DNA from: Effrenium voratum
Taxonomy: Eukaryota; Sar; Dinophyceae; Suessiales; Symbiodiniaceae
Length of the DNA: 64,000 nt
Reading direction: 5' to 3'
Assembly: GCA_963377175.1 (NCBI GenBank)
Contig: CAUJNA010003024.1
Span: forward strand, 730,487 to 794,486
The notes beneath the pieces were generated by a model, which saw nothing but the letters and a program-made list of their open reading frames with translations, did not search any database and was not told the origin of the DNA. The translations under genes and the position numbers were made by a program. Positions 1-64,000 of the stretch are shown here, in pieces (position 1 is the stretch's first letter; each line of letters starts with the position of its first letter).

Positions 1-63
1 AATGCGAGCGTCGACCTTGGGAATCCGCTTCGGCACATGGGGAAACCAACGAGAAGGCAACTG

Positions 64-176
64 GGTCCTCCGGATTTGAGAGCTTAGAACAAGGGCACCT
101 TTCTTTCTGTAGTCTATTTTGGTAGGGGAACCCTCCCAACCAACAAAGGGGAGAGAAGGGCACCACTGGCGGACCT
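64..176 (+). mobile_element. element A, degenerate copy
   Basis: This copy carries the diagnostic core of family A: a stretch reading TCTGTAGTCTATTTT, then a GTAGGGGAACCCTCCC block, then a purine-rich GAGAGAAGGGCAC block and a terminal GGACCT. The left end (GGTCCTCC) is preserved but the following CAGTAGAG is mutated. No coding capacity; a non-autonomous element. Confidence 0.6.
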
Positions 177-1627
177 TTGCAAGAAAGACCCTGAATGCGC
201 CTTGTTTTGGCCCCTGCAAGGCTTCAAGCCCTGAGCATTGGGTCATGGGGTCATAGGGTCAGAGCACTGAGCCAGCTTTGCCTCCCGGCACGGCATCCAG
301 GCAACGGAGGAACACGGCCAATCCAGAGCCTTGCGATGTGCAATTCGCGAACCCGGGTCTGGAAAACGGGGGTTGTGAGTGGGTGGGACCTCTCAAATGA
401 TTTTCGCAATGCCAAGGTTGACTAATGCTACATTTGAGGTTTGGGGGGTTGCGGTGGGGTGTTTTTTATCTTTCCATTTTTTTGCCTGGGATCTGAGAAT
501 CCAAACATGTCGACATGTTACTTTTCAGTGGATGGGTTCCGGAAGAGAGAGAAAGGTCGCACCCCTACCAAAAACGGGGGATGCCCTATGAAGCAAGCAA
601 ACCCACCAAAAACTGTGATGTTCAGGTGTTGTCTTGTTCCCTCGTTCCCGAAGGAAACCATAGTCATCCACCCCATGCTCCAAAACACAACAACAGTGAA
701 ATAAGCTGGCAAGGCCCATCTGATTCCTGGATGACTAGTCTAGACCGCACCCAGAAGGTGACGCGAGCTGCTTCCGCCCCATTTGTGGGGGTCTCATGGG
801 GGATTTGGTCGAACCCTCATTGATCAGCCTGGTGGATTAGTATGGATTGTTGTTCGGGTTCCACGATGAGTCCTTACGATGAGTCCTTTTCAATTTGGGG
901 GCTTGGGGATGGGAATATCAACAAAGGACAACACTTTGATTGGAACCTGGCTTTGCCCGTTGAGAGGGCACCAAGGTCTCACTTCCTGAGTGGACCGGCC
1001 AAAACAAGTCACCAAACAGTTTCTTTACAACTAAAATGGCCAAACCCAAGTCCACCCCAAGTTTCCTAAGGCCAACCTTTTTGGCCTCTCTCGACTCGCG
1101 CGCCCGCGCACGTTTGTTTTTCATGTTCCCCGCGCCTGAGCCGAACTTGCAAGGCGCCGCCTCCGTGAAGCGGTCGCTGCGGAACAAAGTGGCCACCCCT
1201 GTGGGGTTCCGGTGCCCGCACACGCGCCTCGGTTGGAAAAAGGCGGGGGTGGGGGGGTTCGGGTGGGGGGGGGGTTTGGGGGGGGGGGTTGGAGGAAGAA
1301 ACAGGTCCGAAAAGGGGGAAGGGCTTTGCCCAGAGGCTCCTGGCTTCGGCTTTCAATGGAAGACCCGACCCCTCCATTGGCACCCTGGAGGTGGTTGGGG
1401 GTCTCAAAACCGGGTGGCTTGAAGCCCCTAAATCAATCTCGGGAGCCTCTGGGTGGAGCGAGAAAAACAAAGGTTGCACCTTGACAGGGGCTCCAAGGAA
1501 TACATGGCCGTGTCGACATTTATTAAGTTGGACCCCATAAAATGGTGATTAGACTTTTGGTGTCCCTTTAAAACTAATTACCAAAAACAATCTCGCAAAA
1601 GACACACCCACATCCCATAAGGATATA

Positions 1628-1693
1628 CCTTAATAAGGCGGAGGATGCTTCCCATGGTTTTACCATGGTGCAGGATTTCGTCCATCCACAGTA
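1628..1693 (-). mobile_element. element B, partial (one end only)
   Basis: The stretch TGGTGCAGGATTTCGTCC followed by ATCCACAGTA is one terminal inverted repeat of family B. The opposite end is not recognisable, so this is a fragment. Confidence 0.55.
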
Positions 1694-2287
1694 ACAATTT
1701 CATAGCCCATGCATAGATACATGGGGAGCCCATAAATAGAGGGTTTTTTGAGCTCCAGAAAAAAGTGTGCGCACCCCTCCCCCCTCTTGGGAAAGCTGAC
1801 ATTTATCGAGGTTCTTTCGGCTCCTCGCGAATCGCAAGTGAGGTCAGTGTGTTGAAACACTGGAGTCACTCGAAGAACAAAACACGAGGAATGGCATAAA
1901 AAATGCAAATCTCTGGATGGAAATTCCAATCAGCCTCAAAATAGGTCTTTGGGTTTCAAGCGATCAGGTATCCAGTACTTTGTGGTTGGGATTGGTGGGA
2001 TCTGAGCCATTGGTTCTTGTTGAAGGTAAAAGGGGAACCGACCCTTAACCGCCAACCCACCGGGCTCCGAACCACCCGATTGGAGGGAAGCTGAAACAAC
2101 TCTATGCTGGAAACAAAAATGGGGCCCAAAGCCAGGCGGCTGGTTGCGCTCCGCCTGCTTCTCCCACTCCTTGGCCTGTCAAAAAAAGGTATCTGTGTGT
2201 GTGTGTTTCTTTCGGTATCTGTGGGTGTCCCTGTGTGTCTTCCTTTCTCACCGAGCTGAAAAGGGTGTCCTCAAACAAAAAGACACA

Positions 2288-2385
2288 CCTAGACTCTCCA
2301 TGACCCTTCAAAAATGGGGTCATGACCCCTTTCTTTTGGGTAATGATCCCATGTTTAAAGGGTCATGAGATGTCATGAGTCTAGG
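2288..2385. mobile_element. element J, full-length copy
   Basis: The left end CCTAGACTCTCCATGACCCT and the right end AGGGTCATGAG...GAGTCTAGG are inverted copies of one another. The centre contains the family hallmark of a near-palindrome around TCATGACCCCTTTCTTTTGGG. About 98 bp, no coding capacity. The same element recurs at 20021-20117 and in pieces near 10069, 16090 and 20311. Confidence 0.65.
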
Positions 2386-2787
2386 CACACACACACACAC
2401 CCTTCCAGGGATTCCAGTTGTGTGTCGCTGGCGCTTATTTTTTGGGGAAAGCCCAAGGCTCCAGTTACAACCAGTGAGCCAAAAGGTAAACACAAGGGGA
2501 ACCACCCTGTTTTCCCGTTGACCATGGGGAATGCTCCGAAATCCGCAGCAAAAAGCAAACGGGTGGCACTTAACACACAAAGAGGTGGTGGAAGGATGTG
2601 TGTCTGCTGTTATTTGCGAGTGGGTTTGCTTGAAGCCTTGGTTTGGCGTGCGCATGGTATTTAATTTCCCTGGTTCGACGTGCAAAGGTGCTTTAGGGCC
2701 GGATTCATTCTAGAGTTTGGTTTGCAGCTGCTTCAGACTTGAAGTTGGTGTGACGGTGCGCGGAGTAAGGGGTTCTTGGTTCGGCCA

Positions 2788-2908
2788 TACCGCGGATGGC
2801 TGCGAAATCCGTTCGCACGCATAAAACACCTATGGTTGAAGCCACAACGTTTGTTGGTATTTATGTTGGGAAATCGAATCCTCCCAGGGTTTCCAACCAT
2901 CCACAATA
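2788..2908 (+). mobile_element. element B, degenerate copy
   Basis: This 121-bp copy begins TACCGCGGATGG and ends CCATCCACAATA. Its inner landmark CGTTTGTTGGTATTTA is shared with the full copies at 8050 and 35921. The ends have drifted (CGCGG in place of CTGTGG), which suggests an older insertion. Confidence 0.6.
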
Positions 2909-3039
2909 CCTGAGAGTGCGCCTCAGACTCGCTCAGCGAACTTTGCGGGCCCAAAGCCTTTGTTTCGTGCCATGAGCAGAAGTAAAAAACCAACATTACA
3001 CCAGCATAGACCCCAGGCCCCAGATAGCCAAAAAACAAC

Positions 3040-3400
3040 ATGCACACCAGCACCTCCAACAGCACCCCCCGAAGAGCGCCCCAAACACCCTGTCGCAACA
3101 ATGCTCCCGCACCGTCCCCCCAAACAGCAGCCCCAAAGCACCCAGCCGTCAATCTCGTGAAAATGCACCCGCGCCATCACCAGCACCGCCACCCCAAACT
3201 GCATGCCCCCTTGCACCCTACCGTCAATCTTGCAAAGATGCGCCCGCACCGTCACCCTGCATGCCCGCTAGCACTCAGCCGTCAATCTCACCAGCACCTC
3301 CAACGCGCCCCAAACAGCGCCCCAAACAGCACCCCAAACAGCACCTACACCAGCACCCCAAACTGCACGCCCCCTTGCACCAGCCCATCTATCTTGCAAA
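3040..3400. repeat. imperfect C/A-rich minisatellite
   Basis: A run of imperfect units resembling CACCCCAAACAGC and CACCAGCACC, interleaved with longer repeats containing CCGTCAATCT (seen near 3147, 3221 and 3281). It keeps frames open on the plus strand but gives only low-complexity H/P/T/S-rich peptides, so I do not call a gene. Confidence 0.6.
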
Positions 3401-3798
3401 TCACATTCCCCTCTTTATTAGAAGTTAGAACCCCCATAGCTTTGAGCTATCTGGGGAACAACACAAATATTGTCCTGAGTCCCTGGATTGCCTCTTTAAA
3501 GTAAGTTTACTGGTGGGGTCCAACAAAATTGCCACTTTTGGAGGTCCAAAAAAGGAGAAATTGGAGGGACCCCCGACTGTTGATGGACGAAATCCACTTC
3601 GAACCCAAAAGAAAGGGCCCTTTTTAAGGGTCATGAAGAGTCTAGGTATTCTTAAGAAAATTGGAGATACCCAACAGCTGCTCGTTCCGAGGGGGGCAGG
3701 GTGCAATCCGATCCCAACGCTCGGTCCGATTGTGGCAGGTACAGCCCTGAAGGGGAAGCCCCAAACACACCCCCTTGGGAAAGACAAATACTGGCCGC

Positions 3799-3903
3799 AT
3801 TATTTTACCACGAGCAAAGTCACCCCCGGTTCAGTGGTGGGTGAAAGGGAAACAGCCCCATTTTCCGACTTTGATAACCCCCAGAAACAGTCAAAATCAT
3901 GAC
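3799..3903. mobile_element. element H copy
   Basis: Runs from TTTTACCACGAGCAAAGTCA to GTCAAAATCATGAC. It has an internal pair of inverted blocks (CAAAGTCA and GACTTTGA) and the shared middle GGTGGGTGAAAGGGAAACA. The same element occurs at 15083-15172 and, inserted inside another element, at about 22856-22955. Confidence 0.6.
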
Positions 3904-4058
3904 GCCGGTGTGTTTGCGGGGGTGGTGTGGTGTGTTTGGGGGAGGCGCCTTGAACCCCTGCTGCACCGCGGTGTAGCCCTCCATGTTGCGGAGCCAAGCG
4001 GGCAGCTGCCACTCCTGACGCCCAATGCCAGAAATTCATGGGATATACAGCAGCTATA

Positions 4059-4130
4059 CAGTAGTTTAGTTTAGTAGGGGAACCGAATCTCCCTCAAAAA
4101 AGGGTAAGAGGACACTACTGGGAGACCTAG
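4059..4130 (+). mobile_element. element A, right-hand part
   Basis: Contains the TTAGTAGGGGAACC block and the right end ACACTACTGGGAGACCTAG. The left terminal repeat has been lost. Confidence 0.55.
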
Positions 4131-5131
4131 ATGTATATATATAGCCATTTTTTACATGTACATAGTGGTTGCTGTTGACCCCTCAGCAAGTTCCACTTTG
4201 CGGGGGTCCATTTTTTTTAATCCAGAAGTGTCCCGTCCTAACGGAAGGGGTCGTCACTTGGGTCGCGGAGAGAGTGGGGTTTCCAAGATGGACACGTGAG
4301 CAAACAAAGGCGTGCACTTAGGTCGGTCAGCTCTTTGTTGGAATTTGGTTGGCGAAAAAAACAAAAGAACAGAAAAAGCATGATCACGGGAAACTGAGTA
4401 ATTATTGGAGGAAAGGTCTTTAAACTGATTCATTCCAAAACCTGAAGCAAACAACAAACGCAATGGATGCCATGACACCGGCCGCACGGCTCGGTCCCAA
4501 GCGCTTGCAATCTAAGGGGGTTCTCAAAATTTTCCTTCCGAGGGGGTTTCCCTTTCAACCTCTTCGAGGGCACTTTTGACGCAGGTCCCTTTAACGGATA
4601 GCCAGACTTCAGATTCCAAGATTTGGAGAGGGTACGTGAGCTGGGTTCAAAACGATGTAAATCAGTTTGGTCTACATCTTTAATCATTAACACAAGAAAT
4701 GCATGGTAACACATCCGCGAAATGACCTGCCCCCCCCCCCAGTTTCAACCCATCAAGTGGGGTTCAACTTGCTCCAACCTAAAGGCTCGGATCGCAGAAG
4801 TTTTGGCCGAGCCGGAAGTTACAAAAAAAAACCTGCGACCAAATGGGAAGGGAAGGGAACCGGAAGTCTGGGTGAACTATATTTCACCACTCTGACGTAA
4901 GGTGGAGTTGCGGGGGGCTATTCCCCACATAAACCACCATTTGGGGTGAATTCGGTCGTGTGAGGTCGTAATTCACCCAGGGAAGTGCCACCCTATACCA
5001 ATACCAAAAGCTGGCTTCGCGGGAGTGATACAGGCTGCCCTCTTTTCAACATGCGGGGATTCCTAATCCTATCCGTGGGACACATATGTACGGCAAGGGA
5101 GAAGAAGGAAGGATTGACTGTTGAAGAGAAT

Positions 5132-5246
5132 ATCCTCCAGTAGAGACTTTGGAATAAGGGTACCAACTTGTTTTCTGTATATAGTCTATTTTAGTAGGGG
5201 AACCCTCCCCCAAAAAAAAGGGAGAGAAGGGCACTGGGGGACCTAG
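5132..5246 (+). mobile_element. element A, near-complete copy
   Basis: From TCCTCCAGTAGAG to the right end CACTGGGGGACCTAG, with the family core GTAGTCTATTTTAGTAGGGG-type block interrupted by an extra ATATA. The first five bases of the left terminal repeat are mutated. Confidence 0.65.
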
Positions 5247-5479
5247 CCTATGACAGGCTTCCCATGCGGATGTTTTATCCCAGGTCAAGGGAGTGACAGC
5301 GTAGGAAAAACATCTATGCAAAATGAGCGTCTTTGGTTGACGTTGGAAGGGGGCTATGATCTGCAAAAAACAACCTCTGCCATGGGCTCTCCTCATCGCC
5401 CTCTCGGCTCTCCATGGTGACTTCCTGACGTCAAAAGGAAGCTGCAAGCAACAGAATGCGGACTACCAAAGCCATAAAC

Positions 5480-5635
5480 AACCAAACAACATGCTACAAC
5501 CATACAGCCAAACACCATACCATACAGCCATGCTACAACCATAAAACACCGCACCACAACCATGCTACAGCCATACTACAACCAAAAAACAACCATACTA
5601 CGACCATACTACAACCATACTACACATATAGGATA
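5480..5635. repeat. CATACTACAAC minisatellite
   Basis: Imperfect tandem units of about 10-11 bp based on CATACTACAAC / CATACAGC. Open frames over it read only H/N/T/Y-rich peptides. Confidence 0.65.
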
Positions 5636-6198
5636 AGCAGTTTGGTCAAACACAAGTCACGACCAAAAACCCGTCCCATGCGGCCTTGCGGGCTCAGTTT
5701 GCTCCAGCGAAGAAGTGCAACAACCCCCGCCCCCCCAAAGGCATTGCTTGGCCATGTTGATTTGCTTTATTGAGGCTTGTTCAGTGCCCGCATGGGAGTG
5801 GGAGGGGAAGCTCTTTACGCGGAGACCCGAACTGGAAATCATGCGTGCCCGCCTCGAACTGTTCCATTGGCCCCTCCAAGGGAAACCATGCACAACTGTA
5901 AAACTTTATGTTTGCAACTATGATCTTTCCGAACAGTACCAAGTCCAAACATCAGGAAGCGAGCAATGGGAACCCCAGATTAGCAAACCCCTGGTTGATT
6001 AATCGGGGCTCATTGCTTTGGAAGGGAACTCCCGCCCTATTAATAGGACCCCCCCCATTTGCGAGAGGAGAATCAAAAACAAGACTTTGGAAAAATGCAA
6101 CATGTGTCCAATTGTGATAGATGCCCTAAAAAAGAAGAAGCCGACAATGAAACATAATCATTTCGGCAAATGCAAGGGACGGGCTCTGCACCTGGCAA

Positions 6199-6292
6199 AC
6201 CCTGAAAGGATGATTCCCCTGCAACTGCCAACAAACAACGGTTTCCCATGGATTCCAAGTGGTGCGAAATGGATTTCATCCATCCACAGTAT
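6199..6292 (-). mobile_element. element B, truncated copy in reverse
   Basis: Carries the inner landmarks of family B in reverse (TGATTCCCCTG, then CCAACAAACAACGGTTTCCC) and one intact terminal repeat ending CCATCCACAGTA. The other terminal repeat is missing. Confidence 0.6.
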
Positions 6293-8049
6293 CAAATTAT
6301 TACTAGGCCCGTCCATTTGCATCCGGGGTCAACATTCGTCCCACTCCACTCGCTTCGAGTCAGCCTCTCCTGGAGGCACAGCACGTCCGCCTTGCTCGCC
6401 CGCAGCATCTCCGCCAGTCGGGGCTGGCGGAGCTCCCAGGCCAAGTGCGCCTCCTGAGTCAGCTTGGTGGCGAAATCTGCGAAGCCCTGCGAAAAGTGAC
6501 TAACTTTTAGTGGTTTAATACGGAAAACCCACTAGTTGGCAAAAAGTTAAAAGTCCAAACATCCAAGCAAAATGCACCAAAGTGAGGGCTGAGCACCCAA
6601 GACGGATCCGAAAGGAATGAGTCACCTGGGTGGAGGGTACCTGGAGCCTCCTTCTGTCCCTTCAAGAATGGGCGGTCCCTTAAAAAATGAGTTACCCAAC
6701 AAATCCGAAATGACACCCCAAGGTTTCCCCTTGTTGGTCTATGTTCAAAAGGCGACCACCTGTAACTTCCAGCTCCGAAGTGGGCGTGTGGGGGTGCAAG
6801 TACCTGAAGCCTCCGAGTCTGACCCTTAACAAATGGGTGGTCATTACCCAACATGGGGCGGACCCATTCTTGAAGGGTTAGGAGACTCCAGGTAGATGGC
6901 TTTAGTCCTCCCATGTCCTCCACATTCAGCGAAATGTGCCATCTGAGAATCTACTTTCATTTTTGGTGCATGAGGCTACCCTGAAGAGTGCGAGCAAGCC
7001 GAAAACACGCCTCTGCCGTGCTTTGGGCTCCTTCGGATTTCGAGTGACCTCCATTGCCGTCGGATTGACCGAGCGCGCCCTCCCCGGGCCCCCCACGCGC
7101 CTCGCAATGCGCAAAGGCGTTCCAGGGCTGGTTCGCAACTCCTGGGCTGCGCCACGAAACGCGAAACACGGCCTGCCGTTTCCCCAAGGAGCCACACGGC
7201 CAACTGTGCCCTTGCCAACAAAGCAGCTCCATCTCAGGTGTCGGGGGCTGTCCCTGGTGGGTGTTGGTTGTTCATGCCTTCTTGGTGCATCGGAATGCTG
7301 GCTCTTTGCGGGAAAGAAGGGTTGCGGGCGGGGCTTTTATTTACTGGTGCATGGACATGAGTGTGGCCATGTGTCAGAATAGGGAACCCAAAGCTTCCTT
7401 TTGGTCCTCCTTTGAACCAACGCCAAAAAAAATAGCACCCAGCAACCGGCTTCTTGGATCCACCGTTTCCGGGCTTCTTGGATTCTTTCAGACCGAGCCG
7501 CGGACGTAGCAGTGAGACAGCAGGTTGACGCTGAGAATGCTCAATGGCAGATGGCTCTTTACCACAAGACCCAAGTGCTCCTGGATGGACACCTGGGAGG
7601 GGGAGAGCTTAGCCTCGAAAGAAACCATGTCCATCGGAGAAAAGGGTGCCCCCCCCCCGCCCTTGTTTTTCTCCTTTTATGTGTCTTCTTTTGTTTCTTT
7701 TTTGGGGGGGGGGAGGGGGGGGGGTTACTGGATGTTAAAGGGACCTCAAAAAAAGGGCACATGGCTGGGTTATTTCGTCATGATCAGGAATGGACAAACT
7801 CAGAAACTGAGGTGGTTTCAACCTGCAACTTGAGGCAGGTGACTTTGATGGTCACATCATGGGGCCAGTTGAATGGTTGCCCCTATTGGATGTGTGGTTA
7901 TTCTCTAGGCAATCATTGACCCTAGAAAGTAACCACAGGTTCAACGCCCCACAAGCCACAAATCCAAACCGCGAACTAGACAGTGGTGCCAGAGGGTTAA
8001 GCTCAGCAAGTCTTCCCCACGCTGGGGACGGTGGCATCATGAATGGACA

Positions 8050-8176
8050 TACTGTGGATGGACGAAATCCTGCACCACGTTGAAGCCATGGGAAACCATT
8101 GTTTGTTGGTATTTACAGGGGAATCAAATCATTCCAGGGTTTCTTAGGTGGTGCAGGATTTCGTCCATCCACAGTA
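8050..8176 (+). mobile_element. element B, full-length reference copy
   Basis: A 127-bp element that begins TA-CTGTGGATGGACGAAATCC and ends with the inverse of that sequence followed by TA. The inverted arms match for about 28 bp. It has no coding capacity. TA at each end is the expected target duplication of Tc1/mariner-type and some related cut-and-paste transposons, so I infer a MITE mobilised by such an enzyme. The copy at 35921-36047 has the same length. Confidence 0.8.
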
Positions 8177-8799
8177 TGTAGAGGGGGGCACTTGGGGGGG
8201 GAAGCGCCCTGACTTGGGATCATAGAAAAAGGAGCGCCTGTCGGCTTGCGCCGATGCTGGACTTGGGGCTGCGGCTAGGGCGATCACTTCCGACACGACT
8301 GGAGACTCTCCAAAGAAATTACCGGGAGACCTGGAAAAAGGGATGCCCTCCGAAGTGCGAAAACCAAAGAGGGTGCCCCATGGACCGGTGGATACCTCTG
8401 AGCGCGCCACCCCGCGGGGGAGGACCGGCAACGTCCTAACACACACAGGCAACGTGAATCCACACCGTAGCAAAGGGACGAGGAGGAGGCGGAGGAGGAG
8501 GTACGCAGAGGCTTAACATGTTTAAACAAGGGGTTGAATCGCCTACCCTGCCCCAAACCTCTCGCATGGTTCCAAGGGCTGTTGTAGCACTCAGGCGATC
8601 GGTGGAACTCACCTAAATCCTCAATTCCAAATTCCAAGGCTTCCGGACATGTAATTACATAAGTTTCAGGGGTCATCCCCCTCCCCATGGGGATATCAGT
8701 GAATCCTATTCAACTGGCACAAAACAAACTGAGAGGTTTAGGGCAGCTGATCACCCAACATTGGCGATAACATCAGCTGAGCTATCTCTAAAAGACTCG

Positions 8800-8900
8800 A
8801 TTCCTGAGTTGATTGGCCAAAACAAGTCCAAACTTTTTGTTTACCACCAAAATGGCCCAAGCCCAAAAAGTGACTAAAGTCCATGAACTCAGGGAGTGAG
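8800..8900. mobile_element. element G copy
   Basis: Starts TTCCTGAGTTGATTGGCCAA and ends with the inverse ACTCAGGGAGTGAG; the middle holds the family landmark TTTACCACCAAAATGG. Non-coding, about 100 bp. Confidence 0.6.
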
Positions 8901-9639
8901 AGAAAGAAGCTGCAATGGAATATCTCTGGAGGCTTCGTTTCTGAGGGTCGCCTTCGTGTTTTACCACACGATACCCCCGGGGTTTGTGAGGATTCCCTTG
9001 ATACAAAACCTCACTTGTCCAGTTCGGACCCAGAAAAAACGGTGATCACCTTTTGGCGCCATGACTAAACCTAGAACAGGAGAAACCAAAAGGTCAAAAG
9101 GTTGGCTTTGGGCAACTGAGAAACAAACAATGGGTTCCCATTGTTTCAGAGTGGTAATTAGAGGATTTGGTCCACCCACAATATGTCAAAGACGTCTATA
9201 CAACTATATTGTAGCTACATAGCTCAAGCTGTCGGGAAAGAAAAGGCAAAACACATGCGCATTTCAGCCAATGGAAGATCACCTCGTGCTAACAAGAGCT
9301 GACAGGGACTGTAAAATGCGAGGTTGCGGTGGGGTTCCAATTGTTGTTCCCCCCGAAACTTGGACCACTGGGAACCTAAGAGTGTTGTGGGTAACCAGCC
9401 ATTTTCCTCTTGGGTTTTAAAGGGTGGGGGACAAGGACTGAAAGGGTGGCAAGCTTTTGGTTACCCAATCTGGGTGTGTCTCTACACCCCCTCCACCCAA
9501 AAACAGTGACTTTCCTTTTGGTTTCCCTTTAAAACCAACCAAAAGGGGGCACCCTCCAAATACCCAGTGGCCAGGGGAAAAAAGGGCATCATTTTCCGGT
9601 TGGTTGACTTTAAAAGGGGAGCCCTTCCCAAAAGATAAG

Positions 9640-9762
9640 CTCAGGGTGCTCTTTTTCTTGCTCGCACCACCGTGGAACCCTGGAACCCTGGTGGAACTCT
9701 GGTGGAACCCTCGTGGAACCTTACCTCAGGGCCGCCCCGGACCACCCGGAGCTTTGGGACAA
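9640..9762 (+). mobile_element. element N, degenerate copy with GGTGGAACCCT repeats
   Basis: Shares GGTGCTCTTTTT, CTCGCACCACC, the short tandem repeats of GGTGGAACCCT type and CTCAGGGCCGCCCCGGACCA with the copies at 23320 and 34265. The outer inverted ends have been lost here. Confidence 0.55.
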
Positions 9763-12700
9763 AAAGGAAAACAAACAAGGCACCACCGGGCAACTGGGTT
9801 GTACATGGCATCACCCCGAAACGCCCGTCCTCTGCGGCACGGGAGCCGCAGGCGCGGACACGTTCTTCTCCACGGCTTTCGGGGCTTCACTCCGCGCCTG
9901 CCGGGCAGATCCCAACATGGGAAACAGAAGCTCGGTCGCGAAATCTGCTCCCCTGCTAAAAGCTTAATTTTCAGCGGTTTAATACGGAAAACCCATTTGG
10001 TGGCAAAAAACAATGAAATCCTAACATCCAAGCAACAGGCACCAAAGGAAGGACAACGAAAGGAACTGCCTAGAGTCTCCATAACCCTTTCAATGGGGTC
10101 ATGACCCCTGTCTTTTGGGACCTCCGTTTCAACGCAGCTCCTTTCTGGCTTCCCGAAAAAAAAAAGCGAGCGCCAGGCACCAACCGCTCGAGGTCGACAG
10201 AAGGCCCAGGTTGGGCCGTGCCGGCCTGAGGCTTCACGTGCCGCATGCAGTAGTAGAAGATCCTCAGTGCCAGTGGATCCCAGTCAAGCCATAGGCAATC
10301 CTTCGCCAGATTTGCCACGTGTAAGGATGGCATAGATAAGTAAATCAGGGGGGATGGCCAGGGAGGTGCACGAAATTGTGAATCGACACCTTTTTGAAAA
10401 AGGCAAGCCACAGGGAACGAAAAAACCGGGTCTTAGGAGAAACTTGGTTTTGAGAAACCCCAAGCCTGCCGAACCAACCTTACGCGTTGAATGGGCTCTG
10501 ACAAATAGATTCCTTCCAAATACTACAAAAAACACAGTAAATCCATTGGGTATGTGTTGGAAACTGTTTCGGTCTCCGGGTTCTTCCAGTCATGAAGGAT
10601 GACAAGAGGGTTTTCGTGGGGAAGGCCCCTGTCCACTTATGATTGTTGAAAAGAGGTGTTCGCACTCCTTGCAGTTGTTGTTCCCCCCCCCCAAACAAAC
10701 CCCCCCCCAAAAAAAAACAGCACCGAGCAACGCATACTCACAATCACACACCCAGAGAGTGAAGCTCTGCAGGCAAGGAACTTTAGCATGTGACATGTAA
10801 CCCCGGCCAAATGCAAGCCCTCTGATTATACTTAAATATAGATATATACAGAACAACATCCATGAACACGACGCAGACACCCGCAAAGCGAAGGACAACA
10901 TGTGTTCCGATGTGTCCTTGTTTCAATTCTATGCATCTAATAAGAACTTCTGGTTGACAATTGAGGCAGCAACCCACAAGTACTGAATTGAACGCACAAC
11001 AAGTTTCACGCGATTGTCCTTGTAATTGCTTGGGGGCCAAAGGAAAAAGTGGCGGGTGAATCATTGCAACTGGTTCAAATTATCGCCCATCCGTTTCTGC
11101 GCATTATATTCCTTCAGTTTAAGGGAAGGTAGGGGGGGTCCGCAACTACATGTTTATAGTCCTCCCGCAACTGAACCATGGAATTCCAGGGGAGGTCCCA
11201 GCTTCAAAGTTGAGGGAAACCAAAAGGAAGCAAAAAGGACCGGAAGGACCCTACCATGGCGGTGAACTTTGAGAGTTGGAACCCCTGAAACATCCTAACT
11301 ATGATGTCCAGAGGGTCCCTACTAGGAAAGTTGACTCAACGAATTGCTATGAGTGGCTAGATTCACGGACTTAACTAAAATCAGACTCAAGTGAGCAGCA
11401 ATTATTGGCTGTTGGTTCTACTAACATGGCTAAACAGGTTCATATTTAGGCGGCCAGGCCGTACTACTATCCTTCTTAAACAAACCCGCCAAAACAGTAC
11501 CCGCGAAGAAACAACAACAACATGACCATAAAGGCTTTATGCTATGATCGTTGTAAGACCAGGTGGCAGAACCACCTACTTAAATGGCTGTTTTGGGAAT
11601 CTGTTTTGGTTTTGGGCGCTCATGGGATTGTCTCAGAATATGGGCTCCGTCTTCTTTAAATGCACAAAAGGGTACCCTAACAAAGGAAAACCACCTCCCA
11701 AATGGCTTGTGGGCATACATCCCCACCTAAACAGTGTCCCCCGAAGAGCCCCCGCTTAAAATTCATACCCAGATTCAGCGTCCCCCCATTATTACCCTCC
11801 ACAAAAACAAGGGGTTCAAATCGTCGAGCCACCAATCCAATTCACCAATTGAACTGGGATGTTTAAACTGGAGGGTGGCCAATCCGACTTGCCGTAATCC
11901 TATTAAGCCACTGCAAAGGGGACCGGCTCCTTGCGCGACCCGCTGCCCAGTCTAAGGGGTCGTCTGACACCTTGTTTGCTGCTGGCCCCTCTGCAAGGGT
12001 TCATTTTTGTCCGGGTCCGATTCGGAAAATCCACAAAGCTTCGGAAAATCCATGTTTCAACCAGAAGGCTTACTTGAGTCCAAAGATCCGTTACCAAATA
12101 GTCATAAAGACAGGGACTTGGACTTCCAAACTTGGTATTTGGGTGATTTCTGGGCCCAAATGTAGACCCGACACCCAACAAAACCTGACACATGGATCAG
12201 TTTAAGTCCAAAGATCTGGCAAACTATAGACACGGATTCCCTTCCACCACAAGCTAGTTAAGGCGCCCGCATAAATACCATATAAAGAACTGCCATGAGT
12301 TTCCCTACTTGGATGCCCAACTTAATAACCATGGTTACACGACACATGGATGTGTCAGAAAGCAAATTCTGCACAAGAAAGCAGGGCTTCAGCCAAGTCC
12401 ATGTGCCGAAATGGGAGAAGTATCCTTCAGGCAAACGAAGACACATGAGCCACAATCAAAACCCGGTGCTAAGATGGTCTATCCAGAACCATGTGAAGAA
12501 TTAAGAAGGCGGAATTCCGCAGCCATTTCTTTACTAACCTTCATCTACCCGAATCGGTTTTGATTGTGGCTCACATGCTTTTGTTTATGTTTTTCTTTTT
12601 CTTTTTTCTAAGCACTAAAAAGATAAAAAGCTAAGTTAAACCGGATGGCTGGGAGCCACCAAGAAGACACATGGCTGTGGGACAAAAATAGGGTAACCCC

Positions 12701-12966
12701 AAAATGGAAGCCTGGCAAATGGAAACAATGTCTAAACCTGTGGTCCAGTTCCTGGTGGCTAATTTTTTGACCCATACCCATTTGGACAACTTCCCAAAAA
12801 TGGGGGAACACGTGGAAAGTAGCAAATCCCTTTCAGAACCAAATCAAAAGGCCTCGGAGTGGCCCTGCCGAGTGGCGCATTCCCTCATTTTGGTTGCTGC
12901 AAACAGGCGCCGTGTGGGTGGAAGCCGGTCTCACACAAACATACGCCCATTCAAAGGAGTAAGCAC

Positions 12967-13011
12967 CCCACTGAGATGGTCCCCACTGAGATGGTCCCCA
13001 CTGAGATGGTC
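12967..13011. repeat. 15-bp tandem triplication
   Basis: Three exact consecutive copies of CCCCACTGAGATGGT-type 15-bp units. This is a local slippage product. Confidence 0.8.
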
Positions 13012-13060
13012 GACCTGGGAGTCAGCCAAATGGTTCGTGCCCTGGTTCCAAACCACTTCC

Positions 13061-13176
13061 AGGTCCTCCAGTAGAGAGGTCAGAATAAGGGTGCCGGATC
13101 TCTTTTTCTGTAGTCTATTTTAGTAGGGGAACCCTCCCCCAAAAAGTTCGTCAAGGGGCACTACTACGGGACCCAG
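13061..13176 (+). mobile_element. element A, near-complete copy
   Basis: Begins AGGTCCTCCAGTAGAG, contains TCTGTAGTCTATTTTAGTAG and GGGGAACCCTCCCCC, and ends GGCACTACTACGGGACCCAG. The right end has two changes from the reference GGGGGACCTAG. Confidence 0.7.
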
Positions 13177-13730
13177 TTGTGTGATTTGTTCGTCCTTTCG
13201 TGCCACCTGTTTTTGCGCGAGCGAGCGTGAGAGTCGCCACTGGGGATGAGAAGGGCACCGTTCGCTGGGGGGCCAAGACTGAGAGAGGGGCCCGGGGACG
13301 CGAGGAGTCCCCCGCGTGATTCCCCAGCGAGCCGCGGGCAGCCCAGCTCCAGGTGAGCCACTGCAGCGCGGTCCAGCGAGAACACGCCCTCGGGGGTGGG
13401 TGGGGGGGCTGTGGGGGGCGTTTTGGTCCCCCGGGTCGGAGGGGACCAAGAAAAAAGCACGTTAAAACGGGAATGTCTGCTGTTGGAAAGCTTCGGATTT
13501 GCTTAGAATCCCAAACACTTTGAGGTGTTTGGCATCCTTCAAAGGACCTTCCTGAGCTCACTTCACCCTGCGGTCAAATCGCTCGCCATAAAGTAGGCAG
13601 ATCAATGGGAATGGGATTTGCAAGACTGGCAGCTTGGGACGACAATGGCTTTCGGACTTGCCAAAGCCACCCCCAGGATTTCAAATCCCAAGAGCCACGC
13701 ATCAGCTTCCCTCTTGAGGATTTGCATTGG

Positions 13731-13835
13731 TGGCTTGGTGGTTGCGGGGCGGCTTCCCATTTACCCTCTTGAACCAGGGGTTCAAATCGCAGCCCACAAA
13801 TCCAAACCACCAACTGCGGGCTACCTGGTAATTTT
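13731..13835 (+). mobile_element. tRNA-like SINE fragment
   Basis: TGGCTTGGTGG at 13731 resembles a pol III A box (canonical TGGCNNAGTGG). GGTTCAAATCG at 13779-13789 resembles a B box (canonical GGTTCGANTCC), and the spacing between them is compatible with a tRNA head. The body that follows (AATCCAAACCACCAACT...) recurs at several places in the window. It does not fold as a complete tRNA, so I call it a tRNA-derived short interspersed element, not a gene. Confidence 0.5.
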
Positions 13836-15082
13836 GACCCAGGATTAATGAACCCGTCCCATTATTATGGGGGTGTTCCCTCCAAAAGTGATGAATCCCC
13901 ACTAAAAGGCGACCCCCCCCATCAACCAGGGGTATATTCCGGGGTCAACATTAGCTGACAAGAACCACGCAGGAAGGTACTTGAACCTGGATGGCTTTGC
14001 CGGATCTGAGGCGCCCACTGAGCCAGTGCAATTGGCACACAGCACGCCTCAGCTTGCATCCCGTGTTTGAAGAAAAAAGCGAGGCCCGAAACTATTCGCT
14101 TCTGGATGTGTCAAAATTTAGTGGAACCCAAAATGGGTGGGTGTCAACCCCAAAAAAGGGTACTCTCCAAACAAGACACGCCCTTCTCTCCAAATGGTAT
14201 GTGTCATTTGCCACGTTTCCAGTGGCAAAGACTTGCCAACACACAAACAACTGGATCTCCTGGTGCCACCTGGTGTGAGATAATGTTAACCCAGATATGA
14301 ATACTGTGGATGGTTTCGAAGTCCGTTTCGCACCGCCTTTCAGAAATCCTGGAACGCTCCCATTCCCGCGTTGTGTCTGCGCTTGGCTCGCGGGTGGGTC
14401 AGTACCTGTCTAGGAATGTGTGTCCTGGGGCTTGGTTTTGCCAGTCGAGTGAAACCGCAAATTGTGCTTTGCTAACAAATGAAGCAGGGAAACGCAATGT
14501 GCTCTTTGCTGGCCAGCAAACCGCTGAGCTATCCTAGTTGGCGCGGTCTCCCCGTGACGTCTTACAGGTTGGATTTGATGACCCAGTTGAATTCTTGGAA
14601 CCCTGTCCGGGAGTCTCTATTTTGAATGGTGAAGTAAGGAAAGTAAAGGTGATACCAAACAACTGAAAATAAGTAAGAAATACTATGCTTTTTTGTTGAC
14701 AGTTGTTTTGAGAGGAAAAATCCCTTTCAAAACAAGAAACATCTAGCCACCAGCAAAGGCCTGAGCCTTTCAAAACAAGAAACATCTAGCCAATAGCCAA
14801 TAGCGGACGCCTCAGCAAGAACGGGCGTTTTTTTTTTTTTTTTTCCCCCTGTTTTCTGTGATGTTTAAGGGAAACCAAACGGAAAACCGCGTTACCCTAC
14901 GAACAACACACCCAAACAATCCCATCTCTTGCGCAAAGCGGCGCTTTGCTTGCTGGTCGCCCTCCGACAATGGCCTCGTGCACACCTTGGCGAGTCCGTC
15001 GGCATGAGTGCCGCTTGTTTTTCGTTTTTTTGGCTGGAGCGAGCGGATGTTGGCCACTTGGGTCGTCGCCCGCCACTGGCCC

Positions 15083-15172
15083 CATGATCAAAGTCAGCCC
15101 CTGTGATGGGTTAAAGGGAAACAACCCCATATTCTGACTTTGATAACCCCTAGAAACGGTCAAAATAATGAC
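15083..15172. mobile_element. element H copy
   Basis: CATGATCAAAGTCAGCCCC on the left and GACTTTGATAACCCC...GTCAAAATAATGAC on the right, with the shared centre GGGTTAAAGGGAAACAACCCC. Close to the copy at 3799. Confidence 0.6.
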
Positions 15173-15378
15173 CCCAGCACCAGGATTAGAAATGGGTTAC
15201 GAGCTATCAACCCCCTCCTGCAAGTGAACGGAAGGGACCAGAAGGAACCCCAAGCACCGATTCATGCTTGAAGGAGTCCGCTTGTCAGGACACCCTTGTT
15301 GAGTGCCATGTTGCAATTGCCCAAGGAATGAGAATGGGGTTGTGGAGTACTGTCATGACCATTTAATGTTTGTAATCA

Positions 15379-15475
15379 TTGGTGTTCTTTTTGGACAACA
15401 TACGGCCCTATGATTGAACCACTAGGTAAACTAGGGGCCTTTTTCTTCAGCCACACCAACCAAAAAGGACACCTA
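15379..15475. mobile_element. element E copy
   Basis: The left end TTGGTGTTCTTTTTGG and the right end CCAAAAAGGACACCTA are inverted repeats. The right half (AACCACTAGGTAAAC...) matches the copy at 47557-47657. Confidence 0.6.
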
Positions 15476-15627
15476 CCTTTGTAATATATTATTTAGCAGG
15501 GTTCCTTGAATCAGCTGGCTGATTTGTTGACTGTCTCAGCTGGTATCTCCTTTGGGCCATTTTGTGGTATGTGTCAAAATGGGGGGGTCCCCCCCCAAAA
15601 TTGCGGCTTTGCGGTGGGCCCTGTTAC

Positions 15628-15908
15628 AACCAACCAACCAACCAACCAACCAACCAACCAACCAACCAACCAACCAATTAACCAACCAACCAATTAACCA
15701 ACCAACCAAGCAACCAACCAAAGAAACCAAGCAACCAAGCAACCAAGCAACCAACCAAGGAACCAACCAAGCAAGCAAGCAAGCAAGCAAGCAACCTAGC
15801 AAGCAACCAACCTGCCTAGCAAGCAAGCAAGCACGCAAGCAAGCAAGCACGCAAGCAACCAAGCAACCAACCAACCAGCCAACCAACCACAAACACACAC
15901 ACACACAT
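15628..15908. repeat. (AACC)n / (AAGC)n array ending in (CA)n
   Basis: About 280 bp of AACC and AAGC tetranucleotides passing into a short CA run. The period of four keeps several frames open and yields artefactual PTNQ / KQAS-type peptides on the plus strand and LVGW-type peptides on the minus strand. Confidence 0.9.
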
Positions 15909-16089
15909 ATTCCTTTCCCACTTTGCCAACTCAGCAAAATTCCAGCGGTCCTCTCTCGCACGTCGCACGTCGCAAGCTTTGCGCCAGGCGGAACACCTCA
16001 ACTTCTTCTTGGCATCAGTGCCGAGGAGGCGGTCCCACTGGGCGTTGGAGTCCTCGAGTTCAGGGAGGCACCCCCAAAATGGGTCGTTT

Positions 16090-16167
16090 CCTTAAAAACC
16101 GGTTGATCATCACCCAAAAGAAAGGGGTCAAATGGGCCCATGTTTGAAGGGTCACGGAGAGTCTAGG
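16090..16167. mobile_element. element J, right-hand part
   Basis: Contains ATCACCCAAAAGAAAGGGGTC and the right end GAAGGGTCACGGAGAGTCTAGG. The left terminal repeat is absent. Confidence 0.5.
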
Positions 16168-17730
16168 CAGATTTCTAGGGGTTGATTCCCCATTCTTTGC
16201 AACCATTGTTCTTTCCAAACATTGGATCCGTTTCCCTGGGTTTCAAAGGAGGTTTTTTAGAAAGAAGTTTTTTTGGAAAGAATGGGGAAGGTAGCAACAG
16301 AAAAATGGGTCTTTTCCATTTGTTTCTCCTTCAGCCAAGCCAAAAAGGGTACCCTCAAAAAACGACCCGCTCATATTTGGGCCAGGGCGTATCCTTTAGA
16401 GAACCTGAAACTCCTCACGGATTTCGGGGAGATTGGTCTTGTTTCAGCGTCGGGCGGCTCATTCCCTCCTGCTGAGAACCAGCAAGAATTTGTGATGTTA
16501 GGGGGAGTATCTTCCCGATTTGGTTTTAACAGGGACCGGTTGGTAAAATTTCCCAACCACCAATCCAAACCGTGAATTAAGTGGTACCTGAGAGGTTTCT
16601 CCAAGCGCGAACGCAGTGACCCACCCCGCAGCCTGGCTATCCAGATTGACCCGTCCGAAGGCGTCATTTCCCGTTATCATCCCACCAAACGGAAAAAGGT
16701 TGATGTGCCCAGAAGGGGAACTAGAGGGAGCCATGGCAAAGCCAAAGCCGGAGGCAACTCTTTGAGAAAAGGGGAAAAGCGGACTCACGAACCCTGAAAG
16801 CACCTCCGGGGAAAAAACAACCAAGTCGTTGATGAGCAGAAATGGAAGGAAGCTCACTTCTTGAGTGGAATGGGAATGGCCAAACAACATCCAAACTTTT
16901 TTGGGTTTGCCCCTTCCAAAAAAATGCTCGAGTCCAGGAACTCATGGAGTGAGGAAGGGGCCAACATATCCTTTTTTTTTGATGGGGGTTATATGGATAG
17001 CTATGACGGTGGCGTTGCCTAAAACAAAGAGGGGCCCCTTTCAAAAAGGGTTCCTGGTTGTGGGCGTCCCCTGAAATGGCAACAGCTTCTTTTCGGGTTC
17101 CCTCAGCATACCAACTAAACTGGGTCCAGCGTTTTGAGATTCTCCCAATTCCTTCATTGGAGTGTGAAAGAATGGCCCGTCCAAACACCTGGAGCCTGGA
17201 GCCAGTTTGTTCCAAAATCGCGAGGAAGTCCAGCCGGGAGCAAAGCCAGCGCACCGCAAAGTCGGAAACACAGGCTAGTCTGGTGGATGGAGCCGTCCTT
17301 TTGATTCAATGAAGGCTGTCAAAGAAACTCGCTTCCTGAGTGGATTGGCTGAAAAAATCAAATTATCTACTTACCTACCACTAAAATGGTCTTCCCAAAA
17401 AGTTTGAAAGTCCAGGAAGGAAAGGGAATCTGGGTTCATCTCCAGACTTTCCGACGAGTTGCCAACTCAGAAGGTGTAGACTCTTTTACCTTCCCCCTCA
17501 CTTCCCCAGTCCCATTCTGGGGAGGAGGGAGTGTGAGGGGAGCACAGGGTTTTACGACAACCGCCCCCCAAAAGAAACTAGCCAACAGAAAAAAAACGGA
17601 AAACCCCAGATTGAAATTGAAATGGGTCCCACCCTTTCCCTCTGTGGCGTCAAGACAGGGCCGCCTTAAAAGATACGTCAACAACGCATACTTCAGAAGG
17701 GCATGCTCTGTCTGGCCCACATATCCTTTA

Positions 17731-17823
17731 CTCACTTCCTGAGTGGACTGAGAAAGTTCATGGCTTTTTGTTTAGCCCTAAAATGGTCCAAACACCAAAA
17801 AGCCCAGGAACTCAGGAAGTGAG
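17731..17823. mobile_element. element G, full-length reference copy
   Basis: A 93-bp element with perfect 13-bp terminal inverted repeats: CTCACTTCCTGAG at the left and CTCAGGAAGTGAG at the right. The arms remain partly complementary further in, and the centre is TTTAGCCCTAAAATGGTCC. Non-coding. Confidence 0.75.
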
Positions 17824-18818
17824 AAGGTGCTGTGAATAGATCAAATCTTGCCGTTGGGTTGGATGAAACCCTGCTGGGAGTCTCCCAAAAGTCCATCCCA
17901 ACCAGAAAAGGGGTTAAAAAGGGCACTACTGGGGGACCTAATTAGCCAGGAACTCGAGGGAGTCAGTCACCCCACCCCCCCACAACCCTACAGCCCTCTG
18001 CCTCCGCCGGAACATCCACGCCGGCCGCGGTCTTGCGTGCCTTCAGCCGCGCGACCGCCTGACCGATGAGTCGTGCCACTGTTGGGTTGGTTAGCAATAA
18101 GTTTATCCTACCAACTAACATGGAAGCTGACAGGGGGGTCCTGGAAGACCATTTTCCTTTTAAGGGAAATGTCTGTCAGGGGTTCCATGTGGCTGTTGTG
18201 GATCCAACCCCTGTAGGATACCTACAGGGGGAAGAACAGGTGAAATCCGCAAAGAGCGCATCCAAACCGTTTGCTAGATTAGGACTAAGTTGCTCTTAAG
18301 TGTTTGATTGGTAACTATAGGAACATGCCTGGCTTTCCTAACAAGGTTCTAGTAAAGCTTCACGCTCCCAACCAAACAGCAAGCAAGAATGGGAAGCCGA
18401 AGCCGTCGCACGTCGCCGACTGTCGCCTCATCGCTGAGACCCTGTCCGGGTCGGTAGCTCATCGCACATGCCTGGCTCGTTGGCACGGGCCCCACCGCTC
18501 GAGGGCCAGGGCCGCTGGTTCACAGTGTGCGTTTGTGTGCCACCCAGCCATTTGGAAGTTCCATGGAGCATCTACGAACCTAAACATCCACCAAAGACCC
18601 GCAGTGCTCGGCTCGGCCCCGCTTCCTATCAGAACATTCCTCGCCCTTCTCGGACCCCATGAGACCTTCCAAAATGATGTAAGGAACCTCACTTCCTGAA
18701 CTTTTTGCTGCTACAAGTGACTCAAGTCCAGCTCGAGCTAGGAACTTGAACGGCGGCTTTCAGGCGCCAGAAACCACAGAAAGGCAGTTAGGCTTCCCCC
18801 CAAAGACAAGCCCAAGAT

Positions 18819-18917
18819 CTCACTTCCGAACAAGTGGAAGGGCGAAACAACGTCGAAACATGTTTGTTCTCCACCAAAATCAAAAAAGTGACTCAAGTCC
18901 AGGACTCGAGGAGTGAG
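18819..18917. mobile_element. element G, diverged copy
   Basis: Left CTCACTTCCGAACAAGTGG, centre TTCTCCACCAAAATC, right AAGTCCAGGACTCGAGGAGTGAG. The arms carry a few changes from the 17731 copy. Confidence 0.6.
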
Positions 18918-20020
18918 GGATGCATGTGCCGCGTTGGGGTTCCATCGCGCGAACCCAGTCGGTTGACCCGAAAAAGTCCGGGACTCGGGGAGCCGAACGA
19001 GGAAAGCTTGAAGGGCTCGAAATCTGCGAACTCCCAGTCCAACGTGCTTTTCGCACCTCCACCAAGAAGACCTCCCGCCTAATAGGGGCTATGTCCCGCC
19101 TGGCCCTCAAGAATGGTTTGGTCTACGCACAAAGTCGGGGTCACCCCACTTCCACATACTTCCACGCTGAACTCCGACTCAGATGCCTCCAGGCTTTTGG
19201 TGAAGGCTGGGGCTGGCACTGAGCCAGCTGCAACAGATCGCCAGATTTCAAGCCGAGCGCCGAGTCCAAGTTTCGCATCCAGGATTTGTCCAAAGACATG
19301 GCCCACGGCTGCGGCTAAAAAAAACAGGGAGCCCGGAGTGTTATACGCAGGCGTTGGATCTTGTGACTGTTCAACATGCCATTAGGGGGTACTTGATTTG
19401 AGCCGCAGCCATGTCCGAAATGGTAAAGGCTGCCTTCCCACTACCCATCGGACCTCCGACTGCTTGTGATCAGTGTCTTCAAATGGGGGAACCCCAAAAA
19501 AGGTTCTTGGATGTCCTTTGGTTCCCCTTCAATCCACACCAAAAATGGTACCAACTCAATAAAGACACACATTGCCCTGATGTGGAATACACACACTCCT
19601 GCGATAGACCCCCCATGAAAACCGGGATAAATCATCTATCCACCTATCAGACTGGTGGAGGATTTTGTGCATCCACATCTGGCCAAGTGTTTGGCAAGTC
19701 TAAAAAACACCCTTAACGCGGAAACACGCAGGGATGGCTGAATGTGTTGCCACCGGATTCATCAACCTCAGTCTTAAATGGGCCACGTGCTTTTCGGGAA
19801 CATACATGGACCTGGAAAATACCGATCTAAACCAGCGCCTTCTATTTCTAACCAAGCTAACCTTAAAAAGACACCTACGGCAACACTCAGTTGACATACG
19901 CAAGCGAATGGGTACAATTAGCACACTTTTAATATTCTCAGGAGATCTTCTCGGAAAAAGGCTGAGAAATCCACAATTGGAGCAAGCCATGTGGGAGCAA
20001 GCCATGTGCTCACCGATTCT

Positions 20021-20117
20021 TACCTAGACTCTCCATGACCCTTCGAACATGGGGTCACGCCCCCTTGCGTTTTCGGGTAGTGACTCCATTTTTTGAGGGT
20101 CATGGAGAGTCTAGGTA
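20021..20117. mobile_element. element J, best-preserved copy
   Basis: A 97-bp element whose first 22 bases, starting TACCTAGACTCTCCATGACC, are the exact reverse complement of its last 22. Both ends include TA. The middle is an imperfect palindrome around a GGGTCACGCCCCC block. No coding capacity; a non-autonomous inverted-repeat element that looks recently active because its ends are intact. Confidence 0.8.
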
Positions 20118-21213
20118 CTCACGATGTGCTCCCCCCTCCATACCAAAAACGTAGCTTCCCGAAAAAAAGCCACGCTGGTAAGCCATCCGGTCGCCCAACC
20201 GAACTCTCGATGGACGCAACCATCGCGTCAGGGAGTGATGCAACCGGTTCAACAAAAAGCCTGGGTCAGCTTGTCTAGGTCCTCCAGTAGAGAGAATAAG
20301 GGTACCCGGAGTCTCCTTCTGACCCTTAAAAATGGTCGATCATTACCCCAAAGGAAAGGGGTCATGGAAAATCCCCCAAGTGGGTCATAATCAAGGTTAC
20401 TCATCCTCAGATTCCCAGTCATGGAAAAAAAGGCATCCTTTCTGGCTGGCTGAGCTTAAAGGGGAAACCTTCCCAAAAAGAGTTGAACAAAGGGCAACTG
20501 GGAATCATTTTAGCTCAAGTCCCAGACCTTTCAGCTACCAACTGGTGGATGTTGACCATCCTAACCCAGACCCCGCGTGGCCAATTTGTAAGGCTCTAAA
20601 AAGAAGGAGCAGGAGCACTAGCGCGTGCGTTTGTGAACTTGGTTGTGGGCGAGAGCCCCTCTGCAAAACGCGAGAGCCCCACTTGCCAAATAGTTGTTCA
20701 GTCCAAACTTCCGTTCCCCAATAGCCAGAAAGTCTCTTCTTCCATTGGCTGACTCCGACCGAGTGGACTGGAACAAACAAAAATCAAGTCCATGAGCTCG
20801 GTGTGGTGGATAGGATTTCCTTCACCATTTGGTGTAAGGCACCCGAATTCAATTCTGCAAGCCACCAATCCGAAAGCACCAACTAAGGCTTGCCTCATGT
20901 CTGTGTAGCTCTGCTACAAATGCACAATTTTGGATGAGCCCTGAGAATGGGGGGGGGGGGGGGCAGGGAGAACGCCCGAGAGAGCCAGAACCTTGCCAAT
21001 GTTAGGAACCGCGCCTTTTCCATCCTTTATGCCCGCGGCAAGTTAAAGCGACACCCGGAGCCTTTAGCTGAGCGGGTACGGCTGATTCGCTAAATGTAAG
21101 CAAGCAAACCAGCTACAAAACAAAGGAACACTAAGCAATGAGAACTGCAAGAACTCTGAATGCCAAGCCATGGGACATTGCAGGGCTTTCCTTTTTCCCT
21201 CTTTCCGCACTTC

Positions 21214-21262
21214 GTAAGTTATATATATATATATGTAATATATATATATATATATATATAAG
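21214..21262. repeat. AT microsatellite
   Basis: Two (TA)n runs separated by TGTAA. Similar TA runs occur near 42690-42745, 43000-43015, 47148-47164 and 60357-60373. Confidence 0.85.
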
Positions 21263-22619
21263 CAACGGAACTGCTAGAAACCACGGGCAACAATTCGAAT
21301 AGGTTTGTGAGGCACTTTGCAACCAAGCAAAGTGGTGATCATAAGCGACTCATTTGTGTATTCTTCATTTTGCTTAAGCTGCCTGGGAAAAAAACAAAAA
21401 CATGTCCAGTGATAGATTCCCTTTAAAACCAACAAGGGGAAATCAAACATCTTCTTGAGCAAATGGAGGTATTTCTTCAGTTGCTTACACTTGCCAACAT
21501 TTTCTGAATCAACCGCGACAGAAGGCTTCGCCTTCCGTCGCCGAGAGATTCTCCGGCCGCCGTTTGAAAAGATACGATGCGGAGCGGCCGGCTGCAAGCC
21601 TGGAGCGGCAGCGTCGAGTGGTGGCTCGGACCCATGTACCCTCTATACAAGAACCAGAGGGTCAAATCTCCAACCCAGCCACACCAGCAATTCAGGGTTA
21701 TTTGATAGACTTGGTCTCAGAATAGGAAAGAAGCCAAAAGGAGTGTTTTCAACTTGGTTTCCCTTTGAGCCCACCCAAAACAACACACTCCTCTTGGAAC
21801 AAGACGGCATTGGATTGCCACTAGCATATGAAGCTCGTAGAGAATCAGTCTGCTAAATGCGGTTTACCTGCCCAGAGGACCCAGAAATGAAGCTTCCCAA
21901 CAACGCTGAGGTGTCGGTAATATGATCAATAATTGCTGAAGAGCATGGAAAACCTTTTGGAACCTTGACCAAAAATGGACAAAATCGGGGAAACCAATTG
22001 CAAGTGAGGCAGGCAAATGGGATTGGTTCATCATTAGAGCCCAGGTGAGGGCACACTTCTAGGGGTTGGTTCAAAGGAAAAACAAAGGAACCCAGCATTT
22101 TTTTTGCGGGCCCATATTTTGATACATACACACCTATCCTGCACCTATGCGGACGCTAGTGCCTTGGGCATTCGCGGAAACTGCAGTGGTTCAATGGATG
22201 GGTCTGTGTGTGTGTGTGTGTCAAAACGGGGGGGGGGCCCTCCAAAATGATGGTTTGCCTTTTGTGTTCCTTTACAGAGCCCGCCAAACCGGCCGAATCC
22301 TTAACAAAAAAAACACACCCTAAGGAAAACCCAACGGCTTTGACATGTTGATGGCACAAGCTGCTGCCACCAAGACTGTCCAGGTTGGCCAGTCCCAAAA
22401 CTGAGCTGCCACAAGGTTGCCATGATGACTTCCGCCTGAAACCATCTCACCGGACTGAAGATACTGTGGATGGTTGCGGAATCCCAAGAAAACACACAAA
22501 TGAGAGTTGAACCCATAACGTTTGTTGGTATTTAACTTAAAGCTTGGCCCAATGGCAGGCGAGTTCGGTTGTTCGTGTTTGCTGCAAACAATTTGGGGAG
22601 CTTCGACCATTTTCCTAAC

Positions 22620-22685
22620 TGGTTTGGTGGTTAAGGTTCCCATTAACAGGGGTTCAAATCCCAAACCACGGGTTACCTGAGTTGG
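22620..22685 (+). mobile_element. tRNA-like SINE fragment
   Basis: TGGTTTGGTGGTTAAGG (A-box-like) is followed by GGGGTTCAAATCCC (B-box-like) and the tail CAAACCACGGGTTACCTG, which is shared with the piece at 13731. An inverted relative lies near 23195-23265 (reverse complement contains GGGGTTCAACCCC). Confidence 0.5.
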
Positions 22686-22773
22686 GAGCCTTTGGGAAAA
22701 GCCCAAAAACCTGAGGATGAAACATGTTCCCATGGGAGAAGAATCGGCAGATCCCAATTGTCAAAGACTCAAG

Positions 22774-22989
22774 CTCACTTCCTGAGTGGGTTTGGCCACA
22801 AAAAACAGTCCAAACCGGTTGTTTACCAATTAACATGGTCCAAACCCAAACTGGCCTCATGATTTTACCATGATCAAAGTCACCCCCTAAGTGGTGGGTT
22901 AAAGGGACACAACCCCATTTAACACTCAGAAACCGTCAAAATAACGACCCCAGCCAAAAAGTTTGAAATCCAGGAACACGGGGAGTGAG
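22774..22989. mobile_element. element G interrupted by element H
   Basis: The left arm CTCACTTCCTGAGTGGG and the right arm ending GGGAGTGAG belong to one family G copy. Its body is broken between GGTCCAAACCCAAACTGG and CCAAAAAGTTTGAAATCCAG by about 100 bp that is a copy of family H (from ATGATTTTACCATGATCAAA to GTCAAAATAACGACCCC). G is therefore older than this H insertion. Confidence 0.65.
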
Positions 22990-23319
22990 CAATCCTTATG
23001 CCCCAGCCTCACAGCAGGTCTGTAGGCCTCCGCCCTCAGAGAAAAATCGCCAAGGACCCGTGGAGGTTGAAATGGGGCACTCCTTTTCTCCGCTTCCCAA
23101 ACCACGCCTCAGATTTGCTCCCAAGGGCCATTTCAAGTACCTTCCTGGGTGGTTCTTGTCAGCTAACCCCTAGCTGGTGCTTTGGATTGGAACTGCGGGG
23201 TTGAACCCCGCTTGTAAAGAGGGTTAATGGGAAACCACCTCCAAACCACCAAATCCACCGAATAAGGGGAAGCTGATTTTCTTGATAGATGACGTCACGG
23301 AAATAAGCTCTGATGATAT

Positions 23320-23475
23320 CCCCAACAGCATGCGGTGCTCTTTTTGGTCCCGTGGAACCCTCGCGGAACCCTGGTGGAACTCTGGTGGAACCCTCGTGGA
23401 ACCTTCCCTGAGGGCCGCCCCGAACCACTCCGGAGCCTATCTGGGCTGAGACCCCAAAGCTTTCAGCTGTTGGGG
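23320..23475 (+). mobile_element. element N, full-length copy
   Basis: Left end CCCCAACAGC and right end GCTGTTGGGG are perfect 10-bp inverted repeats. Inside lie GGTGCTCTTTTTGG, four to five short tandem repeats of GGTGGAACCCT type and CTGAGGGCCGCCCCGAACCA. 156 bp. The same element is at 34265-34441. Confidence 0.65.
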
Positions 23476-24638
23476 CAAAAAACCTTAAAACAACGAACAA
23501 ACACAAGGGTTCTTTTAACCCTCACATCGATGTTCAATCCTTGTGGTTGGGTCCTTTCCGCCAAACCGCGAGGACTTATGATTTGCTACTAGCTGGCACA
23601 ACCGGAAGTGAGCATGCAAAGTATACAAGAAAGACTGTATTTGACCAGCAGCCCCCGACTACTGCTTTCTTCACCGTACTTGGAACTTTGGACATTGGAC
23701 AAAGCAGTTGTTAGGGGGTGCTGGATGCACAAATTATTAGCCCATGAGCGTGAGGCAAGTTGGTTTCAGCGATCACCTCAGCTTTTCGGCCCCAAAGAAT
23801 ATCTTTGATTCTGGTCCATCGTAAGCAGTTAGCACAAGTAACACAATATCAATGGAGATCCCTGAAATGGGACAACACCAAGGTCACACGGCTGTTTTTT
23901 TGAGGGTACCTGTATTTCTTGGTTTTAACGGGACATCCAAAGGAAAACATAAAACAACGACACCCCTGCTTCGAAAAACCATATGCACATGTCCCTTGGC
24001 TGGAATTAGGACCCCAGCATTTTTTGCCTGCTTAGTGGAAAACAAAGGGAGCCCCAAAAAAGCAAGAAACAAAAAGAGGAACTAATTCTGGGGAAGGTCC
24101 GAGATCCCATGTGCACCGCCCGAGAAGCATTGCAGCTTGGTGAACATGGGCTTCTCCTGCAACTCCCTGGCCAAATGCACCGACCGGTCGCGTGGTGGCC
24201 ATCAAAAGCCCCAGAATGAACAACTCCTGGTTGATTTGGAGGTGTCCCCTTTCAGTGGGATTCCGGATGACTTGGGCTTGTCTTATGTTGAGGGGAGCCC
24301 CCCCCCAAAAAAAAGAAGAGATTCTTCTCCTTTTGGTTCAAAACACACCCAGAAAGGTGCACCAAAAAAAACTTCCTAGTAGGACGGGCTTATTAATCCA
24401 AGGTCAGTCTTCGTGCAAGGTGAACGGTTGCTTGCTTCACTGCGCACGTTGGCTTTGGGTGGACTGGAGCCTCTATGATCAGGGGTCACCCTCTTGATGT
24501 TTTAAATTGCCAAAAGGAGACTCCAGGCAGATTCATTCTTTGGGATATAAACCTTTTCTATGATACAAAACTGGGTCATCCAACAATTCTTTAAGGGTCA
24601 GAAAAAAAACACTCCAGGGAGGTTTGATTCTTCTGTTT

Positions 24639-24732
24639 CTCACTTCCTGAGTGGACTGTTCAAAAACAGTCTGCACTGTTGTTTTACCACTAGGCTAGTC
24701 TTTCCAAAAAGTAAGTCCCTGAACTCAGGACT
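24639..24732. mobile_element. element G copy
   Basis: CTCACTTCCTGAGTGGACTG on the left, GTTTTACCACTAGGCTAGTC in the middle and CCTGAACTCAGGA on the right. It directly abuts an element F copy at 24731. Confidence 0.6.
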
Positions 24733-24845
24733 TCCATTTGGTTGAGACACTGGAAAAAAAATAACAAATACTTCCAGTAGTGATAGATTCCCTTTAAAAC
24801 CAACAGGGGAATAAAACAAAACTATTCTTAAGCAGCAAATGGAAG
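24731..24845. mobile_element. element F copy
   Basis: A 115-bp element with perfect 10-bp ends CTTCCATTTG / CAAATGGAAG, and an inner CTTAAG-containing extension of the repeat. The centre GATAGATTCCCTTTAAAACC is shared with copies at about 21366-21471, 40909-41015 and 42384-42505. Confidence 0.65.
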
Positions 24846-26400
24846 AGGAAGTTGAAAGTCCATGAACTCAGGAAGTGAAAAGCTCAAAGCCCCTCCACTG
24901 GTTGTCAGCTCTTTCTACTTGGTTGTTTAGATTTATAGTTAGGTGTTCCATGGGGTGATTTCCCATTTACTCAGGAAGTAAGGTTTTGTGGGCATCGGTG
25001 CTGTTTTTCGGCGGTCTCTTTTCAGCCCGGCCTGGAGACGCTCGACGCTGCCAGCCCCGCGCTGAACCGGGCTTGCACCACCTGCGCTTGGAGATCCGGA
25101 CTTTTCAGCCCATATTTCCCAACCAAACTCAGTGGCTTTCTGCTCCCCTGCTAAAAGCTAAACTTTTAGGGGTTTCGGTAGATAAATTATTAGTTGGCAA
25201 AAAGTTAAAGTCCAAACATCTAAGCAAAATGCGCCAAAGCACAGCATCCATTGAACTGTCAAGGTAGTGGGGTAAGGGATGCCAGGCCCAGCACCCCAAA
25301 CCTTTTTTTTTTTGCAGGGAAGTCATCAGGCTATGGGTCAAAACCCCGGTACCCCGGTGAACACCCAGAAAGCCTTCCAAGAAAACAACAGTGGAGTGGT
25401 AACCATCCCCATTTTTGGCACCTTAGGTTTTGACCACGACCATCAATCTTGGACATATTCTTCCGACTCGTATGGCCCTTCTGATCGGTATGCTCCTTCA
25501 GGCTTCAACATGACTGTTTCAAGGGACCGAAATAATGCAAGATACTTCCTTGCGCTTACATAATTCCGCAAACAAAGCATCACTTCAACACGGCCCAATG
25601 GTGTACAGGCCCAAGAATGGGTTGTTGTGGGGCACTTTCTGACAAAAAAGACCCTTGCATAATGATGTGCAGGGAGGAGTAGCCACGCTTTGGGGCTTAT
25701 CGCTCACACGGGCAACCCAGGACGAAACCAAAACACGTAGTCATACTCAGTATCATACTCACGTCCTGAGCGCGTTGGCGCTACAAGAGTGCTACAAGAA
25801 CGTCCACACGCGTTGGCGCAGGGCACGGAAGGGAGCCCTTTCGGGAGTTTGCATGCCCATTCAATGTGCAGCTAGCGCACATTTGGACATGTCCACAGAA
25901 CATGGGTGGGATACCATGTGATAACGAACTCTTATCTTGCGTGGGTATTTTGAGACGAAACCAAGTTGTGAGCATAAGATACGAATGTGTGCAATCCATT
26001 CATTCTGCAGACCCTAATAATCTGCCTATGTTACCCATGCAAAACATCCAGAGCGGCCGGCGTCTTCGGCCAACAAATATATGGCACGGCCTCAATAAAC
26101 CAACCCCCTTACAACCCTTGATATGGTAGCGAGCAGCTTTGTCTTTTATAGCCCCCTTCTGAAAATGAACAGAACCAAAACAACAAAATAGAAACAGATT
26201 GCCAACAACTGTGAAGCTTTGAGAAGTCCAAGAAAAGCCTCCCAAACTCTGCCAAAAGAACCCAACCCTCCGCGCCCCGACCCCGAGCCCCCGGATCCTG
26301 GCACCTACGGTCCCACCCCCCACCCCGACCCCCCTGAACTCGCACCCCGACACCCCGGCAGCCCCACCGCCAGGACAAGCCAACCCGCAACCAACCATGA

Positions 26401-28190
26401 ACCAACCCTAAACCAACCCTAAATACACCCTAAACCAAACCCTAAACCGTAGACCTCTAAACCTAAACCAAGCCTAACCCTCTACCAAACCCTAAACCAA
26501 TCCCTAGACAAGAAACCCTAAACCTAAACCAACCCTAAACTAACCCTAAACCAACCCTAAATACACCCTAAACCAAACCCTAAACCAATCCCTAGACAAG
26601 AAACCCTAAACCTAAACCAACCCTAAACTAACCGCCCTAAAGCAACCCTAAATACACCCTAAACCAAACCCTAAACCAATCCCTAGACAAGAAACCCTAA
26701 ACCTAAACCAACCCTAAACTAACCCTAAGCCAACCCTAAACCAAACCCTAAACCAATCCCGAAGACAAGAAACCCTAAACCTAAACCAACCCTAAACTAA
26801 CCCTAAACCAACCCTAAATACACCCTAAACCAAACCCTAAACCGTAGACCTCTAAACCTAAACCAAGCCTAAATCAACATAAACCGAAACCCTAAACCTA
26901 AACCAACCCTAAACTAACCCTAAGCCAACCCAAAATATACCCTAAACCAATCCCGAAACCAATCCCTAGACAAGAAACCCTATACCTAAACCAACCCTAA
27001 ACTAACCCTAAACCAACCCTAAATACACCCTAAACCAAACCCTAGACAAGAAACCCTAAGCCTAAACCAACCCTAAACTAACCCTAAACCAACCCTAAAT
27101 ACACCCTAAACCAATCCCTAGACAAGAAACCCTAAACCTAAACCAACCCTAAACTAACCCTAAACCAACCCTAAATACACCCTAAACCAAACCCTAAACC
27201 AATCCCTAGACAAGAAACCCTAAACCTAAACCAAACCTAAACTAAAACCCTAAATACACAAACCTAAACCAATCCCTAGACCCTAAACTAACCTAAACCA
27301 ACCCTAAATACACCCTAAACAAAACCCTAAACCGTAGACCCTAAACCTAAACCAACCCTAAACAACATAAACCAACCCTAAACTAACCCTAAACCAACCC
27401 TAAATACACCCTAAACCAATCCCTAGACAAGAAACCCTAAACCTAAACCAACCCTAAACTAACCCTAAACCAACCCTAAATACACCCTAAACCAAACCCT
27501 AAACCAATCCCTAGACAAGAAACCCTAAACCTAAACCAACCCTAAACTAACCCTAAACCAAACCCTAAACCGTAGACCTCTACACCTAAACCAACCCTAA
27601 TTCAACATAAACCAACCCTAAACTAACCCTAAACCAACCCTAAATACACCCTAAACCAAACCCTAAACCAATCCATAGACAAGAAACCCTAAACCTAAAC
27701 CAACCTTAAACTCACCCTAAACCAACCCTAAATACACCCTAAACCAAACCCTAAACCGTAGACCTCTAAACCTAAACCAACCCTAAATCAACATAAACCA
27801 ACCCTAAACTAACCCTAAACCAACCCTAAACTAACCCTAAACTCCCTAAACCAATCCCTAGACAAGAAACCCTAAACCTAAACCAACCCTAAACTAACCA
27901 TAAACCAACCCTAAACTAACCCTAAACCAAACCCTAAACCGTAGACCTCTAAACCTAAACCAACCCTAAATCAACATACACCAACCCTAAACTAACCCTA
28001 AACCAACCCTAAACTAACCCTAAGCACACCCTAAACCAATCCCTAGACAAGAAACCCTAAACCTAAACCAACCCTAAACCCCTAAACCAACCCTAAATAC
28101 ACCCTAAACCAAACCCTAAACCGTAGACCTCTAAACCTAAAACAACCCTAAATCAACATAAACCAACCCTAAACTAACCCTAAACTTTTA
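26401..28190. repeat. telomere-derived interstitial satellite (left block)
   Basis: About 1.8 kb made almost wholly of CCCTAAA, CCTAAACCAA and related variants. A longer unit of about 88 bp is visible from the regular return of CCCTAGACAAGAAACCC (for example 26503, 26591 and 26682). A second variant carries CCGTAGACCTCTAAACC and TCAACATAAACC. TTTAGGG is the known telomere repeat of dinoflagellates and plants. The heavy variation and the higher-order unit mark this as an internal or subtelomeric satellite, not a functional chromosome end. Confidence 0.9.
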
Positions 28191-28249
28191 GTGGCTCGCG
28201 CCAATGTGCGCCAACACAGCAAATTTTTGAAACGGTTGCTTCGGGGGCG

Positions 28250-28390
28250 CGGGCTTTGAGGTTTGGGGCTTCAGGTTTTGGGATTCGGCGGCCGGCGTTC
28301 GGGGCTTTCGTGTTTAAGGTTTGGGGTTCGGCTTTAGGGTTTTTAGGATTTTGGGGTTTTGCGTTTTGCGGCGCAGGGCTCGGCGCTTTA
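28250..28390. repeat. degenerate TTTGGGG/TTTAGGG-like tract, G-rich on plus
   Basis: Units such as GGTTTGGGGTTCGG and GCTTTAGGGTTTTTAGG are scattered here with the G-rich strand on plus. This is the opposite orientation to the flanking satellite. A C-rich counterpart lies at 28800-29050. Confidence 0.45.
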
Positions 28391-28429
28391 GGAGCATTGC
28401 TGCGGGGGGCGCGCGCGTCGTTCGCGTGT

Positions 28430-28780
28430 TTTGCCGCTCGTCAGGCGCGCGCGCGCGCGCGTCGACGTTCGCGCGTTCTACCGCGTCGCGCGCGTGTTCT
28501 ACCGCCTCGCCAGGCGCGCGTCGGCGTTCGCGTGTTCTACCGCCTTGCCAGTCACGCGCGCGCCGCCTCGCCAGTCGCGAGCGCGTCGACGTTCGCGCGT
28601 TCTACTGCGTTGCAAGCCCGCCGTTGCGTATTCTGCCGCCTCGCCAGGCGCGCGCGTCGACGTTCGCGTGTTCTACCGCGTCGCGCGCGTATTCTACCGC
28701 CTCGCCAGGCGCGCGCCTTTTCTTGTGCGTCGCGCGCGTGTTCTACCGACTCGCCAGGCGCGCGCGTCGACACCGCGAGC
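28430..28780. repeat. GC-rich minisatellite (GTTCTACCGC...CGCCAGGCGCGCG)
   Basis: Imperfect tandem units built from GTTCTACCGCxTCGCCAGGCG, GCGCGTCGACGTTCGCG and similar pieces, recurring roughly every 40-90 bp. It keeps plus-strand frames open and gives artefactual R/A-rich peptides (VFYRLARRARRRS and shifted versions), so no gene is called. Confidence 0.7.
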
Positions 28781-28799
28781 CCCAGAGCCCAACTCCCAA

Positions 28800-29050
28800 G
28801 ACTCGCAGCCTCAAACCCTAAACATCCGAAGCCAAACCCGCCCGAAACAAAACCTGGAGCCTCGAACCAAACACGCTCCCGCCCAAAACCATAAACCCTG
28901 AAGCCCGGAACCCTTGACCTCCTTAAGCCGCGAGCCCTAAAACTCAAAAACCTTAAAGCCCCGCGAACGCCAAACTGCCCAAAAACCGCGAAGGCGCAAA
29001 CAGTCAAGCCGAAACCGCGAACCCCCGAACTCGAAACACAAAACCCCGGA
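28800..29050. repeat. degenerate CCCTAAA-like tract, C-rich on plus
   Basis: Contains CAAACCCTAAACATCC, AACCATAAACCCTGAAG and GAGCCCTAAAACTC among C/A-rich sequence. Together with 28250-28390 it makes a loosely inverted arrangement of telomere-like tracts around the minisatellite. Confidence 0.4.
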
Positions 29051-29501
29051 AATTTAAGCCCGGCGACGCAGAGAGAAGAAGAAGACAAAAATGGAAAGAA
29101 GATCGCACCGAACCGCGCGTAGCCCGGCCTCTACTGGAAAGCCCGCGCGCAAGCCGCAGCCCGCCGCGCGCGGCGCATCCCGCAGCGCAGCCGACGCCTG
29201 CGAGCGCGCGAACGCTCGGAAACCTTTGGGCTACGGCCCGTCTCCCTCCCGCGCCTCAAGGCTTTCCCCGCCGCGCCCCCAGCAGACGCCTGCCAGCGCG
29301 CGAGCTATTGGAAACCCTTGGGCCGCCGCGCCCGCGCCTCTCCAACTTCAAACAGCACGATCTCGAAGGCTTGGCGGGGGGGGGAGGCGGGGGGAGGAGC
29401 TGTTGGCCATAAGCCCTTCGAGTCAAGCTGGGCGCCTGGCGCGCCCTGGGCCACGACTTGCTCACGACATCGAACCTCGAAGTGGCGAAGCAAGAAACAA
29501 A

Positions 29502-30388
29502 TCAAGCTGCCACGGCCTCCCGATCTCTCAGAAACAATCTGAGCGCCAGACGGGGGGTCTCTTGACCTGACAGCGCAAGAGGCGGCGGAGGAGATCGGAA
29601 CAGCCGCATCTCGCGGCAAACATCTTCAAGCCCAAAGAGCAACAGCTTGCGCTTTTTGCCGCCGCAGGCACGGGCGCTTGACTCAGACGAAATTCGACCC
29701 GAAAACCGCCGACAGGCTCCGAGTTTTCGGGAAATGCCCGAGCGCGAGCGTTCGGATAGCTCGCTCAGCGCCGCGGGCCTGCGCGCCCGGGCGGCCAAGG
29801 CGAAAACGCGGCGCAAACAGCGGCGGCCAGTCCTTCCGGGAAATGCCGAGCTGGTGCTGCAGGAAGCGCGTGATCTCTTCGAGCGGCATCCTGCGGCCAT
29901 GTGGCATTTGGGTTGGGGCGCGGGCGACTACAGGTCGGCTGACATCCTGGGCATTTCCGCTTCAAACAGGCCCTCGGCCGGCTGGAAGAGGAGCCGCCGG
30001 GCAAGCTGGCCCGCTTCACGGCTCAGCTTGATTTCCCGCGCAGCGCCGGAGCGGGCGGAGCGAACAAAACATGCGAGCTCCACAAACCGCGCCGGGGCAG
30101 CCAGATCGCCGGCCGGAAGCCGCTTTCCTCCACGTGGCCCTTCCTGAGAACTTTCAGGCGATTCGACAGAAAACACAACGCAGCCGCCTGGCCCTTTCCC
30201 CTTCTCCCCTCCCCCCCAATCAAGGCCGCCAAGCCGCCAGGGCCGCGCGGCGTTCACCGTCACAGCGTCCAGCTTCATGAGCGCCGCCACCCGCGCGGTG
30301 ACTCGCGGATTCGCCGCCTTGACCCCGCCGTCTTTAAGGGCCTTAGCGGCGGCCTTCGTCACCTCCGGCAAGGAACGGCAAGCATTTC
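29502..30388 (-). other. possible downstream coding part of the GC island
   Basis: Below the RDR reading frame on the minus strand there are protein-like stretches in more than one frame, such as EIKLSREAGQLARRLLFQPA within 29930-30100 and MPLEEITRFLQHQLGISRKD near 29830-29890. I recognise no domain. They may be the C-terminal exons of the RDR gene or unrelated open frames, which are easily kept open by high GC. Confidence 0.25.
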
Positions 30389-31469
30389 TTAAGGGTGGCC
30401 CCAACAGGTGGTAGCTGTTGGATATCTACGCAACGTCATGTCGCTGCTGTCGGCGCGCAAACTCACAAAGCCCCACAGGTTGCACGGCAGGGCCGCGATC
30501 CCCGACCCTGCCTTCTGCGCGTCCCATTTCTTTGGCGCGTCGGTGGCGTGGGCGAAGTGCCCGATGTCGAAGGCAAGGTCCATGAGGCCCAGGCGGACCG
30601 AGTCAAACTCGCCTGGCCGCAAGACAACGAAGTTCAATAAAGTCATTGCGCAGAGAAGCGCTTTGCTCTTTGCTGCCGAGTCGCACGAGCAAGCTGCGCC
30701 CAAGGCCCGCTCGGCCATGACCGTGACCATAGCCTTCACGCTGAAGCTCGGCACGTCGCCAAGGTACTTAAGGTACGCCTCCAGTCCTTCGCGGACCCCC
30801 GGCTAGCTGTCAATTGCAAGGCACGGCGCGCGCCTTCGAAGGACGTGGATCTCTTCTCCAAGCAAGCCTCCACCCTCGCCAGCAGGCGGGGGCTTTGAAC
30901 TTTGAAGGAAATCCCCTAAGCGCTCCTCGCCGCCTGGCGTGTTCCGGACGAAGGCAATCAAGTCCGGGTCGTTGAAGAGCTGGAGCCCGTCGCCATCGAG
31001 GTCGCCGCCGGACCGCTCGACGATCGTGTCCTGTCGGGCTCGCGCGCAAGCCGCGCAGCACGCGGGGCGACCTACAAACCAAGTCGGGGTCCTCCTCCTT
31101 GTTCACGACGATCGTGTTTGGGTGCCCGCCGCCGTCCCCGCCCGGTCGCCGCATGCCGGGCGGCGGCCCCTTTGCCTCCCACAGGCCGATGTCGGAGGGC
31201 AAGAGGACGGGGAACCGCCAGACGACGAAGGTTCCCGTCAAGAATTCCTGCGTCGGAGGCCGAGTTTCCCTCGGCAAACACAGCCGCCCAACCCGGTCCT
31301 GGCCCTTGAAGACGTAGCAGTGCCCGGACTCCAGCTCCCCGGACGTGTCGCCCACAGCGAGGCCGGAGAAGGTTTCTCCGTCTAGCGGGAGCTCCGGCTT
31401 CTCGAGGAAGGCCTGGCGGGCTGGGCGCTCTGTCCACGCACGCGAGCGGAAAAGTTCTTCTGACCTCAC
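30389..31469 (-). pseudogene. eukaryotic-type RNA-dependent RNA polymerase (RDR/QDE-1 family), catalytic core, apparently broken
   Basis: Read on the minus strand, the segment at 31361-31308 contains GDTSGELESGHCYVF, and 31235-31173 contains GTFVVWRFPVLLPSDI...EA. These match two conserved blocks of cellular RDR polymerases (the 'DExGxLExGQxFV' and 'GxVxVxRxPxxxPxDIxxxEA' blocks). They are followed at 31012-30989 by SGGDLDGD, the metal-binding DxDGD signature, and then by LQLFNDPDLI, as in known members. The blocks are in family order and spacing. The first two lie in a different frame from the third; a 49-nt GT-AG intron at 31031-31079 would join them in frame. The DLDGD frame runs open from 31030 to 30389 except for one TAG at 30803-30805. 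Family members make double-stranded RNA for silencing. The gene may be decayed or its introns may be misread; I cannot tell which. Confidence 0.75.
31031..31079 (-). other. candidate 49-nt GT-AG intron in the RDR core
   Basis: Removing GTTTGTAGG...CCCGACAG joins DPDL to DTIVERSGGDLDGD in frame. The acceptor is followed by G (AG|G), which is typical of dinoflagellates. The length is very short, so a frameshift mutation is the alternative. Confidence 0.4.
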
Positions 31470-31849
31470 CCCTGGCCTCCTGCTTGGACTTCAAGCGTTG
31501 GCCGCCGGCTTTCAGAGCGTGCCGGGTGCCGTGGGAGAGCGTCCACGGCCGCGGCTCCTGAGCCAGACGCTTGACTCAAGCCAAAGCCGCGAAAGAAAAA
31601 CCGCAAGTCGATGCCCGCAACGGGCGTCCGCTTGCGGCTCCACGCGTCCTCTTCGCCCAGGGCCCAGGCCTCCCGGACCAAGGCGGTCGGCTGCAGGTTG
31701 GCCCGGGCTGCAGGTTGGCCCGGCCAGTTGGCAGCCAAGCCGCGGCTCCTTGGCAGGGCGCTGTTCGAAATCCCGGCCGAGGACGCGGACAAAGAAAGCT
31801 CAGAGCCGAAGCGGAGAGCAAGCCAAGTCAAACAACGTCAACGTCGTGT

Positions 31850-32584
31850 TCAAGGCCTGGCGCGCGGCGCGTGCCCAAGGAGCAACGACAGCCCCGCCCT
31901 CCAAGAAGCCTTCCTCGCCCCTGCCCGGTCCTTCTGGCGTGCCGAGCCAGACCTTGACGTTGCTTTGCCGCAGAAGGATGACTGGGCCGAGGCGTTGACC
32001 TCCAGCATGCCCTTGGCCAGGACAGCGCAGCGGTCTTGCGCCGGCAGCACCGCGCGGAACTGCGCGGCGCAGAAGCGGCCGCCGCGCCGCAGGCGCAGAG
32101 CCTCGAAGACCGGCGGCCCCGCCTCGGCCTGGCCATCAGTCACCTGGCCACGGCTCGCGAAACAACGCTCGCGACGGAAGTGGGCCCACGTCAATACCTT
32201 AACAAAGCATTTGCCTCTAGTGTTCGAACGCGCCGCTTTTTTTTGAAGAAGGGCGGGCGCGAGACGTCCCCAACCAACGCGCTCCCGAGCCGAGCGCAGC
32301 CCGCCTTCTTCTTCCTGCTGTTCTCGTCGTCCGGCACGCGACCACGGAGATCCCCGGCGGGAGCGGCGCCGTCTCCGAGGGCGTGACGAGCAGGGGCACG
32401 CGGGCGTGGGCGTCCTGGATGTTCGGACAAGCGCCGCCCGAAAGCATCCGCCCGAGCGCCCCCCTCTGCCGGTCTGCGCAGGCGTCGGCGTAGTACATGT
32501 GGCCGTCCTTTTCCGCCACCGCCTCCAAGGTCGCGGGAAAGTCTGCGCCTCAAAGCGCGAGAGCCGGAATCGTTGGGGCCCCAA
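31850..32584 (-). other. possible N-terminal exons of the RDR gene
   Basis: Upstream of the core on the minus strand are separated protein-like pieces. EKDGHMYYADACADRQRGAL lies within 32420-32516. RFCAAQFRAVLPAQD...AKGMLEV lies around 32000-32085. In the next frame ILLRQSNVKVWLG is at 31979-31941. The last two resemble the 'KGxL...IxLRxSMxKF' region that precedes the core in RDR proteins, but the match is loose. The frame change between them could be an intron or damage. No start codon can be assigned. Confidence 0.3.
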
Positions 32585-32958
32585 AGCGCGTCAAGAAAAA
32601 AACACCGTGAGTTTTTCGGGTTTGGGGTTCGAGCTTCGTTGTCTCGGCGTCGAGGGCCTTCGGGCTTCAGGCTCTCGGCGTCGAGCTGCGAGTTTCGGCT
32701 TCGAGCTGGGCGTTGCTCGGGCCCCCGCGCTTAAGCTTCGGGCGGGCGCCCCGCGCGGGAAAGATTGCGCGGCTCGGCGTGATTTGTTTTCCCGGCCGCC
32801 GACCGCGCTCGAGGGCCAGGGCGCGCCCCTCGCTGTAAAAATGACAACCTCGAGTTCAAAGACCAGGGCGAGCTCCCCCTACAAGAGCAAAGTGGTTCGC
32901 TGTTTTAGCTCTCCCTGAAAAGCGAATATTTTTTCTTGGGCGCCAAGCTGTGTTGGCG

Positions 32959-33300
32959 GACCAACCCTAAACTAACCCTAAACACACCCTAAACCAATCC
33001 CTAGACAAGAAACCCTAAACCTAAACCAACCCTAAACTAACCCTAAACCAACCCTAAATACACCCTAAACCAAACCCTAAACCGTAGACCTCTAAACCTA
33101 AACCAACCCTAAACTAACCCTAAACCAACCCTAAATACACCCTAACCCAAACCCTAAACCGTACACCTCTAAACCTAAACCAACCATAAACCAACCCTAA
33201 ATCAACATAAACCAACCCTAAACCAACCCTAAACTAACCCTAAATACAGCCCAAATATACCCTAAACCAATTCTAAACCAACCCTAAACCACCACAACCC
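32959..33300. repeat. telomere-derived interstitial satellite (right block)
   Basis: The same CCCTAAA-based satellite as the left block, in the same orientation and with the same variants (CCCTAGACAAGAAACCC, CCGTAGACCTCTAAACC, TCAACATAAACC). It ends in degraded copies and a C/A-rich stretch before a run of 17 or so G near 33328-33346. Confidence 0.9.
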
Positions 33301-33386
33301 AACCACAGGACCACAACCACAGGGGGGGGGGGGGGGGTACTTGTCTGACCCATGAGAACTGGCAACGCTGGACCATATATACATAT

Positions 33387-33570
33387 CTACAAGTTTACAA
33401 ACAATACTGATTTAAAACTAATTCGACAACAGTAGTAAATATGGACATTGATTACCTAGGTCCTGCAGTAGAGAGGACCTACAAGTTTACAAACAATACT
33501 GATTTAAACCTAATTCGACAACAGTAGTAAATATGGACATTGATTACCTAGGTCCTGCAGTAGAGAGGAC
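33387..33570. repeat. 92-bp head-to-tail duplication
   Basis: 33387-33478 and 33479-33570 are two adjacent copies that differ at one position (TTTAAAACTAA versus TTTAAACCTAA). Each ends with the first 23 bases of element A. The duplication therefore happened after A had inserted and copied its left end with the flank. Confidence 0.9.
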
Positions 33571-33665
33571 AGAAGAAGGGTACCCTTCTTTTTGTAGTCT
33601 AATTTAGTAGGGGAACCCTCCCCTAAAAAAGAAACGCTAAAAGGGCACCTAGCTGGGGGACCTAG
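33548..33665 (+). mobile_element. element A, full-length copy
   Basis: 118 bp from CTAGGTCCTGCAGTAGAG to TGGGGGACCTAG with the usual TTTGTAGTCTAATTTAGTAG centre. Its left end also exists as a partial copy at 33456-33478 through the 92-bp duplication. Confidence 0.75.
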
Positions 33666-33849
33666 ACTACTCAGACTTGAAACAAAACACCTTCAGCCCC
33701 GGCCTTCGGAGGCTCCTGGAGGTTGGAGAGGTGGAACAGGCTCTCCGGGGTTTCGCCGAACTTCGTCTTCAAGACCTGATTCGACTCGTGGAGGGCGCTC
33801 CAAAAGTTTGTTGGTCGGAGATCTGCCAAAGCTAGTCGAATAACTTTTG

Positions 33850-33988
33850 GTGATGTTGGCCCCATATTGATCAGCCCCTGCTTATTAATAGGGTGGTTTT
33901 TTTCAATAGTGCTGATTCCCCACTCAACCCAGGGACACCCCCTATTAATAAACTGGGGTTGATTAATATGGGGCCAGCATTGCCGCCA
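33850..33988. repeat. long imperfect hairpin element (family K)
   Basis: The left arm ATGTTGGCCCCATATTGATC and the right arm GATTAATATGGGGCCAGCAT are inverted, and the complementarity continues through TTATTAATAGGG / CCCTATTAATAA. The arms are roughly 45 bases with a short loop. Related pieces occur near 6000-6050, 13845-13960 and 39727-39800. Confidence 0.65.
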
Positions 33989-34264
33989 AAATGGTCCGAG
34001 CCTTCCGGGACAAAAGAGCCTCAAGAGTTTTTGTTTGGTGTCCAGGAATTCACAAATCGCGGGAACGGCCCGAGGCGAAAGAGCTAAAACCGTTTACTCC
34101 TCCTGCACCCAAAGTGCCAGAGAGCATGCTGGCCATTTGAACTTGGAGGGAAATACTTGAGAGCTTTTGGGCCCATCTATTTGACTCGCCTGATTCTGGA
34201 AATGAGGGGGCCCAAAGGTTCCTGCTCGTCGAAGCCACACTGGGCAAACAAGCTCAGGGGATAT

Positions 34265-34441
34265 CCCCAACAGCACGCGGTGCTCTTTTTTAGTGCTCGC
34301 ACCACCCGGCAGCCCTCGCAGATCCTGGTGGAACCCTGGTGGAACCCTTGTGGAACCCTGGGGTGAACCTCACCTCAGGGCCGCCCCGGACCACCCCGGA
34401 GCCTATCTGGGCTGAGACCCCAAAGCTTTCAGCTGTTGGGG
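34265..34441 (+). mobile_element. element N, full-length copy
   Basis: CCCCAACAGC at the left and GCTGTTGGGG at the right; inside are GGTGCTCTTTTT, GGTGGAACCCT-type tandem units and CTCAGGGCCGCCCCGGACCA. It is slightly longer than the copy at 23320. Confidence 0.65.
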
Positions 34442-35818
34442 AAAAACACATCTTTTCGGGCTGACTCTGGCGCTTGCCCCGGGCGCCCTTTCGGAAAGGG
34501 GGAGCTTTACCTCAGCCTCGGGGTCAAGGCTGGGAGGGGGGGGGGGGGGCGGAAGCCCAAACAAGCCCTTATTGAGCCTTCAATAACGCCTTATTAAGGG
34601 CTTGTCTGGGCTCCCTCCCCCCTCTGCCTCCACCCCAGCCCCGTGACTTGCAAAACCTTATTCGAGGTCTTTGCGGGTCAGAGGCCTTAGGGTGTTGGGC
34701 TCAGTCGATTCGAAAGGGTCACAACGACGCAGCCCATTCTTAGGTGTCCGTTCATGGATCCATGACAGGTTATTGAAGCCCCATGTTTCTCGCTGGTTCT
34801 CAGGCAACCACTTAGGGGTGGGAACCAACCTATCCCAGAAGCGCTGAAATTCTATCCCGGGCGCTGGATGATTCACTCAGCCGCGGGCCCGTCTCCCACT
34901 CGGCTGAACCAATGCAAAACCGCCACTCAACAAATTCGCTTCATTCGGCAATGGTCCTCGCAACCAATGGAAGCCTCCGGTGCTTGCACATACCCCTTTC
35001 ACATACCCCTTGGACAAATGAAGCCAAAAGGCCTTCTAATGTTCATTCCCCACTCCCCGAAAGGGGTATATTCCCCTGATAAAGTGGGTTGGAAACTATG
35101 GAAGCCAAGGGGTATGAACAAGGGGTATGTACTTCCACCCTTAGAAAGCTTCAGGTGTTGGAGGAAACACTCCCCTAATCCACCAAAAGGAAACCAAAAA
35201 GGGCCCACAGTAAGTGTGATTTGCAATATGGCAAATGTGAATCCTATTCCCCACCATGGAACCCGCCAGAGGGTGCATTTTGGTGGAATTGGTTCACACC
35301 ACCCGCACAGGTAGGCGCCTTGGGGGGAGTGACTACCCTTTTTTGGTACTTCTTAAAGGAGAAAACCCTACAACAAAAAAATGGGCGGAGTAAAACCCCT
35401 TTCCTCCACAACCAGAGGGAACCTCTACATGCAACTACCACAGCTCCAGACTCCAAACCTGAAAAATCCGGGTTTTCGCTCCTAAAGAGCCCCGGAGTCA
35501 CAGGAGTCGCTCGATAGCAATCGGCAGACAGGGTGGATGCCCTTACCAGGCAAGCAAACCAACAGTAACCTAACCACCAAACCACGGCAGCAACGGCAAC
35601 ATGATCTTCACCCAAACGCTTTGCACTATTTGGCTATCGGGATTTTTCAATTGCAGTGCAAATGCTTTCCTTCCGCAGTCGTTTGGTCGGGTCTTAGGGC
35701 AAAACAAAGATCCTGCAACCAAACTTTCCATATTCTGGGCAAAGACAGGAAAAGCAAGGGACAGCCAAAAACAGAAAGCAAGGAGAGACCACTGACGGCT
35801 TCGCCAAAGGACCAAACA

Positions 35819-35922
35819 TAGGTGTCCTTTTTGGGAAAATAGATGGCCCTGGCCAATGGAATAAAACCAACCTAAACCGGTGCCATCTGTTTCTACCCAA
35901 AATAACCTAAAAAGGACACCTA
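35819..35922. mobile_element. element E, full-length copy
   Basis: 104 bp with 14-bp perfect ends TAGGTGTCCTTTTT / AAAAAGGACACCTA. Its final TA is shared with the first TA of element B at 35921, so the two elements touch with no spacer. Confidence 0.75.
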
Positions 35923-36047
35923 CTGTGGATGGACCAAATCCTGCACCACCCAAGAAACAATGGGGAACCATTGTCTGTTGGTATTTACAGGGGAATCATT
36001 ATTCCCAAGGTTTCTCAGGTGGTGCAGGATTTCGTCCATCCACAGTA
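35921..36047 (+). mobile_element. element B, full-length copy
   Basis: 127 bp, the same length as the copy at 8050, with ends TACTGTGGATGGACCAAATC and the inverse GATTTCGTCCATCCACAGTA. Only a few bases differ between the two copies. Confidence 0.8.
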
Positions 36048-36049
36048 TG

Positions 36050-36260
36050 GGTAGAGAGGTTAGAACAAGGCTACCCTTTTTTCTGTAGTCTATTTTAGTA
36101 GGGGAATTCTCCCCCCCACAAAAAGGGGTGAGAAAGCTTGGTTGACGTTGAGCAACAAAAACATTTTTAGCAGCTAAGTGGGGATTTTCCACTAAACCAC
36201 AATAAGCAAGAATGTAAAGTGTTTCCCAACAACAACCAAGACCTAGCTGGGGGACCTAGC
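36050..36260 (+). mobile_element. element A, left end lost and enlarged
   Basis: Starts at GGTAGAGAGGTTAGAACAAGG (lacking CTAGGTCCTCC), has the TCTGTAGTCTATTTTAGTAG core, then about 100 extra bases (36140-36240) before AGCTGGGGGACCTAG. The missing left end adjoins element B, consistent with B having landed in it. Confidence 0.65.
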
Positions 36261-36423
36261 CACTGACGGCTTCGCGCCTTTGGCCCGCGACCCGCGCGAG
36301 ACCCGCGCCGGGCGTCCGGGCGGGAAGGCTCCGGACCTTGCGCCGCGGCTCGCGCCGGGTGAAGTCGACCAAGCGCTGCTGAACCTCCTGCGTGGCAAGC
36401 GGGAAAACCGTACCCCACCGCTA

Positions 36424-36848
36424 CGGTTTTCCCTATGGTTTGGGTTTCTCTGCGGTTTTCCCTATGGTGTTGCTTTATGGAATTCACTATGGTTTTCCTA
36501 TGGTTTAAGTTTCCGTATGGCTTTCCCTATGCTTTGGGTTTCCGTATGGTTTCCCCTATGGCTTTCCCTATGGTGTTCCTTTCTGATTTTCCCTATGGTG
36601 TTCCTTTCTGGTGTTTGCTATGGTTTTCCTAGTGTTTGGGTTTCTGTATGGTTTTCCTTTTTGGTGTTCCTTATGGTTTCTCTTGTGGTGTTCCTTATGG
36701 TGTTCCTTTATGGTGTTCCTTTATGGCTTTCCTTTATGGCTTTCCTTTATGCCCGATGCTGTGGGTTTCTTTATGGTTGTCCCTCATGGTTTTCCCTATG
36801 GTGTTCTTTTATGACTTTCCCTCATGGCCCCATGGTGTTGCTTTGGGT
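36424..36848. repeat. TTCCCTATGGT minisatellite
   Basis: More than 400 bp of imperfect 10-12 bp units such as TTTCCCTATGG and TTCCTTTATGG. All three plus-strand frames stay largely open and give artefactual F/L/W/G/Y-rich peptides that mimic membrane proteins. Confidence 0.8.
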
Positions 36849-37570
36849 GGGGTTCCCTATCCTTAAAATTCCTTGCCCCCCATGAAAAGAATGGGCAAGG
36901 ACCGAATTGCATAGCCGTGCTTTCAAAGTCTTGGTTGCTGCTGTGGACCCCTTTGCAAAAGTGAATAACTTTTGGTGGCCCAATTCGGAACATGCACACA
37001 GTGTCCACCAAAAAGTCAAAGTCCAAAGATCCAAACACATAGCCATAAAGACCATGGGTGGGTTTCCCTACTTGGATGTCCAAGTTAATAACCATGGTTA
37101 TAAGGGAACCAACCCCAGTTCTGGTTGAAAAGGTTTAACATCCAAGTATAGTTTTTCGATGGTTTTCCTGTCTGGGTTCAATTTCCTCTCCAACAATTCG
37201 GGGGGGGGGGGGGGCAAATGGTTGGTTGTGCCATGTTACGAAAACAGTTGGTTTAGGGTTTGTCACAACCAGACAGAATTGGTTTGCCGCCGGTAATTGG
37301 TTTGCCGCCGATTTTTGGTTTCCCTTTGGGAGCAACATGGAGCAACCCAAAAAGCGTCCGAGGCTCAACAAGACACAGGAGCAAGTGACGTATTGAATTG
37401 CCTTTCCCAGTTTCATTTACCCATGATCTTTTTTTCATGATCAAGTGAATCATTCAGAAACCCAAAGGAAATATGGATGGTTAGGGGCAACTGGGATCGG
37501 GTTTGCTTGTTGCCACAAGGCGTCAGACTCCAAATGAGAGGTGCCATAAAAGGTGGTAAACGAGAAGTCC

Positions 37571-37694
37571 CTTGGATGGATGACATCCTGCACCACTTTG
37601 AAACCATGGGAAACCATCATTGTTAGCTGGAATCTACAGGGGATCATTTCTCCAGAGTTTCTTGGGTGTTGCATAATTTTGTCCATGCACAGTA
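37571..37694 (+). mobile_element. element B, diverged copy
   Basis: Keeps GGATGGATGACATCCTGCAC, AAACCATGGGAAACCAT and TTTGTCCATGCACAGTAA, with several substitutions in both arms. Confidence 0.6.
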
Positions 37695-38055
37695 AGTAAA
37701 GAATCAACATTGGTTCAGGATCCAAGTTTCGGCCATGCTGCCAATAGCCATCTGTGCTGTTTTCTCGCGGAAGTGGACAAGAGGCCGTCTGCTCAAACAA
37801 AAACAATGAACTTCCATGATTGGTGGACAAATGGCACCACACAGTAGGATGCGTAAAAGTCACCACCAGATGTGGCCACATCGCGTCCAACCGTGTCCGA
37901 TTGTTCCAACCATTTAACTGGACATCCCCTATTCAACCAGGGGTTTCTTACTCTTGGTTTCCCATTAAAGTCAGTCCCTAGCAACGTGAAAAAAAACCAA
38001 TCCTTCGCCTCAACCTCCTTTTGCTTCCGCTCAGCGATGAAGGAAGACCTCGGAG

Positions 38056-38190
38056 CCCAGGGCGAGAGAGGCAGAGAGGGAGAAAAAGAGAAAAACAACA
38101 GAGAAAAACAGAAAACAGAAAAACAGAGAAAAACAAAGAAAAAAGAAGAGAGAGAAAAAAACAGAGGACAAAAGAGAAACAGAGAATGGA
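38056..38190. repeat. purine-only tract (GAGAAAAACAGA type)
   Basis: Low-complexity A/G-rich sequence with occasional C. It gives K/E/R/Q-rich peptides on plus and F/S/L-rich peptides on minus, neither of which is evidence of a gene. Confidence 0.75.
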
Positions 38191-40775
38191 TGGTAGTGAT
38201 TTTCCAGGGCTGTTTTTGGAAAAGCAGACCAAGCGATTGAAGGGATATCGGCAAAGAAAAGGAGCCCCATAAAATCCCCATTGACCCAGCCAGTGATGTT
38301 GATACTAACTTCTAGAATTGTGTGTGGCTATTGCCCCAAGTGCAGAAAGGTTGATCTCTTGGTCGTTTAGGCTTCAAGAACATCCATACGTGTTTTCGCC
38401 GGGGTTCGGGGGACTACCAAGTCTGGTGTTCTTCCATTGGCTGAAAATCAGGTTTTTCGGCAGGTTGTTACAGTGTGTTTAGTTGCTTTTTGGGTTTGTT
38501 CAATGTTTTAGCGGGCGGGGGGGGTGCAAAAAAAAGCAAAGTTTGTTGCTACCATACCAAAGGCTGTAAAGTTAAGAATATGTTTTATTTGCCCCTGTTG
38601 GTTTCAAACTGTGCTGGACATGTGCTTATTTCTTTTGCCCATGGGACTGAAGTAAGTTGAAGTGTCGGAACTATCAGAAGTTCATGATCTACTCCTCTGC
38701 AAAAGGCGGTGAACTGGAACAGGGGGGGTTGCCCGAAAAGATAGTTTTCATATTTTAAGAGCCTTTTGAGTTCCCGATGCGGATAGGATGGTTCCTTTCG
38801 GGGGTCCTCAATTCCGTGTCGGAATTCTTGTTGCCCAAAGGCTGGAAAGAGGCTGCGGGCTATGATATGCGTAATTTCCCGATGGGGGAGTAGTGTGTCT
38901 GATATTACTTCAGTGGTTCAAAGCGAATCGACCTTTTCACCTGTTGGTTTTGCCTTCTCGGTCCATCTGATGGCCCCAAAGGTGATCACCTTGTAGTTCC
39001 AGGGTCCTTTGGGCAACTGAGTTACACAGGGATCCGGATGCATGAAAAACACCGATCGAGCATTGAAACTTGGTAAATGGTGGGTTTCCGACTTTGTTCA
39101 AAGGTGTTGAAAAATGGTGGTTTCCCTGTGTTTTGGTGGAAAAAGCAACATGTAACTCAAATGGTTGCAAAATGGAGACCTTGTTAAGGAGCCCTGTTAC
39201 ATTTGTGCAGATCCATCCCACGAAATGCGTCATGGGCGTGGCGCGTCATGTGGCTTGCGGGTTCCAAGTCAAGGACCACAATTCGCGCGATCGATCAGTC
39301 AGGTGATTTCGAGATCTCGGGGCGCGACAGTTGGGAGTCCTGGCAGGGAGCAAATTGGATGCCAGGGATGCCCCATGCCTTCGTGTCCCAATTTCATTCC
39401 CCTCGTCCCATGAATCAAAAACGAAAATGGGTTGCCATAGATGGAATTCCAGGGCAGGGGTGACAAGGGGAACTGCTGTTTTGTTGGGAATTGTCTTTTC
39501 AAGCGCAAGCATCCAGAGGAAACTTTTGCGGGTTTTCTTTATTGCCAAGAATCCACAAACATCCGGAGGAAACATTGGGTGTTTGAAGACGACGATCTAT
39601 AAGTTCAAATCAATGCCTAGATTAAGGCGGTTCAAAGCTGGAACAGCCAACCACACATAAACAAAGCGTTTGCATCCCGTTCTGGGCCAAAATTATGGTA
39701 TCATGGAGGCGTGGAAGCGAGTGTTGACCCCGGATTCATAAACCCCAGGTTGATTGATAGGGTGTGCCTTGGTTAGTGGGGTTTCATCTCTATTGGAGGG
39801 GGGTCAACATTGTATTCCACGGATCAATATGCATTTACTCCCATCTATATTTCAGACGTCTCTAAATTTCACCCATCTGACAGAACCTCCACCTGAGCCA
39901 ACCAAAGTGAAACCCTTCAAGGAGCAAGGGATCCTCAAATGTCACGCTGACTTTGCACTCGCAGTGCGGTCTACCGTACTCCAAGCATCAGACCTTCTGA
40001 TTCTGTTTCATATCTTGTCTACCGTAGAGAATGATATTCTTTTGGACGCAAAAAACAAATGCGTCTTGTTGATCCTTGCGGCGGGGTGTACCCTGTATAA
40101 ACCCCACCTCGGAAGTACAGTAATGCTTCCACTCCGATGTAACGGGTCTACTAAAGTTCATCTGCTTTGCGATTGTCCATTGACGTTCCAACCCAGAAAT
40201 TCCGCTACCTTTGCTACCAGAATGGCGGCGGGTCCCGAATTCCATCCTGATCCACAAAAGGCTTAGAAATGGGCGTGGCGTATGTTGGTGCGGGTGGCTT
40301 TGCGATGCCCTTGTGGCTCGGCTCAAAGGGAATCCGACGCACCAGGGGGCCCTTTTGCGTTGAAAAGTCAGGGAGTGGGACATCATTTCGGGGATTCATG
40401 TCCTGCAACTTTGGAGGCGTTCCCAACCAAAAAACATACAGCCAAATTTGTTGTTGGAAAGCTCATGGTTTTCCCGGATTCAATCAACAATAGGTATGGT
40501 ACAAGCAAACCATCTTGCGTCCTCGGCCTCCAAGAGCCATTCCCCAAACAACTTTCGGGCCCATTTTTTGACCCGCGGCCGGAAGGGACGAAGGGACACC
40601 CAGTTTTTGGCCGTTGGCAAAAGAGCAAACCATTTCGCGGAGTTCCGCACAGCGGGCACGTAGAACTTCCCAACGTCAACGTCCCAGAACAATGAGACCC
40701 CAAGGACTGGTCCAGTGGAGGACGAAATCCTGAGCTTTGTCTCTACATGAAGCCCTCAGAATGGGTCTAGGCTTC

Positions 40776-40905
40776 CCTTTGTGAATACCACCAAATGGGT
40801 ACCCAGAAAATCCCCAAAACAAAAAACCACTGCCTTTGTGAATACCACCAAATGGGTACCAAGCAAATCCCCACAAAACAACAAACCACCGCCATTGTGA
40901 ATACT
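40776..40905. repeat. 58-bp tandem repeat, about 2.3 copies
   Basis: GTGAATACCACCAAATGGGT recurs at 40781 and 40838, with a partial copy at 40897. Confidence 0.75.
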
Positions 40906-40908
40906 GGG

Positions 40909-41015
40909 CTTCCATTGGTTAAGACCCCTGGAAAAAATAGCAAATATTTCCAGTTCCGACGGATTCCCTTCAAAACCAACAGAAAATAACACATATTGAT
41001 TCCAGCAAATGGAAG
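40909..41015. mobile_element. element F copy
   Basis: CTTCCATTGGTTAAGACCCC on the left and AGCAAATGGAAG on the right, with the family centre GACGGATTCCCTTCAAAACC. Confidence 0.6.
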
Positions 41016-41263
41016 TGGTGGCAAATCACCGGAAACCGCCGGTGCCTTCTTCGGTTGGCGCAGTCAGCTTCGGCTTCAGCTTCCGGCCTCCAAGAGGGAC
41101 ATGGGCTTGGCCGGCGGCTCATCCTCTGGCTCCTCCTCCTCTCGTGACATACTGCGGATGGTTGCGAAATATGGAGCCAACAACCCCCTGATTTGCCGGG
41201 GAGCTCCTTTTGGCGCTTCCGTTGTTAAATGCCCACGCAAAGGGACATAGAGGGCGCTGTCAA

Positions 41264-41420
41264 CTGTGGATGGACGAAATCCGTTCGCACCACTTTGAAA
41301 CCAGCGGAAACCACTGTTGCTTGGGATTTACACGGGAATCTTCATTTCAGGGTTTTGCAGCATCGGCTGCCAAAACGCTTCCGGGTGGGTAGAGGATTTT
41401 GTTAACAAACATCCGTATGG
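41264..41420 (+). mobile_element. element B, degenerate copy
   Basis: The left end ACTGTGGATGGACGAAATCC is intact. The right arm is badly eroded (GTAGAGGATTTTGTTAAC...CATCCGTATGG). Confidence 0.5.
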
Positions 41421-42383
41421 ATAAAGGGTAGAATACATGTACTCACTTGCCCCGAGGGCCTGGAAATACAAGGTTAACTTTTCGGAACCGTGCCTACAAA
41501 TTGACCAAAAAGGGAACACCTGAAGGTCAAAAGGTCGGCTTTATGTATGCATTGTGGGATTGAAAATGTTATCTTCCTTGTTCATTCTACTTTCTTGGGG
41601 GTCCCCAAAGCCTGCCACATCAATCTGTAGGGGATCTTGTTTGGGTGCCGTTCTTTGATTTTACCCTGCCAACTGAGGACCTGACGGGGCCCAATGTATT
41701 TTTGAACGATGCTCGCTTCCGTCCATTCATTTGGACCGTCACCCATGGCGGATTCCGGGTTTCCGTTTGGATACCCCAAATCGGCCTGCATCTGGGGCAC
41801 ACAGAGAACACCATTTTCAGAATCTGCTCCATATCCGCCAAGCCTAAACTACAACATACCTGCAGTGATGCCATTAACCCAGGAAAAAAACAACAACTCA
41901 AAACCCATTTCTCACCTTCCCCCGTCACAAAAACCGGCTTGAGGTGCCGGTGCACGACTGGAAAGGCACGAAGTCGAGGACGTGCCCCTGGGCCCCTGGG
42001 GAACACACCAAGCGCCGATTTGGGGTTTGTTTTCGGTTTTGGGGTGGCTTCAATTTGGAGTCGGTGCCTATCCCGCCAAAATGCGGCGGTACAGTCCTGT
42101 CCACTACCTTGGAACCCACCAAACCCCAAAGGGGCCCTGTTGAAGGAAAAACGTCAGCTTCCATGTTAGTGGACAGGACAGGAGGGCCATCTTGGGCCTT
42201 GGGCCAGTGTGAGGGTCTTATCAATCAGTGGGTTTGACATTCCAGGTCCGACTGTTGCCCCTGACCCTGCTGAATGCGCTGGTCACTACCCCACAAACCA
42301 ATCGATCTGGAAATTCCAGGCGGTGCTAAATACGCAAAATAGGGGGTATCATGATGTTATCGATATCCCCCCCCCCCCCCAAG

Positions 42384-42505
42384 CTTCCATTTGCTTAAGC
42401 CCCCTGGAAAAAAAGAGGAGCATAGTAGTAGTGAGAGGCTCGTTCCCTTCAAAACCACCAGGCACAAATTTGAAAAAACAACTCATTCTGAGACGCAAGT
42501 GGAAG
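42384..42505. mobile_element. element F copy
   Basis: CTTCCATTTGCTTAAGCC on the left and CAAGTGGAAG on the right; centre GGCTCGTTCCCTTCAAAACC. It sits directly after a run of 14 C. Confidence 0.6.
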
Positions 42506-42659
42506 CAAAATAGAAGTCGTCTCCACTCTGACCACCTTTTTCTTATTCTTGCCCATCTCCTCCTTGATCTTGCTCCAATCCGGCTTCACGCCCTGGGGAA
42601 AGCAGTCAAGGGCGGTTGCCATCAGGCTCCGAATAGCTTCATCCATGTGTATATCTATT

Positions 42660-42830
42660 CTTATGTATATAGCTACATACATACATACCATACATACATA
42701 TATATATATATATATATGTACATACATATATATATATATATGTGTAAATTTGTATATATGTATATATTGTACCTGTCTGTATGTATACATGCATGTATAT
42801 TTGCTCATGTTGTTATATGGCTATAGCTCA
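42660..42830. repeat. ATAC/TA-rich microsatellite
   Basis: Mixed (CATA)n and (TA)n runs. Open frames over it read I/Y/H-rich peptides only. Confidence 0.85.
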
Positions 42831-44011
42831 AAACACGGGTACGGGACGCTCCGCGGTGATCCGGATGTCTGGATCCGTCTGGATCGCCAGCGTCTTGGTC
42901 CTCATCGGGGGTCTGTATAACTTGTGGGCCCGGCCCTCTGATCCAGACCTTATCATTTGCGCCGAAGCCATATATACATGTACATATAGACAACTATATA
43001 TATATATATATATATTATATACACCTCTTCTTAAAACAAAGCAAAACAACTGGCATCTTAGTGCTTTGTTGGTACCTTGCTAAAACTTGCGCTGTGGGAT
43101 TTTTGGCATAACCGTGAGTCATAGTTGTCTCTAAACTCTTGAAACAAAGGTTGAAGGGCATGGCTGGGAATCTCTACCTGGCGGATTTCCGAAAAGGGCA
43201 GTGCTGGTGGCCATGGGAGCTGCTTGTTGCTGGTTGACTTTTGAAGGAAATCCCTTCCCCAAAGCTCACGAGAATGAGGGCGTCTATTCCGAGGGAACCA
43301 TGTTTGGGAATATTTTAATGCACAGGGAAACTAAAGGCAAGCGCCCCCCCCCTCCTCCCACCCACGTTCGGGGGTTCCCGATGCATTCGAGACACAACCA
43401 TGTTGCACATTTCCGCCAAACTCGCCACGCAGGGGGTGGAATTGGAGCCCCGCGTCTGTCTGGATTTCCGCTTAAAAGGCTCGGTCCAACCCGGCCGAGC
43501 CAATCCCAAAAACGGGACCTGGAGCCGGGCTGAGACGTTGCCCCTTTCCCCGTGGGTTCGCTGGGTCAGACAATTCACCGTTGCCCCGAGCCAATCGCTC
43601 GAACTACCGGACACGACCTCCATGGCAGCAAATATCTGCGACTTCGGAATTTAGCTCCTCCCTATCCGTAACATGGCCGCACGCCGACCGTTCGATCTTT
43701 TTCGGTCACAGCCAAATAGCCACGCGACGTGGGGATGTCTCAACATTGGGGACCCAAACAGTGGCAGACATGGTTCATTGACGTGTGGCTGCGAAAATTG
43801 AAGCGCACACACACACACACATCGAAAACATGCTGAGCTTCTCACCAACCGAGGTACATGTTTGCAGTCATTACTCTAAGGTCAGGCTTGAACACACCGG
43901 TTAAGCCTTCTACTGCACCAGGGAAAGAAGTTGTATATCGAAACACAGGAAGGATAAAATCATGTTTTTGTTCCTCTCCCATCTCAAGTCTAGCTATTGC
44001 CCTATGACATC

Positions 44012-45110
44012 TTAAAATACTTCAAGGAACACCGCAAGATGATCCGCATCTTTGATTGCGAAAACGACGCGCTCGAAACGATGTGCCAGCTCACTCCGGA
44101 ACAGTTCGTCCTTGAATAACTCGGCAACCTTCCGCGGGGGGTTGTGCTTGTTGCCGCATCCCCATGCTCCCAAGACCAGTGCTTTGTGCTGATAGAAGCA
44201 AGCGATACGAAGAACGCAGCGGATCTTTCCCGCCATTGTTTGCACGTATTGGTCCATGGTCCGCTCTGATGGCTGCCCAGGTGCTGCAGCCGCGATGACA
44301 GCAATGGGAAATGGCTCAACTGGCTTGGCCCCAACGCGTAAAACTTTGACTGGATTCACATAGATAGCGGCAGTCATAGGGATGGGGAAGCAGTCTCTCA
44401 CTGCAGCTTGGTAGGTAGTTGAACGACACAAGTCACCTACCTGTCCACGCTGAACTGATCCCAAACCTGACCAGTGGCAGCTTGACATGCCAAGCACGCA
44501 ACAGTTGGGACCCAGCCTGCGAGCAGCGTGTAGGGAAACTTCGCCTGAAATTTCCAGAATGGTGTGAAAAGTTGGGTCAGGATCAACTTTCCTGGGAGGT
44601 GCTGAATGGAATATCCGGACAAATGGAGGTTGCATCTTGTTCACAGCTTCTTCGACTTCTGCTGGCAGCTTTCCTTCCCAGCAGTCCCAGCAAAAGTCGC
44701 AGTACCACTTCGCACCATCCATTCTGCCCTGCCTGCTCTCCGAATTGCACCAGTCACAATACTTGATCTCTTCCGTCATGGCAGGCTCTTCGGGGATGGC
44801 TTTCCATGAAACTTCCAAGTCTGACATGATGTGTCCAAGACTCCAAAGACTTGAGTCCGGCATAGGACAAAGACTCCAAAGACTTGAGTCCAACATCGGG
44901 TGCAGGCTGTCGCGGGAAAGGATTTCTGCAAGCTGGGCATTGAAGAAGCTGCTGCTCATCCAACCAACAGCTCCTACAATAATAAATGTGAGATTCTTGT
45001 CCAGGCAAGCAGTTCTCACAGGTCAAGCGCCGGCTCGCAAATCTGAACGACGTGCAGCCTTCAACAAAACATGGATCTTCCTCCAGTGATGTTGTTGATG
45101 TTGTTGACAT
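44012..45110 (-). CDS. zinc-binding protein with microbial-type PARG (TIGR02452/DUF2263) C-terminal domain
   Basis: Read on the minus strand, the last ~145 codons (44448 to the TAA at 44012) hold PIAVIAAAAPG, then KIRCVLRIACFYQHKALVLG, AWGCGNKHNPP and FERVVFAIKD. This is the characteristic C-terminal half of microbial-type poly(ADP-ribose) glycohydrolase macrodomains, which remove ADP-ribose from proteins. The upstream GGG...AQEE substrate-loop motif is not visible, so part of the domain is missing or on an unseen exon. The N-terminal exon starts at the ATG at 45110 (MSTTSTTS...) and carries four Cys pairs (CFVEGC, CENC, CRSC, CPAC). A second Cys cluster (CDWC...CDFCWDC) lies at about 44770-44690. 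The two zinc-like parts are in different frames, so at least one intron lies near 44760-44880; the exact border is not resolved. A 33-bp tandem duplication at 44837-44891 lies in that zone. An AG just before the ATG could be a trans-splicing acceptor. Confidence 0.75.
44837..44891. repeat. 33-bp tandem duplication inside the PARG-like gene
   Basis: AAGACTCCAAAGACTTGAGT occurs at 44837 and again at 44870. The 33-bp unit is 11 codons and does not change the frame. Confidence 0.85.
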
Positions 45111-45300
45111 CCTGGACGCGCTATCCACTGAAGGCGCAGGCTTGAGCTGTCAAAGGTTGGAGCAACCAGCACCCAAGTGATGCCCGCACCTAGTGGCACT
45201 TCATGGCACCCGGTGCTTGGCAATGGTCCTGTTGACGTCGACAAACTGTAATCAAGTCCCCAGATTTTGTGGCATGAGTAAGATGGCACAAGGGCCCTGA

Positions 45301-45522
45301 TACTGTGGATGGACGAAATCCATTTCGCACCACCCAAGAAACCCTGGAAGGATGATTTTGCTCTAGGTCCTCCAGTAGAGAGGTTAGAATAAGGGTACCC
45401 TTTTTTCTGTAGTCTGTTTTCGTACTGTAACCCTCCCCCTGAAAATACCAACAAACAATGGATGCCCCATGTTCCCCATAGTCTCAAAGTGGTGCGAGTG
45501 GATTTCGCAACCATCCACAGTA
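45301..45522 (-). mobile_element. element B interrupted by element A
   Basis: The outer ends TACTGTGGATGGACGAAATC (45301) and CCATCCACAGTA (to 45522) belong to one B copy in reverse. Its inside is split at 45363 by an element A starting CTAGGTCCTCCAGTAGAG and running to about 45440 (CCCTCCCCCTG). B then resumes with AAATACCAACAAACAATGG. The right half of A is missing and the junction falls in a shared CCCCTG, suggesting a deletion by microhomology. Confidence 0.75.
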
Positions 45523-47556
45523 CTTGTGAGAACAGCCTACGGGCCTATGATGTGAAATTCGTGAAATGTCCCGATGTTCTGACCTTGGCAACTGGGACGT
45601 TGTCTTGGCCAAGAAAAGTTGCAAACTTTTGCACGTACCACTAAATTGCACCAAACCCAAAACGTTTAAAGTCCAGGAACTCAAGGAGCAAGTCAAAAGG
45701 ATTGGTTCGCTCATAAAGGGTTAAGTTAAGTCCGCCCAAAGTAAACGAAACTAGAAGTTGGACGCATTCACCGCTGAGAACCAGCCGACTTGGCTAAGTG
45801 GCTTGCCCGCTGAGCCTTAGTGAAACCCTTTTTTTTCAACGGCGAATCTGTGTTACAGCCCATTCAAGCACCGCTGGAATTTCTATGTCTGCTCACCTCC
45901 TGATGGAGTTGGCCAAACAACTCCAAAATGCTTGTTCGTCAGGCCTCCTGGTGAGCTCGCGACACATTATGGCACACGTGGGGTACACAGAATCGTATTT
46001 TCAGATGCGGCTTCATATCCTACTCAGAAATCTAACGTAGTTTTGGAGGAGACCCCACAGGGGCTGAAGAATAGAAGGCCATTCTCCCACAGGTTCACAT
46101 GGACCCCGAGGACCGCCCTGCGGCTTTCTCTTTTTGGGCTCCATGCACTCTCTCACTCTTCGGAACTTTTTGAAGGCCTCGACTTCCGGGACCTTTTCTA
46201 CTTGCCCAAAGGAGCTGTAAAAAGGCTCACCTTTTGGAACCTCTACGAAACATAGACCGAAAAGGCTTCAGGAACCCCGAGCAAAGAGAGGAAAGTTCAG
46301 TTCCAGATGGGTCCAATGGACCGAAAAGGGAGAGCCAACAGTTGTCGAAAGCTCGGCGTTGAATTGAGAAAACGGGAAGGCCAACAGGTCGAAAGGTCGA
46401 TTCGCATGGGTCAACTGAGAAACTTGCAGGAGTACGTAACATCGGAGACCCCACTTTTCAGCCCCCTGGAAGTGTAGCAACCTCTAACTCACCATAAAAT
46501 AAGGGATGCCCCATATTTTTGTTCAGCCATATCCCCTTTTCTTCAGGCTAGTTTGAACTTGGTTGCTGTTGACCCCTTTGCAAAACGTTAACCTTTTTGC
46601 AACAGAGTTCAAGTGAAAGTCCGTAACATCTAAATCTTTTTGGAAGAGACCCCCAATTTTCTGCGCCCTAGAAGTGAGAACCCTCTAACTACAGGTCCGG
46701 GCACCTCTTCTTTTTCTCAACCACACCCGCCGGGAAGCTCCTTCTGATCGTTCGGATCGATCGAACGGGTGAATTGTCATATTTCAGCCTGAAATAAGGT
46801 GGTTGGGGGGTCTATTCCCAACATAAACCACCATTTGGGTATGGGTCAAAATTAAACCACCAGGGGACCGCAGGTGTTGGTCCATGTTTCCACTTACTAG
46901 GGTTCGATTTGGGGTACCTGTTTTTGACCCACAGCCATTTGGGGTGAGGCCCAGATCCATCGAACCCGTCGAACCACTCGCCTTGCGCATGGCCAGCGTG
47001 CCGGTCCTCGCCAGTTCCATAGCCTCCTGCGGGGTTCTGCCCCGGGCCACATGCCCCGGTTTTTCCACGTGGGGAGTTGAGTTGGCAACATGGGGTGCGG
47101 ATGGACAAAACGAGGAATGAGTTGGAAAACATGGACCATCGGACCATTATATATATATATATATAAATGTACATTGTACAAACAAATGAATACTTGACAT
47201 GTTTAACATTGCTATTGTTATTGCCAATATTCTTGATTGTGTTAGTTTCTATACTAATAGGTCTGCCCCATGAACTACATTCCACTATAGGCATGCAGTG
47301 TACACTTGTGAAAACAAATGGGTGGGCTTCCTCTTCCTATCGTCCTAAGCAAGCAAACTGAGAATCCATGCGGCGGAGAGCAGGAAAAGTGGGGCGCCCT
47401 AGTGGTTTGACTTACCCCCCACCGACTAACATGGAAGCGCACAGACCCCTGTAGAAAGACTATGTTCCTCTGTCTCTGGGAAGGGGGCTTTGCGCACTTC
47501 CATGTTGCTTGGAATATCTTCAAACATTGACTTTGCTTAGCACCAAGGTCTACTCA

Positions 47557-47657
47557 TAGGTGGGAAATAGATGGATTTCCCTGGTAGATGATTAAACCAG
47601 CAGGTAAACCGGGGATCGCCACTATTTTTCTGCCAACACAACCAAAAAGGACACCTA
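47557..47657. mobile_element. element E copy
   Basis: Starts TAGGTGGGAAATAG and ends CCAAAAAGGACACCTA. The inner part AACCAGCAGGTAAACCGGGG matches the copy at 15379. Confidence 0.6.
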
Positions 47658-49111
47658 TGGGCCTATGGGTCTGCTTATCATAAGCGCCATGTTTGAGAGC
47701 TGTCGCATGGATGCGCACCCACCACACACACCAAAAGCCATCCAAGAACCGCGACCGTGTCTGAAAGGTCAACAAGGTCAACCCGTTCTGGTAGTGAACG
47801 ACCAGAATTCAGGGTTCTTCAGCTTGGGTCCCGGATCCTGCCTTTCCGGATCCGTAATCCGTAGTGGGGCGCAATACAAGGAAACTACGAAACTCATCTG
47901 GCATATGCACCAGCGATTTGATGTTGAACCCAAATTTTACCATTGAAAGGTTCACTTTTGGGGTATCGACATGCAGCAGACCTGAGAAGCCTGACGGTCG
48001 AAAGGTTGGCTTTGAACAAAGTAACCTTGGTATGAAAGGACTGGGAGGAGTCGACCAAGCGGCAATCAGAATAAGGGCGGCAGCGCCTGATGGCTGTGAT
48101 GGTCCGGTAAACTTCAACTAACCAAGGCTTGATAAGTGTTTCTTTTTTGAGGATACTAGCCCAGAGGGTCCAAGTGCCCTCTGAGGATGGCTTTTGGGGG
48201 TCAAAAAGGGGTCTAAGTACATCCTTAGAAGGTACTTGGACCCTCTGGGTAGTACCTTTTCATTTTGGTTCAAAGGGGAACCAGAAGGACACCTCGATTC
48301 CGGCGTGCAACCTCGTGCAACTACGCAGGAGTCGCTGCAATCCTTTCCGGCAATATGGCGCTTCCTTGCAATTGGCCAAGTAACCAGTTGCCCAAAGGAC
48401 CCAGAAAGAGAAGGTTCACCCTTTGGAACCGGGCTAAAACGGACCAGGCGACAACCAAAAGGTTGAAAGGGTAGACTATGGTAGACTCCTACAGCATGGG
48501 TGCTGGAGCTGCTTTCTATGTACCAGGTGCCCAGGGACCTCTAAGTGACAAAGTGGGGACACTGTTGTGGAGAAGGGTGCGACCCATGGCCTTATTCCCT
48601 GAGTGCCGCGGTTCGGACATTTCATCGGCAAGCTGCGTGAAAGGACTTGATCGTCACTTTGGCAGTTTGGTTACCATTTCAGTGGCTTGGACAAAACTGT
48701 GGAACATCTTTTTGTTGGCCAATCAAGGCAGAAAGTGAGATGATCTTGGTTGGTACATCCAAAACCTGGTTGCTGTTGACCCCCCTGCACAAAGTTTAAC
48801 TTTTTGGGGGTTTAGTGGAAAACCCCTTGATCTCCCAAAAGTTAAAGTCTAAAGATCTAACCCAATAGCAGTCAAGAAAACCAGCCATCCACTTCCTCAC
48901 TTCACATGGGCCCGTCCTGAGCGGCTGCCTCGAGGTCTGTGTCCTCCGCGAGAAAAAAACAACTTGGCTCGCGGGGTAAACCAAAATTGCTAATATGGGT
49001 GGCTCGTCTTTTTTTTGGTCCCCAAAACTGGCTTTCCTCTTGGTTTCCCTTAATGTTGACCCAGGATTAATAAACCCAGGTACCTCTTCTTTTTCTCAAC
49101 CACACCCACTG

Positions 49112-49230
49112 CTAGGTCCTCCAGTAGAGAGGTTCGAATAAGGGTACCCGATTTTTGTTTCTGTAGTCTACTTCGGTAGGGGAACCCAACACCCCCAAAA
49201 AGGGTAAAAGGGCAATACCGGGGGACCTAG
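49112..49230 (+). mobile_element. element A, full-length reference copy
   Basis: 119 bp with CTAGGTCC at the start and GGACCTAG at the end. In the family as a whole the terminal inverted repeat is about 18 bp: CTAGGTCCTCCAGTAGAG against CACTACTGGGGGACCTAG (16 of 18 complementary). The centre TCTGTAGTCTACTTCGGTAG is slightly diverged. Confidence 0.75.
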
Positions 49231-50301
49231 TTTGGGTTGGACTCCCCAAAACTAGCTTTCCTTTTCGTTTCCCTTAAGACCGAACACCCTCAAAAGAAGA
49301 CGAGCCACCCATATGTTTTCAGATGCTGCTTCATATTTGGCCTCTCCTTGAAACAAAATGTGAGTTTGGAGGAGGCTCCAAATCCAAGGCCAAGGAAATC
49401 CGGGAAAGGTCATGTCCAAGAGAAGGAAGGGAAACCTTATTGGCCTTGGAATGCATGAACCCCGAGTTGGCACCCGCAGACTGGGCGGGCGGCCATGGTG
49501 CGGGGTATTGTATGTTCAAGGTTTGATGTCGGAAACTCATGGCCCCAAGGAGGAGTTCGGATAGATTTTGATCGAAGGGACAAGTTCTGATGGCATGGTC
49601 CTCAGGCAGTCAGACCTTTCAACGGGAAAGGAACTCCTAACTCTGCTGATGTTCAGCCTCTCACATGAAACAACCACACACGAAACAAAGAACAGGCGGG
49701 CGACCCTCCCTCATCCCCAAATTCATGAGCCAATGCAGCATTGTTGAGGCTTATGGGACATTGGATCCTAACTGCCTTCACCCCCGCCTGGCTTGATGCC
49801 ATTTTGTGCGTCGTCTTGACTTCTCGTTGCTCAGGGCATGCGCTGCACCCCCAATTTTTGCCACTATTGCTTGCGCAACACCCTTTCTCAGAGGGAGTCC
49901 AAGTACCTCACGAGGATGGCTTTTGGGGGGTAACAAGGGGTCGTTCAGTATCTCCTTAGAAGGAACCACAAAAACAAAACCTCTGGCCCAAAGGGCTCCA
50001 ACTCCTTTTCCTTTTCGCTCCACTTTCGCCCGAACTCTGCCCCAAGCCCAGGGTCCGAAACTCGGTTTCAGAGTTCGCTTTACTTTCACCCAGCGGATCC
50101 AGAGACTAAGTTTTCTGTAGCCCCTGAAGTAAAGTGAGAACCTACTAGTAACGTTTGGTCGCCTAAGTAAACTCAGAACCTACCCGTCTCAACTCTTGAG
50201 GATGGGGCAATTGAAACCTGGCACGCGCACACACACACACACAGCTGCAGCGCGACAGCAACGAGATCTTCGAGATCATTCAGTGCGCCCTTCCAGGTTT
50301 T

Positions 50302-52545
50302 TCACCTTCGGGCTGCGCGCTCCTGGCTGCTCTTGTTAAGTGCCTTGATGCGATTCCGCATCGACAGCAAACGTATGCGAGCCATTTTCATGAGCCCTCG
50401 CAACAAAGATCGTTTGGAGCATTGCCGGCTCACGGATTTCATCCATCTCATCCCATCCTCATCGTTGAAGCAATGTTCATATCTAACATTGTAGCCTAAG
50501 CGAATCAGCAGACGGCTCAAATCAAATCACGGCGCGTGCATCATGCTGAATATAAGGAAAGGGGCGGCAGAGCCGCGTGTCTTCGCATTGATGTTCAAAC
50601 ATCTTAGTTCTCATGGGAAGCAGCTACAAGTCTGCAAGCACACACGCACATATTGCGGATGTCAAACTTCTAGCCAAGGCACGTGCACTTTTGGCTTGCA
50701 CAACCAATAAACCAGCCCGGACCTGACCAGTGAGATTCAACACAAGGGTGCTAATTCAATCTTATCGGCGCCTCTGACTCAACCTTGTGAGCAGCATGTG
50801 CGTCGACAGGAATTTTTTGCCAACGGCGTAGATCCCTTCTGCTTGTTCCTCTGACCTTAGAGCGGACAATTTGAATTTGAGAGCCTTTCAACGGCGCAAT
50901 ATCTTTGAGTGATGTCACATGGTTCCCTCTCAATGGAAAAACATCCTCATGATCAACTGGAATTGGAACTTGGCTTTTAGGGGGACCACCTGAGCCGCCA
51001 AGCCACAGGTACCTTCCCGCCGTCTCCACTCGGTGGAACCACTGCGAGATCGCTGTCCTGAAGGCGTGGCGGGCAGGGGCGCTCACTAACCCCTAGGCCG
51101 ATAATAGTAAACAGACAAGCCACACAAAAACATGCAACGAGATATAGCCAGAAAGACACAGAGACAGAGAAAACAGAGACAACAGACAGAGACGAACTAC
51201 ACATTCAAAAACGCACGCACGTACGTGTGTTGATTTGTAAGCCAAGGCTCACTGCAACAAAGGTTGGGTTAAGCAAGATATGATCTGGCCAGTCCATTTC
51301 ACCTGCATCCACTTGTGTTTTCAACCAGCTGCAGGCAATCCTTCCAGGTTCAGCGCGCTTCGAAACCACCATCTCCAAGACTGACTGGAGCCAGACGCAT
51401 ACCACACGACCGTTGTAGCCGCGGCACGTCATATATGCCCCATTCTGGGCCTTGTAGACCTTGGAACATCTATCACACTTGCACTTACGCTTACCTGTTG
51501 TCGCACGCGCTCTAGTGCAGCCAGCCGGCCAAACGAGGGTAGAAAGCCGACTGGCTGCATGCAATGCGATTCAAGGCAGTCCAAGCTTTGAAGTCTCTAT
51601 ACGCTGCTATCAGCTGTTTGCGGAAACCAAGGCGTGGTGGTCCAAAGACACCAATGCGGCATAGCAGACACAATGAGGATCCATTTGACGTATAGAGCAG
51701 GCCAAGGTTCACGTTGTGTAGGCTGCAGTGCCGAAGCATCGTGTGGTGCATGCCCTTGATGAGAATATACGGGCCTTAAGGCTCGACTAGTGGTCATGCA
51801 CGCGTGCTGATAATTTGCTGATTTAGCGCAGAAGCAAGCTATATTGGGCCGAGTCTCATTGCAGCCCGTCTTGTGGAAGTACACGCGCAAGGAACTGAGT
51901 GTAGGACAAACGCTCATTCCACCAATTGGGCGGATCCGTGATTTTCCAGTATGGCAAGGCAGTTCCGAACTTTCCCTCAGTGTTACATCGCCAGCAGATT
52001 TGGTTGGTTTTCCAATACCTTGTCAGTCTGAAGGTGGTGTAGAAGTATTCCCAGTCCCCTCGTAGCTCTGTTACTGCAAAGCGCCTGCCAATCCCCAAGT
52101 CATTACCTTGCGGGTCATGACCTTCGAAAAGCGCATTGATGCTCTTCACTATTTCTTGCAAAATTGGATACAAACTTCGTGGCCCGAAAGAAGTTCTCGA
52201 TTCCAGCGCGCACATAAGCCAGCGCGAGCATCTATTGGAGGAAGGCTTGAATAGCGGCATGTTTAGCCATAGGCCGAGCAGCTTAGAGTCATTTGTTTCC
52301 CCGCAGCGGGCCTCGTCTCCGTAGAGCCCAAGCGGCACGTGTGACCCGTCAGAAGGATGTGCCCTGGCCCACTCCATGAAAGTTCTGGTATGTGTCCAGT
52401 ATTCTTGAACTTGTGCTTCAGGCAGTTCAAGCTTGATGTCATTAAACAAGTGCTGCAAAATCTGGTGTGGCAGAAGTACTGGCACATCGGCCAAATATTC
52501 ATCATCACTTAGATCCTTCAATCGCAACGGTGTTTTGACAATCAC
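50302..52545 (-). CDS. multi-exon gene of a large uncharacterised dinoflagellate family
   Basis: Five minus-strand blocks appear in the order I recall for a repeated dinoflagellate protein family. Block 1 (52545 to about 51900) starts at an ATG and has VPLGLYGDEARC, ELRGDWEYF and NQICWRCNTEG (a Cys-x2-Cys pair). Block 2 (about 51740-51520) has LHNVNLGLLYTS and GFRKQLIAAYRDFKAW. Block 3 (about 51450-51225) has KAQNGAYMTCRGYNGRVV and VWLQSVLEMV. Block 4 (about 51086-51000) has ARHAFRTAISQWFHRV. Block 5 (50520-50302) ends the protein with DEDGMRWMKSVSRQCSKRS. The blocks are in different frames and need introns whose borders I cannot fix. Exons upstream of 52545 may exist. The function is unknown; the high copy number of such families suggests spread by retroposition or a transposon origin, which is inference. 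Confidence 0.65.
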
Positions 52546-53360
52546 TGGTTCCTGAGATAGCAGCCAACCCTACTCCAAAAAGGTCGCAGGAAAGATCTAT
52601 TTGGGTTTGCGAAATGGCTCTTCAAAATCTATATAAGGGGGTAAGGTCTGACTGCAAAATGCAGCGCTTGTTCAGTGCAGCCATGCTTCCAAAGGCAGGC
52701 CCACGGTTCGAACAAAGTCCCGAGCGCTGTTGCCAGGCTTGAAGCTGCCCAACCTCGCTGACTTCGAACTTAGGCGCGGCCCAGCTTCCTGGTCACAGGG
52801 ACGAAGGGGATGGAACGGGTTTCTAAATGGTCGAGGGCAATCTGAACGGGAGGGCATATGGTTTTCAAGATGAAACCCCAACTTGAAATTGCAACAGCTT
52901 TGTTTCGAGCTCGAGTCACGTAGTATACGTTACTGGGTGGATTGAACGGGAGACCAAAATGGAGAAACACCAAACTCCGCACGAATGATGGGACGGCGTG
53001 CTGAATAAAGGGTTTCAGGGCCAAGCAGGTAGGGGCATTGTTGACTTTTGAGAAAATCTGAACCAATTCTTTTGGAACAGCCGTATAGGGTATCAGTTCC
53101 ATGGATCCTGCTGACTAATTGTGAACTGCGTGTGCAGGGTCCTTGTAGGCCGCTTTGCAAAATCGCATTTGAGAAGCCATCGATGAGCCCTGGGAAGCCG
53201 GGCCACGGTGTCGAAAACACAATTTTAATTGCAGGGCAATCTCAGTCAGTTGAGTTTTCACTAGAATCTAGAATGAGCTCTTCCCCCCCCCCTCCCCCCC
53301 TCCCCCCCTCCCACTATCCTTTTGGCCGGATTGAAACAAAATGAAAACTACTTTTTGCTT

Positions 53361-53612
53361 AGGTGTCCCAAACCGGGGGTTTGCCCACCCCAAACCACAT
53401 ACTTTCGGACACCTATTGTTTTGGGCTGTATCTTGAAAACCACTCTTTTTAGGTGTCCCAAACTGGGGGTTTGCCCACCCCAAACCACATACTTTCGGAC
53501 ACCTGCTGTTTTGGTCCGTGTCTTGAAAACCACTCTTTTTAGGTGTCCCAAACTGGGGGTTTGCCCACCCCAAACAACATACTTTCGGACACCTATTGTT
53601 TTGGGCCGTTGG
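53361..53612. repeat. 90-bp tandem repeat, nearly three copies
   Basis: AGGTGTCCCAAAC starts units at 53361, 53451 and 53541 (exact period 90). Within each unit AGGTGTCC and GGACACCT form an inverted pair about 50 bases apart. Because 90 is a multiple of three, a minus-strand frame stays open and reads a 30-residue repeat (GWANPQFGTPKK...), which I regard as an artefact. Confidence 0.9.
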
Positions 53613-53620
53613 GATTGCAA

Positions 53621-53939
53621 TTAAAGCCCCGGCCGGGCCTCATCATTGGATTCAGATGACGAGTCCGTACTTTCACTGCTTGCGCTGCTCGGCTGATTGA
53701 AATCTTCGTTCATGCGGAAGACCTCGGAGATTGTGTTGGTGTTCTCGTCGGTGACCTCGTCCTCCACAAGGACCAAGAACTGCATGATGCCTGACGCCCA
53801 GGCGCTGTGTGTGCACATGCTCCAGCCGCACAATCAGCGCGGGCTCCCAGCCTGACCCGGGAGCCTCAGGATGCTCCCGCATCTCTGACTTGGACAGGTC
53901 TGCATCTGTTTCTTTTCGAAGCACAATGGCTTTGCACAC
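53621..53939 (-). CDS. 3' end of an unidentified gene with an acidic Ser-rich tail
   Basis: Two minus-strand frames look coding. The first (53939 to about 53810) reads KAIVLRKETDADLSKSEMRE and WEPALIVRLEHV. The second (about 53790 to 53621) reads MQFLVLVEDEVTDENTNTIS, then EVFRMNEDFNQPSS and an S/E/D-rich tail to a stop. The change of frame near 53810 could be an unresolved intron or a frameshift. The protein is not recognised. The tail ends right at the border of the 90-bp repeat array. Confidence 0.35.
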
Positions 53940-54189
53940 CTCTTCCTCATAGTATGCCGAAAGTTGCTTGCGGGTGAGCCATTTGCGGACACCTCTGGAT
54001 TTGTTGGTCCTCTCCTTAGGCCGGCCGCACCGGAGTGTTTTTCAAAACTGGATCTTTGCGGGTGGCCTTTGGCCGCTCAGGGTTCAACAGAAGTGGACCC
54101 CCCAAAAAGGAAAAAAACACATATATATATATATCCTTTTGTTTGGCGTGGGGTTAAAAAAGAACAATTTATATAGGCGCAATACATTT

Positions 54190-54660
54190 TGAAGGTGCCT
54201 TGAATTTGGGGTAGGGAAAAAGACGTCTTTTTGCCTAGGTCACATGGGGCTCTTGATACCCTCTGAATTCAACGCAAATTCGACATTCTTCAACCAAGCC
54301 ATTTTGCGGGCTCCCCTCTTTTGAGGGTTCCTTGAATTTGGGGTAGGGAAAAAGACGTCTTTTTGCCTAGGTCACATGGGGCTCCTGATGCCCTCTGAAT
54401 TCAACGCAAATTCGACACTCTTCAACCACACCATTTTGCGGGCTCCCTTTTTTTGGAGGGTGCCTTGAATTTGGGGTAAAGAAAAAGACGTCTTTTTGCC
54501 TAGGTCACATCTGGGGCTCTTGATACCCTCTCAACTCAACGCAAATTCAGAATTATTCAACAAAACCATTTTGCGGGTTCCCGTGCCTTGACTTTGGGGT
54601 ATGGAAAAAGACGTCTTTTTGCCTAGGTCACATGGGGCCGTTGATGCCCTCTGAATATGG
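54190..54660. repeat. about 132-bp tandem repeat, four copies, each with a 16-bp palindrome
   Basis: CCTTGAATTTGGGGTA-type starts occur at 54198, 54330, 54463 and (as CCTTGACTTTGGGGTA) 54586. Every copy contains the perfect palindrome AAAAAGACGTCTTTTT followed by GCCTAGGTCACAT. The array lies just downstream of the NPANS gene. Confidence 0.9.
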
Positions 54661-54984
54661 ATCATGGCGCCCAAGCTCTAGCTCTATAGAGGGTAACCCG
54701 CATGTGGCAAAAAGGGGCACAGCCAAGTTTCCTGCTTGAGCTCTCTCCAAACCATGCCCTTCCGCCAATCGCCTCCATTCGTAGTAAAGTCCTCGTAGAG
54801 GATTGACATTTGGGTCTCGCCTGGTGGGCTTCGAAATTCATGATTTTCGAACAACGAGCATGGTTGAGCAGCGTGCGTGCGCATCACCAAGTAATTCAAG
54901 CGCCAAAGTACAGTACTTGAACCTCGTCGACAGGGATTTGATTTCCTCTGGCGTGTTGCGACCTTATGAAGCATGTCAATTAAG

Positions 54985-57000
54985 TTACATGCGCAAGAAG
55001 TTGCATGTTGAGCACCTGAAGCAAGCTGCCGAATGGTTGCTAAGCAAAGCGCTGCGAAGGCTGCGCCAAAAGCGCATGTAATATTTATGCGCAATCTTCT
55101 TAGATTTTGCAATTTCCTCCTTGTTCTGGACGAGCTGGGAGTTGGCCGTGTCGGCAGCAGATCCGGCGCCCTTGTCGATTGGCACCAATTGGGCGTTAGC
55201 CGGGTTGGCCGCCGGTGCAGCAGATCCGGTGCCCTTGTCGCTTGGCACCAAGTGGGAGTTGGCCGGGTTGGCCGCCGGTGTCTGTGCAGACTTGTCGTCG
55301 GGGCTGCGGGATTCGGAATTGGCTGGGTTGGCCGTCTGCTGTGAGTTGGCCGACTTGTCGTCGGGGCTGGGGGTTTCGGAATTGGCTGGGTTGGCCGTCT
55401 GGTCGTTGGGGCTGGGGGTTTCGGAATTGGCTGGTTTGGCCGTCTGCTGGGAGTTGGCAGACTTGTCGTTGGGGCTGGTGGTCTTGGAGTTGCCTGGGTT
55501 GGCCGTCTGCGCAGACTTGTCTTCTGCAGTGGTGCTCTGAGGCTTGGTGATCTGGGCCACCTGCGCAAGCTTTTCCTCGGAGCTGGTGCCCTGAGAGTTG
55601 GCTGGGTTGGCCGTCTGCTGGGAGTTGGCAGACTTGTCGTCGGGGCTGGCGATCTTGGAGTTGGCTGGGTTGGACGTCGGCTGGGAGTTGGCTGGGTTGG
55701 CCGTCTGCGCAGATTTTTCTTCTGCAGTGGTGCTCTGAAGCGTGGTGATCTGGGCCACCTGCGCAAGCTTGTCATCGGAGCTGGTGCCCTGAGAGTTGGC
55801 CGGGTTGGCCGTCTGCTGGGAATTGGCAGACTTGTCGTCGGGGCTGGCGATCTTGGAGTTGGCTGGGTTGGCCGTCGGCTGGGAGTTGGCTGGGTTGGCC
55901 GTCTGCGCAATTTGTTCTTCTGCGGTGGTGCTCTGAGGCGTGGTGATCTGGGCCACCTTGTCGTCGGAGCTGGTGCCCTGAGAGTTGGCTGGGTTGGGCA
56001 CCTGCTGGGAATTGGCAGACTTCTCGTTGGGGCTGGCGATCTTGGAGTTGGCTGGGTTGGCCGTCGGCTGGGAGTGTTCTGCAGCGGTGCTCTGAGGCGT
56101 GCCGATCTGGGCCTGCGCAAGCTTTTCCTCAGAGCTGGTACCCTGAGAGTTGGCTGGGTTGTGTGAGTTGGCCGACTTGTCGTCGGGGCTGGGGATTTCG
56201 GAATTGGCTGGGTTGGCCGTCTGCTGGGAGTTGGCAGACTTGTCGTCGGGGCTGGCGATCTTGGAGTTGGCGGGGTTGGCCGTCGGCTGGGAGTTGGCTG
56301 GGTTGGCCTTGTCATCTGCGGTGGTGCTCTGAGGCGTGGCAATCTGGGCCACCTGCGCAAGCTTGTCGTCTTGAGAGTTGGCTAGATTGGCCGTCTGCTG
56401 GGAGTTGGCTGGGTTGGCCGTCTGCTGGGAATTGGCTGGGTTGGCCGTCTCCTGGGAGTTGGCTGGGTTGGCCGTCTGCTGGGAGTTGGCTGGGTTGGCC
56501 TGCGCAGACTTGTTGTCGGGGCTGACGCCCTTGTTGGCCGAGTTGACCGATCCGTTGCCCTTGTCCTCCTGCGAGTTGATCAGGACAGGGTCGGCAGCAC
56601 ATCCGCTGCCCTGATTTGGGTCTTTCAAGCCAAACGCTTCAAAGATGTCAAAGGCCTGCCCCTGGTCCTCGAGCGTTGGCGCCACGTGCATTTCGGCATC
56701 GGGTTGTGCGCCCAGGTCAGCAGGCTGTGTCAGGTCAGTGGGCTGTGTCAACTGCTGGCTGTCCGAGGTTTGCTCTTGGGTGGCTGCGCACTGGCTGGTC
56801 TGCAGCACAGCAGTGTTCTGTGCTGGCGCTGTCTTGGGCGCTGGGATCTGCTCGTGAGTGGCAGGGCGATTCAAAGCCGCCCTTTGTGCTTGAGCCAGTT
56901 GCTCATCTGCAGGCTGCTTTGATGTTCTGCGGTGCTTTTTTGGCTGCGGGGATACAAGTCCACGGCGTGTCTTCTTGTCCTGCGGCGTCATGAGCTCCAT
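54985..57000 (-). CDS. large low-complexity protein of NPANS repeats
   Basis: A single minus-strand frame of about 670 codons from the first in-frame ATG (57000) to the stop at 54985; the frame is open back to 57150 without an ATG. The N-terminal 150 residues are Q/A/T-rich with a basic patch (PQDKKTRRG, QPKKHRRTSKQ). Then come dozens of short units such as TANPANSQQ, grouped in a longer unit of about 66 residues that also includes KIASPDDKSANSQ and LAQVAQITTPQSTTAEE. The C-terminus has a basic, aromatic stretch, KKIAHKYYMRFWRSLRSAL. No known domain. The repeats look disordered. Upstream exons are possible: another frame at 57404-57200 reads PPEPNVSAILAKAKARLQRG. The protein may be nuclear or a scaffold, but nothing in the sequence proves it. 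Confidence 0.6.
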   Translation of the reverse strand: MELMTPQDKKTRRGLVSPQPKKHRRTSKQPADEQLAQAQRAALNRPATHEQIPAPKTAPAQNTAVLQTSQCAATQEQTSDSQQLTQPTDLTQPADLGAQPDAEMHVAPTLEDQGQAFDIFEAFGLKDPNQGSGCAADPVLINSQEDKGNGSVNSANKGVSPDNKSAQANPANSQQTANPANSQETANPANSQQTANPANSQQTANLANSQDDKLAQVAQIATPQSTTADDKANPANSQPTANPANSKIASPDDKSANSQQTANPANSEIPSPDDKSANSHNPANSQGTSSEEKLAQAQIGTPQSTAAEHSQPTANPANSKIASPNEKSANSQQVPNPANSQGTSSDDKVAQITTPQSTTAEEQIAQTANPANSQPTANPANSKIASPDDKSANSQQTANPANSQGTSSDDKLAQVAQITTLQSTTAEEKSAQTANPANSQPTSNPANSKIASPDDKSANSQQTANPANSQGTSSEEKLAQVAQITKPQSTTAEDKSAQTANPGNSKTTSPNDKSANSQQTAKPANSETPSPNDQTANPANSETPSPDDKSANSQQTANPANSESRSPDDKSAQTPAANPANSHLVPSDKGTGSAAPAANPANAQLVPIDKGAGSAADTANSQLVQNKEEIAKSKKIAHKYYMRFWRSLRSALLSNHSAACFRCSTCNFLRM

Positions 57001-57403
57001 CTCCTGTGGGTTGACAGAAGCACGTTGCTCCTGCCGTTGGTTGCGTAGTATTTGCTTTCGCTCCGTGTCGACTTGGCAGTCCTGCGTTGAGATGTCACTC
57101 TTGAGCCTTGGATGGACATCATGCTTGGCTGGCTGATGGTCGAATTGCAAAAGTGCGCATGTAACATGCTGGTGATGCCAGGCAGCGACTTTGCAGACCC
57201 CTCTCGAGATAGGCTTTCTGATGGCAGGGGCGACTGGTGACGCAAAGGGGCGCCTCGCTGAAGGCGAGCCTTTGCTTTTGCGAGAATGGCGCTCACGTTG
57301 GGCTCAGGCGGCATGATTGGAGGCCAGCTAGCAAAATCACTGATCCGTGGCTTGATGTGCCAAAAAACGACCGAGTAACGAATGGTTTCTTGATGAGTAA
57401 TCA

Positions 57404-57723
57404 CTGGGTTTTCACGGGGTTTTCACGGGGTTTTCACGGGGTTCTCACGGAGTTTTCACGGGGTATTCACGGTGATTAGTTTTCACGGGGTTTTCACGGG
57501 GTTCTCACGGGGTTCTCACGCAGTTTTCACGGGGTATTCACGGTGATTATTTCACAGGGTTTTCACGGGGTTCTCACGGGGTTCTCACGCAGTTCTCACG
57601 GGGTTCTCACGGAGTTTTCACGGGGTTCTCACTGACTTCTCACTCACTTCTCACTCACTTCTCACTCACTTCTCACTCAGTTTTCACAGATTTCTCACTG
57701 GGTTTTCACTCCCAGTTCTCACA
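57404..57723. repeat. 11-bp minisatellite (TTTTCACGGGG, then TTCTCACTCAC)
   Basis: About 320 bp of 11-bp units. The first part repeats TTTTCACGGGG with variants TTCTCACGGGG; the last part shifts to TTCTCACTCAC. It lies just upstream of the NPANS gene on that gene's strand, so it could sit in its promoter or first intron. Confidence 0.9.
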
Positions 57724-57725
57724 TC

Positions 57726-59660
57726 TAGGTCTGCCCCCAAAACCCTGTTTAGGGGGGTCGAAATCAATCACATTCCCTTTCAACACTCGATCCCTTTTTT
57801 CAAGGGGCAATCTAACGATTAATACAATCGAGTCGTGGGTTTTGGACCCGTGGATCGACCGTCCCTAGGCCCGACCGGAGTGCAAGCGTGACCAGCGCCT
57901 CCAAGGCTGGAATCTCGAACAATTGGAGAGCCAAAAACCGTTGTTTGGAGGGGACCTTTTTTGGTAGGCCCTTGAACCAGAACTATGCATTCATGATCTA
58001 TTTTGGTTTTGCTTTTTCTAGCCGCAATCCCAAAAAGGCAAACAAGCTTTTGTTTGGGGAGGCGTTATTTTTGCCAAAGGGGGGGCTCCCGAAAATCTTG
58101 TTTTCGGGAGGGCCTTGAAAAAGGAGATTGAAGGGGAGGTTTGGGGGAGAGCCTTTTTATTTGAAAGGGGATCCGGATGGGTCCGCAGCAGCCTCTAGGC
58201 TGCCCAAAAGCAATGTTTGTTTGGAGGGGGCGCCCACCCCCCTCATCCCGTGGGCTCCTTAAATTGAAAAAAAGTGAAGCTGTTAAGTTCACATGTTTTT
58301 CAAGTTGCCAAATTCCCCCTCCCCCGGAAACGTCCACAGCTCGAGGCTTTTTTGTTATTCGGGGATCCCCGCATCATGCTAGATTTCCAAACGCAAACTT
58401 CACCACGTGTTCCACATTGGATTTTGTATTTCGGGCGTATGTGCTGTTACAAAACCCATCAACGCCTAGGTTCACTGCTGACAAGGATCCCCAACCCCCC
58501 CCCCCCCGCCTCTCCCCCCAAACAAAGGATTCGCTTTTTGAGGTGCCAGCAAGAAAAACCTTGTTCTTTGGATTGCAACCCCGGGAACCTTTGAGCCATG
58601 CACCAAAGTCGGATTGAAACAGCTAGCCGCTTAAAGTTGGTCCGGATCACAAAACAAGCTTCGGAGATTCAGCAATTCAAGTGGCCGCCACCTGTAACGG
58701 CGCCAATTTTTCAGCCTGCAAGCTATGCCACGCCTTCTGCTCTGTGTGTGTGTGCAATTAATCAGGATCGGGCCAACCAAATGCTCCAGTTGTGTTCAAA
58801 GATCCTGTGGCGCTGCAAACTATTCTAATTGCATGCCCAATTCCTGAGTTTGCATTTGGCGGCGCTGCACGCCGCATTACGAATTGTTGCGTGTGTTCGA
58901 AATTCAGGAAACTCATGATCAAGCACAGTGCAGCGGGAAACTTGGGCGAAAGCGCCCTGCGTCAGCCTCCCCCTGAAGAAAGACCATCACCTCGCTCAGG
59001 TTGGCAAGTTGCCAGCACGTCGCCTCCTTGATTGGAGTTGCCTGGCGCCCAGAACTTCCGACAGTGGATCAGTAAAGGCTGGCCTTGCTCAAATCCATGA
59101 TGATTGGCCGAAGGGATCCAGGGCTCCGCGCCTGCCAGCCAATCGATCACGTTTCCATTTATATCATGAGCCGAGCCTTGTGCTTCAAGTGTGTGGTTGC
59201 TACGAATTTGCCAAATCTTCTCGGATACTGTTGTGTGTCACGGAGACGCGGTCCTCCGCTCCTTGATTATGAGCCAACTCCGGGATCCCAACGTTTAATG
59301 TTCGAGCTTTAAGGAGGCAACCTAAGACTGAGCTCAGCACACCCTTGAGACGCCAGCTTTGTTGCGGTAGTGCGTCACAACACCACTAGAGGACTGCTTC
59401 AGTTCGTCCCGCTTCTCCTGGGAGCCATGGACAACACATATCATGAAGCATTTCAGATCATGTTGAGTGCGGCCTCGAATTCCATTACATCAATGTGGAT
59501 GTAGCTAGATCTCTAGAGTGCATGGGAGATGTGCTAATGACCCCGCGATGTCCTTGGTCATTTTTTTGTAGAGGCAGCCCAGCCAGTACCTGCCAGCAAA
59601 GAGTGCTGCAATCTTTTCAGAAGGCACACTGGTTCATTGATACTGCTGCACTTGCAAAAA
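57726..59660. other. intergenic stretch
   Basis: No exon I can support. The segment 57930-58260 has irregular repeats of TTGTTTGGAGGGG / TTTGGGGGAGGC type, and a run of 14 C lies near 58495. A minus-strand piece near 59100-58970 (QGQPLLIHCRKFWAPGN) looks mildly protein-like but is isolated. Confidence 0.45.
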
Positions 59661-59667
59661 CGCTATT

Positions 59668-60261
59668 TCAGCGAAGCGTCGGTGTGCCGATGGCTATGGA
59701 TAGTTTTGGCGAAAATGCGCCCAGCATCCCCATCCAACTTGGTCAGCAGTCCAAGTCGGTCCGCACACATTTATATGTAATTATGCACGCACAGTCAAGT
59801 TTGCAGCTGAGGCCGGTGCAACCGCTGATAGCGGACTGGGATACTCTTCTTCAGCATCTTGTCCAAATGCCGAAGTGTTGGAAAGTGCACAAAGGTGGAG
59901 GAAGAGGGTTGTTCGATAAAGAACCATGCGCATCTGCATGTGCAGAGTAGGCAAAGAAGGCAAGTTCGCGCAGCAAGCCTGAGGTCATGATCAGATGTTC
60001 TTTCAAAACGATCCGGATCCACTCTACGATTGAGGGCCAAGCAAATTGGCCACGTTGATGTAGTTCCGGGAGCAATCCCCTAACGGGTTGGTTGAGGATC
60101 TCTTCGATGTGAATCGATTGAGGAAAATAAATGATGAACAAGGAAGTCCACATGTGAGAAGGGCATCCTCCCCCATTGAGAGGATGCCCCTCACAGCTTT
60201 TATCAGTCCGGCGGTTTCGCAGAGATTGTCCGAAGGGTCAACGGCCAGGTCAAACCAGCCC
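59668..60261 (-). CDS. second uncharacterised dinoflagellate family gene (partial)
   Basis: Exon 1 (60261-60043) reads LCETAGLIKAVRGILSMGED, then LLTCGLPCSSFIFLNRFTSK and NPLGDC...NYINVANL. Exon 2 (59978 to about 59850) reads LAARTCLLCLLCTC, then FFIEQPSSSTF. Exon 3 (within 59742-59668) reads SWMGMLGAFSPK. These match in order a family I recall from dinoflagellate genomes with conserved 'GxPCSS...NRxTxRS...LGD...VxxAN', 'EQPSSS' and 'WMGLYGxxSPK' blocks. Exons 1 and 2 join in frame through a 64-nt GC-AG intron. The exon 2/3 border and the true start and stop are not resolved. The function is unknown. Confidence 0.6.
59979..60042 (-). other. 64-nt GC-AG intron
   Basis: The donor reads AATTT|GCTTGG and the acceptor CTCAG|GCTTGC. 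GCTTG is repeated at both borders. Removal gives VANLLAARTCLL in frame, continuing the family pattern. Confidence 0.65.
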
Positions 60262-61476
60262 CTCAGGCAGGAGTATATACTTGCATATGCGCATGTGCAT
60301 TTAAAGGCTGAGGTTTGCACGTGGCTTCTCCACATTTGCCTGATGAAAACAAGGGTATATATATATATATATACGTGTTTTTTCAAGGACAGCGAGACTT
60401 GGACCCGGAAATTTGCAGTTACATCGTATCCCCCAAATGCTTTCTGGGCCCAAGTCCGTCAACACTCAGGGGCCGGCTGAATCCTAGCGAGATGGACCGC
60501 TTTCCGCAGAAGAGGTCGTACACGCCAAGGGCCTGACAGTCATATGTCTAGCTCAGGCGAGAGGTGCGTTTAAACAGGTTCCCTGCCTGGTCTGATGGGG
60601 ACACTGGTGTTGTTTGTGCGATGTAATCGCATAAAGCGATCCTCGGTGCCAGCCAAGGTGTGCAATTCAATCGTGTTTCCTCTTATTTGTTGCATCCAAA
60701 GCTCAAACCCAACGGGCATCCGAGCGCCAAAAGAGCACCCACGGCGGTCCTTGTGAGGGCCAGCCGGCTACTCATCCATGGCTGATATCCATGACCCGCC
60801 ATGCCAAGCCAACCAAAAGCGGGTTCAGACCAATGAAACCAAAAAAGCTGTGAGCCGGCAGTTCATGAAGATGTGTGTGTGATCAGGCACGTGTTGATTT
60901 GCAAGAATGCAAGCCTCAACCTATATATATCCAGGTTGAGTTTTAGACTCCGGCCACTCTCCTCTCTCAAACCAACACCCCGAGTACGTAGATGAGTCAA
61001 CTGCGAGTGGCAAGAATCTCAACTCAACAATTTTGACTTTTTGTTTTGCATCAGCTCGGTAAATGCAGCGTGATCCTAAGTGCTATATTGTAAATAGCCA
61101 CGCAGCGCGCTGGAATTCCAAATCGTTTCCCCAATCATCAGCCGAAATCCGCATAGCTTTCAGCACAAACATGTTTTCAAGTTCAAGCATGTTGAGCACT
61201 GAGACTGTGCTGTCAGCTATTGGATCAGCCGGCAACACCCATATTAAACTCAAAAGCTCACACCCCTAGGCCTGCTCACCAATCAGCGATTTGCTTTGCG
61301 AGTTCCCACCTTGAGAAGCAGTGGTTTAGTTGCAATCCATTTTGGCCCTCGAGGCTAAGAGCTGGACGCCACCTCGAATCGAGCCGTACTTGTTCCAGCT
61401 CAGTGTCACCCCAGGCGGGGTCTTCCGGTTGGACTGGCGGGTGACTTCGAAGCCAAAACATGATAGCGATCATCAA

Positions 61477-63475
61477 TTATTGCATGTTAACATGGGGTGC
61501 CATTCGAATCTCCGCCTTAAGCTGTTGATGAGGCTCCCTCTCACTGTTCATCCGGGTCAAGTGGTCCAAGTCCACATCAGTGACGTAGAAGTTGCGAGCG
61601 TACAGCCTGAATTCGAGCACATCAAGTTGTACTTGCGCAGCTATGCAATCTGCACACATGCAAGGATGCGCTTGATAGCTCCAGGTACGGTAAGCCTCAG
61701 ACACAACCCCTATGGTCACATTTGATTTGGAAGTGCACACGGTCCATGACCTTATAAGCAGTTGCCGCGAACACAAAAAGCGATACCGTTTCACACAATG
61801 CACACGAAGCACACGCACAAGCGGCGCGCGCGCGCAAAATGGCAGTTAAACAACACGTAAACAAACTCACACGCACCAAACAACACCAGGCATGCAACGC
61901 GGCGCATGTGCGATAAGGCCTAGGCTTACGTATCCCCGCTGTCACAGTCTGTGGCACCTCCATGTAATCGTCCATGTCTGCGATGCTCTCCAGGGCCTGA
62001 AGGTCCTCTGGCCTGAAAGCCTGCTGGGGCTCCTTCGCCGGCCTAGCCTTCGGCGCTGCCTCGCGCTCCTCTTTCACCGGCTCCTCCACCTTCCTGGCCT
62101 TTGACTTTGGGGCCGGCACGCTTGCCTCATCGCATCCTGGCTCCGCATCCTGAAGCTCCTCTTTCGCCGGCTCCGCCTCCTTCGCCAGCTCCGCATCCTG
62201 CACCTTCCTGGCCTTTGACTTTGGGGCCAGCAAACTCTGCCCCGTCTGCACTTCCTGCCCTGCCGGCCGCTTCGCCTTCCTGGCCTTCGACTTTGGGGCC
62301 AGCAAACTCTGCCCCGTCTGCACTTCCTGCGCTGCTGGCTGCTTCGCCTTCCTGGCCTTCGACTTTGGGGCCAGCAAGCTCGCAGCACTTGGCTCCACGG
62401 CCACCTCGGCTTCACGCTTGTCCAGCTCCTCTTTGAAGACTGGCGCCTTCACGCGGCCCTCCGCAACTTCGCCAGGGTCGCCCTCATCATTCTTCTGGGC
62501 TTTCTTGCCTCGGCCCCTCCCGCGGCCTTTTCCACCGCGGGATTTTCCTCGCCCCCTCCCGCGGCGTTGCTCTTGGCGCTCATCTGCAGAAGGGTCGCCA
62601 TCCTCATCCTTAGCGTAGCCCGGGTCCTCCTCGTTCAGGCGAGCAGCCTTCCGAAGCTTTCGCTGGGCCTGTGGCGAAGTCGACAATTTGAAAGCTGGAT
62701 CACGGTATTCTTAAGAGCGCTGCTATGCGGTTGCGTGGCAAAACACTTGAAAACGCGCCGGCCTGCAAAAGGTCTTCTGGGAGCTCATCATCAACGATCT
62801 CCGCCTTGAGGCAGTCCACCTTCGCCTCCACATCCTTCTCGAGCGTGGGCTCCTCTGGAAGTAGCGGCTTCTTGTCCTGGCACGAACCCAAATCTATCGC
62901 CTGCCATGCGTGCACAAATGCATGCGCCCATTACTGTCCTTGAACGTGCCGACGCCGTCGTCGCTTGACACCACGTCTTCCTCCCTCACGATTGGCACCG
63001 GCGTAGGCGTGTCCTCTTCGTGGCCAGCAGCGATGTCCTCCGTCAGCAAGAGCTTCAGGGGCTTGTGCGGAGTCACCTCGATCTCCTCATCCTGATCCTC
63101 CGCGCTAGACGAGCGCTCGAGCTCCTTCTTGGCCAGCTCAGCAGCTGCTTCCGCCACTGTCTCCTCGTCCACCGGCAGCGTCGATGCCTGGGCCATGTCT
63201 GTAGCCACCGCCTTCTCTCTGGTCACGCCGTCCTTCTTCGACATTCTCTTCGCCTGCCCTCGCTCTGCGATGAGGTCCTGCACGCTATCCCTGCCCTGGA
63301 GCTCCCCTCTCACTCTCCGACACTCCGCCCACGCAAGTGCGCTGTCCTGGCGCCTGGAAAGCGCTGCCTCCTTCAAGATCTGCATCTTCTCGTGGCCTTT
63401 CCTGCAGATCAGAGATCGTTGTATGCCTCGTGTACGGCATCGCTCATGCCCACGCCTCGCCGCTGATCGCTTCAT
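61477..63475 (-). CDS. basic repeat protein with RG-rich and KSKARK motifs
   Basis: Minus strand. Exon 1 (63475, ATG, to 62939) is K/E/R-rich (RKGHEKMQILKEAALSRRQD; later acidic EDQDEEIEV). Exon 2 (62876-62763) reads DKKPLLPEEPTLEKDVEAK... to ELPEDLLQ. Exon 3 (62668-61930) begins AQRKLRKAARL, has an RG-rich block (RGRGRGKSRGGKGRGRGRGK) and four copies of a unit starting LAPKSKARK, the first two of 24 residues. It ends before a GTAAGC donor. A likely last exon (61631-61477) reads LDVLEFRLYARNFYVTDVDL and stops at 61477; its acceptor is less certain. RG-rich and Lys/Arg-rich proteins often bind nucleic acid, so a nuclear or RNA-related role is possible but unproven. The true start may lie further upstream, because CAG|GAAAGGCC near 63400 could also be an exon border. 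Confidence 0.6.
62669..62762 (-). other. 94-nt GC-AG intron
   Basis: TTGCAG|GCCGGC at the donor and CCACAG|GCCCAG at the acceptor; CAGGCC is repeated at both borders. Removal joins PEDLLQ to AQRKLRK in frame. Confidence 0.65.
62877..62938 (-). other. 62-nt GA-AG intron (or equivalent within a repeated border)
   Basis: TTCAAG|GACAGTAATG at the donor and GTGCCAG|GACAAG at the acceptor. AGGACA is repeated at both borders, so the exact cut could slide. Removal joins VGTFK to DKKPLLPEE in frame. Confidence 0.6.
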
Positions 63476-64000
63476 CGCGCTATTGCAAATGAAGCTCGCG
63501 CAGCCTCTCTGTATGGATGCTTCGGCAATCGTCCAGTCCTGCGCGTTGACGTCTCACGCGTGCGCACGCAAGCACAAAGAAACACAATCAACACACGTGC
63601 GCGCTCAATGCTTTGAGTGTTAGCTAATTTGCCTGCCTGTTTGGAGCTGAAAGTGTTTTTTAGCGTTAGCGTTCGTGTTTGTGTGTATATGTGAATTGCC
63701 CAGCTGCCGATGGACTGCGAGGTCAAAGCGACCCACCATATAGCCTTCTAGCCTTGCTTGGCGTAATTTCGAAATTGAAACCAAATCGAATCCGAATAGC
63801 AATATTGCGCACATCACCTTGTTTCAATTGGACCGCAAGCCGGAAAGGCAAGCAAACCAGCTGCAAGAACTCAAGGCGTCGCCTCGCATGAACGGGGTGC
63901 AAAGAACAAGGGTGAACCGCCACGGTGAACCAGAATATCAATCAGTCAAGCAATCAACCAACTAACCAATCAATCAATCAGTTTGCAATCAACCAACCAA
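63476..64000. other. window end without a supported gene
   Basis: No supportable exon. The last 60 bases are CAAT/CAAC tetranucleotide repeats (from about 63938). Confidence 0.5.

What the first reader, a model, noticed from the sequence alone, without database searches (positions are those of the whole stretch)
28209..32958. A GC-rich island with 12-bp inverted ends splits a telomere-like satellite and carries an RNA polymerase gene
Seen: an abrupt change to very GC-rich sequence between two blocks of the same satellite in the same orientation; exact 12-bp inverted repeats at both borders; RDR-type polymerase motifs inside. Inference: this could be an undescribed large mobile or integrated element that targets telomere-like DNA and carries an RNA-dependent RNA polymerase. 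Same-orientation satellite on both sides argues for insertion into one array and against fusion of two chromosome ends.
Basis: partly seen in the sequence, partly recalled or inferred. Interest (0 to 1): 0.9.

Follow-up and report, generated by a model that had tools for sequence, protein, structure and literature searches.

The report
Gene-carrying DNA insert in telomere-like satellite
In what is probably a dinoflagellate alga, a 4.8-kb stretch of GC-rich DNA, carrying part of a gene for an RNA-copying enzyme, looks inserted into a telomere-like repeat; its ends resemble a known class of gene-capturing mobile elements, but with only one copy in hand this is not proven.

Summary
A 65% GC island (about 28185-32960), not depleted in CpG, interrupts one CCCTAAA-type satellite. 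An exact 12-bp inverted repeat lies near both borders (0 of 5000 shuffles): 1-2 nt from the right border, 23 bp inside the left one. The host is almost certainly Effrenium voratum or a close relative: the one protein relative found is an E. voratum protein, nearly identical in its best blocks. The gene is a eukaryotic-type RDR (Pfam RdRP) on the minus strand. This copy keeps introns, lacks about the first 250 residues of the E. voratum protein and needs frame shifts against it, so it is probably a broken fragment moved as DNA. Joining the flanks restores a continuous satellite unit without clear target duplication (random joins do as well in 2-6%), which favours insertion over end-to-end fusion. 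The asymmetric inverted repeats and terminal hairpin resemble non-autonomous Helitron2/Helentron elements, which can capture gene pieces. That filing is a hypothesis: no second copy, no Rep/helicase and no long reads could be examined, since the genome search did not complete. Targeting of telomeric DNA and a working RDR cargo are not shown.

The parts
26380..28185 (+). CCCTAAA-type (TTTAGGG-like) satellite, left block
   Evidence: Tandem Repeats Finder rows; sequence
28185..32960 (-). the inserted island (ends uncertain by 1-2 nt), best read 5'->3' on the minus strand
   Evidence: composition; flank joining with equal best fits for left/right trims 0/2, 1/1, 2/0
32947..32958 (-). 12-bp inverted repeat, copy 1-2 nt from the right border (inferred 5' end of the element)
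   Evidence: significance
32941..32958 (-). hairpin overlapping the inverted repeat (6-bp stem, 6-nt loop)
   Evidence: DNA fold of 32935-32960 (-), z -2.45, 6 of 200 shuffles as good; 18 hairpins of at least that stem are listed in the island, so by itself not rare
28209..28220 (+). 12-bp inverted repeat, second copy, 23 bp inside the left border (inferred 3' end of the element)
   Evidence: sequence
28185..28208 (-). non-satellite tail outside the second repeat copy, with a possible 4-bp-stem hairpin about 7 nt from the border
   Evidence: fold of 28185-28225 (-), no better than shuffles: z 0.02, 106 of 200 as good
30512..32550 (-). truncated, intron-containing RDR (cellular RNA-dependent RNA polymerase) copy, collinear with residues about 251-787 of P0001
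30389..31102 (-). two open stretches in one frame with the DLDGD motif (about 31003-30989) and the following RDR segment
   Evidence: Pfam RdRP profile positions 431-452, E 0.016 for the 30803-31102 piece, 0.056 for the whole
31098..31490 (-). open stretch with the preceding RDR motif block
   Evidence: Pfam RdRP profile positions 348-408, E 0.0079
31031..31091 (-). intron, GA...AG
   Evidence: spliced alignment with P0001
31248..31298 (-). intron, GA...AG
31413..31464 (-). intron, GT...AG
32144..32304 (-). intron, GC...AG
28221..28385 (-). degenerate TTTAGGG-like block, opposite orientation to the flanking satellite
   Evidence: 38 near-matches against 10.7 +- 4.8 in 100 shuffles; aligns to inverted satellite, 0 of 200 shuffles as good
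28386..28770 (+). CG-rich short tandem-like repeats
   Evidence: repeat families D1-D3, D5
28771..29075 (+). degenerate CCCTAAA-like block, same orientation as the satellite
   Evidence: 48 near-matches against 18.5 +- 5.4 in 100 shuffles; alignment to satellite reached by 6 of 200 shuffles
32960..33300 (+). same satellite, right block, same orientation

Best explanation
The island is a non-autonomous mobile DNA element inserted into a CCCTAAA-type satellite of an Effrenium-like dinoflagellate. It has the end plan of asymmetric-inverted-repeat rolling-circle elements (Helitron2/Helentron/HINE type). Read on the minus strand, the 12-bp repeat sits 1-2 nt from the 5' end and folds into a hairpin; its inverted copy lies 23 bp before the 3' end; insertion is in a T-rich telomere-like target with no clear target duplication. 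Inferred mechanism: a Rep/helicase supplied from elsewhere nicks at the 5' end, copies one strand by rolling circle and joins it into the target. At some earlier time the element picked up, at DNA level, an intron-containing piece of a host RDR gene, which has since broken. Shown: end repeats, 5' hairpin, RDR identity, introns, missing N-terminal part and frame differences against P0001; suggestive: the in-register join of the flanks. Inferred: mobility, rolling circle, capture.
For: Inverted repeat near the ends, 0 of 5000 shuffles. Flanks join into a continuous satellite unit: 3 edits in 90 bases, 7 in 200, where uninterrupted stretches of the array searched the same way have medians of 3 and 18. 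Best with a 2-bp overlap; a 24-bp duplication fits worse (6 against 3 edits). Asymmetric placing and hairpin resemble FoHeli/Helitron2 (12-bp repeat, hairpins, start TC, 3' copy given as ~20-40 bp before the terminus in a legend; passages of PMC5148889) and HINE/Helentron (12-15 bp subterminal repeats 2-4 nt from the 5' end, TT preference; passages of PMC4067079). Introns kept, so the RDR copy moved as DNA. CpG 1.18 against 0.57-0.68 outside suggests a different or recent origin.
Against: One copy only; two protein searches showed a single relative, so no sign of a multiplied RDR cargo. No Rep/helicase: none in the six-frame Pfam scan of the island; of the flanks only six open frames were scanned. 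The 3' hairpin is no better than shuffles and hairpins are common in the island. The 3' distance of 23 bp is shorter than FoHeli's 38 and 51 bp in the paper's text and HINE's 38-60 bp. The same papers do not establish absence of duplication for Helentrons (DINE-1: inconclusive), and gene capture was judged unimportant in FoHeli. Random joins do as well in 2-6% of trials.
Confidence: 0.38

Rival explanations
1. Subtelomeric segment exchange or filler DNA: a piece of a GC-rich RDR-bearing region, itself near telomere-like repeats, was copied into the satellite during break repair or ectopic recombination. No transposition enzyme was involved.
For: Degenerate telomere-like blocks lie inside the island near its left end in both orientations. 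The RDR copy is incomplete. Only one relative was found.
Against: A 12-bp exact inverted repeat near both ends (0 of 5000) is not expected of filler. The satellite is restored without loss or gain beyond a 2-bp overlap.
Confidence: 0.31
2. A non-autonomous cut-and-paste DNA transposon with short terminal inverted repeats that captured an RDR fragment (Pack-MULE-like, family unknown).
For: 12-bp inverted repeat, about 4.75 kb between the outer ends of the repeats, gene piece with introns.
Against: 23 bp lie outside the left repeat; by eye no duplication flanks the two repeat copies. At the satellite borders the possible duplications are 2 bp, or 24 bp, which random satellite cuts give in 6.7% of 200,000 pairs.
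Confidence: 0.14
3. Assembly join: island and satellite belong to different places and were merged at the repeat.
For: Published E. voratum assemblies combine short and long reads, or linked reads, and were scaffolded with transcripts (passages of PMC11114475); satellites are easy places to misjoin (general knowledge). Whether this window comes from one of them is not known.
Against: No N run in the window. Inverted repeat near both borders and an in-register satellite on either side.
Confidence: 0.12
4. An RDR-carrying telomere-targeting element of a new class that uses the polymerase itself.
For: RDR inside an end-delimited insert in telomere-like DNA.
Against: The RDR copy lacks its N-terminal part and needs frame shifts against P0001; one relative found; one insertion site.
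Confidence: 0.05

Closest known systems
Helitron2 / FoHeli elements of Fusarium oxysporum (PMC5148889, passages seen)
   Same: 12-bp asymmetric inverted repeat, 5' hairpin overlapping it, possible TC start, 3' copy some tens of bp before the terminus, about 5-6 kb
   Different: no Rep/helicase found here; different terminal letters; 3' distance 23 bp against 38 and 51 bp in the text (~20-40 in a legend); one copy only; dinoflagellate host; carries an RDR piece
HINE / DINE-1 / Helentron non-autonomous elements (PMC4067079, passages seen)
   Same: 12-15 bp subterminal inverted repeats that are partly palindromic, close to the 5' end and further from the 3' end; T-rich target; tandem repeats inside some copies
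   Different: 3' distance 23 bp here against 38-60 bp; carries a gene piece
[quoted passage not shown]
   Same: large gene-carrying elements associated with telomeric repeats
   Different: they encode reverse transcriptase and end in a hammerhead ribozyme with telomeric complement; no Rfam match at gathering thresholds in the window, and kept introns show DNA-level movement
Cellular RNA-dependent RNA polymerases (RDR family, Pfam PF05183)
   Same: collinear motif blocks and a DLDGD motif; the E. voratum protein scores 42.4 bits
   Different: divergent: no solved structure matched P0001 up to E 10; this copy N-terminally truncated and frame-shifted against P0001

Membership tests
Helitron2/Helentron-type element | asymmetric short inverted repeats at the two ends | tested here: met
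   12 bp, 1-2 nt from one border, 23 bp from the other
Helitron2/Helentron-type element | hairpins at the termini | tested here: inconclusive
   5' hairpin z -2.45 (6 of 200 shuffles as good), 3' end no better than shuffles; hairpins common in the island
Helitron2/Helentron-type element | T-rich/TT target; absence of target duplication (stated for canonical Helitrons in PMC4067079; for Helitron2 recalled) | tested here: inconclusive
   joined flanks restore the satellite with a 2-bp overlap; T|T is one of three equal readings; random joins do as well in 2-6%
Helitron2/Helentron-type element | Rep/helicase encoded in the element or by relatives with the same ends | tested here: inconclusive
   none in the island's six frames by Pfam at E <= 1, as for a non-autonomous copy; relatives not searchable, genome search unanswered in 14 tries
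Helitron2/Helentron-type element | multiple copies with shared ends | not testable with these tools
   The genome search unanswered; one exact pair in the window
Canonical Helitron1 | 5'-TC and 3'-CTRR with A|T insertion | tested here: not met
   TC start possible, but the last bases before the satellite are not CTRR (a CTAA lies 3 nt inside) and the target is not A|T
TIR DNA transposon | terminal inverted repeats flanked directly by a target duplication | tested here: not met
   23 bp outside the left repeat; no duplication seen next to the repeats (by eye)
Cellular RDR (PF05183) | significant match to the family profile | tested here: met
   joined pieces 29 bits, cut-off 23.8; P0001 42.4 bits
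Cellular RDR (PF05183) | intact reading frame over the gene | tested here: not met
   six frame shifts against P0001 in the spliced alignment, near 32339, 31993, 31952, 31830, 31570 and 30916; the first two lie between well-aligned blocks, the rest in poorly aligned stretches. Errors in the assembly or in P0001's gene model cannot be excluded

The most novel reading that the evidence does not exclude
Dinoflagellates carry a family of CpG-rich rolling-circle-like elements that insert preferentially into telomere-like satellites and spread pieces or whole copies of an RNA-silencing polymerase gene, so that the silencing gene itself is shaped by the elements it should silence.
Probability: 0.08. 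Interest if true: 0.8.

Novelty: new member of a known kind. Interest (0 to 1): 0.42.

Why it matters
If the element reading holds, this is a gene-capturing element with defined ends in a Symbiodiniaceae genome that moved a fragment of an RNA-silencing-type polymerase gene into telomere-like DNA. It gives exact end sequences to search for in the three published E. voratum assemblies (PMC11114475). It also points to a very divergent RDR in this lineage.

Tried and rejected
A 24-bp target duplication (24 identical bases on either side): random satellite cuts give 24 bp or more in 6.7% of pairs, and the joined site fits worse than with a 2-bp overlap. Fusion of two chromosome ends: same orientation and in-register satellite speak against it. 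A telomere-capped mini-chromosome reading of the inner telomere-like blocks: the right block is weak (12 near-matches, equal to the best of 100 shuffles; 9 of 200 shuffles align as well), so not pursued. Phage, plasmid or viral origin: no match of the island in plasmids, none of P0001 in phages or PHROGs, 22 pattern stretches in viral contigs but none confirmed. An endogenous RNA virus: such elements are reported from dinoflagellate genomes (PMC10235124, seen only in the listing), but the Pfam match here is to the cellular family PF05183. Bacterial or archaeal contigs: 10 pattern stretches, none confirmed. The structure prediction of P0001 was useless (mean pLDDT 37.6), so no fold search was run. 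No Rfam family at gathering thresholds and no tRNA in the window. The satellite 24-mer was absent from viral contigs. NCBIfam and Pfam gave nothing for other open frames of the island.

Own errors: searches used a wrong reading frame; their negative results say nothing about the RDR.
Full report
What is there. Between two blocks of a CCCTAAA-type satellite (26380-28185 and 32960-33300, same orientation) lies a 4.77-kb island with GC 0.653, against 0.502 and 0.511 in the long flanks. CpG observed/expected is 1.18 in the island and 0.57 and 0.68 in the flanks; TpG/CpA is 0.85 against 1.17 and 1.19. Two GC-rich long-ORF stretches of the window, 54985-57303 and 61697-63553, have CpG 0.70 and 0.93. 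The island, its non-coding parts included, has therefore not lost CpG as its surroundings have. The 12-mer CGCCAACACAGC occurs exactly twice in the window, once per strand, near the two borders; 0 of 5000 single-base shuffles of the 45-nt ends reach such a repeat. Looser matches (up to 2 mismatches) number 27 against 6.06 expected, 13 of them in one repetitive stretch, none with a single mismatch. The window has no N run.

Host. A protein search with the joined open pieces gave one relative at E <= 1 among 7988 scored candidates: P0001, 787 aa, 'unnamed protein product, partial [Effrenium voratum]', on a 14,317-bp contig, E 2.7e-162, 65% identity over 97% of the query. A search with P0001 itself gave only P0001 among 7992 candidates. 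Only candidates sharing most 5-residue words were scored, so divergent relatives may be missed. The best blocks are nearly identical: 53 of 54, 80 of 82, 37 of 40, 32 of 35 and 26 of 28 residues; others are lower, such as 36 of 43 and 18 of 23 (its output was cut in the middle, so not every block was seen there). E. voratum has about 50.7% GC, 61.0% in coding regions (passages of PMC11114475), which fits the window. I take the host as E. voratum or a very close relative; the window's own label was not available. E. voratum is a Symbiodiniaceae dinoflagellate. Dinoflagellate telomeres are TTTAGGG (passages of PMC11453091, and PMC11508785).

The gene. Two open pieces in different frames each match only Pfam RdRP, in collinear parts of the profile, each under the cut-off. 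The joined protein scores 29 bits, above the cut-off of 23.8, and P0001 42.4 bits. No solved structure matched P0001 up to E 10, so this RDR is divergent. A spliced alignment of P0001 residues 229-787 to the minus strand matched 538 codons, 464 identical. It placed seven introns. Four lie flush between good blocks: 32304-32144, 31464-31413, 31298-31248 and 31091-31031, with GC, GT, GA and GA starts and AG ends; three (at 32648, 31913 and 30833) are less secure. My aligner allowed only GT, GC or GA starts and AG ends, so these pairs are built in; GC or GA starts make up 25-74% in Symbiodiniaceae (PMC11453091). Residues 1 to about 250 of P0001 had no convincing match in the 64-kb window; one weak stretch (residues 38-192, E 8e-4) falls on the RDR exons in another frame and looks like composition (tblastn). 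The spliced alignment needed six frame shifts, near 32339, 31993, 31952, 31830, 31570 and 30916. The first two lie between well-aligned blocks; the others lie in poorly aligned stretches where P0001, itself a gene prediction, may be wrong. The likeliest reading is a truncated, decaying copy moved as DNA, not through mRNA. That it was cut inside an intron is an inference from the end of similarity near 32550.

The insertion. Joining the flanks with a 2-bp overlap gives a sequence that is nearly present, uninterrupted, elsewhere in the same array: 2 edits in 60 bases, 3 in 90, 3 in 120, 4 in 160, 7 in 200. The best place differs: it ends near 28048 for the shorter joins and near 27900-27916 for the two longest. 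Uninterrupted array stretches, searched the same way with themselves masked (60 trials each), have medians of 2, 3, 7, 12 and 18. Random joins reach the observed value in 0.063, 0.051, 0.027, 0.025 and 0.023 of 381, 375, 367, 358 and 348 trials, and in 0.064 of 578. There, sliding only the right start gave 0 of 74, sliding only the left end 5 of 187. This favours insertion into one array, at a suggestive level. A 24-bp identity across the borders is not strong evidence for a target duplication.

Ends and mechanism. On the minus strand the element starts with a possible TC, then the repeat, which forms a 6-bp hairpin (z -2.45). The inverted copy lies 23 bp before the other end. This asymmetry is awkward for a classical TIR transposon. 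It resembles the plan described for Helitron2/FoHeli (passages of PMC5148889) and for Helentron/HINE elements (passages of PMC4067079). Helitrons can capture gene pieces (passages of PMC6431247), though in FoHeli capture was judged unimportant. Helitrons are reported in Symbiodinium genomes (one passage of PMC9087856). Against this: no Rep/helicase, no second copy, weak 3' hairpin, and a 3' distance shorter than the 38-60 bp (HINE) and 38 and 51 bp (FoHeli) in the texts. I give the rolling-circle reading 0.38.

Inner repeats. Near the left end lie two degenerate telomere-like blocks in opposite orientation around CG-rich repeats. They may mean that the donor DNA was itself subtelomeric, the main support for the segment-exchange rival.

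Not settled. Copy number, targeting and read support could not be tested: the genome search was unanswered in all 14 tries. In the listings of four paper searches (20 of 274, 20 of 1380, 12 of 309 and 1 of 1 papers shown) no title or abstract start described a dinoflagellate cellular RDR or an RDR-carrying telomeric element. One listed paper (PMC10235124) concerns endogenous RNA-virus elements in dinoflagellates. This is a statement about those listings only.

Noticed in passing
window 33322-33570: A run of about 16 G follows the right satellite block, and a 92-bp unit is repeated twice at 98% (33387-33570).
   Followed up: no
window 54985-57303 (-): A 772-aa open frame with many imperfect ANPANSQ-type repeats; no Pfam match.
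   Followed up: partly
window 44012-45022 (-): A 336-aa open frame with a weak match to the microbial-type PARG catalytic domain (E 0.039, under the cut-off).
   Followed up: partly
window 51856-52569 (-): A 237-aa protein-like open frame without Pfam match.
   Followed up: partly
window 61697-62710 (-): A lysine/arginine/glutamate-rich 337-aa frame with a 72-bp tandem repeat (62203-62381); no Pfam match.
   Followed up: partly
window 31018-31117 (-): A 12-base direct repeat lies shortly before and just after one inferred RDR intron, so the splice point there is ambiguous; direct repeats at introns recall dinoflagellate introners (recalled, not tested).
   Followed up: partly
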